A stretch of 64,000 bases of DNA from Neopararhizobium haloflavum. GTDB lineage: Bacteria > Pseudomonadota > Alphaproteobacteria > Rhizobiales > Rhizobiaceae. Position numbers and translations under genes: made by a program. The notes beneath the pieces were generated by a model, which made no database searches, had not been told where the DNA came from, and was given only the letters and a program-made list of their open reading frames with translations. Shown one piece after another: positions 1 to 64,000 of the stretch. Every line of letters starts with the position of its first letter. Positions within the stretch are counted from its first letter, which is position 1. The stretch lies in NCBI RefSeq assembly GCF_002750855.1, contig NZ_NWUC01000006.1, forward strand, positions 248,001-312,000, given 5' to 3'.

Positions 1-478
1 CCGCTGTAATCTGCTCGCTGAGCCGCAGGTCGTCGGGATTGAGAGTATCCAGATCGTAGGTCGTGGTTTGCACGAAACTATCGCCTGCCGGTGTCGGAAA
101 GTCGGGGATTTCTCCACCCTGCGGATCGGAAAGCGACAGCAAGATGGGCCCGTACTGTCCGGCCGCTTCGGCAAGCTCCACGACGCCATCGCCATCGGCG
201 TCCTGATCGAGCGTCGGTGAAACGGAATTCTGGACGCTGCCATCATCGGCGACGGCGAAACCGTGTATGTGCTGAGGGTGCGGCTGACCGGCCTCAACGC
301 CTTTGCCAGTGGTGAGGACCGTCAGCGTCTGCGCGTCTGAATCGATAGCGATGAGTGCGCCGCCCGTGGCGCCTGAATTGTTGAGCGTTGTCAGATTGAC
401 CTTGAAAAAGGCATCGGCATCCAGAAGCAGGTTGTACGCCTCGCCGAGGCTTCCGAGTTTTGCCGTGTCGATTGCCAT
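1..478 (-). CDS. CHRD-like protein with acidic Ca-binding-type loop, partial (C-terminus outside window)
   Basis: The frame opens at ATG 478 behind a strong ribosome site (GGAGGAGA, 7 bp spacer) and runs open through 159 codons off the left edge, so only the N-terminal part is visible. There is no obvious N-terminal signal peptide. Residues 67-72 read HPQHIH, like the histidine cluster of CHRD-type domains, and residues 91-101 (DQDADGDGVVE) form an EF-hand-like or thrombospondin-3-like acidic loop. Such N-termini occur on large exported calcium-binding proteins of alphaproteobacteria, and the missing part may carry RTX or DUF4214 modules like the two other proteins in this window; that is inference. 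No enzymatic role can be assigned. Confidence 0.7.
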   Translation of the reverse strand, partial: MAIDTAKLGSLGEAYNLLLDADAFFKVNLTTLNNSGATGGALIAIDSDAQTLTVLTTGKGVEAGQPHPQHIHGFAVADDGSVQNSVSPTLDQDADGDGVVELAEAAGQYGPILLSLSDPQGGEIPDFPTPAGDSFVQTTTYDLDTLNPDDLRLSEQITA

Positions 479-613
479 TCTTGGTTCTCCTCCGGTTTGT
501 GAAAAATCATGGCGCATGGAACTCCATGCACGCATGCAACCGAAGGTATACGCAGGCAGGAGACCTAGGGTTTCAGGGTCGTGCCGCCGAAATCGTCTCG
601 GCAGCAAACGAAT

Positions 614-645
614 GAGCCCGCCGCTCAGGGGAAAGCGACGGGCTC
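614..645 (-). terminator. candidate terminator after nudC
   Basis: A 7-bp perfect stem GAGCCCG/CGGGCTC (614-620 with 639-645) with an inner GCT/AGC pair is followed on the minus strand by ATTCGTTT. It lies about 70 bp beyond the nudC stop. The T tract is weak, so this is a modest call. Confidence 0.4.
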
Positions 646-711
646 GGGGAGGTCATTCGATTGATATGAACATAATGCGGCAGAGCCGATTAGGTTCCAT
701 CGGCGCTGTCG

Positions 712-1677
712 TCAGCCAATCCCGACCCAGTCGCGCAGCAGCCGGTTGGCGATCGTGCCGTCATTGGCCGTCGTCAGTTCGTTCGGAATCCGCTGCAGGA
801 GGCGCGCCGCCTCCTTCCGCGTGACCCACCGGCAGTCTTCCAGTTCTTCGCGATCAAGGTCGATGTCGACGCTTTTCGCCTCGGCGTAGAAACCGATCAT
901 GATGGAGTGCGGGATCGGCCAGGGCTGGCTGGCGTGATAGCGCACCCGCCCGATGGTTATTCCGGCTTCCTCCAGGGTCTCGCGGCGCACCGCGTCTTCC
1001 ATCGTTTCGCCCGGTTCGAGAAAACCGGCCAGGCAAGAGTAGAAACCGGTGGGGAAATGCGGACTACGCCCGAGAAGGCATCGGTCGCCGGCTTCGTCGA
1101 TGGTCAGCATGATGACCACCGGATCGGTGCGCGGAAAGATCAGCGCGCCGCACCCGCCGCTCTCTGGTGCGCAGCGGCGTCGATAGCCGCCCGCTTCGCT
1201 CACGGTCTTTCGGCCGCACGTCCCGCAGAACTGGGCCGACTGGGACCAGTTGATGAGGCTTGCCGCCTGGGCTATCTCGCCGACGGTCGCCGCGTCGAAA
1301 CCCCCATCCGCATAGACCGCCCTCGGTGTCGTCATCGCAAAGCCCGATGGAAGCTGCTCTTCCATGATGCCTAGAGGGAGTGCCATTCGCGCCGCGCCGT
1401 CGGGGTCGTAGCCGAGCACGATCGCGCCGCCATGGTCCGGCACGCACGCTTCGGCGCTCTGCAGCGACAAGAGCGGCGAGGGAGCCACGCCGTTGGTCGC
1501 CAGCACGAGCCGGCGCGCGGCAAAGCCGTAGCAACGGGTGCGCGGATCGTTGAATGCCCGCGCGAGGCATTCGGGATCGCGATATTCGGACTGGCGATCG
1601 ATGCGGTTGCCGGCAAAGGCCAGAAGGGCGCTGGCCTCGGGGCCGCGAGCCGATTCTTCGAAGAAACTGACTGGCAT
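712..1677 (-). CDS. nudC: NADH pyrophosphatase (Nudix hydrolase)
   Basis: NudC hydrolyses NAD(H) to NMN(H) and AMP and in other bacteria decaps NAD-capped RNA. The middle of the protein has a zinc ribbon (CGTCG... with a second pair C...C before the FPRTDP segment), followed by a perfect Nudix box GX5EX7REX2EEXG (GFLEPGE, then RETLEEAGI). Length (321 aa) fits the family. The ATG at 1677 is chosen; a TTG at 1686 in the same frame overlaps the stop of the upstream HIT gene (TTGA) and would add three residues. Either way the two genes are translationally coupled and probably form a nucleotide-hydrolase operon. Confidence 0.9.
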   Translation of the reverse strand: MPVSFFEESARGPEASALLAFAGNRIDRQSEYRDPECLARAFNDPRTRCYGFAARRLVLATNGVAPSPLLSLQSAEACVPDHGGAIVLGYDPDGAARMALPLGIMEEQLPSGFAMTTPRAVYADGGFDAATVGEIAQAASLINWSQSAQFCGTCGRKTVSEAGGYRRRCAPESGGCGALIFPRTDPVVIMLTIDEAGDRCLLGRSPHFPTGFYSCLAGFLEPGETMEDAVRRETLEEAGITIGRVRYHASQPWPIPHSIMIGFYAEAKSVDIDLDREELEDCRWVTRKEAARLLQRIPNELTTANDGTIANRLLRDWVGIG

Positions 1678-1682
1678 GGCGA

Positions 1683-2087
1683 TCAAAGCTGGTCGAGAAT
1701 TTTGGTCACGATCGCACGGTCGTCCCCGTGGTCATAGGGCTCGCCTGTGCCATGGCCCCAGACCGGACCCGGCCATGCGGGGTCACCCTCGTTTCGTGCC
1801 ACCACGTGAATGTGCAATTGGCTCACCATGTTCCCGAGTGCGCCGATATTCAGCTTCTGGCAGCCGGTCGCCGTCTTCATCGCTTTTGCGGCGAGCGACA
1901 TTTCGAAGGTCAGCATGGTCTGGTCGAGCGGTGTGAGGTCGTGCAGTTCCAGGATGTCAGCCCGTTGCGGCACCAGGATCATCCATGGCCAACGACGATC
2001 GTTCATCAGGCGCATCGCGCAAAGCCCGAGCGAGGTCATGGGCAGGGTGTCGCGCTCAAGCCTTGGGTCGAGCGTCCATTTGGTCAT
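1683..2087 (-). CDS. HIT family protein
   Basis: A 134-aa histidine-triad nucleotide-binding protein, of the class that hydrolyses or transfers NMPs from dinucleoside polyphosphates or adenylated substrates. The signature near residue 93 reads QLHIHVVAR, so the middle (nucleophilic) and last His of the triad are kept and the first position is Gln, a variant I know from alphaproteobacterial HIT proteins. It ends with the conserved WPGPVWG and a GxP-like tail. The start at 2087 is supported by AAGGAGA just upstream. The stop overlaps the possible TTG start of nudC. A much longer frame on the same strand continues upstream but is only the antisense of dnaX. Confidence 0.88.
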   Translation of the reverse strand: MTKWTLDPRLERDTLPMTSLGLCAMRLMNDRRWPWMILVPQRADILELHDLTPLDQTMLTFEMSLAAKAMKTATGCQKLNIGALGNMVSQLHIHVVARNEGDPAWPGPVWGHGTGEPYDHGDDRAIVTKILDQL

Positions 2088-2217
2088 CGTCGCATCTCCT
2101 TGGCGCTCGGCCCCTCGCCGATCAGCCCGAACCTCACCAATGGGCCGGATCCTTTGGCGATGGATATGAGTTTTTTCGCCCTCCGGCTTGCAATTGGCAA
2201 GCCTTTTGACGATATCG

Positions 2218-2320
2218 GGGCCGGGAGGTTGGTGGTGGACGAGCCACTCGCCAACCGGGTCAGGTCCGGAAGGAAGCAGCCCTAACGAGCCACGGCACGG
2301 GTCACTGTGCCAGCCTCCCA
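2218..2320 (+). ncRNA. ffs: signal recognition particle RNA (4.5S type)
   Basis: The hallmark SRP RNA core GGTCAGGTCCGGAAGGAAGC lies at 2258-2277 and continues into AGCCCTAACGAG, the conserved domain IV loop that binds Ffh. Flanking segments GGGAGG (about 2223-2228) and CCTCCC (about 2314-2319) can pair to close a hairpin of about 100 nt, the short bacterial form. The position immediately upstream of dnaX is typical of Rhizobiales. The exact ends are estimated from the closing stem. Confidence 0.92.
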
Positions 2321-2507
2321 CCTGCTTGCCCGGCAACGGGCGCCATCTGCCCGACGCAGATACCGCTTTGCCGTGGATCATGCTGCGTTGACCCCAAGGT
2401 GGCCTCGGGCGAAGATGGCTGACCCGCTGGTTCGCAACCGAGGACAAGAAGCTGCCGATGAAGGTCTCTCGCAAGCTATTTCGTTCCAGCGACAGCTGCT
2501 GCCTCTG

Positions 2508-4385
2508 ATGGCCGATATGGAACGCAGCATGTGGGATGAGGCGAGCCCGCCGGATGGCCAGCCGGCTGAATATCGCGTTCTCGCCCGCAAGTACCGCCCC
2601 AAGGATTTCACCGATCTGATCGGCCAGGAGCCGATGGTGCGAACGCTGACCAACGCGTTCCGCACCGGCCGCATCGCCCAGGCCTACATGCTTACGGGCG
2701 TTCGCGGCGTGGGCAAGACGACCACCGCCCGTATCCTCGCGCGCGCACTGAACTACCGCACCGATACGGTCGATGAACCGAGCATCGATCTGGCAAGGTC
2801 GGGAGATCACTGCAAGGCGATCATCGAGGGGCGCCATGTCGACGTCATCGAGATGGATGCCGCCTCGCACACGGGCATCGACGATATCCGCGAGATCATC
2901 GAGCAGGTGCGCTATCGCCCGGTGTCGGCGCGCTACAAGGTCTATATCATCGACGAGGTCCACATGCTTTCGACGCAGGCCTTCAACGGCTTGCTGAAGA
3001 CGCTTGAGGAGCCGCCGCCGCACGTCAAGTTCATCTTCGCCACGACGGAAATCCGGAAGGTGCCGATCACGGTTCTGTCGCGCTGCCAGCGCTTCGACCT
3101 GCGCCGCATCGACGCCGGGCTTCTGGTCGAGCATTTCCGCCGCATCGCCGATGCCGAGAAGGTCGAAGCCGACGATCTCGCCCTGTCCATGATCGCTCGT
3201 GCTGCGGAGGGCTCCGTGCGGGACGGCCTCTCGCTGATGGACCAGGCGATCGCCCATGGCGGCGGCCGCATCGAAGCCGACGCCGTGCGCTCGATGCTGG
3301 GCCTGGCGGATCGTGGCCGCGTCATCGATCTCTTTGCACATATTGCCGGTGGCGACGTGGCGGCCGCGCTCGCCGAATTTCGCGATCAGTACGATTCGGG
3401 CGCAAACCCGCCGGTGGTCCTGACCGATCTTGCCGATTTCACGCACCTGGTCACGCGGTTGAAATTCGTGCCCCAGGCAGCAAACGACCCTTCGCTCAGT
3501 GAGGCGGAACGTTCACGCGGCGGAGAACTCGCGGGCAAGCTCGGCGTCCCGGTGTTGTCGCGGCTGTGGCAGATGCTGTTGAAGGGCATCAGCGAAACGG
3601 AAGGCTCGAACCGGCCGTATTCGTCGGCAGAGATGGTCCTCATCCGGCTGACGCATGCGGCGCATCTTCCCTCCCCGGAGGATGCGGCCCGGCAGGTGCA
3701 GGCACTCGCCGATGGTGGGCAAGGGGTAGCCGTCCCCGGAGCGCCCTCCGGCTCGCCCGCCGGATCTTCGATGTCGACGAGCGTTGCGAGCGCGCCGCGC
3801 AGCGAGCCGGCGCCGCCGGCAAGCCAGCCGCCTCCGCATCGGCCCGCGCAGGCATCAAGCCAGCGCATGCAGCTTGTCGCGCAACCTGCCCCCGAGCCCG
3901 AGGCAGTTGCTGTCCCTCATCCCGAAGCGCCGTCGCCGGTTGTCTCCATGACCATCGACGATATCGTGGATCTGGCGACCGAAAACCGCGACATCAAGCT
4001 CAAGACACTCGTTCGAACCTGCGTCAGGCCGGTCAGCATCGAAGCGGGACGACTTGAGGTAAGCTTGACGGACGAAGCGCCGAAATCGCTGCTCGGCGAT
4101 CTCGGTGTCGCGCTGGAAAAATGGACCGGCCAGCGTTGGATGGTGACGCTTAGCCGCGAGACCGGTGCGCCCACCGTGGCGGAAGCCGAAGCGGCCGAAC
4201 GCGACACCCGCGTGCGCAGCGCACGCGAGGATCCGGACGTCGCTGCCATCCTCGAGCGCTTTCCGGGCGCCCGGATCACCGACGTCAGGATCACCGCCGA
4301 AGAGGCTCCGGACGAAATGCTGCAGTCGGAGGAAGGCGATGTGCTTCCCGCCGGCGACCAGGAAAACGAGACCGAGGGCGAGTGA
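2508..4385 (+). CDS. dnaX: DNA polymerase III subunits tau/gamma
   Basis: Clamp-loader ATPase that loads the beta clamp and, as tau, couples the polymerase to the helicase. The Walker A motif GVRGVGKTTT is at residues 64-73, Walker B reads IIDEVHML, and an SRC motif (LSRCQRF) supplies the arginine finger. Only one cysteine (in DHCKAI) remains where enteric DnaX has a four-Cys zinc module; rhizobial homologues share this. A Pro/Ala-rich linker (about residues 405-475) precedes the C-terminal polymerase-binding domain. The frame is open from 2307, but homologous N-termini begin shortly before YRVLARKYRPKDF, so ATG 2508 (or 2517) is chosen; no strong ribosome site settles it. Confidence 0.93.
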   Translation: MADMERSMWDEASPPDGQPAEYRVLARKYRPKDFTDLIGQEPMVRTLTNAFRTGRIAQAYMLTGVRGVGKTTTARILARALNYRTDTVDEPSIDLARSGDHCKAIIEGRHVDVIEMDAASHTGIDDIREIIEQVRYRPVSARYKVYIIDEVHMLSTQAFNGLLKTLEEPPPHVKFIFATTEIRKVPITVLSRCQRFDLRRIDAGLLVEHFRRIADAEKVEADDLALSMIARAAEGSVRDGLSLMDQAIAHGGGRIEADAVRSMLGLADRGRVIDLFAHIAGGDVAAALAEFRDQYDSGANPPVVLTDLADFTHLVTRLKFVPQAANDPSLSEAERSRGGELAGKLGVPVLSRLWQMLLKGISETEGSNRPYSSAEMVLIRLTHAAHLPSPEDAARQVQALADGGQGVAVPGAPSGSPAGSSMSTSVASAPRSEPAPPASQPPPHRPAQASSQRMQLVAQPAPEPEAVAVPHPEAPSPVVSMTIDDIVDLATENRDIKLKTLVRTCVRPVSIEAGRLEVSLTDEAPKSLLGDLGVALEKWTGQRWMVTLSRETGAPTVAEAEAAERDTRVRSAREDPDVAAILERFPGARITDVRITAEEAPDEMLQSEEGDVLPAGDQENETEGE

Positions 4386-4421
4386 ACCGCCCTGCGACAA
4401 CACGAAAACGGGAGACCGACC

Positions 4422-4745
4422 ATGCGTGACCTGATGGGCATGATGGGCAAAGTGAAGGAAATGCAGGAGAAGATGGGCGCGCTCCAGGAGGAGATCGCCG
4501 CGCTCGAGGTCGAGGGCACCGCCGGTGGCGGACTGGTCACGGTTCGTTTGAACGGCAAGGGCGTCATGCTCGGCCTCAAGGTCGATCCATCGCTGTTCCG
4601 CGAGGAAGAAATCGAGGTGCTGGAAGACCTGATCATGGCCGCCCACAACGACGCCAAGGCCAAGGCCGAGGCGGAGATGCAGAAGAAGACGCAGGACCTC
4701 ACGGCCGGGCTGCCGATCCCGCCGGGCATGAAGCTGCCGTTCTGA
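4422..4745 (+). CDS. ybaB: YbaB/EbfC family nucleoid-associated protein
   Basis: A 107-aa DNA-binding dimer of the YbaB/EbfC family. It shows the usual N-terminal amphipathic coiled coil ([18 protein letters not shown]) and the family core with a GGGLVTV segment. It lies 36 bp after dnaX behind GGGAGA, so the two are very likely cotranscribed. In most relatives recR follows directly, but here about 2 kb of unrelated DNA intervenes. Confidence 0.92.
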
Positions 4746-4755
4746 TCGAGCCGAT

Positions 4756-5388
4756 CTACGACGGACATGGCTCTGCAAGATCCGGGTCTTCGTAGTGCTC
4801 CTTGTAAGAGGCGATGAGCCGGTCGATCGCCTGGCGTGTCACCTGGTTGTGACGCTGCGAAAATCCGAGCGATGCCACCATCTTCCAGTGCCCGTACATC
4901 AGGCTGACGAAGAGAAAGCCGATTTCCCGGCACGCCGTCTGCGGCAGATCGGGATGGGACAGCTGGATTTCGTGCGCCACCGTATGATGCAGCAGGGAGT
5001 ATTGTTCGTAGAGATTGCGGCGAACCCGGTCCGAACCGGCGGCGAGCGCGAACATGGCGTCGTAGATTTCGTCATCCTCGGGTTTGGCGAGGTCATCCTT
5101 GGCCAGCGCATTGAAATAGAAATCGAGAAAGACCGACAGACGCTCGCGCTTGTCGGCCGCGATGATGCCTTTCATCAGGCGGTCGCGATAAACGGCGGCG
5201 AGCCCGTCGCACACCGCAACCATCAACTCTTCGGGATCTGCGAAGTAGTGGCGGATAAGCTGTCGCGACAGACCGGCTTCCGAGGCGATCGTGTCATAAG
5301 GCGGCAAGGGCAGACCGCGCTTCTTCATCGCGGCCATGGCTGCCTGGATGATCTCCGGCTTGCGGAATTCGGCCACGGGTCTCGGCAT
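4756..5388 (-). CDS. TetR family transcriptional regulator
   Basis: About 210 aa. The N-terminal helix-turn-helix (IIQAAMAAMKK..., YDTIASEAGLSRQLIRHYF, about residues 12-48) is typical of TetR, and the C-terminal ligand domain is unassigned. It is convergent with ybaB (11 bp between stops) and divergent from the DUF4214 gene at 5668, so that gene is a natural candidate target; this is inference from position. The start is ATG 5388; a GTG three bases earlier also fits. It belongs to the two-gene insert separating ybaB from recR. Confidence 0.85.
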   Translation of the reverse strand: MPRPVAEFRKPEIIQAAMAAMKKRGLPLPPYDTIASEAGLSRQLIRHYFADPEELMVAVCDGLAAVYRDRLMKGIIAADKRERLSVFLDFYFNALAKDDLAKPEDDEIYDAMFALAAGSDRVRRNLYEQYSLLHHTVAHEIQLSHPDLPQTACREIGFLFVSLMYGHWKMVASLGFSQRHNQVTRQAIDRLIASYKEHYEDPDLAEPCPS

Positions 5389-5667
5389 CACGATGTCCGT
5401 TGATCAGGAATCGGTAAATCGAACCGCATCGACGCAATCAGCACCCAGTCGTCGGTGCGCCCCTTTATGGGATGCTCTGCCATCTCTGTCCATCCGCCAG
5501 CGTCGTTGCGGGGTGACAAGAACAACCATCCGTTGCACTCTGTCGGCGGGTCTGTTCAGCATGAGTTCATCGGTGCCGGTGTCCAATAAGCCATGATCGG
5601 CGGGAACGGGTACTGCGTTTGGCGCGTTTCCTGCCGTTGAAAAAAAACGTTCTTGGAGAGTGGATAA

Positions 5668-6633
5668 ATGGCTCAGGTCGACCTTTGGCAACCCTTCGAT
5701 ATGCTCGGCTTCGCTGGCTTTCAGGGAGACATTTATGAGGCTGGGGGCAGCCGCATCGTCGTTTCGAATGGCGTCCACACGGCATATTACTACGGCAGCT
5801 TCAGCTACGATTATTACGGCGACGTATACGGCACGCTCAACGCCGTCGATTATTATGAGGGCAACACGCTGACATTCGCTGCGGACGATTTCGCAGTCGA
5901 TGCCAACGACTTCGCCTATCTGGTCAACACGAACCAGGCGCAGACGGCGATTGATTTCGTCATGGCCGGCAATGATGTCGTTGAAGGATCCAACGGTGAT
6001 GACGTCATCACCGCCTATACTGGCAACGACACGCTTTATGGCAACGATGGCGACGACGAATTCTTCGCCGGCGCCGGAGCCAACGATATCGATGGCGGAC
6101 GCGGCCTCGACTTTGCAAATTACCGCGCGGACTCCTTCGATTTCGATATTCAGTTCACCGACGGAGCGGTGATCGTCACCAACAACCGGAATATCGATGA
6201 TCGACTGTTCAACGTCGAGCGGATCGACTTCGACGACGCGACTTTGGCGCTCGATCTCAGCGGCAACGCCGGCCAGGCGTTCCGCATCTATGAAGCCGCA
6301 TTCGGTCGTTCCCCCGGCGAATCCGAAGTCGGCTATTGGATCAACAGCATGGATGATGGCTGGTCGCTTGAGCAAGTCTCTGCACGCTTTATCGACACGC
6401 CGGAATTCGCCGCGCTTTATGGGTCCAATCCAACCAATTCCGACTTTGTCGACCGCATTTATTTCAACGTGCTTGACCGTGAGAGCGATGCTGGCGGCGC
6501 TGCCTATTGGGAAGGCCAGTTGAATTCCGGCGCCATGTCGGACGCCGAGGTTCTGGCGCGCATTTCGGAAAGTCCGGAAAACGTTGCCGCCGTCTATCCG
6601 GAAATCGCCGACGGCATCTGGTACACGGTCTGA
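5668..6633 (+). CDS. DUF4214 domain protein with short RTX-like repeat, copy A
   Basis: A 321-aa acidic protein with three parts: an unnamed N-terminal module (about residues 1-98, with TAYYYG at 38-43), a short RTX-like calcium-binding stretch (about 101-145: GSNGDDVI, GNDTLYGNDGDDEF), and a C-terminal DUF4214 domain (about 198-321) ending GIWYTV. There is no N-terminal signal peptide, as expected for type I secretion, where the signal is C-terminal; export is inferred, and no T1SS genes are in view. The ATG follows GGAGAG. It is collinear along its whole length with the protein at 30222-31184. Function is unknown, perhaps surface or matrix. Confidence 0.85.
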   Translation: MAQVDLWQPFDMLGFAGFQGDIYEAGGSRIVVSNGVHTAYYYGSFSYDYYGDVYGTLNAVDYYEGNTLTFAADDFAVDANDFAYLVNTNQAQTAIDFVMAGNDVVEGSNGDDVITAYTGNDTLYGNDGDDEFFAGAGANDIDGGRGLDFANYRADSFDFDIQFTDGAVIVTNNRNIDDRLFNVERIDFDDATLALDLSGNAGQAFRIYEAAFGRSPGESEVGYWINSMDDGWSLEQVSARFIDTPEFAALYGSNPTNSDFVDRIYFNVLDRESDAGGAAYWEGQLNSGAMSDAEVLARISESPENVAAVYPEIADGIWYTV

Positions 6634-6638
6634 CCGCA

Positions 6639-6676
6639 GGCGGGCTGCCCTGCCAAGGGGTGGCCCGCCGATTTTC
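6639..6676 (+). terminator. terminator after DUF4214 copy A
   Basis: A perfect 7-bp stem GGCGGGC/GCCCGCC (6639-6645 with 6663-6669), with further inner pairing, is followed by GATTTT. It starts 6 bp after the stop codon. Confidence 0.55.
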
Positions 6677-6734
6677 GGTAGGCTGCGCCGGCTCGGCGAT
6701 TTCTTCGCGCGATGACTTGCGCTAAATGACGCCC

Positions 6735-7340
6735 ATGGCAAAGCGCGTTACCGGTCCCGAAATCGAAAAACTCATCCAGCTTCTGGCACGGGTCCCCGGC
6801 CTTGGCCCGCGATCGGCGCGTCGTGCCGCGCTCCATCTCATCAAGAAGAAGGAGCAGCTGCTTGGGCCGCTGTCGGACGCCTTGAGCGAGGCGCGTGACA
6901 AGGTGCGGATATGCGGTAGGTGCGGCAACGTCGATACGGCCGACCCCTGCACGGTCTGCACCGACCCGAATCGCGACCAGTCGGTGGTGATCGTGGTCGA
7001 GGATGTCGCCGATCTCTGGGCGCTCGAACGCGCCAACGCGATGAATGCGGCCTATCACGTTCTCGGCGGAACCTTGTCGCCGCTCGACGGTATCGGGCCG
7101 GACGATCTCAACATCGCCGGCCTCATCGACCGCGTGACCGCCGGTGGCATCAGCGAGATCATCATCGCCGTGAACGCGACGGTCGAGGGGCAGACGACGG
7201 CCCACTATATCATCGACAGGTTGGAGGGTCTCGCCGTGCGCATCACGCGTCTGGCCCATGGCGTGCCGGTGGGCGGCGAGCTCGATTATCTCGATGAGGG
7301 CACGTTGTCGGCGGCGATAAGGGCGCGAACGACGTTCTGA
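6735..7340 (+). CDS. recR: recombination mediator RecR
   Basis: RecR works with RecO/RecF to load RecA at gaps. The protein starts [13 protein letters not shown], the conserved family N-terminus, with the helix-hairpin-helix segment [14 protein letters not shown]. The C4 zinc finger CGRCG...CTVC is near residues 56-70 and is followed by the Toprim domain ([12 protein letters not shown]). About 201 aa, normal length. An upstream in-frame ATG at 6726 is not needed. It is usually contiguous with ybaB; here it probably needs its own promoter because a terminator-like hairpin lies between it and the inserted gene. Confidence 0.95.
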
Positions 7341-7350
7341 CCGCCGCACG

Positions 7351-7386
7351 AAAAAGCCGCCGACCATCACTGGCCGGCGGCTTCGT
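7351..7386 (-). terminator. bidirectional terminator between recR and the DUF1236 gene
   Basis: Stem AGCCGCCG/CGGCGGCT (7355-7362 with 7375-7382). Read on the minus strand it is followed by TTTTT (complement of 7351-7355), a good intrinsic terminator for the minus-strand gene. Read on the plus strand the tail is only TTCGTC, so it serves recR less well. Confidence 0.7.
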
Positions 7387-7403
7387 CAAACGAACCCCTG
7401 GGA

Positions 7404-8084
7404 TCAACGATAAACGTAGACGATCTGGCGATTGCTCGGATCGACCAGAACGGGCTGGCTGTTCACGTTGACATAGCGGTAATCGTAGTCGGGAACCTCG
7501 GTCAGGGCGACCGTCTCGGGTACCTGTGCACCGACGACGACTTCGCCTTCGAGATAGACGGGTTCGACCTGGTTGGACTGAACGTAGGTCGTGACGTTTT
7601 CCGGCGGATCGATGATTGCGCCGCTCGCGCCGCCTGCCGCCGCACCCGCGACACCGCCGACAACCGCGCCGATCGGGCCGCCGATGAGGGCACCGGCAAC
7701 CGCACCGCTCGCACCGCCCATGACGGCGCCATCGTCGCCGCTGCCTTCGTCATAGGTGGTAACAGGCACTCCCATATCCTGGTAGCGTTCGGTCACGACG
7801 ACCGTTTCGCCCGACATGTCCGCGGCAAGATAGTCCGAATAGGCCCATCCTTCGCCGGCCGGAGTGGTGACGGTGCACCATTTGCTGCCATCGATGCAGC
7901 CGTTGATCGTCGCCTGTTCCCCGGCATTGATCACGCCGGTCACCGGATATTGCGGGCCGGGGCCGGAGCGGATGTTGAGATCGGTCGTTGCCGAAGCGGT
8001 CGACTGGGCAAAGGCCGCGCCCGATGCGATGAGAGTCACGCCGAGCACTGTTGCCGACGCCAGCTTGGTGAATGTGTGGCTCAT
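7404..8084 (-). CDS. SH3 and DUF1236 domain envelope protein
   Basis: About 226 aa, beginning with a Sec signal peptide (SATVLGVTLIASGAAFA, cleavage near residue 25). A bacterial SH3 domain follows (LNIRSGPGPQYPVTGVI...WCTV...GWAYSDYL), then a glycine-zipper stretch rich in GA/GG steps (about residues 115-155), and a C-terminal DUF1236 module (YRYVNVNSQPVLVDPSNRQ). Proteins of this make-up are common in Rhizobiales and are presumed periplasmic or envelope-bound. ATG 8084 is preferred because GGAGA lies just upstream and the signal peptide starts there; the frame itself is open further. Confidence 0.85.
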   Translation of the reverse strand: MSHTFTKLASATVLGVTLIASGAAFAQSTASATTDLNIRSGPGPQYPVTGVINAGEQATINGCIDGSKWCTVTTPAGEGWAYSDYLAADMSGETVVVTERYQDMGVPVTTYDEGSGDDGAVMGGASGAVAGALIGGPIGAVVGGVAGAAAGGASGAIIDPPENVTTYVQSNQVEPVYLEGEVVVGAQVPETVALTEVPDYDYRYVNVNSQPVLVDPSNRQIVYVYR

Positions 8085-8229
8085 GGGGAAATCTCCAGTT
8101 GTTGTTGTTCTTGCCGTCCCTTCGCCCCAAGAACGACAGTCGGGCCACTTCGTTCCACGTCCTCTTTCGCGGTGACCAGCCCTCAACTACGGTCGTCAGA
8201 CTGAATCGGAACGTTGAAGGAGGCCGCAT

Positions 8230-9468
8230 ATGGCCTGGCGCGCGATCATCCTTGCACTCGCAGTGCTTTGCTCGGCATGGAGTGCCGCAGCGCAGTCACG
8301 CGCCGATGTCGAGAGCCAGTTTTCCAACTGGCTGAGGGACGATCTCTGGCCGGCCGCGCGCCGCGCCGGCGTGTCGCAGCAGACGTTCAACGCGGCCTTT
8401 TCCGGCGTCAGGCTGGATTGGGACCTGCCCGACCTCGTGCCGCCCGGATCGGCGCCGCCGGCAACGCGACGCCAGTCGCAGGCAGAGTTTCGCTCCCCCG
8501 CCGCCTATTTTTCCGAATCGAGCTTGCAGAATCTCGCGGCAAGCGGTCGCGCTCTCGCCAGCCAGCACCGGGAGGCCATTGCCGCCATAGAGCGGCGTTA
8601 TGGCGTGCCCGGTCATTTCCTCATCGCCATCTGGGGTCGCGAGTCCGGGTTCGGCCGCGCCGACATTCCGCATTCGGCGATCGATGTGCTGGCCACGAAG
8701 GCGTTCATGTCGACCCGTCCCGAACTCTTCCAGGGCGAGCTTCTGGCCGCGCTCCAGATTCTCGAGCGCGGTGACATTACACCCGAGCGCATGAAGAGTT
8801 CCTGGGCCGGCGCCATGGGCCAGCCGCAATTCCTGCCGTCGAGCTATCTCAAATATGCCGTCGATTTCGATGGCGATGGCCGGCGCGACATCTGGCAATC
8901 GGTGCCGGATACATTGGCGTCGATCGCCAACTACCTCGCGCAGTCGGGTTGGCAGCGTGGGCGTGACTGGGGCTTCGAGGTGACGATACCGGGCAACGTC
9001 TCCTGCGCGCAGGAAGGGCCGGATCGCGCCCGGCCGATCGCCGAGTGGGTCGGGCTGGGCATAACCCGCGTCAGCGGCAGCGCCTTTCCCGAGCACGAAT
9101 TGCGCGGCGCTGGCATGATGCTCGTGCCGGCCGGCCGTCACGGGCCGGAATTCATCGTCACACCGAATTTCTATGTGTTCAAGCAGTACAACAACTCCGA
9201 CAACTATGCCCTCTTTATCGGCAATCTGGGAGATCGGATCGCCTATGGCTCCGGTGCGTTTCGAAAGGGCTGGGGCGATGTCGGCTCCATGCTTCGTTCG
9301 GACATCGCATCGATGCAGCAGCGGCTCGTCGCATCGGGCTACGATGTTGGTGGCGCCGATGGCCTGCCGGGCTACAAGACGCGGCGGTCGATCGGGGAAT
9401 GGCAGGCCCGCAATGGCCACGCGCCGACCTGCTTTCCCGACCGCGCTCTTTTGGGTGCGTTGCAATAA
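8230..9468 (+). CDS. lytic murein transglycosylase, MltB type
   Basis: A 412-aa exported peptidoglycan lyase. The signal peptide (residues 1-21, ending SAAAQ) is followed by an SLT_2-type catalytic domain with the presumed catalytic Glu at residue 138 (WGRESGFG) and the conserved GAMGQPQFLPSSY segment. A C-terminal peptidoglycan-binding domain ends the protein (LVASGYDVGGADGLPGYKTR). It cleaves the MurNAc-GlcNAc bond to 1,6-anhydro products. It is divergent from the SH3/DUF1236 gene across a 145-bp shared promoter region, and AAGGAGG precedes the ATG. Confidence 0.92.
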   Translation: MAWRAIILALAVLCSAWSAAAQSRADVESQFSNWLRDDLWPAARRAGVSQQTFNAAFSGVRLDWDLPDLVPPGSAPPATRRQSQAEFRSPAAYFSESSLQNLAASGRALASQHREAIAAIERRYGVPGHFLIAIWGRESGFGRADIPHSAIDVLATKAFMSTRPELFQGELLAALQILERGDITPERMKSSWAGAMGQPQFLPSSYLKYAVDFDGDGRRDIWQSVPDTLASIANYLAQSGWQRGRDWGFEVTIPGNVSCAQEGPDRARPIAEWVGLGITRVSGSAFPEHELRGAGMMLVPAGRHGPEFIVTPNFYVFKQYNNSDNYALFIGNLGDRIAYGSGAFRKGWGDVGSMLRSDIASMQQRLVASGYDVGGADGLPGYKTRRSIGEWQARNGHAPTCFPDRALLGALQ

Positions 9469-9499
9469 ACGCTTGCACCGAAAGCGGGAATTCGGTCCT

Positions 9500-10846
9500 A
9501 TGCCCCTGAAGCAGGTGAGGACCGCACGACGGATGGCAGCTGGAATGCACGGCGTCCAAGCGAAAGAAGCCGGTGATGTGACCGCGCGTGTGGATGCCGC
9601 ACGGGACGATCTGGTCGCGTTGACGCAGGATCTGATCCGCATCCCGACGCTCAACCCACCCGGTGATTGCTATCGGGACATCTGCGATTATCTCGCGGCG
9701 CGCCTGAAGCGCAGCGGCTTCGCCGTCGAACTGCTGCGCGCAGAGGGAACGCCCGGCGACAGCGACCGCTATCCACGCTGGAACGTGGTCGCCCGCCGCG
9801 AGGGTCGGCGCCCTGGACCCTGTGTGCATTTCAACTCCCACACCGATGTCGTCGAGACTGGAAAGGGATGGACGGTCGATCCCTTCGGCGGTGAGGAAAA
9901 GGACGGACGGATCTATGGCCGCGGTGCGTGCGACATGAAGGGTGGGCTCGCCGCCTCTATTGTCGCCGCCGAAGCCTTCATCGCCGCATGCCCTGATTAT
10001 CCCGGAGCGATCGAGATTTCCGGTACGGCCGATGAGGAGACCGGCGGGTATGGCGGCGTCTCATGGCTCGCGGAGAAGGGCTATTTTGACCCCGCCCGCG
10101 TGCAGCACGTCATCATTCCCGAACCGCTCAACAAGGATCGGATCTGTCTCGGGCATCGCGGCGTATGGTGGGCCGAAATCGAGACGCACGGGCGCATCGC
10201 GCATGGATCGATGCCTTTTCTCGGCGATTGCGCCGTCCGTCACATGGGCGCTGTCGTGCAGGAGATGGAAGCCTCGCTCTTCCCGGCGCTGGCAACACGC
10301 ACGACGGCGATGCCTGTCGTGCCCGACGGCGCGCGCCATTCCACAATGAACATCAATTCGTTTCACGGCGGCCAGGCCGAGCCGGAACCCGGCTACACCG
10401 GGTTTCCATCGGCATGCGTGCCCGATTCGGCTCGAATGATCGTCGATCGGCGATACCTGATCGAGGAGAATGCGGAAGATGTGCGCCAGGACGTCGTCGA
10501 CTTGTTGGAACGCGTGAAGGCGGCGCGTGCGGGGTTTTCCTATGATCTGCGCGAGCTCTGGCAGGTCAGCCCGACGATGACCGATCGGGATGCGCCGGTG
10601 GTGCGCTCCGTCGCTCGTGCGATCGAAGCGGTCTTCGATCGGCCTGCAAGCTACGTCGTGTCGCCCGGCACCTATGACCAGAAGCATATCGATCGCATCG
10701 GGCGGCTGAAGGATTGCATCGCCTACGGCCCGGGCATTCTAGATCTGGCGCACCAGCCGGATGAGTATGTCGGCATCGACGACATGATGGAAAGCGCCAA
10801 GGTCATGGCACTCGCACTCTGCGATCTGCTGAAGCCGGCGGAGTAG
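9500..10846 (+). CDS. ArgE/DapE family M20 deacylase
   Basis: A zinc-dependent M20 hydrolase of the acetylornithine deacetylase / succinyl-DAP desuccinylase type. Metal ligands and catalytic residues are visible: HTD in FNSHTDVV, GRGACDMKGG, the EE pair in TADEETGGYGG, and a C-terminal His (LAHQPDEYVG). The start is uncertain: ATG 9500, 9533 and 9545 are all in frame, and homologues begin a few residues before VDAARDDLVALTQDLIRIP, so 9545 is also plausible. It lies 55 bp upstream of a peptide-type ABC binding protein on the same strand, which suggests that imported N-acyl amino acids or small peptides are its substrates. Confidence 0.88.
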   Translation: MPLKQVRTARRMAAGMHGVQAKEAGDVTARVDAARDDLVALTQDLIRIPTLNPPGDCYRDICDYLAARLKRSGFAVELLRAEGTPGDSDRYPRWNVVARREGRRPGPCVHFNSHTDVVETGKGWTVDPFGGEEKDGRIYGRGACDMKGGLAASIVAAEAFIAACPDYPGAIEISGTADEETGGYGGVSWLAEKGYFDPARVQHVIIPEPLNKDRICLGHRGVWWAEIETHGRIAHGSMPFLGDCAVRHMGAVVQEMEASLFPALATRTTAMPVVPDGARHSTMNINSFHGGQAEPEPGYTGFPSACVPDSARMIVDRRYLIEENAEDVRQDVVDLLERVKAARAGFSYDLRELWQVSPTMTDRDAPVVRSVARAIEAVFDRPASYVVSPGTYDQKHIDRIGRLKDCIAYGPGILDLAHQPDEYVGIDDMMESAKVMALALCDLLKPAE

Positions 10847-10901
10847 AACCTGGATCGGGCCGGCCGCGGGGCACGGCCGCACATTGGAGGAGGACTGGAA
10901 C

Positions 10902-12377
10902 GTGAAGGCCTTGTTGAAGCTGGTGGCTCTCGCCGTCGCCATGAACCCGCTGACCGCGCTTGCGCAGCAAACCGGTGCCACGATCGGCATGCAGCTCGAG
11001 CCACCGAACCTCGACCCCACCGCCGGCGCCGCGGCGGCGATCGACGAAGTCGTCTACGCCAATCTCTTCGAGGGGCTGACGCGGTTCACCGCCGATGGCA
11101 GCGTCGCGCCTGCCCTCGCGCGCGACTGGGAGATATCCGAGGATGGGCTGACCTACACCTTTACCCTTGCCGAGGACGTGACGTTCCATGACGGCTCGAT
11201 CTTCGATGCCGACGACGTCAAGTTCTCGCTCGATCGCGCTCGCGCCGATGACTCGATCAACGCGCAAAAGGTGCTGTTCGCGGACATCGAGTCGGTCGAG
11301 GTCGTCGACCCGCAGACCGTCGAGGTGACCTTGTCGCGCCCCAACGGGTCCTTCCTCTTCAATATGGCCTGGGGCGACGCGGTGATCGTCGCGGAAGAAA
11401 CGGCGGGCGATAACGCGACCAATCCCGTGGGAACCGGGCCCTTCGCCTTTGCCGACTGGGTGCGCGGCGACAGCGTGACCCTCGCGCGCTATGACGGTTA
11501 TTGGGGCGAGGCGCCGAAGCTGGATACCGTCACCTTCAAGTTCATTTCCGATCCGACCGCTGCATTCGCCGCCATGATGGCCGAGGACATCGATGCGTTC
11601 CCCAACTTCCCGGCGCCGGAAAACCTGCAGCAGTTCGAAGCCGACCCGCGCTTCTCGGTCATCGTCGGCTCGACGGAAGGCGAAACGGTTCTCGGGATCA
11701 ACAACGCAAAACCGCCATTCGACGACGTGAAGGTGCGCGAGGCGATTGCCCACGCCATCGATCGGCAGGCGATCATTGACGGCGCGATGTTCGGCTACGG
11801 CACGCCGATCGGCACCCATTTCGCGCCTCACAATCCGGCCTATGTCGATCTGACGGAGACATCGGCCCACGATCCCGAGCGCGCCCGCGCTCTGCTTGAG
11901 GAAGCTGGCCACGGCGAGGGATTTCAGACCACGCTCAAACTGCCGCCGCCCGCCTATGCCCGGCGAGGCGGGGAGATTCTCGCCTCTCAACTGCGCGAAG
12001 TCGGCATTGAGGCCGAGATCATCAATCTGGAATGGGCGCAGTGGCTCGAAGAGGTGTTCACCAATGGTGACTTCGATCTGACCATCGTCTCCCATACCGA
12101 ACCGTTGGACATCAACATCTACGCGCGGCCCGACTACTACTTCCACTATGACGATGCCGATTTCCAGGCGCTGATGACCAGTCTCGACCAGACGGCCGAC
12201 GATGGCGAGCGGGCCGAAATCCTCAAGCAGGCACAGGAGAAGATCGCGAGCGACTACGTCAATGGCTACCTGTTCCAGCTTGCCAAGACGGGTGTCGCCA
12301 ATGCCAGGCTCAAGGGTCTTTGGGAAAATGCACCGACACAAGCCAACGACATGACGGCCGTCTATTGGGAAGAATAA
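10902..12377 (+). CDS. peptide-type ABC transporter substrate-binding protein (family 5)
   Basis: A periplasmic solute-binding protein of the dipeptide/oligopeptide/nickel family (SBP_bac_5), about 491 aa. The signal peptide ends near ALAQQ. Typical family segments are present (LEPPNLDPTAG, YANLFEGLT, VKFSLDRARADDS, NPVGTGPFAF). The start is GTG 10902, fixed by GGAGGAGGACT ending 6-7 bases upstream and by the signal peptide; TTG 10884 would place the ribosome site inside the gene. It heads an operon with two permeases and a fused ATPase. Confidence 0.92.
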   Translation: MKALLKLVALAVAMNPLTALAQQTGATIGMQLEPPNLDPTAGAAAAIDEVVYANLFEGLTRFTADGSVAPALARDWEISEDGLTYTFTLAEDVTFHDGSIFDADDVKFSLDRARADDSINAQKVLFADIESVEVVDPQTVEVTLSRPNGSFLFNMAWGDAVIVAEETAGDNATNPVGTGPFAFADWVRGDSVTLARYDGYWGEAPKLDTVTFKFISDPTAAFAAMMAEDIDAFPNFPAPENLQQFEADPRFSVIVGSTEGETVLGINNAKPPFDDVKVREAIAHAIDRQAIIDGAMFGYGTPIGTHFAPHNPAYVDLTETSAHDPERARALLEEAGHGEGFQTTLKLPPPAYARRGGEILASQLREVGIEAEIINLEWAQWLEEVFTNGDFDLTIVSHTEPLDINIYARPDYYFHYDDADFQALMTSLDQTADDGERAEILKQAQEKIASDYVNGYLFQLAKTGVANARLKGLWENAPTQANDMTAVYWEE

Positions 12378-12388
12378 CGGGAAAGGGC

Positions 12389-12425
12389 GCGGCCGCAACG
12401 GGATGCTGATTTCCGTTTCGGCCGC
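12389..12425 (+). other. intercistronic stem-loop between binding protein and permeases
   Basis: A 13-bp stem with one mismatch (12389-12401 with 12413-12425; GCGGCCG...CGGCCGC ends) and an 11-base loop, with no T tract. Such hairpins 3' of binding-protein genes usually protect the upstream mRNA and give more binding protein than permease. Confidence 0.6.
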
Positions 12426-12440
12426 CGTTCGGCCTTCGCG

Positions 12441-13388
12441 ATGCTGACCTATCTGTTGCAGCGCCTTGCTTCGCTTGTCCTGACGCTCGCAGCGGCGACA
12501 ATCGTCATTTTTGTCATGATCGAAATGGTTCCGGGTGATCCGGCAGCCTTCATGATGGGCATGAACGCCGATCCGGAGGCTGTGGGAGCCCTGCGCGATC
12601 AGCTTGGCCTCGATCAGCCCGCCGCCGTGCGGTACCTCGACTGGGTGAAAGGGCTTGTCGCCGGCGATTTCGGGGTGTCCTACACCTACAAGGTTCCGGT
12701 CTTTGAGCTCATCGCCGATCGCATCGGCATTTCGCTGCCTCTAACGCTCTATGCGCTGGTGCTGTCGACGCTGATCGCGATCCCCGCGGGCGTGTTCGCC
12801 GCCTCTCGTCGCAATGGTGCGGCCGACGTCTCGGTCATGGGCGTCACGCAGCTCGGTATTGCGATCCCGAACTTCTGGTTCGCGATGCTGCTGGTCTTCG
12901 TCTTCGCCATCACGCTCCGCTGGTTCTCGGCCGGCGGATTTCCTGGCTGGGACGCAGGCTTCCTGCCGGCGATGAAGGCGCTGACACTGCCCGCGATCGC
13001 GCTTGCCCTGCCCCAGGCTTCCATCCTCGCGCGTGTCATGCGGTCGGCCCTGATCGACACGATGGGCGAGGACTATGTCCGCACCGCCCGTGCCAAGGGC
13101 CTCACGGCGCGCCAGGCGCTCTGGCGCCACGCCCTGCGCAACGCGTTGATCCCGGTCCTGACCATCATCGGCCTTCAGTTCTCGTTCCTGCTGGCCGGCG
13201 CGATCATCATTGAAAACGTCTTCTTCCTTCCAGGACTCGGCCGTCTCGTGTTCCAGGCGATCACCCAGCGCGACCTGATCGTGGTCAAGAGCGTGGTGAT
13301 CCTTCTCGTCTTCGCGGTGACGGTCGTGACCTTCCTGGTCGATATGGCCTACGCCGCCGTGGATCCGCGCCTGAGAAGAGGTGGATGA
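12441..13388 (+). CDS. ABC transporter permease, DppB type
   Basis: A 315-aa inner-membrane permease. It begins MLTYLLQRLASLVLTL and carries the family N-terminal pattern (MVPGDPAAFMMG...LGLDQPAAVRYLDWV) and the cytoplasmic EAA loop (ARVMRSALIDTMGEDYVRTARAKGL in part). About six membrane segments. It forms the channel together with the DppC-type partner, whose start overlaps its stop (ATGA). Confidence 0.92.
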   Translation: MLTYLLQRLASLVLTLAAATIVIFVMIEMVPGDPAAFMMGMNADPEAVGALRDQLGLDQPAAVRYLDWVKGLVAGDFGVSYTYKVPVFELIADRIGISLPLTLYALVLSTLIAIPAGVFAASRRNGAADVSVMGVTQLGIAIPNFWFAMLLVFVFAITLRWFSAGGFPGWDAGFLPAMKALTLPAIALALPQASILARVMRSALIDTMGEDYVRTARAKGLTARQALWRHALRNALIPVLTIIGLQFSFLLAGAIIIENVFFLPGLGRLVFQAITQRDLIVVKSVVILLVFAVTVVTFLVDMAYAAVDPRLRRGG

Positions 13389-14251
13389 TGGACCGGACGC
13401 GCGATGAAAGACGCCGCTGGGGCGCCGCACGCACGACACGGAGCTTCCTTGTCGGCGGCGCGCTGACACTCACCTTCCTTTCCGCTGCGCTTCTTTCGCT
13501 GGTCTGGAGGCCCTATGACGTCACCCGCCTCGATGTCGCCTCGCGGCTGCTGGCACCTTCGGCCGACCATTGGCTCGGCACCGACCAGTACGGCCGCGAT
13601 CTCCTTGCCATGGTGATGGTCGGCGCACGCACCTCGATCGCCGTCGCGCTGATTGCCGTCGGCGTCGGCGTTCTTTTCGGTGTGCCGCTCGGACTTTCGG
13701 CGGCGGCGCGGCGCGGCGGCTGGCTCGATGAGTTCATCATGCGCGGCAATGATCTGATCTTTGCCTTTCCAGCCTTGCTGCTGGCGATCATGATCACCGC
13801 CGTCTTCGGTCCGGGGGCGGTCAATGCGATCATCGCGATCGGTATCTTCAACATTCCCGTCTTCGCGCGGCTGTCGCGCGGTGGCGCGCTGTCTCTCTGG
13901 ACGCGCGACTTCGTCCTTGCCGCGCGGGTCGCCGGCAAGGGGCCGGCGCGCATTTCCGCAGAGCATATCCTTCCCAACATCATGAATCTTCTGATCGTGC
14001 AGGCGACCATTCAGTTCTCGCTTGGCATCCTGGCCGAAGCGGGACTCTCCTATATCGGCCTCGGCGCCCAGCCGCCCCTGCCGAGTTGGGGGCGCATGCT
14101 GGCCGAAGCGCAAACGATGATATCGCTCGCCCCGCATCTGGCGCTCGTGCCCGGCCTTGCCATCGTACTCACCGTGCTCGGGCTCAATCTGATGGGCGAC
14201 GGTCTGCGGGACATGCTCGATCCACGCCTTCGCCGCGAGCGCCGGGCATGA
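13385..14251 (+). CDS. ABC transporter permease, DppC type
   Basis: A 288-aa second channel subunit. Signs are HWLGTDQYGRDLLAMVMVGAR near the first third, the EAA loop FVLAARVAGKGPARISAEHILPN (split here for length) and the terminal GDGLRDMLDPRLR. Its ATG overlaps the stop of the DppB-type gene and its own stop overlaps the ATPase start, so the three genes are translationally coupled. Confidence 0.92.
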   Translation: MMDRTRDERRRWGAARTTRSFLVGGALTLTFLSAALLSLVWRPYDVTRLDVASRLLAPSADHWLGTDQYGRDLLAMVMVGARTSIAVALIAVGVGVLFGVPLGLSAAARRGGWLDEFIMRGNDLIFAFPALLLAIMITAVFGPGAVNAIIAIGIFNIPVFARLSRGGALSLWTRDFVLAARVAGKGPARISAEHILPNIMNLLIVQATIQFSLGILAEAGLSYIGLGAQPPLPSWGRMLAEAQTMISLAPHLALVPGLAIVLTVLGLNLMGDGLRDMLDPRLRRERRA

Positions 14252-15873
14252 GCGCATCGCTTTCCCTTAGCGCCGTGTCGCTGTCGATCCAGGGACAGCC
14301 GATCCTCGATCACGTCGATCTTGAACTCAAGAAGGGCGAAGTCCTGGGCCTTGTCGGCGAATCCGGTTCCGGAAAATCGATGACTGCCCTCGCCGCCATG
14401 CAATTGTTGCCGCAGGGCGCTTCGCTGACCGGCGTGATCGAACTCGATGGCCAGGACCTGACCGATCTCGACGAGGCGGCGTTGTGCCGCCTTCGGGGCG
14501 GCGCCATCGGCATGATCTTTCAGGAGCCGATGACCGCCCTGAACCCGCTGCAAACGATCGGCCATCAGGTCGCCGAGACGATCCGCATACATCGCGGCGT
14601 CAGCCGACACCAGTCTGCGAGGCTGGCACGCGAGGTGCTCAATCGTGTCGGGTTACCGGAAGCGCATTTCGCGCTCGATCGCTATCCGCACGATCTGTCC
14701 GGCGGACAGCGCCAGCGCGTGGTGATTGCCATCGCCATCGCCTGCCGGCCCAAGGTCCTCATCGCCGATGAGCCGACGACGGCGCTCGATGTCACGACCC
14801 AGGCGGAAATTCTCGCGCTGCTCAAGCATCTGGTCGCCGAGGAACAGATGGGCCTGCTGCTGATCACGCACGACCTCGCCGTTGTCGCTGACATGGCGGA
14901 CCGGATCGCCATCATGAAGGATGGCCGCATTGTCGAGGCGGGTGAAACGGTCGCGCTCTTCGACACGATGCGCCATCCCTATACCCGTCGCCTGTTCGAA
15001 GCCTCCAGGCACGTCCCGCGCGGTGAGCGCCGGCGCGCCGAGGGGGAGCCGTTGCTGGAGGCTGAAGGGATCGTGCGCGACTACCGCTTGCCGCGCCGCG
15101 CCTTCTGGCATCCGCGCCGCACGCACCGCGCGGTCGACCATGTCTCCTTCACGCTGCGCCGCGGCGAGAATGTCGGTCTGGTCGGGGAATCGGGCTGCGG
15201 AAAGTCGACCCTCGCGCGGGCCGTGCTCGGCCTGGAATCGCTACAGGAGGGACGGATCACGCTTCTGGGTTCGCCCTTTGCGGGTCGGGATATCCTCCCT
15301 GAACCGGCAGCCCGTCGCGACGTCCAGGTCGTGTTCCAGGATCCCTATGGCTCGTTCAATCCGCGGCACCGGGTGGAGCGACTCATCGCCGAGCCGTTTC
15401 ACCTGCTCGATCGCCCGCCACACGGCGCCGTCCGCCGTGCGCGGATCGAGCGTGCGCTCGGTGAGGTCGGCTTGGCGCCGGCCGATGCCAGCAAATACAT
15501 TCACGAATTCTCGGGCGGCCAGCGCCAGCGCCTCGCCATCGCCCGGGCGCTGATCATCGAACCTGCCTTGATCATTCTCGACGAGGCGGTGTCGGCGCTC
15601 GACGTTTCGATCCGTGCGCAGATCCTCGATCTGCTCGCCGATCTGTCGGAGCGTCTTGGCGTGACGTATCTGTTCATCTCGCACGATCTGTCAGTCGTGC
15701 GCGCGATCACCGATCGCGTCATGGTGATGAAGGATGGGTCCATCGTGGAGGAGGGCGAGACCGACGAGGTCTTCGCCCGCCCGCAGCATGCCTATACGCA
15801 GCGGCTCCTGGCTGCGACGCCGCTCATCGACGATGCGCTTGCCCGCCGACGCGACCGCACCCTCAGCCGATGA
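14248..15873 (+). CDS. fused dipeptide-type ABC ATPase (DppD-DppF in one chain)
   Basis: A 541-aa protein with two complete ABC ATPase domains. Domain 1: Walker A GESGSGKS (about residue 37), signature [11 protein letters not shown], Walker [13 protein letters not shown]. Domain 2: Walker A GESGCGKS (about 315), signature [11 protein letters not shown], Walker [13 protein letters not shown]. It powers the permease pair encoded just upstream and starts within their stop codon (ATGA at 14248). The single-gene fusion replaces separate dppD and dppF, a known arrangement in Rhizobiales. Its last 11 bp overlap the convergent rlpA-like gene. Confidence 0.93.
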
Positions 15874-16228
15874 TCTGGTAGCAGATGCTGGTCACGCCGG
15901 CATTGATGAAGCCGAGTTCGTTAGCAGCAGCCTTGGAAAGATCGATAAGCCGATTATGGATGAACGGTCCACGGTCGTTGATCCGCACCACGACCTCGCG
16001 GCCGTTGTTCTGGTTGATCACCTTGACCTTCGTGCCGAAATCGAGATGCCGGTGTGCGGCGGTCAGCTTGGCAGGATCCATCTGTTCGCCCGAAGCGGTC
16101 ATCGACGTGAGCGCATACCAGGAGGCGCGCCCGCATTGCTCCTGAGCCTGCGCTTCCTTGACCGGTGCGGATCCCCAGGCGATGGCCGCCAGGACGACGG
16201 CCGCGGCTGAAACTTTCGTTAAATTCAT
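15863..16228 (-). CDS. RlpA-like septal ring lytic transglycosylase domain protein
   Basis: A 121-aa exported double-psi beta-barrel protein. Signal peptide MNLTKVSAAAVVLAAIAWG... ends near AQAQ. The RlpA signature is complete: GRASWYALT...TASGEQMD...LTAAHRHLDFGTKV...VVVRINDRGPF...IDLSKAAA. It is short, with no SPOR domain, as in many rhizobial RlpA-like proteins. The start at 16228 is set by the signal peptide; the frame is open to 16303. The 3' end overlaps the ABC ATPase gene tail to tail by 11 bp. Confidence 0.88.
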   Translation of the reverse strand: MNLTKVSAAAVVLAAIAWGSAPVKEAQAQEQCGRASWYALTSMTASGEQMDPAKLTAAHRHLDFGTKVKVINQNNGREVVVRINDRGPFIHNRLIDLSKAAANELGFINAGVTSICYQIIG

Positions 16229-16305
16229 TCGAAACACCCCGTTAACCCTTGCGTCGAAACGGGCAAATGGGGCGAGAACCGGGCACGGCCGGTCACGGGT
16301 CATTT

Positions 16306-16340
16306 CGAAAAATTACTGCGCCGGCAAAAGGTTAGCCGGC
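16306..16340 (-). terminator. candidate terminator of the GST-queG-epimerase operon
   Basis: Stem GCCGGC/GCCGGC (16335-16340 with 16320-16325) with a 9-base loop. On the minus strand it is followed by GCAGTAATTTTTCG, with the T5 run 7 bases after the stem. The hairpin begins in the last codons of the epimerase gene. Confidence 0.5.
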
Positions 16341-17207
16341 CCAGTTGTTGTCGTTCCAGAGCTGGGAAAGGGCGGCGCGATAGTCGCTGTAGCGAAAGCT
16401 GTAGCCTGCCGCCTTCAGCTTGCCGTTCGCCACACGCTTGTTTTCGCTATAAAAACTGCGAGCCATCTGTGACAACTGCGCGGCGGAAAAATCGATCTCC
16501 GCCGGTGGTGCCACACCCATGAGGTCGGCCGCATAGCTCACGACATCCTGCGGTGGCGCAGGCTGATCGTCGGTAACGTTAAACGTTCCGGAAAGTTCCC
16601 GCTCTTTCAAAAAAAGTGCAGCCGCGGCGATATCGGCGACATGGATGCGGTTGAACACCTGTCCGGGCTTGATCAGTCGCTTGGCCTTGCCGTCACGCAG
16701 GTTGATGAACGCATTGCGGCCCGGACCGTAGATGCCGGAAAGCCGCATGATCGCCACCGGGACATCCGCGCTGCGTCCCGCATCGATCCAAGCCGTCTCG
16801 GCGGCGATCCGCATGATCGAGCGATCCGATACCGGATGACAGGACGTATCCTCGTCGACCCAGCCGCCTTCATGGTCGCCATAGACGCCGACAGTCGAAA
16901 GGTAGGCGGCCCATCGCAGGTTGGGAAGATGCGCCTTGAGATCATTGCCGATCAGCCCGAGGAAATGATCGCCGGCCGCATCGGGCGCAATCGACTGGAT
17001 CAGATGAGTGGCCTCGCGCATCGCCGCGATGAGTTCATCCGAGAGCGTCAGTCCGTCAAAGAGCATGGCATTGGTGATGCCGCGCGCCTTCAGCCGCGCC
17101 AGTCCTTCCGTCGTGCGCGTGGTGCCGCCGACCCAGTCATCGGTCGCCTGCCTGGCGATTGCCTGGCCGGAGTAGCCGGCGCCCAATATCAGCATGCGTG
17201 TGGTCAT
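16332..17207 (-). CDS. NAD-dependent epimerase/SDR-like protein (YeeZ type)
   Basis: About 291 aa, an atypical SDR with an N-terminal Rossmann motif LILGAGYSGQAIA, an STVGVYGD segment, and RLSGIYGPGRN as in sugar epimerases. The substrate is unknown. ATG 17207 overlaps the queG stop by one base (TGATG), so the start is clear and the gene is coupled to queG. It is the last gene of the GST-queG-epimerase operon, an order found in other Rhizobiales. Confidence 0.85.
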   Translation of the reverse strand: MTTRMLILGAGYSGQAIARQATDDWVGGTTRTTEGLARLKARGITNAMLFDGLTLSDELIAAMREATHLIQSIAPDAAGDHFLGLIGNDLKAHLPNLRWAAYLSTVGVYGDHEGGWVDEDTSCHPVSDRSIMRIAAETAWIDAGRSADVPVAIMRLSGIYGPGRNAFINLRDGKAKRLIKPGQVFNRIHVADIAAAALFLKERELSGTFNVTDDQPAPPQDVVSYAADLMGVAPPAEIDFSAAQLSQMARSFYSENKRVANGKLKAAGYSFRYSDYRAALSQLWNDNNWAG

Positions 17208-18382
17208 CAAGTGGCTCCGTGCTGGATGACGCCCGCTGCGGCCCACTCCGCGCGGACATCCGGCGAGGGATCGTCCTGTGTGGCGATCGATTCGAATTCA
17301 GCATCCGGCATAAGGCGCGAAAGCGCCCAGACCGCGGCACCGCGAACAAGCGGCGAATCGTCGGCCAGCAGGGCGCGGCAGGGTGCGATGAGAGTGAGGT
17401 CGCCGCTGTTGCCCGCGGCGATCAGCACGTTGCGAAGGAAACGGGCCCGTCCGATCCGCTTTACCGGCGAACCGGAGAAGAAGGTCCTGAAGGCTTGGTC
17501 GTCGAGGGTCAGCAGGTCGACGAGCCGTGGTGCGTCGAGTTCGTTCCGCGCCTTGAGTTTTGCCTCGCGCGCGTGGCTGGCGAACTTGTTCCAGGGGCAG
17601 ACGGCCAGGCAGTCGTCGCAGCCATAGATGCGATTTCCGATCGCCTCGCGAAATTGGCGTGGTATCGGGCCCTTGTGTTCAATGGTCAGGTAGGAGATGC
17701 ACCGTCTCGCGTCCAACTGGTAGGGCGCCGGAAAGGCATTCGTCGGACAGATGTCGAGACAGGCCCGGCACGAGCCGCAGTGGTCCGCCTCGCTCTCGTC
17801 ACGCGGCAGTTCGGCGGTCGTGAAGATCGAGCCGAGAAAGAGCCACGAGCCGAAAGACCGGCTGACGAGGTTTGTGTGCTTGCCCTGCCAGCCGAGCCCG
17901 GCCTGCTCCGCCAGCGGCTTTTCCATCACCGGAGCGGTATCGACGAACACCTTCACGTCTGCACCAGCGCGCGCGGCGAAAGTCTGGGCCACGGTCTTCA
18001 GACGGCCCTTGATCACGTCGTGGTAATCGCGGTGGCGGGCATAAACGGAGATCCCGCCACGGTCCTTCTGCTGAAGCACCGCCAGAGGATCGGTGTCCGG
18101 CCCGTAATTCATCGCCAGCATGATGATGGAGCGCACCTGTGGCCACAACGTCGCCGGATCGGCCCGCCGCTCGGCCGTCTCCTCCATCCAGCGCATGCTG
18201 CCGTGCCGCCCTTCCTTGAGAAACGCGGTCAATCGTTCCGGCGCTTGGGGGATTGCGTCCGGCGCGACCACGCGCAGACCGTCAAAGCCTTCGCGCGCCG
18301 CGACCTCGGTCAGAAGCGCCTTCAGCCGCTGGCCTTTATCGTCCCCCATGTTCCCCGTGCTTTCCGAAGCGACGGTCGCCAT
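17207..18382 (-). CDS. queG: epoxyqueuosine reductase
   Basis: A 391-aa cobalamin- and iron-sulfur-dependent enzyme that carries out the last step of tRNA queuosine synthesis, reducing epoxyqueuosine to queuosine. Two 4Fe-4S motifs are visible, [12 protein letters not shown] (about residue 194) and CDDCLAVCP (about 246), as is the conserved [14 protein letters not shown] segment holding the catalytic Asp. A C-terminal HEAT-like stretch ([16 protein letters not shown] onward) completes the usual fold. It starts 12 bp downstream of the GST gene. Confidence 0.95.
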
Positions 18383-18393
18383 GGCGTTTCACC

Positions 18394-19086
18394 CTAGAAG
18401 TCGAGATCCGCGTAGTGCGATGCCGGCGTCACGCTGCGCACCCGATCCGACAAGATCGGACGGAAGGATGGCCGCGACTTCAGCCGCTGATACCAGTCTT
18501 TCGCCTGAGGCCAGTCCTTCCAGTCGATCTCGCCGAGATAGTCGAGGACAGAGATCGAGGCGGCGGCGGCAAGATCGGCGTAACTCAGCCGTTCGCCGGC
18601 TAGCCACGCACGGGATCCGGCCAGCCAGGAGAGATACTTCATGTGCTGCTTGATGTTGCCGCGTGCCGTGCGCATCAGCTTGGAATCGGGGGCTCCACCG
18701 CCAAGATTGGCTGGCATGTGCAGTTTGAAAACGCGTTCGCGTGCCAGATGCCGCGTCACGTCCTGTTCCATCTTGATGAGGAACCATTCCACCAGCCGCC
18801 GGATTTCCGCCCGTTGGAAACTGTTCTCCGCCAGCAGGCGACGGTCGCGCTTCAATGCGCCGTGCGTCTCGTCGAGATACTCGGAGATCACGGTGGCGCC
18901 ACAGAGCGCCCGCATGGAATCATCGACATAGACGGGCAGCGTGCCGGCCGGATTGAGCGCAAGGAAGTCGCGCCGCGCCTCCCATGGCTGCTCGTCGATG
19001 AGATCGTACTCGAACCCGTATTCGCCGAGAACCAGGCGGATGAACCGCGAGTTGGACGACATGGGATGATGATAGAGGGTCGGCAT
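18394..19086 (-). CDS. glutathione S-transferase family protein
   Basis: 230 aa with an N-terminal thioredoxin-like domain ([18 protein letters not shown], then [12 protein letters not shown] with the cis-Pro loop, and the E/S pair in TVISEYLDE) and an all-helical C-terminal domain ([19 protein letters not shown]). Possible substrates cannot be read from sequence. First gene of a three-gene minus-strand operon with queG and an epimerase. Confidence 0.9.
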
Positions 19087-19250
19087 GCTGCAACTGTCTC
19101 TTTTTTGCCGGCTTCGAGGTCAAACTGCCGCGTCTCGATCCGATGGTCTGGCCACCGCTTCGGCGAAGCAGCTATAGGGGGTCGCATCGGTCAAGACAAG
19201 CGGGCCGCGGCTGCTGCCGCGCCTGTGCGCCATCGCAATGGGACGGTTTG

Positions 19251-20057
19251 ATGGGTGAGGGAACGATAGTCGGCGCGCTCCTTCTGGGCTTGCTCGAAGG
19301 ACTGACGGAATTCATCCCTGTTTCCTCGACAGGCCATCTGCTTCTTGCCGGTCATTTTCTCGGTTTCGAATCGACCGGCAAGACGTTCGAGGTGCTGATC
19401 CAGCTCGGCGCCATCATGGCGATCCTCTCGGTCTATTTCACCCGTCTGTGGCAGATCGCGCGCAGCCTGCCGACCAGCGCCGAATCGCGCCGTTTCGTGT
19501 TTTCGGTTCTTTTGGCATTCCTGCCCGCCGCGGTGATCGGCTATTTCGCCCATGGTTTCATCAAGACCGTCCTGTTCGAAACGCCGGTGCTCATCTGCAT
19601 CGTTCTGATCCTGGGCGGTTTCGTGCTGCTTTGGGTCGACCGTCTCGATCTCAGGCCACGCTACACGAGCGTCGTGGACTATCCACCTTCGCTCGCTTTG
19701 AAGATCGGGCTCTTCCAGTGCCTCGCCATGGTTCCGGGCACGTCGCGCTCCGGCGCCACCATCGTCGGAGCATTGCTGATGGGTGCCGACAAGCGCTCGG
19801 CCGCGGAGTTTTCCTTCTTTCTTGCCATGCCGACCATGCTCGGTGCTTTCACGCTCGATCTTTACCGCAACCATGCCATCCTCACCGCGAACGACCTGAC
19901 GATCATCGCGATCGGTTTCATCGCCGCCTTCGTCGCCGGTGTCTTCGTCGTTCGCTCGCTGCTCGATTTCGTCGCCCGTCACGGCTACGCGCCGTTCGGC
20001 TACTGGCGCATCGGTGTCGGCGCGGCGGGGCTCCTCGGTCTCTGGCTCGTCGGCTGA
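19251..20057 (+). CDS. uppP: undecaprenyl-diphosphate phosphatase
   Basis: A 268-aa polytopic membrane protein that recycles undecaprenyl pyrophosphate to the monophosphate carrier for peptidoglycan and other envelope polymers; overproduction gives bacitracin resistance in relatives. Both active-site motifs are present: [17 protein letters not shown] near the N-terminus and [10 protein letters not shown] in the second half. ATG 19251 is chosen to match the family N-terminus; the frame is open about 36 codons further upstream. Convergent with the TauE-type gene, 5 bp between stops. Confidence 0.95.
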
Positions 20058-20062
20058 CGCCG

Positions 20063-20809
20063 TCAAAAGACGGCGCGGCGGATCAGATCGAGCGCCATCA
20101 CGGTCACAATCGCGCGCATTCCCGTGCGGAAGGTTCGCTCCGGCAGCCGATTGAGAATACGCGTACCGACGACGGTTCCGGCGAAGCCAGTCGCGATCAT
20201 CGCCGCGACGAGAGGAACCCAGGTTGCAAAGGCAAAGCCGGCCAGCGCGAATCCCAGAATCTTGAAGACATGCTGGGTGGTCATCACCGCCGAAAGCGTT
20301 GCCACCAGGGCGTGACGGTCGGCGAAGGTCTTGGAAAAGAGCGCCGCGTTGAGCGGCCCAGTCGCCCCGACGAACATGGACAGGAACGTCGTGAAGAGCC
20401 CCGTGAGACCGAAGCCGGTCAACGAAAGGGCCTGAAGCCGGGGAATCGGAATCCATGTCACGGCAAGGATGAAGAAGCCGAGCAACGCTGTCAGCAGCGT
20501 TTCGGGCAGTTCCACCACAAGGTTCGCGCCGATCAGGCCGCCGATCGCACCGCCAACGGCGAACGCGAAAAGCAGGCGCCAGGCGACATGCGCCCGTTGG
20601 ACGAAGAAGCGCCCGCCATTCGATCCGAACTGGACGGCGCCATGAACGGGGATGAGCGCCGCGATCGGCATGCCATAGGCCATGATCGCGAGCATCAGGA
20701 TACCGCCGCCCAGTCCCACCGCCGCGGTCAATGCCGAGGTGAAGAAGCTGGCAACGACGAGAAGGAGAGCGAAGCCTGGTGCGATGGTGTCCGGCAGCAG
20801 GCTCGACAA
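20063..20809 (-). CDS. sulfite exporter TauE/SafE family protein
   Basis: A 248-aa membrane protein, about eight hydrophobic segments, with the two family repeats (TAAVGLGGGILMLAIM and, in the second half, GFAGTVVGTRIL). The transported anion is unknown. The only sensible start is a TTG at 20809, with GAGGA four bases upstream and 8 bp after the stop of the NDUFA9-like gene, so it is probably expressed from that gene's promoter. Confidence 0.85.
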   Translation of the reverse strand: MSSLLPDTIAPGFALLLVVASFFTSALTAAVGLGGGILMLAIMAYGMPIAALIPVHGAVQFGSNGGRFFVQRAHVAWRLLFAFAVGGAIGGLIGANLVVELPETLLTALLGFFILAVTWIPIPRLQALSLTGFGLTGLFTTFLSMFVGATGPLNAALFSKTFADRHALVATLSAVMTTQHVFKILGFALAGFAFATWVPLVAAMIATGFAGTVVGTRILNRLPERTFRTGMRAIVTVMALDLIRRAVF

Positions 20810-20817
20810 TGCTGTCC

Positions 20818-21813
20818 TCAGTGCTCGCCGCGGTCGGCGACGGCGTCGGGCTTGGTGAACTGGCCCTGCACGCGGAAGCGCATCAGGTAGCTCGGGAGGA
20901 TGGCGTCGAGCAGCGTCGGCTGAATGCCGAGACCTTCAAGGGTTCGCCCGTCCTGGATCGCATCCTTCGAGACCACGTTGTCGCGGCGCAGTTGCTTGAC
21001 CTGATCGCCGGTGATCGGCGGTGCGATCAGCGGCACATGGGCGAACGTGCGTCCCATCAGGGAGGCGATCGACCAGGGGATCGAGACGAAGGCGCGCTTG
21101 CGCTGGATCACCTTCAGCATCTCTTCCATGCATTCGCGGAACGTCAGGACCTGCGGCCCGCCCAGTTCCAGCACCTGACCGCCCTTGATCGCGCCGTCGA
21201 CATGGCGGGCAAAGACCTCGGCGACATCGCCGACATAGACCGGCTGAAGCCGCGTCTTGCCGCCGCCGATCAGCGGCAGGGCCGGCGCGATGCGCGACAT
21301 CTCGGCGAATTTGTTGAAGAAACCGTCCTCCGGCCCGAAGATGATGGACGGCCGAATGATCAGCGCGTCCGGGACGATCTCCCGCACACTCGCCTCGGCC
21401 AGCCCTTTCGTGCGGGCATAGTCGGAATCGGCGTGCGGATCGGCGCCGATGGCGGACATGTGCGTCAGTGGCACGCCCTCGGCCCGCGCCGCCTCGGCAA
21501 CCGCACGTGCCCCGAAATCCTGAACGCTGTCGAAACCGTTGCGTCCAGTCTCATAGAGAATGCCGACGAGGTTGATCACATGGTCGGAGCCCTTCACCGC
21601 CCGGTCGACGGACTCGCGATAGCGCAGATTGGCCTGCACCGCCATGATCTGGCCGACCGCGCCGAGCGGCTGGAGAAAGCTCGCCAGATGCGGCTTGCGG
21701 CAGGCAACGCGCACCCGGTAGCCGCGCTGCGCAAGCGCCCGGATCACATGGCGCCCGACAAATCCGGCGCCGCCGAATACGGTGATCAGCTTGGGGTGGG
21801 GAGGCGTCGTCAT
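20818..21813 (-). CDS. complex I NDUFA9 subunit family protein (atypical SDR)
   Basis: 331 aa with an N-terminal nucleotide-binding motif VFGGAGFVGRHVIRAL, then HMSAIGADPHADSDYARTKG and RPSIIFGPEDGFFN. This is the family of the NDUFA9/39-kDa accessory subunit of respiratory complex I; alphaproteobacteria carry it as a free-standing gene. A respiratory or ubiquinone-related role is inferred from the family. ATG 21813 is used; a TTG six bases upstream is less likely. Confidence 0.87.
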   Translation of the reverse strand: MTTPPHPKLITVFGGAGFVGRHVIRALAQRGYRVRVACRKPHLASFLQPLGAVGQIMAVQANLRYRESVDRAVKGSDHVINLVGILYETGRNGFDSVQDFGARAVAEAARAEGVPLTHMSAIGADPHADSDYARTKGLAEASVREIVPDALIIRPSIIFGPEDGFFNKFAEMSRIAPALPLIGGGKTRLQPVYVGDVAEVFARHVDGAIKGGQVLELGGPQVLTFRECMEEMLKVIQRKRAFVSIPWSIASLMGRTFAHVPLIAPPITGDQVKQLRRDNVVSKDAIQDGRTLEGLGIQPTLLDAILPSYLMRFRVQGQFTKPDAVADRGEH

Positions 21814-21905
21814 CGTCAAGGGTCCTGTCGTCTATTCCTGGGCAGGCGGAGGGTGCCGCTTGCTTATGCTATTTCCGAACGGCGGGGAACCATCGGCGTC
21901 GGCGC

Positions 21906-22199
21906 CTATCCGTCATATCCCGCCACGATGATCAATTCGGCCTCGGCGACCGATTGGCGGATTGCCTTGGCTTCCTGATAGGCGGGGCTGTTATAGCAGT
22001 CTCGCGCCGCTTCGACCGAGGGGAACTCGATGACGACGTTGCGCGCGCGCGCCGTTCCCTCGAGCGCATCGACTTCGCCGCCGCGCACCAGGAACCGGGC
22101 GCCATACTGCTCGAAAGCCGGCTTGGCAGTCGAGACATAATCCTTGTATCGCTCGGGGTCGCGCACGTCGACGCGGGCGATCCAGTATCCTTTGGCCAT
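21906..22199 (-). CDS. DUF1330 domain protein
   Basis: A 97-aa protein with the ferredoxin-like dimeric alpha-beta barrel pattern (YWIARVDVRDPERYKDYV... ARFLVRGG... VVIEFPSVEAARDCYNSPAYQEAK). The biochemical role of the family is not established. The start at 22199 is chosen over 22205 because AAGGAG sits six bases ahead of it. It follows pyrF by 19 bp and is probably the last gene of the pmtA-FMN reductase-pyrF operon. Confidence 0.88.
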   Translation of the reverse strand: MAKGYWIARVDVRDPERYKDYVSTAKPAFEQYGARFLVRGGEVDALEGTARARNVVIEFPSVEAARDCYNSPAYQEAKAIRQSVAEAELIIVAGYDG

Positions 22200-22218
22200 G
22201 GTCATCTCCTTGTTGCTT

Positions 22219-22908
22219 CTAGGCCGCGGCCCGGATTTCGGCAGCGATGGAGGCAGCTGCCGCCTTCGGGTCGGCAGACTGGACGATGGGGCGCGCGACC
22301 ACCAGATGGCTGGCGCCGGCGGCGATCGCATCGCCGGGGGTCGTCACCCGCTTCTGGTCACCTGCCGCACTGCCTGCCGGACGGATGCCCGGCGTCACGA
22401 CCGCCATTTGCGGACCGACGATGGCGCGCACGTTGCGCGCTTCGGCCGCCGAGCAGACGATGCCGCCCATGCCGGCATCGCGCGCCTGGGCGGCCCTGCG
22501 CTCCACCAGGGCGTCGGGTGTCAGCGCGTAGCCGGCCTCCTTAAGGTCGCCTTCGTCCATGGACGTCAGGACCGTCACGCCGAGAAGGCACAGCGGGGAG
22601 CCGCGCGCCGCCTCGACCGCTGCGCGCATCGCCTTGGGGTAGGCGTGCAGCGTCAGCATCGTCATGTCCATCCTCGCGATGTTCTCGACTGCTTTTGCCA
22701 CCGTGTTGTCGATGTCGAGGAGCTTCATGTCGAGGAAGACCGACTTTCCATCGCGGCGAAGATCGCGCGCGAACTCCAGGCCGCCGGCGAAAACGAGCTG
22801 ATAGCCGATCTTGTAGAAGCCGGCTGCGTCGCCAAGCTTCGTCACGATCGCTTCCGCTTCCTTGATGGTCGGCACATCCAGTCCGACGATCAGCCTGTCT
22901 TCCGTCAT
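22219..22908 (-). CDS. pyrF: orotidine 5'-phosphate decarboxylase
   Basis: A 229-aa TIM-barrel enzyme for the last step of UMP synthesis. The catalytic Lys/Asp array is visible as [13 protein letters not shown] near residues 58-70, and phosphate-binding segments VTPGIRP and a C-terminal VVARPIV complete the site. Start at ATG 22908. Lies 73 bp after the FMN reductase gene on the same strand. Confidence 0.95.
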
Positions 22909-22981
22909 TGTCTGCTGCCTGCGGTGGTCCTTCGATCCCGTTCTCGTCGCATGAAGCCGGTCGGATCGCAAGCGCGCCGAC

Positions 22982-23563
22982 CTATCGCATGCCCCGCCAG
23001 CGGCTCTGTTCGACGAGGGCACGGCAGGTTGTTGCCAGCGCCGCCGCCGCGCGCTCGTCGATGAGCGTGCCGGACGCGTCGAAGGCCTTCGCCGCAGCGC
23101 CGATCGAACATTGCGCGGTCACGACCTCGGCCCCGACATTCATCATCACGGATCGGACATGGTAAAGGCCGCGCGCACCCGCGAACCGCCCGTTTGATGC
23201 CGAGCCGAGCGCGACGAGCGTGCCCTTCCAGGGCTTGAGCGCGCGGTCGCCATCCTTGGAGATGCGGCTGACCCAGTCGATCGCATTCTTGAGAAGCGGT
23301 GGGATGGAGGAGTTGTATTCCGGGCAGGCCACGAAGACCGCATCATGATGCGCGATCTGCCGGCCAAGCTTCATGGCGTTTTCGGGGATGCCCTCGCGCG
23401 CCTGCAGATCCTCGTCCATGATCGGCAGCGGATAATCGCCAAGCGACAGGCGCGTGACGTCGGCGCCGAGCACCGCAAGTTCGCGCGCTGCTGCGTCGGC
23501 GAGGCTCGCATTGAACGAGCCCGATCGGACCGATCCGGGAAAAACGAGAACCTTGGGCGTCAT
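22982..23563 (-). CDS. NADPH-dependent FMN reductase
   Basis: A 193-aa flavodoxin-like reductase: the N-terminal phosphate loop [16 protein letters not shown] and the [18 protein letters not shown] segment are diagnostic of the NADPH-dependent FMN/quinone reductase family. ATG 23563 overlaps the pmtA stop (ATGA), which fixes the start and couples the two genes. Confidence 0.92.
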
Positions 23564-24156
23564 GCCGGCCGGCTGTAGAGCCACAGATGCGCAGGCGGAA
23601 GGTTACGCACCACGAAGTCGAGCCGCTCGACCACGTAGTTCCCCCGCTCGGGCGCGATCGGAGAGCGCGGACCGTAGGTGATCTGCACCACCGGCCGGCC
23701 CTCGGGGATGCGCGTCAGGAGATCCTCCAGAAAGGCGATCCGGTCGGGCATGGGAAAGTTGAGAAGCGGAATGGCGGAGACGACACAATCGAACGTCGTA
23801 TCCGCGAATTTTCCGAGCGTCGCATCGAGATTGAAAGCATCGCCCTGAATGAAGCGAACGCTCGGATAGTCCTTGATCAGCTGAGCGTAGAAATCCTCCG
23901 AGAATTCCACCGAGATCAGATCGTCCGGCGAAACGCCGCGTTCAAGGATCGCTTTGGTGATGACCCCGGTGCCCGGGCCGAGTTCGAGGACGGGCAGACC
24001 CGACCCGGCATCGATCACGCTGGCCATGCGGCGGGCGGTGGTGGTCGAGGTCGGGATGATCGAGCCGACGGCTTTGGGGCCATCGATCCAACCCTTGAAG
24101 AAACGGATTTCCTCATTGAAGCGTTCGGAGAACTTTCGCGACAGCGCGCCGACCAT
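23560..24156 (-). CDS. pmtA: phosphatidylethanolamine N-methyltransferase, PmtA type
   Basis: 198 aa, closely resembling the rhizobial PmtA that methylates phosphatidylethanolamine three times to phosphatidylcholine. The SAM-binding motif LELGPGTGVITKAIL is near residue 57, the acidic post-motif GDAFNLD follows, and the N-terminal FFKGWIDGPKAVGSIIPTS and C-terminal VVQITYGP and VVRNLPPAHLW segments are family-specific. Its position next to dnaJ and pyrF matches Sinorhizobium as I remember it. Phosphatidylcholine is therefore expected in the membrane of this organism. Confidence 0.9.
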   Translation of the reverse strand: MVGALSRKFSERFNEEIRFFKGWIDGPKAVGSIIPTSTTTARRMASVIDAGSGLPVLELGPGTGVITKAILERGVSPDDLISVEFSEDFYAQLIKDYPSVRFIQGDAFNLDATLGKFADTTFDCVVSAIPLLNFPMPDRIAFLEDLLTRIPEGRPVVQITYGPRSPIAPERGNYVVERLDFVVRNLPPAHLWLYSRPA

Positions 24157-24286
24157 GCTGAGTGTCCCTCCAGGGCGACCCGGACATTGCCGCCATGCCG
24201 ATATCCAAGAGCGACGTCAACGGCCGCTCGGCCGTTCTAGGCCGATTTCGCCTCAAGCTCAAATGACGCAACGTCACACGAAGCGG

Positions 24287-25432
24287 CTAGTTGCTGAGCG
24301 TATCGAAAAAATCCTTCATGCGCGAAAAGAAACCCGCCGATTCCGGGCTGTTTTCCTTCGACGACAACGATTCGAACTCGGTCAGCAATTCGCGCTGGCG
24401 CTTGGACAGCTTCTGCGGCGTCTCGATCGTGACCTGGATGTAGAGATCGCCGGTCTGAGACGATCGAAGAACCGGCATGCCCTTGCTGCGCAGACGGAAT
24501 TGCTTTCCGGTCTGCGTTCCCTCGGGCACTTTCACGCGCGTCTTTGAACCATCCAGCGTCACCACGTCGAACTGGCCGCCAAGAGCGGCCGTCGTCATGG
24601 AAATCGGCACGCTGCAGAAAAGATCCGCGCCGTCGCGCTGGAAGAATTCGTGCGGCTTGACCGAAAGGAAGATGTAGAGGTCGCCCGATGGGCCGCCGCG
24701 CATGCCGGCCTCGCCTTCGCCGGCCAGCCTGATGCGCGTTCCGTCCTCGATGCCGGCTGGAATGTTGACCGAAAGCGACCGGTCTTCCGTGACGCGGCCC
24801 TGGCCGGCGCATTTCGGGCAGGGATCGTTGATCGTCTGACCCCGTCCATGGCAAGTCGGGCAGGTCCGCTCGATCGAAAAGAAGCCCTGGGCGGCGCGAA
24901 CGCGCCCCGAGCCGTGGCAGGTGCCGCAGGTTGTCGGATGCGTGCCCGGCTTGGCCCCGGATCCGGAGCAATTGTCGCACTGGATGGAGCTCGGCACGCG
25001 GATTTGGGCCGTCTTCCCGTAATAGGCCTCTTCGAGCGTGATCTCCATGTTGTAGCGAAGGTCGGCACCGCGCTCGCGTCCGCCGGTGGACCGGCGCTGG
25101 CGCGCCCCGCCCATCATCTCGCCGAAGATGTCTTCGAAGATATCGGAAAAACCGCCTTGGCCGCCGGCACCGAAACCGCCGCCGCCAAAGCCGCCCGCGC
25201 CGCCGTTCTCGAACGCTGCGTGGCCGAAGCGGTCATAGGCCGCCCGCTTCTGCGGGTCTTTCAGGGTCTCGTAGGCCTCGCCGACTTCCTTGAATTTCTG
25301 CTCGGCCGCCTCGTCGCCGGGGTTGCGGTCGGGATGGTACTTCATCGCGAGCTTGCGATAGGCGCTCTTCAGCTCCTTTTCGTCAGCCCCCTTCTTGACC
25401 CCGAGCGTCTCGTAGAAATCTGCTTTCGCCAT
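24287..25432 (-). CDS. dnaJ: chaperone DnaJ
   Basis: 381-aa Hsp40 cochaperone of DnaK. The J domain carries HPD in [11 protein letters not shown] (about residue 33), followed by a Gly/Phe-rich linker and four zinc-binding CxxCxGxG repeats ([32 protein letters not shown]), then the substrate-binding domain. It follows dnaK by 67 bp, with a hairpin between the genes, and is presumably cotranscribed from the dnaK heat-shock promoter. Confidence 0.97.
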
Positions 25433-25459
25433 AAATGTGCAGGCTCCGCACGTCTGACC

Positions 25460-25486
25460 GTCCCGGCCGCCTCAGGCGACCGGGAC
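25460..25486 (-). other. dnaK-dnaJ intercistronic hairpin
   Basis: A perfect 7-bp stem GTCCCGG/CCGGGAC (25460-25466 with 25480-25486) with an inner GCC/GGC stem and a TCA loop. There is no T run, so it is more likely a partial attenuator or mRNA-stabilising element that keeps DnaK above DnaJ. Confidence 0.6.
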
Positions 25487-25499
25487 CGATGGGTTCAAC

Positions 25500-27425
<1,926 letters not shown>

Positions 27426-27538
27426 TGTTCTTCTCTCTCCTTAAAGCGAGCCGTCCGGACCCGGTGTGGCGTTCCGACTGACGGCCCCTAACGGGATTGG
27501 TGTTGGTTTGTCATTCTGCTGAGCCAAGCAGTTCCCGG

Positions 27539-27570
27539 CGTATATAAGAACCGGGTTTTGTCACTGCAAG
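27539..27570 (-). promoter_or_regulatory. sigma-32 (RpoH) promoter of dnaK
   Basis: On the minus strand the sequence reads CTTG (27570-27567), an 18-bp spacer, then CTTATATACG (27548-27539). This matches the alphaproteobacterial heat-shock consensus CTTG-N17/18-CYTATNTNNG at every fixed position. It sits about 115 bp upstream of the dnaK start codon. Confidence 0.82.
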
Positions 27571-27639
27571 ACGGAAGTTTTGCCTGCCGCCAATGCGTGG
27601 GGAACCCTCATTGTGCCGTGCGCGGCGCGTCGCTGAGGG

Positions 27640-29865
27640 TCAATTTCCCATGAGAAAGTCGAGCAGCGTCGTGCGCCGTGGCTGGGCCTCGGCAACCGGC
27701 GGTGGACCTGCATCGCCCCAGCCGCCCTCTCCGACATTGGCGGGAGGAACGGGCGGGCCGCCTGCGCGCTGATCCCCCGGATAGTCGAGAAGATCCGCAC
27801 CCCAGCGCGAGGGGTCGTCACCGGCGATGATCGAGCCGACGCCATCCTGCGGCACGCTTTCGGGCGGCGCCAGCCGTCCTGCCGGCGGGCCGGGCAGCGC
27901 GGCCACGGGAACGCCGCTATGCGCCCCGGCCATGAAGTCTTGCCAGGCGCGGGCCGGCAATCCGCCACCCGTCACCTTGTTCATCGACGTGCCGTCGTCA
28001 TTGCCGAACCAGACACCGGCGACGAGATTGGCCGTATAGCCAACGAAAAGCGCGTCGCGGAAGGACTGCGTTGTTCCCGTCTTGCCAGCGGCCTGCCACC
28101 CTTCGAGCTGGGCGTTGCGGCCCGTTCCGGCGGATACCACCTCGCTGAGCATCATGTTCATCGTGCCCGCGACCGCAGGATCGAGCACCCGATCCGCCTC
28201 GGGCTCGCCCCGCTCGAACAGCACCTTGCCCTCATCGTCCGTCACCCGGCTGATGATGTAGGGCGAAACGCCATAGCCGCCGTTCATCATCGGCGCGTAG
28301 GCCGATGTCAGCTCCGTCAGCGTGACCTCCGACGTGCCGAGCGCAATGGAGGCGTTGGCGTTGAGCGCCGATTTGATACCGAGCCGCTCGGCCAGCGAAA
28401 CGACATTCGCCGGTCCGACCTCCATCACCAGTTGCGCTGCGATCGTGTTCAGCGAGGAGGCGAGCGCGTCGTGCAGCGTCACCTGCCCCCGGAATTCGTT
28501 GTCGTAGTTGGAAGGCGACCAGTTGCCGATCTGGATCGGTGCATCGTTGCGCACCGAGTAGGGGCTGAGGCCCATCTCGAGCGCTGCGGCATAGACGAAG
28601 GGCTTGAACGCCGAACCGGGTTGCCGCCTGGCATCGGTTGCGCGGTTGAACTGGCTTTCCGCATAGTTGCGCCCGCCCACCATGGCGCGGATGGCACCCG
28701 TGGCGTCGAGCGCCACGAGAGCGCCCTGGCTGACGTTCAGCGTCTCGCCGTTCTCGTCGATCGCGTCCTGGATCGCCGCCTCGGACAATTGCTGCAGATC
28801 GGAATCGATGGTCGTTTCGACGACGATGTCGCCTGTCACCTCGCCGATCAGGTCCGGCAACTCGTCCATCACGGCATCGGCGACATAGTGTTCGGCCCCC
28901 GTCCAGAAGCTCGGCGCGCGTGTCGGGGATTGCGTCATCGCCGTCGTGACCTGGGCGTCTGTGACGTAGCCGGCATCCGCCATGGCATGCAGCACGACCT
29001 GCGCGCGTTCCTCCGCCGCCTGCGGATCGCGCGCCGGTGACAGGCGCGAGGGCGCCTTGAGAAGCCCGGCCAGGAGCGCCGCCTCGGCCAGCGTCACATC
29101 CTTGGCGGGCTTGTTGAAGTAGCGCCGAGACGCCGCCTGCACGCCATAGGCGTTGGACCCGAAATAGACCCGGTTCAGATACATCTCCATGATCTGATCC
29201 TTGCTGAAGCGATGCTCAAGCCAGAGTGCCAGCAGGACTTCCTGTACCTTGCGTTCGACCGTGCGTTCCGGCGAGAGGAAGAGGTTCTTGGCCAGCTGCT
29301 GCGTGACGGTCGATCCACCCTGAACGACGTCGCCCGCCATCAGGTTCGCCACCATGGCGCGCGCAAGCCCGAGCGGATCGATTCCGAAGTGGCTCTGGAA
29401 GCGGCGGTCCTCGATGGCCATCACGGCCTGCGGAATGAAGGGTGACATTTCCGTCAGCGCCAGCTGCTCGCCGCCAGTCGCGCCGCGATTCGCCATGATC
29501 GCGCCGCCGACCGACACGATCCGCACATTGGGTGGGCGGTCGGGGATGGACCAGGTCGATGCGTTGGGCATCTGCGCGGCGTAGTAGGCGGCGATGGCTC
29601 CAACGCCGATCGCGCCCCATATCCCAAGGACGCAGCACCAGTAGACCAGGCCGCGCGCCAGCCGGAAGAGTCCGCCGCCACCGCCGCCCGCGCGTCCGCC
29701 GCGTTTGCCTGATTTCTTCCGGGCCCTGGTGCCGCCGCGCCCGTTCTGTGCGCGGTTCGACCGTTTGCGCCCCGCGTTCGAGGCACTCACGCGGTCGTCG
29801 CGCCCGACGCGAATGTCTTCCCCGCGGGGTCGATTGCCCTCGAATGTCGGCTCGATACGCCGCAT
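27640..29865 (-). CDS. class A penicillin-binding protein (PBP1A family)
   Basis: A 741-aa bifunctional peptidoglycan synthase. A basic cytoplasmic N-terminus (about residues 1-68, Arg/Lys/Gly-rich) precedes one membrane anchor (GLVYWCCVLGIWGAIGVGA). The glycosyltransferase domain shows MAIEDRRFQSHFGIDP and GGSTVTQQLAKNLFL, and the transpeptidase domain shows SxxK in GSAFKPFVYAA, SSLN, and KTGTTQ. The Pro/Gly-rich C-terminal tail is low complexity. Upstream lies a 356-bp divergent intergenic region. Confidence 0.95.
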   Translation of the reverse strand: MRRIEPTFEGNRPRGEDIRVGRDDRVSASNAGRKRSNRAQNGRGGTRARKKSGKRGGRAGGGGGGLFRLARGLVYWCCVLGIWGAIGVGAIAAYYAAQMPNASTWSIPDRPPNVRIVSVGGAIMANRGATGGEQLALTEMSPFIPQAVMAIEDRRFQSHFGIDPLGLARAMVANLMAGDVVQGGSTVTQQLAKNLFLSPERTVERKVQEVLLALWLEHRFSKDQIMEMYLNRVYFGSNAYGVQAASRRYFNKPAKDVTLAEAALLAGLLKAPSRLSPARDPQAAEERAQVVLHAMADAGYVTDAQVTTAMTQSPTRAPSFWTGAEHYVADAVMDELPDLIGEVTGDIVVETTIDSDLQQLSEAAIQDAIDENGETLNVSQGALVALDATGAIRAMVGGRNYAESQFNRATDARRQPGSAFKPFVYAAALEMGLSPYSVRNDAPIQIGNWSPSNYDNEFRGQVTLHDALASSLNTIAAQLVMEVGPANVVSLAERLGIKSALNANASIALGTSEVTLTELTSAYAPMMNGGYGVSPYIISRVTDDEGKVLFERGEPEADRVLDPAVAGTMNMMLSEVVSAGTGRNAQLEGWQAAGKTGTTQSFRDALFVGYTANLVAGVWFGNDDGTSMNKVTGGGLPARAWQDFMAGAHSGVPVAALPGPPAGRLAPPESVPQDGVGSIIAGDDPSRWGADLLDYPGDQRAGGPPVPPANVGEGGWGDAGPPPVAEAQPRRTTLLDFLMGN

Positions 29866-30221
29866 GCCCGATCGCCTTGAAAGTCCGAACTGATCATTAC
29901 GCTTTGTGTCGCGTTGAAACGATCTGGTGAATCCTAAATGCGGCGATTTAAGGTGCGGTTAATCATCCGATCCTTCCTGCCATACGGGCCAGCGCCGGCG
30001 GCACACAATCAGTCCGCCCGCAATGATGTCGCCGCTTATCCGGATCTGTAAAAATTTAACTATTAGTATTAACAAATGGTTTTCCCGTCCTCCGAGACGT
30101 ATTGGATTGTCTTATTTCGACAGCTGACCGAATATAAAATCTATGCTGTCGTCATTTATTGGGGGTGTATCTCTCAGAAAAATGGTCTGGCAACCAAATA
30201 TATTGAATGGGAGACATCCAA
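29866..30221. promoter_or_regulatory. divergent intergenic region with AT-rich island
   Basis: This 356-bp gap separates PBP1A (minus) from DUF4214 copy B (plus). Most of the left half has average composition. From about 30047 to 30206 it becomes clearly AT-rich, with stretches such as AAAAATTTAACTATTAGTA and AATATAAAATCTATG. A TATAAA at 30133-30138 is a candidate -10 box for copy B, with no convincing -35. AT-rich, TpA-rich DNA of this kind is bound by MucR/Ros-type regulators in rhizobia; that link is inference. No convincing gene is seen in it. Confidence 0.45.
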
Positions 30222-31184
30222 GTGGCGCAACTGGTATTTCAGAAAGCTTTCGACCTGCTCTCGGTGAATGAGTTCAGAGGAGAATTCGTCGAGCAGACGG
30301 CCGAACGGATCGTCGGCAGCGACGGGGTCAGCACGGCCTATTACTACGGTCAGTTCACCATTTTTCCAGACGGTGATTTCAGCGGCACACTGGACGGGAT
30401 CGAATACTTCGAAGGGGACGATCTCATCTTCGTCGCCAATGATTTTTCGGTCGATGCCGCCGAATTCGGCGCTCTGATCAGGACCGACCAGGTCGAGGCG
30501 GCTGTCGCTCTCGTTCTTGGTGGCAACGACACGGTTTACGGCAGCAACGGCGACGATGTGCTGGTGGGCGCCGGCGGCGACGATGTGCTCTTCGGCGCCA
30601 CAGGTGACGACGAATTCCACGCCGGCAACGGCTCGAACACGATCCACGGCGACGATGGTTTCGACGTTGCCTATTACGATGGGCCGGCATCGGAATGGAC
30701 CGTCGCCTCCGCCGAGACGGGCTTTACCGTGTCGCATGACAGCGGCACCGACACGCTCGCCAATGTCGAGCGCCTTGCCTTTTCCGACACGATGATCGCG
30801 CTTGATGTCTTCGGCAATGCCGGCGCCGCGTTCCGCATCTACGAGGCGGCGTTCGACCGGGCTCCGGACGCCTCGGAAGTGGGATACTGGATTTCCAACA
30901 TGGATGCCGGCTGGACGCTCGAGGACGTCGCGGCGCGCTTCGTCGACACGCCGGAATTCGCTGCCCTCTACGGCGAGAACCCGAGCAACGCGGAATTCGT
31001 CGATCGGGTCTATTTCAATGTGCTCGATCGCCAGGCGGACGAAGGCGGCGCTGCCTATTGGCAAGGCGAGCTGGACGCGGGTGCGATGTCCCAGGCAGAG
31101 GTACTGGCGCGCATTTCCGAGAGCGGCGAGAACGTGGACGGCGTCATGCCGCAGATCGAGAACGGGATCTGGTACACGGTCTGA
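30222..31184 (+). CDS. DUF4214 domain protein with short RTX-like repeat, copy B
   Basis: A 320-aa paralogue of copy A (5668-6633), collinear over its length: N-terminal module with TAYYYG at residues 38-43, RTX-like repeats about 101-135 (GSNGDDVLVGAGGDDVLFG, then GDDEFHAG), and a DUF4214 domain to the end, which again reads GIWYTV. GTG 30222 is chosen because it gives MAQLV..., matching MAQVD... of copy A, and because GGGAGA lies 7 bases upstream; the ATG at 30207 would put the ribosome site inside the gene. No N-terminal signal; C-terminal type I secretion signal suspected. Followed by a strong terminator. Confidence 0.85.
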   Translation: MAQLVFQKAFDLLSVNEFRGEFVEQTAERIVGSDGVSTAYYYGQFTIFPDGDFSGTLDGIEYFEGDDLIFVANDFSVDAAEFGALIRTDQVEAAVALVLGGNDTVYGSNGDDVLVGAGGDDVLFGATGDDEFHAGNGSNTIHGDDGFDVAYYDGPASEWTVASAETGFTVSHDSGTDTLANVERLAFSDTMIALDVFGNAGAAFRIYEAAFDRAPDASEVGYWISNMDAGWTLEDVAARFVDTPEFAALYGENPSNAEFVDRVYFNVLDRQADEGGAAYWQGELDAGAMSQAEVLARISESGENVDGVMPQIENGIWYTV

Positions 31185-31194
31185 TCGATCGGTT

Positions 31195-31225
31195 GGGAGC
31201 GGCGCCGTGCTGCCGCTCCCTTTTG
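31195..31225 (+). terminator. intrinsic terminator of DUF4214 copy B
   Basis: A perfect 9-bp stem GGGAGCGGC/GCCGCTCCC (31195-31203 with 31212-31220), 8-base loop, followed directly by TTTT. It begins 10 bp after the stop codon. Confidence 0.85.
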
Positions 31226-31381
31226 ACTGTGGTGTCCACTCGCTGTTGAAAGACTCCGGAAACCACGAAGTCAGTGCAATCGGAGGCACCGGCGCCTCGA
31301 CGGGCGATGTTAAGGCCCCGGTGATGCCCGCGCGTGTAGACCGGTCACCGCATCCCTAACGCAATTCGACGGGTGGATCGC

Positions 31382-32500
31382 ATGGCATACACACTTCCCC
31401 AGCATGGCGACCGGGTCGACTGGGTCGATCACGCCAAGGGCATCTCGATCCTCCTCGTCGTCATGATGCATTCCACGCTCGGCGTCGAGATCGCCGCCGG
31501 CGCGGTCGGTTGGCTGCATCCCGTGGTGGAGTTCGCCAAGCCGTTCCGCATGCCGGCGTTCTTTCTGATCTCCGGCCTCTTCCTCGCCCGCACGATCGAT
31601 GCGCCCTGGCGCCGCTTCCTCGACAGGAAGGTTCTCCATTTCGCCTATTTCTACGTGCTGTGGGTGCTGATCCAGTTTGCCTTCAAGGGTCCGGGCATCG
31701 CCATGGAAGGCGGCGTCGGTGCGGCCCTCGCGGCGCTTGTCGAGACAACCTACCAGCCTTTCGGCACGCTCTGGTTCATCTACGTTCTGCCGGTCTTCTT
31801 TCTCTTCACGCGCCTGGTGCGCGGCCTGCCGGTGTGGCTTGTCCTGGCCTGGGCAGCGCTTCTGGAAGTCATGCCGATTGCAACCGGCAGCGTGGTCTAC
31901 GACGAATTCGCCGCGCGCTACGTCTATTTCTTCGTGGGATACGCCCTCGCTGGCTCCATCTTCGGCTGGCAGCGGTGGAGCGCCGCGCGCATCGCTCCCG
32001 TCATCGCGGGCCTCATCGCCTGGTTCGCGGTCAACGCGGCGCTGTCGCAAGCGACCCTTCCGGCCGGTCTGACGCCATATGCGCAAGTCTTTTCAAGCGA
32101 GCCGACCGTCCTTCGATGGAGCGATCTGGCTGGCATCTCGCTCGTGCTCGGACTGGCTGGGAGCCTGGCGCTCGTTGCGGTTTGCGGTCTGATCGCGAGG
32201 GCGCGCTGGAGCCAAGGGTTGCGCTGGATCGGCGCCCACTCCATCGTCATCTACCTCGCTTTTTTCCTGCCGATGGCAGTGACGCGGACCGCGCTCCTCA
32301 AGCTCGGCATCATCGCCGATGTCGGCACCATGTCGCTGATCACCTGGATCGCCGCGGTGTCGGGACCCGTCGTGCTCTACCTCGTCATCCAATGGTCGGG
32401 GTGGGGGCGGTTCCTCTTCGAGCGTCCCCGCTGGGCGCGCCTGGAGGGCGCGACCCCGCGCGCCGCTGAGCAGGGCAACAGCGCGGCTCAGGCCGGCTGA
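31382..32500 (+). CDS. acyltransferase family membrane protein
   Basis: A 372-aa polytopic membrane protein of the acyltransferase-3 family, which O-acylates sugars of exopolysaccharide, LPS or glucans. The N-terminal signature RVDWVDHAKGISILLVVMMH includes the conserved His, and FRMPAFFLISGLFL follows; about ten hydrophobic segments are predicted by eye. The acceptor is unknown. ATG 31382 is used; GTG 31373 is also in frame. It overlaps the convergent M20 gene by 13 bp at its 3' end. Confidence 0.85.
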   Translation: MAYTLPQHGDRVDWVDHAKGISILLVVMMHSTLGVEIAAGAVGWLHPVVEFAKPFRMPAFFLISGLFLARTIDAPWRRFLDRKVLHFAYFYVLWVLIQFAFKGPGIAMEGGVGAALAALVETTYQPFGTLWFIYVLPVFFLFTRLVRGLPVWLVLAWAALLEVMPIATGSVVYDEFAARYVYFFVGYALAGSIFGWQRWSAARIAPVIAGLIAWFAVNAALSQATLPAGLTPYAQVFSSEPTVLRWSDLAGISLVLGLAGSLALVAVCGLIARARWSQGLRWIGAHSIVIYLAFFLPMAVTRTALLKLGIIADVGTMSLITWIAAVSGPVVLYLVIQWSGWGRFLFERPRWARLEGATPRAAEQGNSAAQAG

Positions 32501-33888
32501 CGCGCCAGGGCATCCATGACGCGGATCCACGAGCGGATGCCCTTGTGAAACGACGTCAGCTCGTATTTCTCGTTCGGTGAATGAATGCGGTCGTCCGCAA
32601 GGCCAAAGCCGATCAGCAGCGAATCCATGCCGAGCATCTTCTGGAAATCGCCGACGATCGGGATGGAGCCCCCCATCCCGATCATGACTGCCGGCTTCGG
32701 CCATTCTCCCGTAAGGGCATCCTTTGCCGTGTTCAGAAGCGGCGAATCGTAAGGCAGCTGGATGGCCGGCGATCCGCCGTGCTCGTGGAACGAGACCTTG
32801 CAGTCTTCCGGAACCCGCGCCTCCACGAAGGCGCGGAAATTGCGCCGGATCGCCGCCGGGTCCTGCTCTCCGACCAGTCGGAAGGAGACCTTCGCATGGG
32901 CTTCGGCCGCGATCACCGTCTTGAAGCCCTCGCCCGTATAGCCGCCCCAGATGCCGTTCACTTCGGCTGTCGGCCGCGCCCATGTCAGCTCCAGCACCGA
33001 CCGGTCTTGCTCGCCAGCGAGCTTGGAGAGCCCGACCTCACCGAGAAAGGCTTCCGCCGTGCGTCCCAGCTTGTCCCAGCTCTGCTTGATCTGGCTCGGG
33101 GTTTCCTCGACGCCGTCGTAGAAATCGGGGATCGTGATGCGCCCGGTCTCGTCGCGCATCGCGGCGAGGATCGTGGTCAGGACGTGAATGGGATTGGCGG
33201 CGGCGCCGCCGAAATAGCCCGAGTGGAGATCACGGTCGGCTGCCGTGATGGTGATTTCCTCGCCGACGAGGCCGCGCAGCCCGGCCGAGATCGCCGGCGT
33301 GTCCGCGTCCCACATGTTCGTATCGCAAACCAGCGCGAAATCAGCTTTCAGCTCTTCCGCATTGGCGTCAAGAAACGGCTTAAGTGAGGGCGATCCGGAT
33401 TCTTCCTCGCCCTCGAAGAGTATCGTCACCTTCAGCGGCAGAGAACCTGCGGCCTTCTTGTAGGCGCGGCACGCTTCCACGAACGTCATCAACTGTCCCT
33501 TGTCATCAGCCGAGCCGCGCCCGGTGATCACCTTGCGCCCTGTTTCCGGGTGCTCCTTGACGCTCGGTGTGAAGGGGTCATCGTGCCAAAGGTTGAGCGG
33601 ATCGACCGGCTGGACGTCGTAGTGACCGTAAAAGAGCACGTGTGGCGCATCGGCCGTTGCGCCGTCATGATGAGCGACGACCATCGGATGACCGCTGGTA
33701 TCGCGCACCGACGCGTCGAACCCGATGCTCTTGAGCTGTGCAACCAGAAATTCCGCAGCCGCCCGGCAGTCCTGCTTGTACCCCGGATCCGTTGAAATCG
33801 ACTTGATGCGAATGAGGTCGAACAGCGTTTCGAGGCTGGACGGCAGCGCGGCGTCAGCCTCTGCGAGAACGGGTGCGATATCGGTCAT
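32488..33888 (-). CDS. M20 family dipeptidase-like metallohydrolase
   Basis: A 466-aa cytosolic zinc peptidase of the M20/carnosine dipeptidase type. The metal site is visible as GHYDVQP (His/Asp), GRGSADDKG (bridging Asp), FEGEEESGSP (catalytic Glu and Glu ligand), CDTNMWD (Asp ligand) and HSPNEKYEL near the C-terminus (His). A lid/dimerisation domain with DLHSGYFGGAAANP lies between. ATG 33888; a TTG nine bases upstream extends the frame slightly. Convergent overlap of 13 bp with the acyltransferase. Confidence 0.9.
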   Translation of the reverse strand: MTDIAPVLAEADAALPSSLETLFDLIRIKSISTDPGYKQDCRAAAEFLVAQLKSIGFDASVRDTSGHPMVVAHHDGATADAPHVLFYGHYDVQPVDPLNLWHDDPFTPSVKEHPETGRKVITGRGSADDKGQLMTFVEACRAYKKAAGSLPLKVTILFEGEEESGSPSLKPFLDANAEELKADFALVCDTNMWDADTPAISAGLRGLVGEEITITAADRDLHSGYFGGAAANPIHVLTTILAAMRDETGRITIPDFYDGVEETPSQIKQSWDKLGRTAEAFLGEVGLSKLAGEQDRSVLELTWARPTAEVNGIWGGYTGEGFKTVIAAEAHAKVSFRLVGEQDPAAIRRNFRAFVEARVPEDCKVSFHEHGGSPAIQLPYDSPLLNTAKDALTGEWPKPAVMIGMGGSIPIVGDFQKMLGMDSLLIGFGLADDRIHSPNEKYELTSFHKGIRSWIRVMDALARQPA

Positions 33889-34001
33889 GGTCGGCAAGCC
33901 TCAATGTGGGAATCGATGGTCGGGGGACCATATCCGCCGCGCCGGGAAAGACAATGGTGCGGCCGCAGGCGTCGCCGGGACGTCGGGAGCTTCTGCTAGC
34001 C

Positions 34002-34042
34002 AAGAAAAAGCCGCCGCGACGGGGGCAAATGTCGCGACGGCT
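34002..34042 (-). terminator. intrinsic terminator ending the candidate sRNA
   Basis: 12-bp GC-rich stem (one G-U), 10-base loop, then TTTTTCTT on the minus strand. It lies about 115 bp upstream of the M20 peptidase start, so it would also insulate that gene from leftward transcription. Confidence 0.8.
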
Positions 34043-34140
34043 TCCATAAGAGTGGACAAAGGCCCGGAGAGGGGGGGATAAGGCCTTTGTCCTATGTCCG
34101 GCGTGGCGGGGGACAAGCCAGAGTGCCGGACAGCGGCATA
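34002..34140 (-). ncRNA. candidate three-hairpin small RNA with C-rich loops
   Basis: On the minus strand three hairpins follow each other with only a few bases between them. SL1: UGUCCGGC/GCCGGACA (34132-34125 with 34102-34095) with an inner UGGC/GCCA and loop UUGUCCCCC. SL2: a perfect 11-bp stem (34092-34082 with 34064-34054), 17-base loop containing CCCCCCCUCUCC. SL3: a 12-bp stem with one G-U pair (34042-34031 with 34020-34009), loop AUUUGCCCCC, followed by TTTTTCTT, a classic terminator. There is no open frame of note. Stacked hairpins with C-rich, anti-Shine-Dalgarno-like loops are the hallmark of rhizobial sRNAs such as the alpha-r14/NfeR1 group; membership is inference. The 5' end and promoter are not resolved. 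Confidence 0.6.
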
Positions 34141-34298
34141 ATTTTGATTGCCGATAGATATCAGATGGCGCCGCGAATATGGCGATTCAAGGATGACGTG
34201 GATTACAAATCGGTAACGTGTGCGTGAGGGTTTTGGCGCCCTTCCGACCCGCCAGACCACCGTGGACTTGTCGTATTGCGCGCGCTAATCGTCATGCC

Positions 34299-37292
34299 AT
34301 GAAAAATGGCGATCATCTCTTCCTAGTCGACGGTTCGGGCTACATCTTCCGCGCCTACCATGCACTGCCGCCGCTGACGAGAAAGTCCGACGGGCTGCCC
34401 GTTGGCGCGGTGTCGGGCTTCTGCAACATGCTCTGGAAGCTCCTCGTCGATGCGCGCGATACCGAAGTCGGTGTCACGCCGACCCATTTTGCGGTCATCT
34501 TCGACTATTCGTCCAAGACCTTCCGCAACGATCTTTACGATCAGTACAAGGCGAACCGTTCGGCCCCGCCCGATGACCTCATTCCCCAGTTCGGGCTGAT
34601 CCGCCAGGCAACGCGCGCGTTCAATCTTCCCTGCATCGAGAAGGAGGGATTCGAGGCTGACGACCTCATCGCGACCTATGCGCGTCTGGCCACCGAAGTC
34701 GGCGGAGATGTGACGATCGTCTCGTCCGACAAGGATCTGATGCAGCTCGTCAGCGACCGCGTGTCGATGTACGACACGATGAAGGATAAGCAGATCGGCA
34801 TTGCCGAAGTCGTGGAAAAATGGGGTGTGCCGCCGGAAAAGATGATCGATCTTCAGTCGTTGACTGGGGATTCGACGGACAACATTCCCGGCATTCCTGG
34901 CATCGGGCCGAAAACCGCCGCACAGCTGCTGGAGGAGTATGGCGACCTTGACACGTTGCTTGCCCGCGCCTCGGAGATCAAGCAGAACAAGCGCCGCGAG
35001 AACATCATCCAGTTCGCCGACCAGGCACGCATTTCGCGCGAGTTGGTGACGCTGAAGCGCGACACGCCGATCGAGGTTGGCCTGGAGGAATTGCGCCTCG
35101 AAGTGCAGGATGGACCAAAGCTCGTCGGCTTCCTCAAGGCCATGGAGTTCACGACGCTGACACGCCGGGTCGCCGAGGCAACGGGCGCGGATGCGGCGGA
35201 AATCGAACCCGCCGAGATCGAGTTGCAATCGGGCGCTGCTGCGCATGGCCCGGACCTCGACAAGGGCGATGCGGCGCCGGCCGAGGCCGGGAAGGGCGCT
35301 GGCAAATCCGCGGCTTCGGCTAAGAATGTGGATCAGCCCGGCCAGGGAACGCCGCGGGCGCTGGCCGATGCCCGCGCTTCTGCTGCGGCATCAGCGGCCA
35401 TCGATCGCTCGTCTTACGTTACGATCCGGGATCTTGAAACGCTCGACAGGTTCATCGCCATTGCTCGCGAGACCGGCATTGTCGCCTTCGACACCGAGAG
35501 CAATTCGCTCGATGCCGTGCAGGCCGACCTCGTCGGTGTCTCCCTTGCCGTCGCCAACAACACGGTGGATGCATCCGGCTCCGAGATCATGGCGGCCTAT
35601 CTGCCGCTCGCCCATCGCGTCGGCAATGACGATCTCCTGGGAGGCGGGCTGGCGCCGGACCAGATCGATTTCGACGCCGCGCTCGACCGGCTCAAGGAGC
35701 TTCTGGAAGACCCGGCAGTCCTCAAGGTCGCGCAGAATCTGAAGTATGACTGGCTGCTGATGAAGCGCTACGGCGTGGAGGTCGGCCCGTTCGACGACAC
35801 GATGCTGATGTCCTACGTCGTGGAATCGGGGATGGCGACCTATGGCGCCACCGGCGGCCATGGCATGGATTCGCTGTCGGAGCGCTGGCTTGGCCACAAG
35901 ACGATCGGCTACAAGGAGGTCGCCGGCTCCGGCAAGGGTCAGGTGACGTTCGATCTGGTTTCCATCGACAAGGCAACGGAATACGCCGCCGAGGACGCCG
36001 ACGTCACGCTGAGGCTCTGGCTCGCCATCAAGCCGCAGCTGGTCGCCAAGGGGCTTGTCTCCGTTTATGAGCGGCTGGAGCGACCACTGGTGCCCGTTCT
36101 GGCGCGCATGGAGGAGCGCGGCATCGCCGTCGACCGGCAGATCCTGTCGCGCCTTTCGGGTGAATTCGCACAGGGCGCGGCCGCGCACGAATCGGAAGCC
36201 TACGAACTTGCCGGCGAGAAGTTCAATCTCGGTTCGCCCAAACAGTTGGGTGAAATCCTGTTCGGCAAGATGGGATTGCCGGGCGGATCGAAGACCAAGA
36301 CCGGACAATGGTCGACTTCGGCCCAGGTCCTTGAGGACCTTGCGGCCGCCGGCCATGCGCTGCCGCGAACCATCGTCGACTGGCGTCAGCTCTCCAAGCT
36401 CAAATCGACTTATACCGACGCGCTGCCGGGCTATATCCATCCTGCCACCAAGCGTGTCCACACTTCCTATTCGCTGGCATCGACGACGACGGGTCGGCTT
36501 TCCTCGTCGGAACCCAACCTGCAGAACATTCCGATCCGAACCGCCGAGGGACGCAAGATCAGGACGGCCTTCATCGCCGAGCCGGGCTACAAGCTCGTCT
36601 CCGCGGATTACAGCCAGATCGAGCTGCGCGTCCTCGCTCATGTCGCCGATATCCCGCAATTGCGGCAGGCCTTCGCGGACGGCATCGACATTCACGCCAT
36701 GACGGCCTCTGAAATGTTCTCCGTGCCGGTCAAGGACATGCCCGGCGAAGTGCGCCGGCGCGCCAAGGCGATAAATTTCGGCATCATCTACGGCATCTCG
36801 GCCTTCGGTCTCGCCAACCAGCTCGGCATCGAACGCTCCGAGGCGAGCGACTACATCAAGCGCTATTTCGAGCGGTTTCCCGGCATCAAGGACTATATGG
36901 ACGCCACGAAATCGTTCGCGCGGGAGAATGGCTACGTGAAGACCATCTTCGGCCGGCGTGCCCACTACCCCGAGATAAAGTCCTCGAACCCGCAGGTTCG
37001 CGCCTTCAACGAACGTGCGGCGATCAACGCGCCGATCCAGGGCTCGGCTGCCGACATCATTCGCAGGGCGATGATCCGGGTTGAACCGGCATTGCTGAAA
37101 TCAAGCCTTGCCGGGCGCATGCTGCTTCAGGTGCATGACGAACTGATCTTCGAGGTCCCGGTGGATGAAGTCGACCGGACGATCGAACTCGTCACCGAGC
37201 TGATGGAAAACGCGGCGATGCCGGCGCTGTCGATGAAAGTGCCGCTGAAGGTCGACGCCCGCGCCGCGGACAATTGGGACGAGGCGCACTGA
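34299..37292 (+). CDS. polA: DNA polymerase I
   Basis: 997 aa with all three Pol I domains. The N-terminal 5'-3' nuclease (residues about 1-290) begins HLFLVDGSGYIFRAYHALPP and has SSDKDLMQL and IPGIPGIGPKTA. A linker of about 90 residues rich in Ala/Glu/Lys follows. The 3'-5' exonuclease domain keeps its catalytic acids (VAFDTESNSLD). The polymerase domain has motif A VSADYSQIELR, motif B RRRAKAINFGIIYG, and motif C VHDELIFEVP. The ATG at 34299 is chosen because it starts right at the conserved N-terminus; the frame is open 27 codons further upstream. Confidence 0.97.
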   Translation: MKNGDHLFLVDGSGYIFRAYHALPPLTRKSDGLPVGAVSGFCNMLWKLLVDARDTEVGVTPTHFAVIFDYSSKTFRNDLYDQYKANRSAPPDDLIPQFGLIRQATRAFNLPCIEKEGFEADDLIATYARLATEVGGDVTIVSSDKDLMQLVSDRVSMYDTMKDKQIGIAEVVEKWGVPPEKMIDLQSLTGDSTDNIPGIPGIGPKTAAQLLEEYGDLDTLLARASEIKQNKRRENIIQFADQARISRELVTLKRDTPIEVGLEELRLEVQDGPKLVGFLKAMEFTTLTRRVAEATGADAAEIEPAEIELQSGAAAHGPDLDKGDAAPAEAGKGAGKSAASAKNVDQPGQGTPRALADARASAAASAAIDRSSYVTIRDLETLDRFIAIARETGIVAFDTESNSLDAVQADLVGVSLAVANNTVDASGSEIMAAYLPLAHRVGNDDLLGGGLAPDQIDFDAALDRLKELLEDPAVLKVAQNLKYDWLLMKRYGVEVGPFDDTMLMSYVVESGMATYGATGGHGMDSLSERWLGHKTIGYKEVAGSGKGQVTFDLVSIDKATEYAAEDADVTLRLWLAIKPQLVAKGLVSVYERLERPLVPVLARMEERGIAVDRQILSRLSGEFAQGAAAHESEAYELAGEKFNLGSPKQLGEILFGKMGLPGGSKTKTGQWSTSAQVLEDLAAAGHALPRTIVDWRQLSKLKSTYTDALPGYIHPATKRVHTSYSLASTTTGRLSSSEPNLQNIPIRTAEGRKIRTAFIAEPGYKLVSADYSQIELRVLAHVADIPQLRQAFADGIDIHAMTASEMFSVPVKDMPGEVRRRAKAINFGIIYGISAFGLANQLGIERSEASDYIKRYFERFPGIKDYMDATKSFARENGYVKTIFGRRAHYPEIKSSNPQVRAFNERAAINAPIQGSAADIIRRAMIRVEPALLKSSLAGRMLLQVHDELIFEVPVDEVDRTIELVTELMENAAMPALSMKVPLKVDARAADNWDEAH

Positions 37293-37298
37293 GGCGCC

Positions 37299-38018
37299 TC
37301 ACGCATAGATCATCTTCCGCGTCATGCCGCCGTCCACGGTAAATTCCGCGCCGGTGATGAAGTCAGCCTTGGCGGACAGCAGGTAGGCGACCATGTGACC
37401 AATGTCGGTGGGCCGTCCGACCCGGCCTGCAGGATGCTGGGCATGATCCGTCGGCGACAGGACCTCGTCGTCGACATTGATCCAGCCGGGCGATACGCAG
37501 TTGACGCGCACATCAGGTCCCAGGCTGATAGCCAGCGAATGCGTCAGCGCGACCAGCCCGCCCTTGGTTGCCGCATAGGCATGCGTATCGGCTTCGCTCA
37601 TATGCGCCCGCGTGGACGCGATGAGCACCATCGCGCCCCTGCTTTCTCGCAACGCCGCCTCACCATGCTTGGCCAGCAGCATTGCCGGCGTGAGGTTCGT
37701 CGCCAGAACGGTGTTCCACGCATCGGTCGTCAGCTCTTCGAGCGAGGCAAAAGCCGCGATGCCGGCGTTGGACACGATCGCGTCGATTCGCCCGTGGCGC
37801 GCCAGAACGTTCTTCAACAGGGCGACGATGTCCTCTTCACGGGCGACGTCGCAGCAGATCGCCTCGCCGCCGGTCTCTCGCGCCACCTGGTTCGCCGCGT
37901 CACCATCGCGGTCGGCAAGGACGACGGCATATCCTTCGTCCGACAGCACACGGGCTGTCGCCGCGCCTATGCCATGGGCAGCGCCGGTGACGATGACGGT
38001 TCGTTCGCTTTCAGACAT
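37299..38018 (-). CDS. SDR family oxidoreductase
   Basis: 239-aa classical short-chain dehydrogenase: cofactor motif TGAAHGIGAATARVL at the N-terminus, SNAGIAAFAS, catalytic Ser in LIASTR, and the YxxxK pair in YAATKGG. The C-terminal GAEFTVDGGMTRK is typical. The substrate cannot be read. Convergent with polA (6 bp between stops) and divergent from the ynjB-type gene. Confidence 0.9.
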   Translation of the reverse strand: MSESERTVIVTGAAHGIGAATARVLSDEGYAVVLADRDGDAANQVARETGGEAICCDVAREEDIVALLKNVLARHGRIDAIVSNAGIAAFASLEELTTDAWNTVLATNLTPAMLLAKHGEAALRESRGAMVLIASTRAHMSEADTHAYAATKGGLVALTHSLAISLGPDVRVNCVSPGWINVDDEVLSPTDHAQHPAGRVGRPTDIGHMVAYLLSAKADFITGAEFTVDGGMTRKMIYA

Positions 38019-38122
38019 GACGGCCCTTTCACTGACAATTGATCCTGCTCTCGAAACCGCGCATTGAACTGTTCCGTTCCCCCGCTATCGTTCCAGCCGA
38101 CAAAGACAATGAGGGATATGCC

Positions 38123-39352
38123 ATGCGTCTGGCCACAATCGCGCTCACCGCCACGTTCCTGGTGGGATTTTGCATGTCGGGCGCCAGTGCTGCCGATCCC
38201 GATCCTGCCGAATGGCAGGCTGTTCTCGATGAGGCGGAAGGTCAGACCGTCTATTTCAATGCATGGGGCGGTTCGGAGAACATCAACGCCTATCTGGAAT
38301 GGGTCGGCGAAGAAACGCAGCGCCGCTTCGGCGTCGAACTGGTCCATGTGAAGATCGACGACACCGCCAATGCCGTTGCACGCGTTCTGGCTGAACGCAC
38401 GTCGGGCAAGGACGAGGGCGGTTCGGTCGATCTCATCTGGATCAACGGCGAGAACTTTGTCGCCATGAAGGAAGAGGACCTCTTGATGCAGCCCGGATGG
38501 GCCGGCGACTTGCCGAACTGGCGTTATGTCGATGTGGAGAACCAGCCGACGATCCTCACTGACTTCACAGAGCCGGTCGAAGGCCTGGAGAGCCCATGGG
38601 GTGGCGCCAAGCTGGTGTTCTTCTACGACAGCGCGCGGCTCGACGCAGAGCAGCTGCCCGACAGCGCCGGCGGTCTTCTTGAGTGGGCCAAGGCCAATCC
38701 CGGACGCTTGTCCTATCCCGCGCCGCCCGATTTCATCGGTTCGTCCTTTCTCAAGCAGGTCTTGAGCGAGGTGATCGACGATCCCGCCAAACTGCAGGAG
38801 CCGGTGAACGAGCAGACGTTCGAAGCCGACGTCGCCCCGCTGTTCGATTATCTCGACGCGCTCCACCCGGTGGCATGGCGCTCCGGCAAGGCGTTCCCAC
38901 AGAACTATCCCGACATGAAGCAGAAGCTCGCCGATGGAGAGCTCGACATTGTTTTCGCGTTCAATCCTGCCGAGGCTTCGGCGGCCATTGCCGCCGGCGA
39001 ACTGCCCGACACGGTGCGCTCCTTCACCTTCTCCGAAGGAACGCTCGGCAACACGCACTTCGTCGCCATTCCCTATAACGCCAACGCGAAGGCCGGCGCG
39101 CTCGTGGTCGCCAATTTCCTGATCGCGCCGGACGCACAGCTCAGGAAGCAGGACCCCGCCTATTGGGGTGATCCCACAGTGCTTGCGCTCCAAAAGCTCG
39201 GCGAGGAAGACCGCGCTGCCTTCGATGCGCTGGAACTGGGCGTTGCGACGCTTGCGCCAGATGAGCTGGGGCCGGTCATTGACGAGCCACATGCAAGCTG
39301 GATGGACCGCATCGAGGAAGAGTGGCGCCGCCGCTACATCACCGGCAACTGA
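38123..39352 (+). CDS. ynjB: ABC transporter substrate-binding protein, YnjB type
   Basis: A 409-aa periplasmic binding protein with signal peptide ending GASAAD (about residue 23). It is of the YnjB family: VYFNAWGGSENINAYLEWV, DLIWINGENFVAMK, and KLVFFYDSARLD are characteristic. The ligand of YnjBCD systems is not settled, and no thiamine riboswitch is visible upstream. GAGGGAT precedes ATG 38123. It is the first gene of a tight run into ynjC, ynjD and hrpB. Confidence 0.85.
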   Translation: MRLATIALTATFLVGFCMSGASAADPDPAEWQAVLDEAEGQTVYFNAWGGSENINAYLEWVGEETQRRFGVELVHVKIDDTANAVARVLAERTSGKDEGGSVDLIWINGENFVAMKEEDLLMQPGWAGDLPNWRYVDVENQPTILTDFTEPVEGLESPWGGAKLVFFYDSARLDAEQLPDSAGGLLEWAKANPGRLSYPAPPDFIGSSFLKQVLSEVIDDPAKLQEPVNEQTFEADVAPLFDYLDALHPVAWRSGKAFPQNYPDMKQKLADGELDIVFAFNPAEASAAIAAGELPDTVRSFTFSEGTLGNTHFVAIPYNANAKAGALVVANFLIAPDAQLRKQDPAYWGDPTVLALQKLGEEDRAAFDALELGVATLAPDELGPVIDEPHASWMDRIEEEWRRRYITGN

Positions 39353-39353
39353 C

Positions 39354-41063
39354 ATGGCCCTCGCGGCGCGACCGACCGGTTCCCTGTCATTCGTTCGCCT
39401 CGCGCCCGGCCTGACGCTCGCCGTCCTTCTTCTGCCGATCGCATTCGGGCTCGCTGCAACGTTCCTGCCTGCGTTTGGCTATCTGCCGGCCCTTGGCGGG
39501 ACCGAATTGACGCTTGCGCATTTCGAAAGCCTATTCGCCATGCCGGCGATCTGGCGATCGGCAGCGCTCAGCCTCCTTACCGGGGTGGTCACGGCTGGCG
39601 TTTCGCTGCTGATCGTCATGCTGTTCGTTGCGGGTTGGGCCGGCACGCGCACCTTTGCGCGCCTGCAACATGCCGTGTCGCCGCTGCTGGCCATCCCGCA
39701 TGCCGCCGCCGCGTTCGGCCTCGCCTTTCTCATCGCGCCTTCTGGCTTCCTCGTCCGCCTTGCCGCGCCATGGGCCGGCATCGAGCGCCCGCCCGATTGG
39801 CTGATCGTCAACGATCCGCTCGGGCTGACCATGATGGCCGGGCTCGTCGCGAAGGAAATGCCGTTTCTTCTGCTGGTGACGCTGGCCGCCCTGCCGCAGG
39901 TCAAGCGCGCCGAGACCATGCAGCTGGTATCCGCCTTTGGCTATGGGCGCATAGCTGGCTTTCTCTTCACGCTCTGGCCGCAGGTCTACCGGCAGATCCG
40001 CTTTGCCGTCTATGCGGTGATTGCCTACGCCACGGCCGTCGTCGACGTCGCCGTCATTCTCGGTCCCAACCTGCCCGCCATCCTTCCGGTCCGGCTCCTT
40101 CAATGGATGAACGACCCGGATCTCAGCCTGCGCTTCCTGGCATCGGCGGGCGCGGTGCTCCAACTTGGCGTGACTCTCGGCGCGCTCCTCGGCTGGCTCG
40201 TCATCGAACAGGTCGCATCCTCGATCTGTGCGGCGCTGAGGGGGCGTGGTCTGCGAATGGTGCGCGAGCGCATGCTGAGGATCGCGGCGCTCGCCGCGAC
40301 AGGCACGACGGCAGTCCTCGTCTTCGGCGGCATCGCGCTTCTGGCCCTCTGGTCGTTCGCGGCTCTCTGGCAGTTTCCCGCCATCTTGCCGGACGCTTTC
40401 ACGCTCTCCACCTGGCAGCGGGCCTTGCCGCGCATCCTGGAGCCGCTCGCCGTGACGCTTGGCGCCGGCGCACTGTCTACCGCCATCGCGCTCTGCCTCA
40501 CCATCGCCTGCCTCGAGCAGGAAGCACGAACGGGCCGGGTTGCCGGCAGGCGCGCCATGCTGGCGATCTATCTGCCGCTGATCGTGCCGCAGATCGCGTT
40601 CGTTTTCGGCCTGCAGGTGCTCTTCCTGGCCAGCGGAACCGACCAGCGTTTCGCGGCGCTCGTCTTCGTCCATCTGGTTTTCGTCCTGCCTTACGTCTTC
40701 CTGTCGCTTTCCGATCCCTGGCGCGCTTTCGACCGGCGCTATGATCTGATCGCCGCAGGCCTCGGGCGCTCGCGCCTTGCGCTCCTGCTCAAGGTCCGGC
40801 TGCCGATGCTGTCGCGCGCCGTCCTCACGGCAGCGGCCGTCGGGTTCGCGGTCTCGGTCGGACAGTATCTCCCAACGGTGCTGATCGGCGAAGGACGCCT
40901 GACGACCGTGACGACGGAAGCCGTCGCGCTTGCTGCGGGGGGCAATCGCCGCGTCATCGGCGTCTACGCCTTCCTGCAAACGCTGCTGCCGTTTCTGGCT
41001 TTCGCGATTGCCTCGCTCGCGCCTGCCCTGCTATGGCGCAACCGCCGAGCGATGCGACCTTGA
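39354..41063 (+). CDS. ynjC: ABC transporter permease, YnjC type (duplicated permease)
   Basis: A 569-aa membrane protein made of two tandem permease halves, each with several hydrophobic segments and an EAA-like loop (first half near AETMQLVSAFGYGRIAGFL; second half near YDLIAAGLGRSRLALLLKV). This is the ThiP/YnjC layout, in which one chain forms the whole channel. It starts 1 bp after the ynjB stop and ends 4 bp before ynjD. Confidence 0.87.
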   Translation: MALAARPTGSLSFVRLAPGLTLAVLLLPIAFGLAATFLPAFGYLPALGGTELTLAHFESLFAMPAIWRSAALSLLTGVVTAGVSLLIVMLFVAGWAGTRTFARLQHAVSPLLAIPHAAAAFGLAFLIAPSGFLVRLAAPWAGIERPPDWLIVNDPLGLTMMAGLVAKEMPFLLLVTLAALPQVKRAETMQLVSAFGYGRIAGFLFTLWPQVYRQIRFAVYAVIAYATAVVDVAVILGPNLPAILPVRLLQWMNDPDLSLRFLASAGAVLQLGVTLGALLGWLVIEQVASSICAALRGRGLRMVRERMLRIAALAATGTTAVLVFGGIALLALWSFAALWQFPAILPDAFTLSTWQRALPRILEPLAVTLGAGALSTAIALCLTIACLEQEARTGRVAGRRAMLAIYLPLIVPQIAFVFGLQVLFLASGTDQRFAALVFVHLVFVLPYVFLSLSDPWRAFDRRYDLIAAGLGRSRLALLLKVRLPMLSRAVLTAAAVGFAVSVGQYLPTVLIGEGRLTTVTTEAVALAAGGNRRVIGVYAFLQTLLPFLAFAIASLAPALLWRNRRAMRP

Positions 41064-41067
41064 GGCC

Positions 41068-41721
41068 ATGACGGAAAGCCGCGACAAGGGCCTTGCCCTC
41101 ACCGACATCACGATTGGTTTGAACGGCAGGACGCTGCTTCGCCTGTCGGCGCGGGTCGCGCCGGGTGCGGTCCTGACCGTCATGGGTCCGTCCGGCTCCG
41201 GCAAATCGTCCTTGCTCGCCTATATTGGCGGCTTTCTCGATCCGGCCTTCGTCGCCTCGGGCTCATGCCGGGTGGATGGTCTTGAATTGACCAGCCTGCC
41301 GGCCGAACAGCGCCACGCCGGTCTGCTCTTCCAGGATCCGCTGCTTTTCCCCCACATGTCGGTTGCGGCCAACATCGCCTTTGCCGTGCCGCCGTCGGTC
41401 AGGAGCCGCGCCGAGCGGCGCGCGATCGCCGAAAGGGCGCTTGCGGAAATCGAGCTGGCCGGTTTCGGTGATCGTGATCCCGACACGCTGTCGGGAGGCC
41501 AGAAGGCGCGCGTCGCACTACAACGTGTGCTTGTGTCGCAGCCCCGCCTCCTGTTGCTTGACGAGCCCTTCTCGAAGCTCGACATGGCGCTGCGCGATCA
41601 GGCGCGGCAGCTGGTCTTCGACAGGGCAAATGCCGCCGGCCTGCCGGTCGTCCTCGTCACCCATGACGAAGCCGATGCGGCCGCGGCGGGCGGCGCTGTT
41701 TTCGAGATGCGGGCAGCTTGA
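41068..41721 (+). CDS. ynjD: ABC transporter ATP-binding protein, YnjD type
   Basis: A 217-aa minimal ABC ATPase: Walker A GPSGSGKSSLLAYIGG (about residue 40), Q-loop LLFQDPLLFPHM, signature LSGGQKARVALQ, Walker B LLLLDEPFSKLD, switch His in VTHDEADA. It energises the YnjBC-type importer. Its stop overlaps the first base of the hrpB ATG (TGATG), coupling a transporter operon to a helicase gene. Confidence 0.9.
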   Translation: MTESRDKGLALTDITIGLNGRTLLRLSARVAPGAVLTVMGPSGSGKSSLLAYIGGFLDPAFVASGSCRVDGLELTSLPAEQRHAGLLFQDPLLFPHMSVAANIAFAVPPSVRSRAERRAIAERALAEIELAGFGDRDPDTLSGGQKARVALQRVLVSQPRLLLLDEPFSKLDMALRDQARQLVFDRANAAGLPVVLVTHDEADAAAAGGAVFEMRAA

Positions 41722-44189
41722 TGCCCCCCCTCCTGTCGCAGGCAATCGCAACGTTGCCGGCAGGCCGTGTCCTGCCGGAGGTGGCGGAAGCGCTCGCCGC
41801 CAAAGGGGCAGCGGTCCTGGCCGCTCCGCCCGGCGCCGGCAAGACGACGCTGGTGCCCCTTCACCTTCTTGGCGCACCGTGGCGCGCTGACGGCCGCATC
41901 ATCCTCCTGGAGCCGCGCCGACTGGCGGCTCGGGCTGCCGCTCGTCGCATGGCCGACCTCCTCGGGGAGAATGTGGGCGCAACGGTCGGATACCGCATGC
42001 GCCTCGATACCCGTGTCTCGGCGAAGACCCGTGTCGAGGTGGTCACCGAGGGCGTATTCCTGCGGATGGTCCTCGATGATCCCGAACTCACGGGCGTTGC
42101 CGCGGTCGTCTTCGACGAGTTCCACGAGCGCGCGCTCGATGCCGATCTGGCATTGGCACTGACGCTGGACCTGCGTGCGGCGTTGCGGCCGGATCTGCGG
42201 CTTCTGGTCATGTCGGCGACGCTTGATACTGCGCGTGTCGCCGCGCTTCTGGGCGAGCCACCCGTCATATCCAGCCAAGGCCGGGCCTTTCCCGTCGATA
42301 TCCGCTACCGCGAACGCACCGGGCGCGAGCGCGTCGAGGACGCGGTGGCGCAGGCCATCCGGCAGGCGCTCTTTGAGGAGACGGGATCGATCCTCGCCTT
42401 TCTCCCGGGGCAGGCGGAAATCCGGCGCACTGCCGAACGGCTGGAGGACCGCCTGCCTGCTGATGTTCTGCTCGCTCCGCTCTTCGGGATGATGGATGGC
42501 GAGGCGCAGGACCGAGCGATCCGCCCGGCCGCGGCGGGCCAGCGCAAGATCGTGCTGGCGACTGCCATAGCGGAGAGTTCGATCACCATCGACGGCGTCA
42601 GGATCGTCATTGATGGCGGCTTGCAGAGACTGCCCCATTTCGAGCCTGGAACCGGCATCACCAGGCTGGAAACGGTGCGGGTTTCCAGGGCCTCTGCCGA
42701 TCAGCGCGCCGGTCGTGCCGGGCGGACCGAGCCTGGCATCGCCATCCGGCTGTGGCGCGAGGAGCAGACGGCGGCATTGCCGGCCTTCACGCCGCCGGAA
42801 ATCCTGTCCAGCGACCTGTCCGGTCTGATCCTCGATTGCGCGGCTTGGGGCGTCAACGATCCCGCGACGCTCGCCTTCATCGATGCCCCGCCGCCACCGG
42901 CGCTCGCCGAGGCGCGCGCCCTGCTCGACACGCTCGGCGCGCTCGATCCGCGCGGCGGCCTGACAGCGACGGGACAGACGATGCGCACGCTCGGCCTGCC
43001 GGCGCGGCTGGCGGCCATGGTCGTCAAGGCCGAACCATGCGACAGGCTGAAGGCGGCGGAACTGGCGGTCCTCCTGACCGAGCAAGGGCTGGGTGGCAGA
43101 TCCGTCGATCTTGCCGAGCGCCACCGCCGCATGCGCTTCGACAAGGACCGCCGGTCCTCCGCCGCCCGCGATCTGGCGGCGCGTGCGGCGCGCGACGCCG
43201 GCGGGGCGAAAGGTCAGCCGGTGCGCTCGGCCGGCGCGCTGCTGGCCCTCGGCTATCCCGACAGGATCGCCCGAAGGCGCGGTGCCCGGGGCCGCTACCT
43301 CATGGCCAGTGGTCGTGGCGCCGAACTGGACGAACACGATCCGCTTGCAAGCGAGGAATGGCTCACCGTCGCCGAACTGACGGGGCGTGCCGGCGCACAT
43401 CAGGTGCTCGCTGCAGCCACGATCGAACCGGCCGAAGTCGATGCCGTCATCGCGGCCCTCGGGCAGGAGGGCGAGGAATGCTTCTTCGATCTGGAGAGCC
43501 GTTCGGTCCGCGCCCGGCGCGTGCGCCGGCTCGGGCTCATCGTGGTGGACGAAACCCCGCTGCCGCTGACCGACAACGCGTCCGTCGCCGCGACGCTGGC
43601 CGAAGGGGTGCGCCGGGCCGGGCTTCTGGCGCTGCCGTGGACGAAGGAGGCAAAGCAGCTGCGCGCCCGGCTTGCTTTCCTGCATCGCACCCTCGGTGCA
43701 CCATGGCCTGACGTGTCCGACAACGCCCTGCTGGCCAGCCTCGATATCTGGTTCAGCCCATTTCAGCCAGGAGTCCGCGCGTTCGACGCCATCGCGCCGG
43801 CCAGCCTGCGCGACGGTCTCATGGCGCTACTGCCCCATGATCGGCATCGCCGGCTCGATCAGGAGGCACCCACCCACTTCGAAGTGCCGACCGGCTCGCG
43901 CATCGCGATCGCCTATGACGGGGAGGAGCCGCGTCTTGCCGTGCGTGTCCAGGAACTCTTCGGACTGAAAACCCATCCATCGATCGCCGAGGGGCGGCTC
44001 CCCTTGCTGCTCGAACTGCTGTCGCCAGCGCAGCGGCCGATCCAGACGACCCGCGACCTTCCCGGCTTCTGGTCAGGCTCCTGGTCCGATGTCCGTGCGG
44101 AGATGCGCGGCCGCTATCCTCGGCACCCCTGGCCGGAAGACCCCGCCGCCGCGCAGCCGACGAGGCGGGCAAAACCGCGCGGCATGTGA
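41721..44189 (+). CDS. hrpB: ATP-dependent helicase HrpB
   Basis: 822-aa DExH-box helicase of the HrpB family. Walker A APPGAGKTTLVP is near residue 38, the DEAH-equivalent reads DEFHER, motif III is MSATLD, and motif VI lies in SADQRAGRAGR. The family-specific C-terminal domain (WSDVRAEMRGRYPRHPWPEDP) is intact. Its RNA or DNA substrate is not well defined in any bacterium. ATG 41721 overlaps the ynjD stop. The downstream actS-actR-mmcB neighbourhood is common in Rhizobiales. Confidence 0.93.
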   Translation: MPPLLSQAIATLPAGRVLPEVAEALAAKGAAVLAAPPGAGKTTLVPLHLLGAPWRADGRIILLEPRRLAARAAARRMADLLGENVGATVGYRMRLDTRVSAKTRVEVVTEGVFLRMVLDDPELTGVAAVVFDEFHERALDADLALALTLDLRAALRPDLRLLVMSATLDTARVAALLGEPPVISSQGRAFPVDIRYRERTGRERVEDAVAQAIRQALFEETGSILAFLPGQAEIRRTAERLEDRLPADVLLAPLFGMMDGEAQDRAIRPAAAGQRKIVLATAIAESSITIDGVRIVIDGGLQRLPHFEPGTGITRLETVRVSRASADQRAGRAGRTEPGIAIRLWREEQTAALPAFTPPEILSSDLSGLILDCAAWGVNDPATLAFIDAPPPPALAEARALLDTLGALDPRGGLTATGQTMRTLGLPARLAAMVVKAEPCDRLKAAELAVLLTEQGLGGRSVDLAERHRRMRFDKDRRSSAARDLAARAARDAGGAKGQPVRSAGALLALGYPDRIARRRGARGRYLMASGRGAELDEHDPLASEEWLTVAELTGRAGAHQVLAAATIEPAEVDAVIAALGQEGEECFFDLESRSVRARRVRRLGLIVVDETPLPLTDNASVAATLAEGVRRAGLLALPWTKEAKQLRARLAFLHRTLGAPWPDVSDNALLASLDIWFSPFQPGVRAFDAIAPASLRDGLMALLPHDRHRRLDQEAPTHFEVPTGSRIAIAYDGEEPRLAVRVQELFGLKTHPSIAEGRLPLLLELLSPAQRPIQTTRDLPGFWSGSWSDVRAEMRGRYPRHPWPEDPAAAQPTRRAKPRGM

Positions 44190-44245
44190 GTTCTTATGGA
44201 CTTTGTGCGCTGCCTGCGCCAAGGGAGGGCGCGAAGGGCCAAAGG

Positions 44246-45601
44246 ATGATGACGCTTACGGAACCTCCCATCGCCGGGCGCGGCCGCTATTCGCGCTACC
44301 GGCTTCGGCTGCAGACGCTGACGCGGCTGCGATGGCTGGCCGTTACCGGTCAGTCGATCACCGTTCTCGTCGTCGCCTTTCTGCTCGAGTTTCCGTTTCC
44401 GGTGCTCTTCTGTTTCGCGCTCATCGCCTGTTCGGCCTGGCTGAACGTCTTCCTCACATTCCGCTACCCGGCAACCCATCGTCTGGGCCCTTCGGCCGCC
44501 ATGGGCGTTCTTGGTTTCGATGTCATCCAACTGACCGGACTGCTCTACATGACGGGCGGGCTGGTCAATCCGTTCTCGGTCCTCATCTGCGTGCCGGTGA
44601 TCATCTCCACCGCATCGCAGCCGATCCGCTATACGCTGGTGCTCGGCGCGCTGACAGTGGCGAGCGCGTCGGCGCTGGCGATCTATCACCTCCCGCTGCC
44701 CTGGTATCCCGGTGTCGTTTACGAGGCGCATCTGGTCCTCATCATCGGGATCTGGATCGCCATCATCTCCACGACGCTGTTCGCCGCCTTTTACATGCAT
44801 CGCGTCTCGTCGGAGGCCAACCAGCTTGCCGACGCACTCACCGCCACCGAGCTGACGCTGCAGCGTGAGCAGCATCTTTTCGCCCTGGACGGTCTCGCCG
44901 CCGCGGCCGCGCACGAACTCGGCACACCGCTCGCAACCATATCCGTCGTCGCCAAGGAGATGGAGCGTGCGCTCGGCCACGACGAGCGCTACCGCGAGGA
45001 TCTCCAGTTGCTGCGTTCGCAGAGCGAACGCTGCCGCGACATACTGCGGCGGCTCACCACGCTTTCTACCGATGACGAAGAGCACATGCGCAAGCTGCCG
45101 CTGTCCTCGCTGATCGAGGAGGTCGTGGCGCCGCATCGCGAGTTTGGCGTGTCGATCGATGTCGATGTCCACGCATTGAGCGGAAGCGAGCCCGTCGGAT
45201 TGCGCAATGCCGGCATTCTCTACGGGCTCGGCAATCTGGTCGAGAATGCGGTCGACTTCGCTGCAACCCGCGTCACCGTCGACGCGCGCTACGATGACGA
45301 GAACGTGGTGATCATCATTGCCGATGACGGACCAGGCTTTCCGCCCGAAATCCAGGCGCAGATCGGCGAACCATTCCTGACCCGCCGCGCCTCCGGCAAG
45401 GACAAGCGCGCCGGCGGGCTCGGGCTCGGGCTCTTCATCGCCAAGACACTGCTGGAGCGCACTGGAGCGGCGATGCGCTTCGAAAATCGCGTGTCCGGCG
45501 GTGCGCGCATCACCATGACTTGGCCGCGTGCGGCGATGGACGCCGGCCAGGCCGGGAGTTCGTTGGCGCAATCGTCCAGAATGCCTTATGTAACAGGGTG
45601 A
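44246..45601 (+). CDS. actS: redox sensor histidine kinase ActS (RegB/PrrB type)
   Basis: About 451 aa. Six hydrophobic segments precede the kinase, and TGGLVNPFSVL carries the GGxxNPF quinone-sensing motif of RegB. The H-box is AAAAHELGTPLATI (phosphorylated His), the redox-active Cys of the family sits in SERCRDILRRL, and the ATPase has N-box NLVENAVDFA, G1 DDGPGFP and G2 GGLGLGLFIA. It controls responses to redox and oxygen, such as respiration, carbon and nitrogen metabolism, through ActR. ATG 44246 or 44249; the frame is open 20 codons upstream. Confidence 0.93.
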   Translation: MMTLTEPPIAGRGRYSRYRLRLQTLTRLRWLAVTGQSITVLVVAFLLEFPFPVLFCFALIACSAWLNVFLTFRYPATHRLGPSAAMGVLGFDVIQLTGLLYMTGGLVNPFSVLICVPVIISTASQPIRYTLVLGALTVASASALAIYHLPLPWYPGVVYEAHLVLIIGIWIAIISTTLFAAFYMHRVSSEANQLADALTATELTLQREQHLFALDGLAAAAAHELGTPLATISVVAKEMERALGHDERYREDLQLLRSQSERCRDILRRLTTLSTDDEEHMRKLPLSSLIEEVVAPHREFGVSIDVDVHALSGSEPVGLRNAGILYGLGNLVENAVDFAATRVTVDARYDDENVVIIIADDGPGFPPEIQAQIGEPFLTRRASGKDKRAGGLGLGLFIAKTLLERTGAAMRFENRVSGGARITMTWPRAAMDAGQAGSSLAQSSRMPYVTG

Positions 45602-45647
45602 TGGCCGGCGCTTGCCGCTCGTTGCCCAGAATGGAGTCCATGATCCA

Positions 45648-46208
45648 ATGACAGCCGAAGAAACTCCCGACGGCGAGATCGGCCCAGATCCGTCCCTGTT
45701 GCTCGTCGATGACGACGCGCCCCTGGTGCGCCGGCTGGCACGGGCGATGGAAAGCCGCGGCTTCACTGTCGAGATCGCGGAATCGGTTGCCGAAGGGCTG
45801 GCCAAGGCCAAGGCGTCGCCGCCCAAATACGCCGTTGTCGACATGCGGCTCGGCGACGGGAATGGCCTCGACATCATCGAAGCGATACGCCAGCGCCGCA
45901 GCGATACCCGGATGATCGTCCTGACCGGCTACGGCAACATCGCCACGGCGGTCAACGCGGTCAAGCTCGGCGCGATCGACTATCTCGCCAAGCCGGCCGA
46001 CGCCGACGACGTCTTCGCCGCACTGACACGCAAGCCGGGCGAAAAGGCCGAGCCGCCGGAAAACCCCATGTCCGCCGACCGCGTCCGCTGGGAACACATC
46101 CAGCGCGTCTACGAGATGTGCGACAGGAACGTCTCTGAAACGGCTCGCCGGCTCAACATGCATCGCCGCACCCTGCAGCGCATCCTGGCCAAGCGCGCGC
46201 CGCGCTGA
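45648..46208 (+). CDS. actR: response regulator ActR (RegA/PrrA type)
   Basis: A 186-aa regulator with a receiver domain (LLLVDDDAPLVRRLARAM; phospho-acceptor Asp in AVVDMRLGDGNG; Thr in IVLTGYGN; Lys in YLAKPADADD), a short Pro-rich linker and a Fis-type helix-turn-helix (NVSETARRLNMHRRTLQRIL), nearly invariant in the RegA family. It starts 46 bp after actS and is its cognate partner. Convergent with mmcB. Confidence 0.95.
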   Translation: MTAEETPDGEIGPDPSLLLVDDDAPLVRRLARAMESRGFTVEIAESVAEGLAKAKASPPKYAVVDMRLGDGNGLDIIEAIRQRRSDTRMIVLTGYGNIATAVNAVKLGAIDYLAKPADADDVFAALTRKPGEKAEPPENPMSADRVRWEHIQRVYEMCDRNVSETARRLNMHRRTLQRILAKRAPR

Positions 46209-46219
46209 GTGCCGGGGCG

Positions 46220-46717
46220 CTAGATCGCCTCGCCGCCGGCTGCCCATTCTGCCATCAGGAGCCGGCTTGCCGCCGCATGCGCGAATTTCAGCGTCAGCGC
46301 CTTGCGCGTCGCTCCGGCAAGGCGATGCTCGGGCGCCTCACGCAGCATGTGGGCGCCAAACCCGTCGGAGAGGATGAGCCCGCACTCTTCGGGAAAGATA
46401 TCGGCCGGCACGCCCGCATGGGTCGCGAAGAACAGGCGGTCGCAATGACGGCGGTAGTCCGGCCATTTGCGATCGACACGAAAGTCGGCGATCGATGTCT
46501 TGATCTCGACGATCCAGAATTCGCCGGATGGGCTCATCGCGATGATGTCGGCCCGCCGGCCGCTCGCCAGCGACAATTCCGGCAGCGTGGCAAAGCGCAT
46601 CTCCGTCAGGAGGCGCTGAACCCCCCGGCGCACCAGCATGGCGCGATCGGATTGGCGTCCATCGACAAGCGGATGGGTGGTAAAGGGCGACACGAGAGGC
46701 ATGATCGATTTTGCCAT
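46220..46717 (-). CDS. mmcB: MmcB family DNA repair protein
   Basis: About 165 aa, a restriction-endonuclease-like fold protein of the alphaproteobacterial MmcB group, part of the damage response with ImuB/DnaE2. Typical features: QSDRAMLVRRGVQRLL near the N-terminus, SGRRADIIAMSPSGEFWIVEIKTS with the catalytic E-x-K, and DRKWPDYRRHCDRLFFA. The start is uncertain: ATG 46717 or 46702; the frame extends upstream without support. Confidence 0.87.
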   Translation of the reverse strand: MAKSIMPLVSPFTTHPLVDGRQSDRAMLVRRGVQRLLTEMRFATLPELSLASGRRADIIAMSPSGEFWIVEIKTSIADFRVDRKWPDYRRHCDRLFFATHAGVPADIFPEECGLILSDGFGAHMLREAPEHRLAGATRKALTLKFAHAAASRLLMAEWAAGGEAI

Positions 46718-46917
46718 GCCCGCCCGGCAGAGACAATCGCCGCGGCAGCGTGACTTGTTGCGCAAAAGCCATGTCGGAAGGAATTCGAAGAAACGGCTTC
46801 GCCATATGCTTGTCAGCGCCGCGTTCACGGCAATAACCTGATGTCACGATCGGCTGGCGGAGCGCTGGCCGGAAGTCCGTCATTTTAAGCCCGCATCCCT
46901 CCACTATCGAGATCGCC

Positions 46918-47556
46918 ATGAACCGTCGCGCATTTCTTGCCAGTTCGGCTTCCGCGGCCGCGCTTCTTCTAGCCGGCTGCGTCAGCACTCCAGTGTCCCG
47001 GCCGCAGCTCGCCGCCGATTATGGCGAAATCGTCGATGCCGGCTATACGATCCCCGCCGTTCCGATCCAGCGCCTGGAAGACCAGTTCAAGCGGCAGATC
47101 GTGCGCTACCCGACCAGCGAGGAGCCGGGAACGATCATCGTCGATACACCGAACAAGTTTCTCTATTACATCCTGCCCGGTGGTGAGGCCGTGCGCTACG
47201 GCATCGGCGTCGGCCGCGAGGGCTTCGCATGGCAGGGTGAGGCCTATGTCTCTTGGAAGCAGGCCTGGCCGAAATGGCATCCGCCGAAGGAGATGATCGA
47301 GCGCGAGCCATACCTTGAGAAATATGCCGATGGCGGCATGGAGCCCGGACTGACCAATCCGCTCGGCGCGCGCGCACTCTATCTTTACGACCAGGACGGC
47401 AACGATACGCTCTATCGCCTGCACGGCACGCCGGAGTGGAACACCATCGGCACCGCTGCCTCGTCGGGCTGCATCCGGCTGATGAATCAGGACATCATCG
47501 ACCTTTACGATCGGGTACAGCCGGGCCGCCGGTCCAAGGTCGTCGTCTTGCAATAG
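46918..47556 (+). CDS. L,D-transpeptidase lipoprotein (YkuD)
   Basis: 212 aa. The N-terminus MNRRAFLASSASAAALLLAGC combines a Tat-like RRxFL motif with a lipobox (LAGC, lipidated Cys 21), so it is probably exported folded and anchored as a lipoprotein. The YkuD catalytic site is complete: LHGTPEW and ASSGCIRL with the nucleophilic Cys. It makes 3-3 peptidoglycan crosslinks or attaches outer-membrane proteins to peptidoglycan, which is frequent in polar-growing Rhizobiales. Confidence 0.93.
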   Translation: MNRRAFLASSASAAALLLAGCVSTPVSRPQLAADYGEIVDAGYTIPAVPIQRLEDQFKRQIVRYPTSEEPGTIIVDTPNKFLYYILPGGEAVRYGIGVGREGFAWQGEAYVSWKQAWPKWHPPKEMIEREPYLEKYADGGMEPGLTNPLGARALYLYDQDGNDTLYRLHGTPEWNTIGTAASSGCIRLMNQDIIDLYDRVQPGRRSKVVVLQ

Positions 47557-47572
47557 GCGGTGTGCCGGCCCG

Positions 47573-48460
47573 CTATTGTGCGTCGGCCACCGTGTCCTCG
47601 TAGGCGATGAAGGTCTTGCCGATGTAGCCCGGCTCGCCGTCGACGGTTACCTGGCAGAAGTGCACGCACTGGTCGAGCGGCTGGGCGTCTATCTCCGTCC
47701 CGCCCGGCAGCACGCGGATGACGTCCGAGCCGTTGTCGGGCGCCGTGCGGAAATTCACGTACTCCTTCACACGCGCCGGGATGAGGTCGACGCTTCCGAC
47801 GAAGGCGGCGTTGGGCATGTCGGTCTGTGCCGCGGCTGCGGCCGCCTCCAATGCCGCGATTTCCGCATCCGTCTCGGCAATCTCCACCGTCTCGGACCCG
47901 CGCAGCCCGTCATCTGCAATGGCGGCGGTTGTCGCGCGGTCGAGCCCGCCCGTTTCTGCAGCGGGCTCACCGGGTGAAGCGCGCGCCGCATCGTCGTCGG
48001 CCGTTCCAGTGAGGGCCGCTGCCAGTTCTGCGCCTTCGCCTTCGGTGTCCGAAGTCTGCGTGTCGTCCCGCCAGCGCGGATTGTCGTCGGCCAGCGGCGT
48101 CAGCCGAAGGTCGCTCTCGGCGATGCCCGCGTCGGGCTCTGAACCCGCCTGTTCTTCGCCAACTTCAACACCAGTCCGCTCGAGCGGACGCGCCGTCTTG
48201 TTCTCGGCGTTGACGAGCCCTGCGGTTTCCGCCGGGGGCGCTTTCGGCGTCTCGGTATCGGCCGGGGATACGGGCAGCTGCGCCACCGCCGCCACTGGCA
48301 CCGGATCTGTATCGTCGGCCCTCGGCCCGTCCGAGCCGATGAAAAACGCACCCACGATGGCGATCGCCGCCAGAGGCACCGCCGTTGAGAGCAGATACAC
48401 CCGTCGATCACGAATGAGGCTTTTCAGCCGGTTGTTTCCAAATTCCAGACGCGTCTTCAT
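47573..48460 (-). CDS. membrane-anchored SH3 domain protein
   Basis: 295 aa: a short basic cytoplasmic segment, one membrane anchor (VYLLSTAVPLAAIAIVGAFF, about residues 22-41), a long acidic Ala/Glu/Asp/Pro-rich spacer (about 45-215) and a C-terminal bacterial SH3 domain (EYVNFRTAPDNGSDVIRVLPGG, split by length, then GEPGYIGKTFI). The layout suggests a periplasmic domain held away from the membrane and binding the cell wall. ATG 48460 is preferred over 48505 because GGGGAGC lies 7 bases upstream. Convergent with the L,D-transpeptidase gene. Confidence 0.83.
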   Translation of the reverse strand: MKTRLEFGNNRLKSLIRDRRVYLLSTAVPLAAIAIVGAFFIGSDGPRADDTDPVPVAAVAQLPVSPADTETPKAPPAETAGLVNAENKTARPLERTGVEVGEEQAGSEPDAGIAESDLRLTPLADDNPRWRDDTQTSDTEGEGAELAAALTGTADDDAARASPGEPAAETGGLDRATTAAIADDGLRGSETVEIAETDAEIAALEAAAAAAQTDMPNAAFVGSVDLIPARVKEYVNFRTAPDNGSDVIRVLPGGTEIDAQPLDQCVHFCQVTVDGEPGYIGKTFIAYEDTVADAQ

Positions 48461-48637
48461 TTCGGCGCTCCCCGAAACGCTCAAGTCCCTTGCATGCACA
48501 ATCATGTCTTCGCCGCAAAAACCCCTTCACCCCGCGCACACTTGCGCGGCCGGCTTTCCGCAGGCTGTTACCAAAAGGTTAATAGGGCCTGCATGGGTCC
48601 GAAATGAGGCACGATCTGAACGCAACCGGGACAACGT

Positions 48638-48671
48638 GAAAACGCCCGCCTGCTGGTGTTGCGGACGGGCG
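48638..48671 (-). terminator. intrinsic terminator of glcB
   Basis: Stem CGCCCG/CGGGCG (48671-48666 with 48648-48643), extended by inner pairs, followed on the minus strand by TTTTC. It lies 36 bp beyond the glcB stop. Confidence 0.7.
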
Positions 48672-48706
48672 ATTTCGCATTCATGCGCTTTGACGTGGCC
48701 TTGGGG

Positions 48707-50872
48707 TCAGGCGGTCGCGGCCTTCAGTTCCAGCCGTCGGCGGTGCAGCACCGGTTCGGTGTAGCCGGACGGCTGCTCGCGGCCCTTCAGCACGAGATCG
48801 AGGGCTGCCTGGAAGGCGATGGAGCCATCGAAGTCGGCCGACATCGCACGATAGGCGGTGTCGCCGGCGTTCTGCTGGTCGACCACCTTGGCCATCTTCT
48901 TCATCGTCTCGACGATTTGCGCCTCGGTCACGACGCCGTGGTGCAGCCAGTTCGCCATGTGCTGCGCGGAGATGCGCAGCGTGGCGCGATCTTCCATCAG
49001 TCCGACATCGTTGATGTCCGGCACCTTGGAGCAGCCGACGCCCTGGTCCACCCAGCGCACGACGTAGCCGAGGATACCCTGTGCGTTGTTGTCGAGTTCG
49101 CGCTGAATGTCCTCCGGCGTCCAGTTCGGCCGCTCGGCGACCGGGATGGACAGGATCTCGTCCAGCCGGGCCCGTTCGCGCGACTTGAGGTCTGCCTGCA
49201 CCGCGGCGACATCGACCGTGTGGTAGTGCGTCGCGTGCAGCGTCGCAGCGGTCGGAGAGGGCACCCATGCCGTGTTCGCCCCGGCCTTCGGGTGGCCGAT
49301 CTTCTGTTCCAGCATCGCCGCCATCAGGTCGGGCATGGCCCACATGCCCTTGCCGATCTGGGCGTGGCCGGCAAGCCCGCATTGAAGGCCGACGTCGACG
49401 TTCCAGTTCTCGTAGGCCTGGATCCAGGTCGAAGCCTTCATGTCGCCCTTGCGGATCATCGGCCCGGCTTCCATCGAGGTGTGGATTTCGTCGCCGGTGC
49501 GGTCGAGGAAGCCGGTATTGATGAAGACGACCCGCTCCTTCGCGGCGCGGATTGCCTCCTTGAGGTTCACCGTCGTGCGCCGTTCCTCGTCCATGATGCC
49601 CATTTTGATCGTGTTGGGCGCCATGCCGAGCGCGCTTTCGACGCGGCCGAACAGCGTGTTGGCGAACGCCACTTCCTCCGGCCCGTGCATCTTCGGCTTG
49701 ACGACATACATCGAGCCCGCGCGGCTGTTCTTGCGACGTCCGTTCGCGCCGATGTCGTGCAGTGCGATGAGGCCGGTGACGAAGGCGTCCATGATCCCTT
49801 CGGGAATCTCGTTGCCGTCGCGATCGTGAATCGCCGGGTTCGTCATCAGGTGCCCGACATTGCGCACCAGCATCAGCGAACGTCCGGGCAGGGTCAGCGT
49901 CGAGTCGTCGGGCGCCGTGTATGCGCGGTCGTCATTGAGTTCGCGCGTGACGGACTGTCCGCCCTTTTCGAAAGTGTCCTTCAGATCGCCGCGCATGAGG
50001 CCGAGCCAGTTGCGGTAGGCCGCGACCTTGTCGTCGGCATCCACCGCGGCGATCGAATCCTCGCAATCCTGGATGGTCGTCAGCGCCGACTCCAGCACGA
50101 TGTCGGCGATCCCTGCCGGGTCGCCTTCACCGATCGGGTTGCGCCGGTCGATGACGATTTCGACATGCAGTCCGTTCTTCGACAGAAGGATCGATGACGG
50201 CGCGAATGGCTCGCCGCGGTAGCCGGCGAACTGCGCTGCGTCCTTCAGCGCCGACGTTCCGCCATCGCCAAGCGCGATCACGAGCTTGCCGTCCTCGATC
50301 GAGAAGCCTGCAACGTTGTGCCAGTCGCCGGCGATCGGGGCGGAGTCGTTGAGGAAATTGCGTCCCCAGGCGATCACCTTCTCGCCGCGCTTGGGGTTGT
50401 AGCCCTTGCCCTTGTCGGCGCCGCCTTCCTCGGAAATGGCGTCGGTGCCGTAAAGCGCATCGTAGAGCGAGCCCCACCGGGCATTGGCGGCATTGAGCGC
50501 ATAGCGGGCGTTCATCACCGGAACGACAAGCTGCGGTCCGGCCACCTTGGCGATTTCGGGATCGACATTGGCCGTCGATACGCTGAAATCCTCACCTTCC
50601 GGCACGATGTAGCCGATATCGCGCAGGAATGCCGTGTATGTGGCCAGATCCTGTGGCGCACCGTTTTCCCGGTGCCACGCATCGATCTTGGTCTGCAGAT
50701 CATCCCGCTTGGCAAGCAGCGCGCGGTTCTGCGGGCCGAGTTCGTGAACGGCTTGCGACAACGCGGAGAAAAAAGCGTCGGCATCGATGCCCGTGCCGGG
50801 AACGGCCTCGTCGGTGATGAAGCTGTAAAGCGTCTTGTCGATCGTCAGTCCGTGCGTTTCGACGGTGCTCAT
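48707..50872 (-). CDS. glcB: malate synthase G
   Basis: A 721-aa monomeric enzyme condensing glyoxylate with acetyl-CoA to malate in the glyoxylate bypass and glycolate use. Length and segments are typical: [33 protein letters not shown] (Mg-binding Glu), [11 protein letters not shown] (Mg-binding Asp), and [15 protein letters not shown] with the catalytic-base region just before it in the C-terminal third. Start ATG 50872 behind GGGAGAC. It has its own terminator, so it is probably monocistronic. Confidence 0.96.
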
Positions 50873-50990
50873 CTTGTCTCCCTGATCGATTGGTGCGGCG
50901 GCGCATCGCGCCGCTGATGGATCGTTGTCCGCAAACTTAAGGTCCGCGCATTCCCAGTCAATCTGTAGGTAATGCGAAAGATTTGTTCCC

Positions 50991-53054
50991 TCAGGGCAAA
51001 GACGAGCCTGTTGCGATCCGCGGTCGTCCGATCGCCGTCGCCTTGACCGTGGCCTCCACGAACTGCCGGCGCCCGCCTGTCTCCGGCGCGCTGGTCCGCT
51101 CCGTGAGTGTCACGCGCGACGCCTCGGCGCCGGCCTTCTCGGCCCGGCGCAGCGCTTCGCGCCTTGCCACTTCCCGCGCATGGCCCATGGCTTCCTGCTC
51201 GCTGCGAAAGCGCACCGGTTCGCCGACCCCGCCCACAAGAAAGCAGTCTTCCTCCGGCATGGACACCACCATCTCCGCCTCGACCTCGACCTGTCCGACG
51301 ACCGCGCCAACCGCGTTGGCGACGTCGGCGTGCTCGGGAACGATCAGCCTTGCGCCCAGCATTGGCGCGACCGCGGGATAGTGAACGCCGGCCGACGCCC
51401 CGATCGCGATGATCGGACGATCAAGGGCGATCGAGAACCGGGCGATACCGGCCGGCCCTGTGAGTGCGCGTTCCACGAGCGGAGACGTCATCGCGTTGAT
51501 GGGCAATGGCGCTCCCCGGTGGTCCGGTCCCCCGTCGCTCAATGCCGCGTCGAGAACGACCCGGGCCGATTGCAAGGCAAGCCGCGCCGCTACCATTCGA
51601 GAGAACGCTTCCGCCGACGCTGCAATCGGGTTCCCCGCGCCTGTGCGACGCCGGGCCATCAGCCGGGCCGCCAGGTCGGCGGCCTCCCCATTCCACTGCC
51701 CTTGGTGCCCGAGCACATGCATGGCATCGGAAGGGGTAAAGGCGACGATCTGCGCCATGCCCCGCTGGACGAGCCGCTCCAGCGTCGCGCGCTGGGCCAT
51801 GGATGAAAGGACGGTCTCCAGCGGCGCGGGCGCGGGGCCCAGACGGGCGAGCAGTGCCTGCTCCTTGTCGCCAAGGTCCGTGCTGCGCGTCGCCCCGGTG
51901 CCGCTCAGCATGGCGAACCGGCCGTCGAGTCGCCCCGGTGTCTCCTGGCGCAGTTGCCGCGCCAATGTGTCGAGGATGATGGAATGGTGCGCGTGCCCGG
52001 CAAGCGAAATGGGCACGCAGCGCCGTGGGCCGAGCGATATCTCGGGTGTGAGCGCCGACACGTCGATATGCACTTCGGAATCGCCGCCCAGCCCGTGCGT
52101 GCGCATCGCCACCGCTTCGACCATGGTGCGGTGGCCGCCGACGACGGCACCCTCGTCGTCGAGCCTCGGTCGGCCGTTCTGAAGGATGGCGACGTCCGTC
52201 GTCGTTCCACCGATGTCCGAGACGATCGCCGCATCGAGGCCGGTCAGGTGCCGGGCGCCGACCAGGCTGGCCGCTGGCCCGGAAAGGATCGTCTCGATCG
52301 GCCGCAGGCGCGCTTCCGATGCCGATATCAGTGCCCCGTCGCCCCGCACCACCATCAGCGGCGCCGTGATCTCGCGGGCCGCCAGAAACGTTCTCGTCGC
52401 GTTCAGGAGCCGGTCGATCATCGTGATCAGGCCCGCATTGAGGACCGTCGTCAGCGCGCGACGCGGCCCGCCGAGCCGCGCGGACAATTCGTGGCTGCAG
52501 GTTGTCGGCAACCCCGTGCGCGCCTGGACAAGGTCGCGCACGGCGATCTCGTGCGCCGGATTCCTGACGGAGAAATAGCCGGCGATGGCGACCGCGTCGC
52601 AGCGCCGCTTCAAATCTTCCACCGCGTCGTCGAGCGGAGTAAGGTCGATGGGCCTTTCCTGGCCGTGGACGTCATGGCCGCCGGACAGAAGAACAAGCGG
52701 TCCCTCGCCGAGCGCCTTGTCGACCCCACCGCGCGCCAGATCGGCTTGGGACATTCCGATGGCGATGAGGCCGACCCGGCCGGCCTGTCCTTCCACCAGG
52801 GCATTGGTGGCCAGCGTGGTCGAGAGAGAAACGAGGGCGATCGCCTCCGGCCTGACTCCGGCAGACGCGAGGACGCTGTCTGCGGCCATCGAAAGGCCGA
52901 CCGAAAGATCATGCCGTGTGGTCAGCGCCTTGGCTTTTGCCAGCACCCCGCAGCGTGTGCCATGCAGCACGGCGTCGGTGTAAGTGCCGCCCGTATCAAG
53001 CCCGAGGGATATGGGTTCGCCCGCTTCAGGGCCAGGGAACGTCGTGTCGTGCAT
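50991..53054 (-). CDS. hydantoinase/oxoprolinase family protein (HyuA type)
   Basis: A 687-aa ATP-dependent amidohydrolase subunit of the HyuA/5-oxoprolinase A family. Actin-like ATPase motifs are present at the N-terminus ([14 protein letters not shown]) and mid-protein ([14 protein letters not shown]), with GGGD-type segments after them. HyuA proteins normally work with a HyuB partner, but no hyuB lies next to this gene, so the substrate is unknown. ATG 53054 is chosen because the conserved N-terminus follows closely; the frame is open to 53111. Confidence 0.85.
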
Positions 53055-53250
53055 CCTGTCGGACCGGAAGATTGCCTCCCCTCGTGGTAGCGACTTTGGC
53101 GCTCTGCGCAAGGCCCTGCTGACGCTACGGCAAGGGTGATGCGCTCATCCGACTGTTTTCGCACTTGCCCTCAGCCGCCGCCTGCCCCATTCTGGCGGCC
53201 ATTCGAGGGGCATCCAACCAAAAGAGCTTTGAATTTGAACGGGAATCCAG

Positions 53251-53979
53251 ATGATGGCCGCGTGCGTATCCGCTGATCGGGATATGCTCGAAACCATCAA
53301 TGAACTGCAATCGCCTTATGATGTGTTGCGCTACCTGCGGCAGCGCACCCGTGCTGTTGAGTTCACCCATTTCACTGTCCTGAAGGTCCCGCCGCTCGGC
53401 ATGGGGCGGATTGCCGAGATTTCGCTGCTGTCCAGCTGGCCGGCCGAGCTGTTCCAGGCCTATGATGCGGCCGAATTGGGTCTGGCGAGCCCCGTCCTCA
53501 GGCGGTTGGCGCGCTCGGCGCTCTTTTTTCAGTTCGACCACACAACGATCAACAGCAATCGCGAGGATGGGCGCCAGGACGAGGCCGTTGCCCTGTTCAC
53601 ACGGTATGGAATGGAGCGAGGCGCCTATTTCCCTGTCCATGACCCGGCGTTCGGCTCGGGAGCCATCGGGTTCAGTGGCAACAGGGATGCGCTGTCCGCC
53701 AGCGAGATGGCGTCGCTGCAAATCCTTTCCATCCATGTCTTTGATCGGCTGGTTCAGTTGCAGGCAGCGGCGGCAGGCGACCGCCCGAAGCTCAGCGTGC
53801 GCGAGCGCGAATGCCTGTTGTGGACCGCCGAAGGAAAAACCAGCTTCGAGATCGGCAAGATCATCGGCATCTCCGAGCATACGGTGAATTACTATCTGAC
53901 CACGGCCTCGGGAAAGCTCAATTCGACCAACCGCGTCCAGGCCGTCGCGGTGGCGCTTCGCAGCGGCCTTTTGGGCTGA
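53251..53979 (+). CDS. LuxR family solo regulator with degenerate autoinducer pocket
   Basis: 242 aa with an N-terminal autoinducer-binding-like domain (about residues 15-165) and a C-terminal LuxR helix-turn-helix (LSVRERECLLWTAEGKTS, then EIGKIIGISEHTVNYYL). Against the usual YPxxW...Y...DPVV block the segment reads SSWPAELFQAYDAAELGLAS followed by PVL: the pocket Trp (TraR W57) is Leu and Asp70 is Ser, while Tyr61 is kept. No luxI-type synthase is in the window. It probably binds a different ligand or none. It is divergent from the HyuA-type gene and 164 bp upstream of gyrB. Confidence 0.87.
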   Translation: MMAACVSADRDMLETINELQSPYDVLRYLRQRTRAVEFTHFTVLKVPPLGMGRIAEISLLSSWPAELFQAYDAAELGLASPVLRRLARSALFFQFDHTTINSNREDGRQDEAVALFTRYGMERGAYFPVHDPAFGSGAIGFSGNRDALSASEMASLQILSIHVFDRLVQLQAAAAGDRPKLSVRERECLLWTAEGKTSFEIGKIIGISEHTVNYYLTTASGKLNSTNRVQAVAVALRSGLLG

Positions 53980-53984
53980 CATGA

Positions 53985-56591
<2,607 letters not shown>

Positions 56592-56716
56592 GCGGCTATT
56601 CGCATCGCGGCTTGACGATTCACCTGCGCAGGAAGGAACTTGCGCCGGGGCATTCCGTTGTTGGGACGATTCCCGCGGGCCGCTGAGGTCACGCGAAAGC
56701 TCAATCGGAGTATGTC

Positions 56717-56935
56717 ATGCCAGAGAGACTGGATCCTCAAGAAGCGCGCCAGGGCAGCAGGGGGGTTCCCGTGCTCAAGGTGCTCATCGTCGCGCTCGTG
56801 CTGGCACTTCTCGCCTGGGCAGGTGCCGCGCTTTTCGGCGAGACGAGCGATCCCGAACAGCCGACGGGCGAGAACACCATCCAGGAGGATGCGACCGACG
56901 AGCCGGCGACCGGCGCCGCGCCGACAGTGGATTGA
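56717..56935 (+). CDS. small single-span membrane protein
   Basis: A 72-aa protein with a short hydrophilic N-terminus, one membrane segment (VLKVLIVALVLALLAWAGAA, about residues 19-38) and an acidic Thr/Glu/Pro-rich tail of about 30 residues, probably periplasmic. The reading is supported by CGGAG seven bases before the ATG, by codon use matching its neighbours and by a strong hairpin right after the stop. No known family is recognised. It lies 125 bp downstream of gyrB on the same strand. Confidence 0.6.
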   Translation: MPERLDPQEARQGSRGVPVLKVLIVALVLALLAWAGAALFGETSDPEQPTGENTIQEDATDEPATGAAPTVD

Positions 56936-56943
56936 TCTGCTCC

Positions 56944-56975
56944 CGGCGGCGCACGAGCGCCGCCGCTATTCGTTT
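56944..56975 (+). terminator. terminator after the small membrane protein
   Basis: A perfect 9-bp stem CGGCGGCGC/GCGCCGCCG (56944-56952 with 56957-56965) closed by an ACGA tetraloop, followed by CTATTCGTTT. The stem is strong but the T run is interrupted. Confidence 0.55.
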
Positions 56976-57035
56976 CGCGTTTGTCCCGTCTTGGGTTAGA
57001 ATGGCCTTCTTCGCTTCACGATAGAGGGCAACGCA

Positions 57036-57392
57036 ATGACCCTGTTCGATGACCGTGAGCGGGCCTTTGAGCTCAAATATGTACACGACCTCGAGATCGA
57101 GTTTCGCGCGGCCTTGCTGCGCACGCGGCTGCTGGCGGAATGGGCCGCGCGCCAGATGGGCTTGCCCAGCGAGGAAACCGAAGTTTATATCCATGACAAG
57201 GTGTTGGGTCTGTTGAATCGTCTCGGCGACACGCAGCTTCTCGACCGTCTCCGTGCCGATCTTGAGGCGCACGGGATCGCGGTCGACGAAAAGGCGATGC
57301 GTCAGGCGATGGATCGCTTCGCCGATGAGGCCATAGTGCGGCTCGGAGCCCATCCCGCGGAGGAGCAGAGGATGGCGGCCGGCCGGCACTGA
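57036..57392 (+). CDS. DUF1476 protein (F1-ATPase inhibitor zeta-like)
   Basis: 118 aa, mostly helical. It shows the DUF1476/zeta pattern FDDRERAFELKYVHDLEIEF followed by RTRLLAEWAARQMGL. In alphaproteobacteria zeta binds F1-ATPase and blocks ATP hydrolysis through its N-terminal segment. This copy is more divergent than textbook zeta proteins (for example RTRLLAEWAA where many have RRNKLLGLWAA) and has a longer C-terminal tail, so it may be a second, specialised copy; that is inference. GAGGG precedes the ATG. It is 20 bp upstream of a universal stress protein. Confidence 0.8.
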   Translation: MTLFDDRERAFELKYVHDLEIEFRAALLRTRLLAEWAARQMGLPSEETEVYIHDKVLGLLNRLGDTQLLDRLRADLEAHGIAVDEKAMRQAMDRFADEAIVRLGAHPAEEQRMAAGRH

Positions 57393-57412
57393 ATGACATG
57401 GGGGCGGCCAGT

Positions 57413-58237
57413 ATGAAAAATATCCTCGTTCCGATACCGGAAGCGCATCCGGTCGACACTGTGCTCGACGGTGCCGTGGCGCTGGGCCGGATGTTCGACA
57501 GTTGCATTGAAGGCATCGCGCTGGCGCCTGATCTTTCGCGCACCATCGCCGCCGAATTCCCGATCGATCCCCACTATATCGACCCGGACAATCGCCGCCA
57601 GCTCGTTGCCGATGCGCGCAATGCCTTCGAGCGCTACATGCAGCAGGCCGCGATCGGCCGCTATGGCGATACCGGAATCGGTTATGAATGGAACGTGCGC
57701 GAACTCGGCGAGGACAGCCGAATCGCGAGCTACGCTCGGCTGTTCGATCTCGTCGCGCTTGCCCGTCCCGCACAAAGCCGCGACGGCCCGCGCATCGCCA
57801 CCGTCGAGACGGTGCTCTTCGAAAGCGGACGGCCGGTGCTTCTGGTGCCGCCGGTCAAGGCCGAGAGCATAGGCAGCCGCGTGGTGATCGCCTGGAACGG
57901 AAGCCCTGAAACAGCCCGCACCATCGCTTTCGCGATGCCGATCCTCCTCAAGGCCGAAAGGGTGGTCGTTCTGGCGCTCGAAGGCTGGGAGGTCGATGGC
58001 CCCAGCGCGTCGGATCAGGTGCGCCTGCTTGCCCGCCATGGCATGAAGGTCGAACTCGCCACCCGGCCCGCCGCACAGGCGCCAGGCGAGGCGATCCTGC
58101 GCTACGCCAAGGAGATGGACGCCGATCTCATCGTCAAGGGGGCCTATACCCAAAGCCGCCTGCGTCAGATGATCTTCGGCGGCGCGACGAGCTTCCTGCT
58201 CTCACACACCGATGTGCCGATGCTGATCGCTCACTGA
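57413..58237 (+). CDS. universal stress protein family
   Basis: About 274 aa, twice the length of a single Usp domain. The first half is degenerate; the second half ends with a Usp-like nucleotide loop (GAYTQSRLRQMIFGGATSFL) and the usual terminal DVPMLIAH. The last Gly of the canonical GxxG is replaced (GAYT), so ATP binding is uncertain. ATG 57413 starts MKNILVPI, the family N-terminus; ATG 57398 would add five residues. The tail overlaps the convergent monooxygenase by 7 bp. Confidence 0.85.
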   Translation: MKNILVPIPEAHPVDTVLDGAVALGRMFDSCIEGIALAPDLSRTIAAEFPIDPHYIDPDNRRQLVADARNAFERYMQQAAIGRYGDTGIGYEWNVRELGEDSRIASYARLFDLVALARPAQSRDGPRIATVETVLFESGRPVLLVPPVKAESIGSRVVIAWNGSPETARTIAFAMPILLKAERVVVLALEGWEVDGPSASDQVRLLARHGMKVELATRPAAQAPGEAILRYAKEMDADLIVKGAYTQSRLRQMIFGGATSFLLSHTDVPMLIAH

Positions 58238-59829
58238 TCGGCGCCGACCGCCCGGGCGAGAAGCATTTCGACATCCTCGGGCAGTTCGTCGCCGGCGAAA
58301 GCGACGAAGGCGTCCGGGCGAACCAGCACCAGCCGCGAGGCATATCGATCGCGGCCGTCCTCAAGATCGTCCTCGACGACGGTCAATGGCACGCCGGCCT
58401 TCTGCGCTGCGCCGGCAAGCCGGGCCGCTTCTTCGCCTGCACCAAAGGCGAGCAGGGTGAAGCCTGGCCCGAAAGCATCGAAAACATTGCGCCCGTCGGA
58501 GAGCGGCATCGGCGCCAGGTGGTGACCGGCACGCGCGACGAAACTGTGCTCGCCCTTGGCGCTTGGCTGACCTGGCGCCGATCCGATGACGATGGGCGAT
58601 CCGCGGTAGTTCGGTTCGAACGCCTGGACTTCTGACGTCGCCCCTGTGCCACGCTCTGCCCATTCCGTTTCGAAGGCCGCGCGATCGCGCTCGGGATCGA
58701 AGCGCTCCAGAAAATCCCTGTCCGCCTCGATCGCCTTTTCGATGAAATCGCGGGCCGTCGAGGCGAAGACCGGTCGGCGCTCCGCGTCATAGCTGTCGAG
58801 CAGTCCTGCGCCGCCCCATCCCTGCAGCCGTGCTGCCAGCTTCCAGCCGAGATTGCGCGCATCCTCGAAGCCGGTGTTGATCCCGTAGCCGCCATAGGGC
58901 GGATGCGAATGCGCCGCATCGCCGGCAATGAAGATGCGCCCTTGCCTATACGTGTCGGCAATGGTCACACGCAGGTCCCAGAAGCCGATATGCTCGAACG
59001 CGACGTCGAATTCGGCGCCGACGGCCTTGTGCAGATAGCCGGTGAAATCGAAATTCTCGGCGGTCGTGTCGGCCGGCACCGGCGCGTGGAAAAACCAGGT
59101 GTTTCCGAGATCCACCCGCCCGAAGAACTGCCAGTAGCCTTTGAGATCGGGATGCAGCACGTTGTAGAACGACTTGCCCGGAAACCGTTTCAGCAATTCG
59201 TGCAATCCCGTCGAGCGGAAGACCAGCAGGACCATCAGCTTGTCGTGGTCGGAGCGGGTCAGTGGGATCGCGGCCTGTTCACGCACGACCGAGCGGCTGC
59301 CGTCGCATCCCACGAGATAGCGGCCCTCGATAACCTGTGATGCACCGCCCTTTCGCGGCACGATCGTCAGCGTCACGCCGTCCCCGTCCTGATGCGCCGC
59401 TTCCGCGCTGTATCCGTAAAGCGTCGTCACGCTGCCCAGGGAGGCCACGCGTTCGCGCAACACGGCCTCGGTGGCATATTGCGGCAAACGTTCATTGTCG
59501 GTGTAGTAGTAGGGCCGCACCAGTTGGCGCTTGAGCCAGTCATAGTGATGGCCGCTCAACAGCGTGCCATAGGCCGTCAGACCTCCAATCCCGTATTCAG
59601 GCGGTATCGTCCGGGCCGCGCGCAGTTCCTGCTCCGCGCCCCAGGCATGAAAATGCTCCATCGTGCGCTGCGTGAGGTTCTGTCCCTTGGGGATCGGTTG
59701 AGGCTGTTCGTAGCGTTCGACCACGGTCACCGGGATGCCACGCTGACCGAGTTCGATCGCCAACCCCATGCCCACTGGCCCGCCGCCGGCAATGATGACG
59801 TCGGTGCGGTCGGCTGGCTTGTCTGTCAT
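58231..59829 (-). CDS. FAD-dependent aromatic-type monooxygenase (class A)
   Basis: A 532-aa flavoprotein hydroxylase of the PheA/TfdB/MhpA type. FAD motifs are clear: IIAGGGPVGMGLAIELGQRG at the N-terminus, the DG motif LVGCDGSRSVVRE, and GD motif IFIAGDAAHSHPPYGGYGIN. The C-terminal 150 residues form the thioredoxin-like domain of phenol hydroxylase relatives. Such enzymes insert one oxygen into an aromatic ring or related acid using NAD(P)H. It is the last gene of a minus-strand run with an aldehyde dehydrogenase and an amidohydrolase, so it most likely acts in the same catabolic route. Confidence 0.9.
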   Translation of the reverse strand: MTDKPADRTDVIIAGGGPVGMGLAIELGQRGIPVTVVERYEQPQPIPKGQNLTQRTMEHFHAWGAEQELRAARTIPPEYGIGGLTAYGTLLSGHHYDWLKRQLVRPYYYTDNERLPQYATEAVLRERVASLGSVTTLYGYSAEAAHQDGDGVTLTIVPRKGGASQVIEGRYLVGCDGSRSVVREQAAIPLTRSDHDKLMVLLVFRSTGLHELLKRFPGKSFYNVLHPDLKGYWQFFGRVDLGNTWFFHAPVPADTTAENFDFTGYLHKAVGAEFDVAFEHIGFWDLRVTIADTYRQGRIFIAGDAAHSHPPYGGYGINTGFEDARNLGWKLAARLQGWGGAGLLDSYDAERRPVFASTARDFIEKAIEADRDFLERFDPERDRAAFETEWAERGTGATSEVQAFEPNYRGSPIVIGSAPGQPSAKGEHSFVARAGHHLAPMPLSDGRNVFDAFGPGFTLLAFGAGEEAARLAGAAQKAGVPLTVVEDDLEDGRDRYASRLVLVRPDAFVAFAGDELPEDVEMLLARAVGADQ

Positions 59830-59894
59830 TCTGTCCCTGTTCGATAAGTGTGCCGCTGGACGGCTTTTTCTTCATGTTTTGCAAGCGGTCCGCC

Positions 59895-59966
59895 TGATCG
59901 TCAGCCCCCTTGATGGTCAGCCCCCTTGATGGTCAGCCCCTTGATGGTCAGCCCCTTGATGGTCAG
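59895..59966. repeat. short tandem repeat, 15-16 bp unit, about 4.6 copies
   Basis: Units TGATsGTCAGCCCC(C)T: 59895-59910 (16 bp, with C for G), 59911-59926 (16 bp), 59927-59941 and 59942-59956 (15 bp each), then a partial unit 59957-59966. The units differ by the number of C (5,5,4,4), as expected from slippage. The last copy includes the stop codon of the aldehyde dehydrogenase gene, so the array seems to have grown from that stop into the gap before the monooxygenase. Confidence 0.9.
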
Positions 59967-61399
59967 ACTGTGCCGGCCTCCAGATAGACGTGCTTGGTTT
60001 CCAGGAAATCGTTCAGTCCTTCGATCCCGTGCAGGCGGCCAAGGCCGGAGTGGCGATAGCCACCGGTCTCCCCCTCGGCGAAAAGCCGGGTATGACAGTT
60101 GAGCCAGACCGTTCCAGCCCGGATGGCCCGCGACAGCCGCATTGACCGGTTGAGGTCGCGAGTAAAAAGGCTTGCCGCAAGGCCATAGCGGGTGGCGTTT
60201 GCCTTCGCCACCGCCTCGGCCTCGTCGGCGAAGGTCTCGACGGAGACGATCGGGCCGAAAAGCTCTTCCTGTACGAGTGGCGAGCGGACGTCGTCGATGG
60301 CGAACAGGGTCGGTGTCAGGAAAGCGCCATCGGTCAGTGACCCGCCCGGCCGGGTGCCTTTCAGCAGCATCGTTCCTTCGTCGCTTGCCTGTTCGATGAG
60401 GCGCGCAACACGGTCCCGGTTGTCGGTGTCGATCAGCGATCCCATCTGGCTCTCCGGATCGGCTCCGGGACCGGTACGAACCGCTGCATAAGAGGCTTTC
60501 ATCCGTGCGATGAAGTCGGCCGCGCAGGCTTCGTGGACGAGGAACCTGGCGGCCGCCACACACATCTGGCCAGCCATGACGAGCGAACCGCCGGTCAGCT
60601 CGCGCACGGCCTGGTCCATGTCGGCATCGGGAAAGACGATGGAAGGGGCCTTGCCACCGAGCTCGAGCGAAAGCCGCTTCAATGTCGGCGCCGCGCCCGC
60701 CATGATGCGCTTGCCGGTCGCGCTCGACCCGGTGAAGCTGATCACGTCCACCGCGTTAGAGGCGACAAGCGCCTCGCCCACCTCTGAGCCCAGTTCGTTG
60801 ACCGAATTGATCACGCCCTTTGGCAGCGAAGGGCAGTCGGCGATGCACCGCATCACCACTTCGTGGATGAGCGGCGTTTGCGGCGCCGGTTTGATGACCA
60901 CGGTGCACCCAGCCGCGATAGCCGGTGCAAGCGAGCGCACGAGCAGTGTCACCGGTGCGTTCCACGGCACGATCACGGCTGCCACGCCGGCCGGCTCGCG
61001 GTGCAGCAGGGAGAAGTTGCCGGGTGCGGTTTCCTGCGTGCGCCCAAGCACGGTGCGCGCCAGGCCCGCGTAGTAGCGCGCCTCGGAAATCGCGCCCATC
61101 ATCTCGCCGGCGGCCTCGCGCCGCAGCTTTCCGTTCTCCGCGACGATGAGATCGGTCAACTCCGCGCGCGCCGCCTCGAGCCGGTCGGCCAGCTCGAAAA
61201 GGACACTGGCACGCAACCGCGGCGCGGCGGCCCAGGACGTCGTATCGAAGGTTTCGCGTGCCACGGCCGCGGCCTGGTCGGCGAGCGCTGCCGAGCCGGC
61301 CCGGTATTGCCCGAGCACCTTGCCGGTGGCGGGGTCGAGACTGTCCTTTGTCTCACCTTCGTCGATCCAGTCGCCGTTGATGTAGTGGCGCGCGGCCAT
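59963..61399 (-). CDS. aldehyde dehydrogenase family protein
   Basis: About 478 aa, NAD(P)-dependent. Catalytic Cys lies in AGQMCVAAAR and the base Glu in LELGGKAPSIVF; the cofactor loop reads SFTGSSATGKRI. It oxidises an aldehyde, possibly a semialdehyde made in the pathway of its neighbours, to the acid. ATG 61399 is chosen for its 5-base distance to AGGAGG; ATG 61402 is adjacent and in frame. It begins 13 bp after the amidohydrolase stop. Confidence 0.93.
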   Translation of the reverse strand: MAARHYINGDWIDEGETKDSLDPATGKVLGQYRAGSAALADQAAAVARETFDTTSWAAAPRLRASVLFELADRLEAARAELTDLIVAENGKLRREAAGEMMGAISEARYYAGLARTVLGRTQETAPGNFSLLHREPAGVAAVIVPWNAPVTLLVRSLAPAIAAGCTVVIKPAPQTPLIHEVVMRCIADCPSLPKGVINSVNELGSEVGEALVASNAVDVISFTGSSATGKRIMAGAAPTLKRLSLELGGKAPSIVFPDADMDQAVRELTGGSLVMAGQMCVAAARFLVHEACAADFIARMKASYAAVRTGPGADPESQMGSLIDTDNRDRVARLIEQASDEGTMLLKGTRPGGSLTDGAFLTPTLFAIDDVRSPLVQEELFGPIVSVETFADEAEAVAKANATRYGLAASLFTRDLNRSMRLSRAIRAGTVWLNCHTRLFAEGETGGYRHSGLGRLHGIEGLNDFLETKHVYLEAGTV

Positions 61400-61411
61400 C
61401 ATCGCCTCCTG

Positions 61412-62437
61412 TCAGAGATTGAGACCGAGCAAGTTGACCGCGTTGTCCTGGTAGAGCTTGCGCCGGAGGTCCTGCGAGACATCGAGCCTGTCGAGGATGT
61501 TGATCGTCTCGCGGATATACATCGGCCCACCTTCCGGATCGAACGGTGCGTCCGAGGCGAACAGCACGCGGTCCTCGCCGAAAAACTCGATGGCGTGCTC
61601 GATGGCCTTGCGCGATCCGAAGCTCGCCGTGTCGGCATAGAACTCCTTGAAATATTCGAGATGCGGGCGCTTCAGCGCCTTGCGCACGGCGGCAAGGTCG
61701 CGGTCTGTCGTGCGCTTGCCCATCTGGTCCCAGCCGGGGCCGACGCGGCCTTCGAAGAAGGGTACCATGCCGCCTGCGTGGTGGGTGATGACCTTCAGGC
61801 CGGGATATTTGTCGAAAAGCTGCGAGAAGACCATGCGCGCCATCGCTGCGGATGTCTCGTAAGGCCAGCCGAACGTCCACCAGATCTCGTATTCCGAACG
61901 CTCTTCGTTTTTGTAGTCGGAAAAGGCTTCGCCGCGCGCCGGATGCAGCCAGACGGGTTTGCCGGCTTTCGCCATATACTCGAAGAACGGCTCGTATTCT
62001 GGAAGATCGACCGGATTGCCGGCGATGTTGGTGAAGATCTGCATGCCGACCGCGCCGAGATCCTCGACCGCGCGCCGGCATTCCTCGACCAGCGTGTCCG
62101 GATTGGTCATCGGCGCCGTTCCGATGAAACCGGGGAAGCGATCAGGATACTTCTGGCAGAGTTCTGCCATGGCATCGGAGCCGATACGGCTCAGCTCCTG
62201 CGCCTTTTCCGGTCCGGCAAGCTTTTCGAGGGGCGGCGAGGCGAGGGAGAGGATCTGAACGTAATCCTCGCCGAACATGTCCATGACCTCAAAGCGCCGG
62301 TCGAGATCGGTCATCATCGGCACCGCGCCGGAGCGCTTGGTGATGTCCGTCATCTCGCCGATATGGTCGATCAGCGCATCGAAAAACGGTTTCGGCCAGA
62401 TATGATTGAAAACATCAACTTTTTTCATGCCGGGCAT
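61412..62437 (-). CDS. amidohydrolase family protein (ACMSD-like decarboxylase/hydrolase)
   Basis: 341-aa TIM-barrel metalloenzyme of the ACMSD / amidohydrolase-2 type, which decarboxylates or hydrolyses aromatic-ring-derived acids. Barrel ligands are visible at VWLHPARGEA, VITHHAGGM and FASDAPFDPEGG (Asp). The N-terminal metal motif is altered: VDVFNHIWP has Phe where the family usually has the first His of HxH. The start is either ATG 62437 (GAGGAGG almost adjacent) or 62428 (11-base spacer). It lies between an IclR regulator and the dehydrogenase gene in the operon. Confidence 0.88.
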   Translation of the reverse strand: MPGMKKVDVFNHIWPKPFFDALIDHIGEMTDITKRSGAVPMMTDLDRRFEVMDMFGEDYVQILSLASPPLEKLAGPEKAQELSRIGSDAMAELCQKYPDRFPGFIGTAPMTNPDTLVEECRRAVEDLGAVGMQIFTNIAGNPVDLPEYEPFFEYMAKAGKPVWLHPARGEAFSDYKNEERSEYEIWWTFGWPYETSAAMARMVFSQLFDKYPGLKVITHHAGGMVPFFEGRVGPGWDQMGKRTTDRDLAAVRKALKRPHLEYFKEFYADTASFGSRKAIEHAIEFFGEDRVLFASDAPFDPEGGPMYIRETINILDRLDVSQDLRRKLYQDNAVNLLGLNL

Positions 62438-62505
62438 ATCCTCCTCGTTTCCGAAAGAATGGAGGTCGCCCGGATGAAAGTCAACTTTGATCTCACAAAG
62501 TGAGA

Positions 62506-63279
62506 TTATTGTGCAGCGCTTCTAGATCGATGTTGCACAAGCCGCGCGCTGATCTCGCTCGCTGCGTGGCGGACCTCGGCGCTGATCGTGTCGATCGCCT
62601 GCTGATCAACCCCGCCGGCCGCGATCGTGATGCACAGGCTGGCGATCGGGCTCTGCCCGGAATCGAAAACGGGCGACGCGATGCCGACCACGTCCTGCGT
62701 GACCTCGCCCTTCGCCACCGCCACGCCGGCCCGTTTCACCTTCTTCAAGGCGACCTGAATTTCCTCGACCGTTTGGCCGAGGCCGATCGCTTTCAATTCG
62801 TCGAAATTGTCTTCGAGGATCGGCAGAAGCCGGCGGCGCGGGAGGAAAGCGATGATCGAGCGGGCAATCGCGCCGCGCAGAAGCGGCATCGGCCGTCCCC
62901 GTGCGTAACTGCTTTGCGGCGTGCCGACGGACGAGCGGGAATCGACGCAAAGAATCTTGTTGCCGTACCAGCGGACCAGAAGCGCCGTACAGGGATACTC
63001 GCCGCTGAGGCTGTTGAGATAGGGTTCGGCTGCCAGAACGAGCGGGTCGGACTTGCGCAGGAGGTAGTCCATCTCGACGACCTTCGGCCCCAGCGTGAAG
63101 CCGGCATTCGGCATTGAGGTCAGGAGACCCGCATCCTTCAGCGTCTTCAAATAGCGGTAGAGCGTCGGCCGGCTGTAACCAAGTTCGTCCATCAGTTCTT
63201 CGGGCGTCCACTCCAGCCGATCCTCGGTGAATACCTGCAGGACCGCCAGAACGCGCTCGAGACTGTTGGTCGCTTTCAT
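62506..63279 (-). CDS. IclR family transcriptional regulator
   Basis: 257 aa: winged helix-turn-helix (SLERVLAVLQVFTED, then YSRPTLYRYLKTLKDAGLL, residues about 5-55) and a C-terminal IclR effector domain (GRPMPLLRGAIARSIIAFLP, VFDSGQSPIASLCITI). IclR proteins respond to small acids and often control aromatic catabolism. Its ATG overlaps the stop of the TRAP permease gene (ATGA), so it is cotranscribed with the transporter and the enzymes it probably regulates. The 68-bp gap downstream leads to the amidohydrolase. Confidence 0.92.
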   Translation of the reverse strand: MKATNSLERVLAVLQVFTEDRLEWTPEELMDELGYSRPTLYRYLKTLKDAGLLTSMPNAGFTLGPKVVEMDYLLRKSDPLVLAAEPYLNSLSGEYPCTALLVRWYGNKILCVDSRSSVGTPQSSYARGRPMPLLRGAIARSIIAFLPRRRLLPILEDNFDELKAIGLGQTVEEIQVALKKVKRAGVAVAKGEVTQDVVGIASPVFDSGQSPIASLCITIAAGGVDQQAIDTISAEVRHAASEISARLVQHRSRSAAQ

Positions 63280-64000
63280 GATGAAGCCGCTTTTTCTTCG
63301 TTCCCTCTTGCTCGATAGAGTTCAAAAGCCATCAAGGCAAGCCCGGCCGCGACGCCGACGAGGTCGGTCACGCCCGCGCCGGGAAATGCCCCGGCCGGAA
63401 TCAGCGCCAGAAGCCCCGCGATGATGAAGAGACCGCGCATCGCCGGCGAGAGTCTGGCCACGAAATAACCGGCCAGCGCGGCCGATATCAACCAGACGCC
63501 GATCCCCGCCGTCACAACCGCCACCGCGATCTCGACCGGCTGACCGATCATGATCAGTGTCGGCGAGAAGACGAACAGGAACGGGATGACGAAAGCCGAC
63601 CAGCCGAACTTGACCGCGGCGAAGCCGGTCGCCATGGCCGAAGCGCGCGCGATGCTGGCTGCGGCGAAGGCGGCGATCGCGATCGGCGGCGTGATCATCG
63701 ACATCATGCCGAAATAGAGAATGTAGAGATGCGCCGCCATCGGCTCGATGCCGACTTCGATCAGCGCCGGCGCGACCAGGGCAGCCAGAAGCACATAGAC
63801 GCCAAGCGTCGGAAGGCCCATGCCGAGCACGATGCACACGAGCGCCGAAAGGACCAGCAGAACCACCTGGCTGCCGCCGCCGATCTGCACCAGCACATAG
63901 GTGAGGTTGAAGCTCAGGCCGGTGACGTTGAGAACGCCGATGACGATGCCGGCAGCTGCCGAGATCAGGAGGATCTCGACGACCGCCTTGCCCGTGCCGG
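63276..64000 (-). CDS. TRAP transporter permease (DctM-type large subunit), partial
   Basis: The frame is open from the right window edge to a stop at 63276, about 240 residues of a hydrophobic permease; the N-terminal part lies outside. Segments VLGMGLPTLGVYVLLAALVAPA and MMSMITPPIAIAAFAAASIA (split by length) are diagnostic of the TRAP large membrane subunit, probably of the fused 4TM/12TM type because of the C-terminal extra hydrophobic region. TRAP systems import organic acids using the sodium gradient. It is the upstream gene of the IclR-amidohydrolase-ALDH-monooxygenase operon and probably imports the substrate. Confidence 0.9.
   Translation of the reverse strand, partial: GTGKAVVEILLISAAAGIVIGVLNVTGLSFNLTYVLVQIGGGSQVVLLVLSALVCIVLGMGLPTLGVYVLLAALVAPALIEVGIEPMAAHLYILYFGMMSMITPPIAIAAFAAASIARASAMATGFAAVKFGWSAFVIPFLFVFSPTLIMIGQPVEIAVAVVTAGIGVWLISAALAGYFVARLSPAMRGLFIIAGLLALIPAGAFPGAGVTDLVGVAAGLALMAFELYRARGNEEKAASS

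Follow-up and report, generated by a model that had tools for sequence, protein, structure and literature searches.

What is encoded on the minus strand between polA and an M20 peptidase gene of Neopararhizobium haloflavum, where three successive hairpins display C-rich loops? The window, that is, the whole stretch of DNA that was analyzed, comprises 64,000 nucleotides (contig NZ_NWUC01000006.1, positions 248,001 to 312,000). Both neighbors named in the original prediction were confirmed by Pfam: polA (DNA polymerase I; 34299..37292, plus strand; DNA_pol_A, 531.2 bits) is divergent from the element, and the M20 peptidase gene (32488..33888, minus strand; Peptidase_M20, 114.5 bits) follows it downstream in the same orientation.

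Fold and identity of the element

The three minus-strand hairpins with C-rich loops that had been proposed are borne out by the fold. The minus strand of 34149-34002 folds at −65.1 kcal/mol, compared with an average of −40.1 for dinucleotide shuffles (n = 200), and 0/200 shuffles are as low (z = −7.07). Hairpin 1 (34095..34132) has a stem of 8+4 bp and the loop UUGUCCCCC (34116-34108). Hairpin 2 (34054..34092) presents UAUCCCCCCCUCUCC (34080-34066) on a 12-bp stem of 11 Watson-Crick pairs and a closing U-G, and hairpin 3 (34002..34045) presents AUUUGCCCCC (34030-34021) on a stem of 15 bp, in which the U tail adds A-U and G-U pairs to a core of 11 bp that includes one G-U. The stems are as originally drawn, but with extra closing pairs in hairpins 2 and 3. 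The third hairpin, with the U tail CTTTTTCTT on its 3′ side, is an intrinsic terminator; a terminator scan flagged this site, via a shorter alternative stem.

Two matches over the cut-off emerged when the whole window was scanned with Rfam: the sRNA family αr7 and the small signal recognition particle RNA, the latter at 2224-2321. The αr7 match (RF02342) covers 34005-34149 on the minus strand and model positions 1-145 of 145, with 102.2 bits and an E value of 7.4e-19 against a gathering cut-off of 60 bits. Model R1, built from 26 sequences that include the window's element, scores this element at 129.1 bits in the search of its own genome (C33:282002-282156, which is window 34002-34156), and this is the single αr7 match there. 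The window element has the three hairpins with the terminator as the last, the covarying stems, both conserved loop sequences (GUCCCCCGC and CCCCUCUCC), and the divergent polA neighbor. We conclude that it is almost certainly an αr7 sRNA of the SmrC7/SmelC023 type, as judged by sequence. The suggestion that it might represent a distinct family therefore fails: it belongs to a known family, in print since 2007, and is an ordinary find except for the conserved palindrome described below.

The Sinorhizobium meliloti member, named SmrC7, sra03, and SmelC023 (PMC2873474) and reported as mapped by Northern blotting and RACE, resembles the window element in sequence, three hairpins, loops, terminator, and polA neighbor. 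SmrC7 is described as lying between polA and SMc02851, as giving a 148- to 150-nt transcript and a 106-nt processed form, and as being ∼13-fold up in nodules (PMC2780559). For sra03, three hairpins, a central loop of 15 nt, and the zapA operon as proposed target are given (PMC2245857). A report on 29 αr7 relatives placed all but one beside DNA polymerase I and noted conserved loops and base-pair exchanges (PMC3927594).

Distribution and conservation

αr7 is widespread in Rhizobiaceae. It was matched in 4/4 genomes of the genus and, at the family level, in 252/298 genomes at E ≤ 0.001, with 210/298 over the cut-off. In the order- and class-level searches, whose stricter filters may lose weak matches, αr7 was found in 23/397 genomes (18 over the cut-off, all 18 from the window's own family) and in 4/385 genomes (over the cut-off in the window's own genome only), respectively. 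The sRNA, called Smr7C there and described as widespread, is reported as not found in Mesorhizobium huakuii 7653R (PMC5596092). One record titled Bacillus subtilis SK6B4 (L074) has an alphaproteobacterial polA and αr7, so this record is mislabelled or contaminated.

Among the best 80 of 592 polA loci, R1 places αr7 upstream of polA on the opposite strand, within ∼1.05 kb, in 75/80. These 75 loci and the window form the 76-locus set used below. Weak matches (L020-L023) were not used, some loci in overlapping sets come from the same genomes (L123/L090 and L126/L093), and some genomes among the 80 loci also contributed sequences to R1. A PolA tree built from the window and these best 80 of 592 loci gives Oricola indica as the sister of the window (L065; support, 0.993).

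αr7 was not found in the DNA upstream of polA in L046, L065, L067, L078 (409 nt only), or L092. All five genomes (5/5) have an αr7-like match elsewhere, with best E ≤ 9e-15. In L046 it lies ∼6 kb from polA, if contig C15 is the L046 record, and an insertion would therefore explain the separation. The αr7-like copies L164, L165, and L167 have an altered central loop, and each of their genomes also carries a copy with the usual loop; these genomes are ones in which αr7 was not found at polA.

Covariation in related genomes, named at the outset as a decisive check on the three stems, was found in an alignment (A2) of 26 sequences selected among the hits of the Rfam αr7 model. Double changes preserve pairing in 18/31 consensus pairs. 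Paired cells amount to 99.6%; shuffles reach 87.9%, and offsetting the partner by 1-3 columns gives 28.9-44.9%. The covariation score is 0.439 versus 0.203 in shuffles. The count of pair types, one of the five covariation measures used, is no higher in A2 than in shuffles (33 versus 33.1), and the inner 3-bp stem of hairpin 1 is invariant across the 26 sequences. Because the pattern of three C-loop hairpins is conserved in relatives with compensatory changes, it exceeds chance, as had been argued.

Two of the loops are the best-conserved stretches of αr7: GTCCCCCGC in hairpin 1 is exact in 66/76 loci, and CCCCTCTCCGG in hairpin 2 is exact in 68/76. The third loop differs in the window, where it carries GCCCCC and lacks the CCUCC typical of most relatives (CCTCC within the last 50 nt in 55/76 loci). 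The loop-2 C-run of the window, with seven bases, is the longest among the 26 aligned sequences.

Promoter and upstream palindrome

The absence of a clear promoter was named as the main weakness of the prediction, and a promoter scan indeed found 0 matches of the E. coli type. By comparison among relatives, a conserved block can nevertheless be seen: a −35 element, CTTGAA (34186..34191, minus strand), is followed after a 17-nt spacer by the −10-like CCATCT (34163..34168, minus strand). CTTGAA is present in 74/76 loci, and CCAAAT or ACAAAT stands at the −10 position in many relatives, as read by eye. The promoter is thus conserved in many of the 76 loci (CTTGAA with a CAAAT-like −10), though unlike the E. 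coli type.

From these elements, transcription likely starts near 34156, to which the R1 match also reaches; the predicted αr7 gene is 34002..34156 on the minus strand. A minus-strand sRNA with its own terminator was correctly foreseen, but its predicted length is ∼155 nt instead of ∼140 nt because of this likely 5′ end. In S. meliloti, mapping placed the SmrC7 start at two G residues separated by two bases' distance (PMC2780559), and the Sinorhizobium sequence L089 has G-A-G at model position 1, which would fit that start. For sra03, the list of Ulve et al. 2007 gives no promoter, as far as the available text goes (PMC2245857); a table entry for the sRNA names RpoD and RpoH1/2 and nodule zones II/III (PMC7143759).

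Upstream of the −35 element lies a conserved palindrome, GTTACCGATTTGTAAT (34202..34217, minus strand), with a 16-bp consensus of TTAC-N6-GTAAY led by G or A in most loci. It occurs in 62/76 loci, in each of which 9-11 or 19-21 nt separate it from the CTTGAA downstream, and the same two spacing classes recur in a partly overlapping set, with the palindrome in 43/45 loci (a spacing count that omitted L019 and L121). The pattern has a single match within the window and 0 in 100 shuffles. The palindrome was absent upstream of polA (600 nt; 409 in L078) in 5/5 loci without an adjacent αr7, and it precedes 3/8 examined αr7-like matches away from polA, in 3/5 genomes, with a near match preceding a fourth. 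Being absent at polA and present at some relocated copies, the palindrome seems tied to the sRNA and not to polA. It was not seen before the αr7-like matches of L065, the genome nearest the window.

The palindrome is the likely operator of a DNA-binding regulator. That αr7 is controlled by such a regulator, bound at a distance of one or two turns of the helix from the −35 element, on its upstream side, and that αr7 and αr14 may be ancient relatives, is a tentative proposal to which we give slightly less than an even chance. We set these odds a little lower than even because a UlaR-like site had been predicted for the promoter region of smrC7 by Del Val et al. 2007, who also mention conserved, unannotated stretches upstream (PMC2780559). 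In the open-access literature on αr7 we found no description of the palindrome, the only element of the find for which this is so. A regulon defined by the palindrome was rejected: genome-wide, the pattern has 4 sites (8 strand hits), the same count as a reversed control pattern, and of these 4 only the sRNA's own resembles the family consensus by eye. As a putative operator, the palindrome offers a handle on what turns αr7 on.

Competing readings, related sRNAs, and possible function

The element could instead be the leader or attenuator of the M20 peptidase gene, which is on the same strand and starts ∼110 nt downstream; an M20 gene also lies ≤2.6 kb downstream of αr7 in 58/75 loci. Against this, the unit is closed by a terminator, the M20 gene is 600-900 nt away in many relatives, and SmrC7 is reported as a separate 148- to 150-nt transcript (PMC2780559). 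Moreover, M20 directly follows αr7 in the window, whereas L026 has a MarR-family gene in between, and in L077 a MarR-family gene comes next with no M20 within 2.6 kb. These are two of the four loci with frames listed, and a MarR-family gene after αr7 is given for Rhizobiaceae (PMC3927594). We regard a leader as very unlikely. A small protein is close to inconceivable: an open frame of 119 aa (33901-34260, minus strand) does run across the element, but it has no Pfam match, and the loop-2 C-run before TCTCC has 4, 5, 6, or 7 bases and the total length varies from 137 to 155 nt among the 26 aligned sequences, so that the frame is broken while the base pairs are kept.

The original prediction likened the design to αr14/NfeR1, the anti-Shine-Dalgarno sRNAs, and the likeness stands even though membership does not. 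Both expose a C-rich loop on each of three hairpins; among 4227 Rfam families, αr14 (RF02344) ranks second for the window element, and R1 also matches αr14-type elements at 22-43 bits. However, the αr14 score of 33.8 bits is below the cut-off of 58.8, and CCUCCUCCC, reported in each of the three αr14 loops (PMC10746234), is in no loop of the window element. Furthermore, three αr14 copies over the cut-off lie elsewhere in the same genome, R1 did not list these strong copies in its own-genome search (150 of 1762 candidates scored), and in the reverse comparison αr7 was not among the 26 matches of the αr14 copy L132. It is thus highly improbable that the element is of the αr14/NfeR1 type, and its membership in αr14 is refuted. 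Matches from αr7 to αr14 are suggestive of a possible shared ancestry, but L132 gave none in return. In L024, L026, L036, L041, L058, L060, L064, and L069, the only 8 loci out of the 80 to be scanned with Rfam, an αr14 is encoded on the other strand at ∼2.8-4.5 kb from αr7, and four of these 8 also have an αr35 match.

The preferred reading remains αr7 as a trans-acting sRNA, which is quite probable. A sigma-70-type promoter of its own would drive its transcription, divergent to that of polA, and the transcript would end at the third hairpin. We consider this the best explanation because of homology, structure, covariation, conservation of loops and promoter block, and persistence away from polA.

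Among known systems, sX13 of Xanthomonas (RF02232) shares with αr7 three stems, C4-C5 loops, and the polA neighbor, and the 2013 paper on sX13 already draws the structural analogy to αr7 and remarks on the apical C-rich motifs of αr7. The window element is not a member (11.6 bits versus a cut-off of 50), and sX13 lies downstream of the polA stop codon, whereas αr7 is divergent from the polA start. PmaR of Agrobacterium likewise uses a C-rich loop for its targets but is a single spoon-like hairpin, in contrast to the three hairpins of αr7, and mostly activates its targets; its reported range is confined to Agrobacterium species plus a single Rhizobium strain (PMC6234868). PmaR was rejected as the same family.

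sX13 is reported to repress mRNAs independently of Hfq, by way of its C-rich loops and of G-rich motifs in the mRNAs, and NfeR1 is described as Hfq independent and as carrying three anti-Shine-Dalgarno motifs for which pairing with mRNAs is predicted (PMC10746234). Since αr7 has the same layout and near-invariant loops of its own, it may well act likewise, its C-rich loops serving as seeds that would pair with several mRNAs at G-rich sites, which would often be ribosome-binding sites. By analogy with sX13 and NfeR1, we rate this mode of action as rather likely. Pairing would not need Hfq; SmrC7 is reported as undetected in Hfq coimmunoprecipitates of S. meliloti, which the authors ascribe to absence or low affinity (PMC2848018). 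The near-invariant loops suggest precise mutants for testing.

Target prediction from the loops, proposed as a follow-up, yielded no target that passed, and in the open-access literature on αr7 and related sRNAs we found no verified αr7 target. The zapA operon was rejected as a target, its pairing (760 nt) being no better than that of shuffles: 198/200, 197/200, and 118/200 shuffles were as low or lower for loops 1, 2, and 3, respectively. A genome search for the exact 10-nt complement of loop 2 gave 12 sites, one of them αr7 itself; a frame of ≥60 codons begins closely downstream of 0/11 of the others, and targets by this route were also rejected.

Two observations concern loop-2 complement sites. 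A four-copy dispersed repeat (L149-L152), which has no Rfam match, contains 14 nt complementary to loop 2 and its closing stem; this match is probably due to chance. Another site (L155, positions 88-101) belongs to a tRNA-Ser (CGA) gene, whose 3′ end has 15 nt (ATCCCCCCCTCTCCG) in common with αr7 loop 2 of the same genome. The tRNA-type pattern CCCCCTCTCCGCCA occurs in 4/4 genomes of the genus and in just 14/41 genomes overall, so that this likeness, too, is probably fortuitous.
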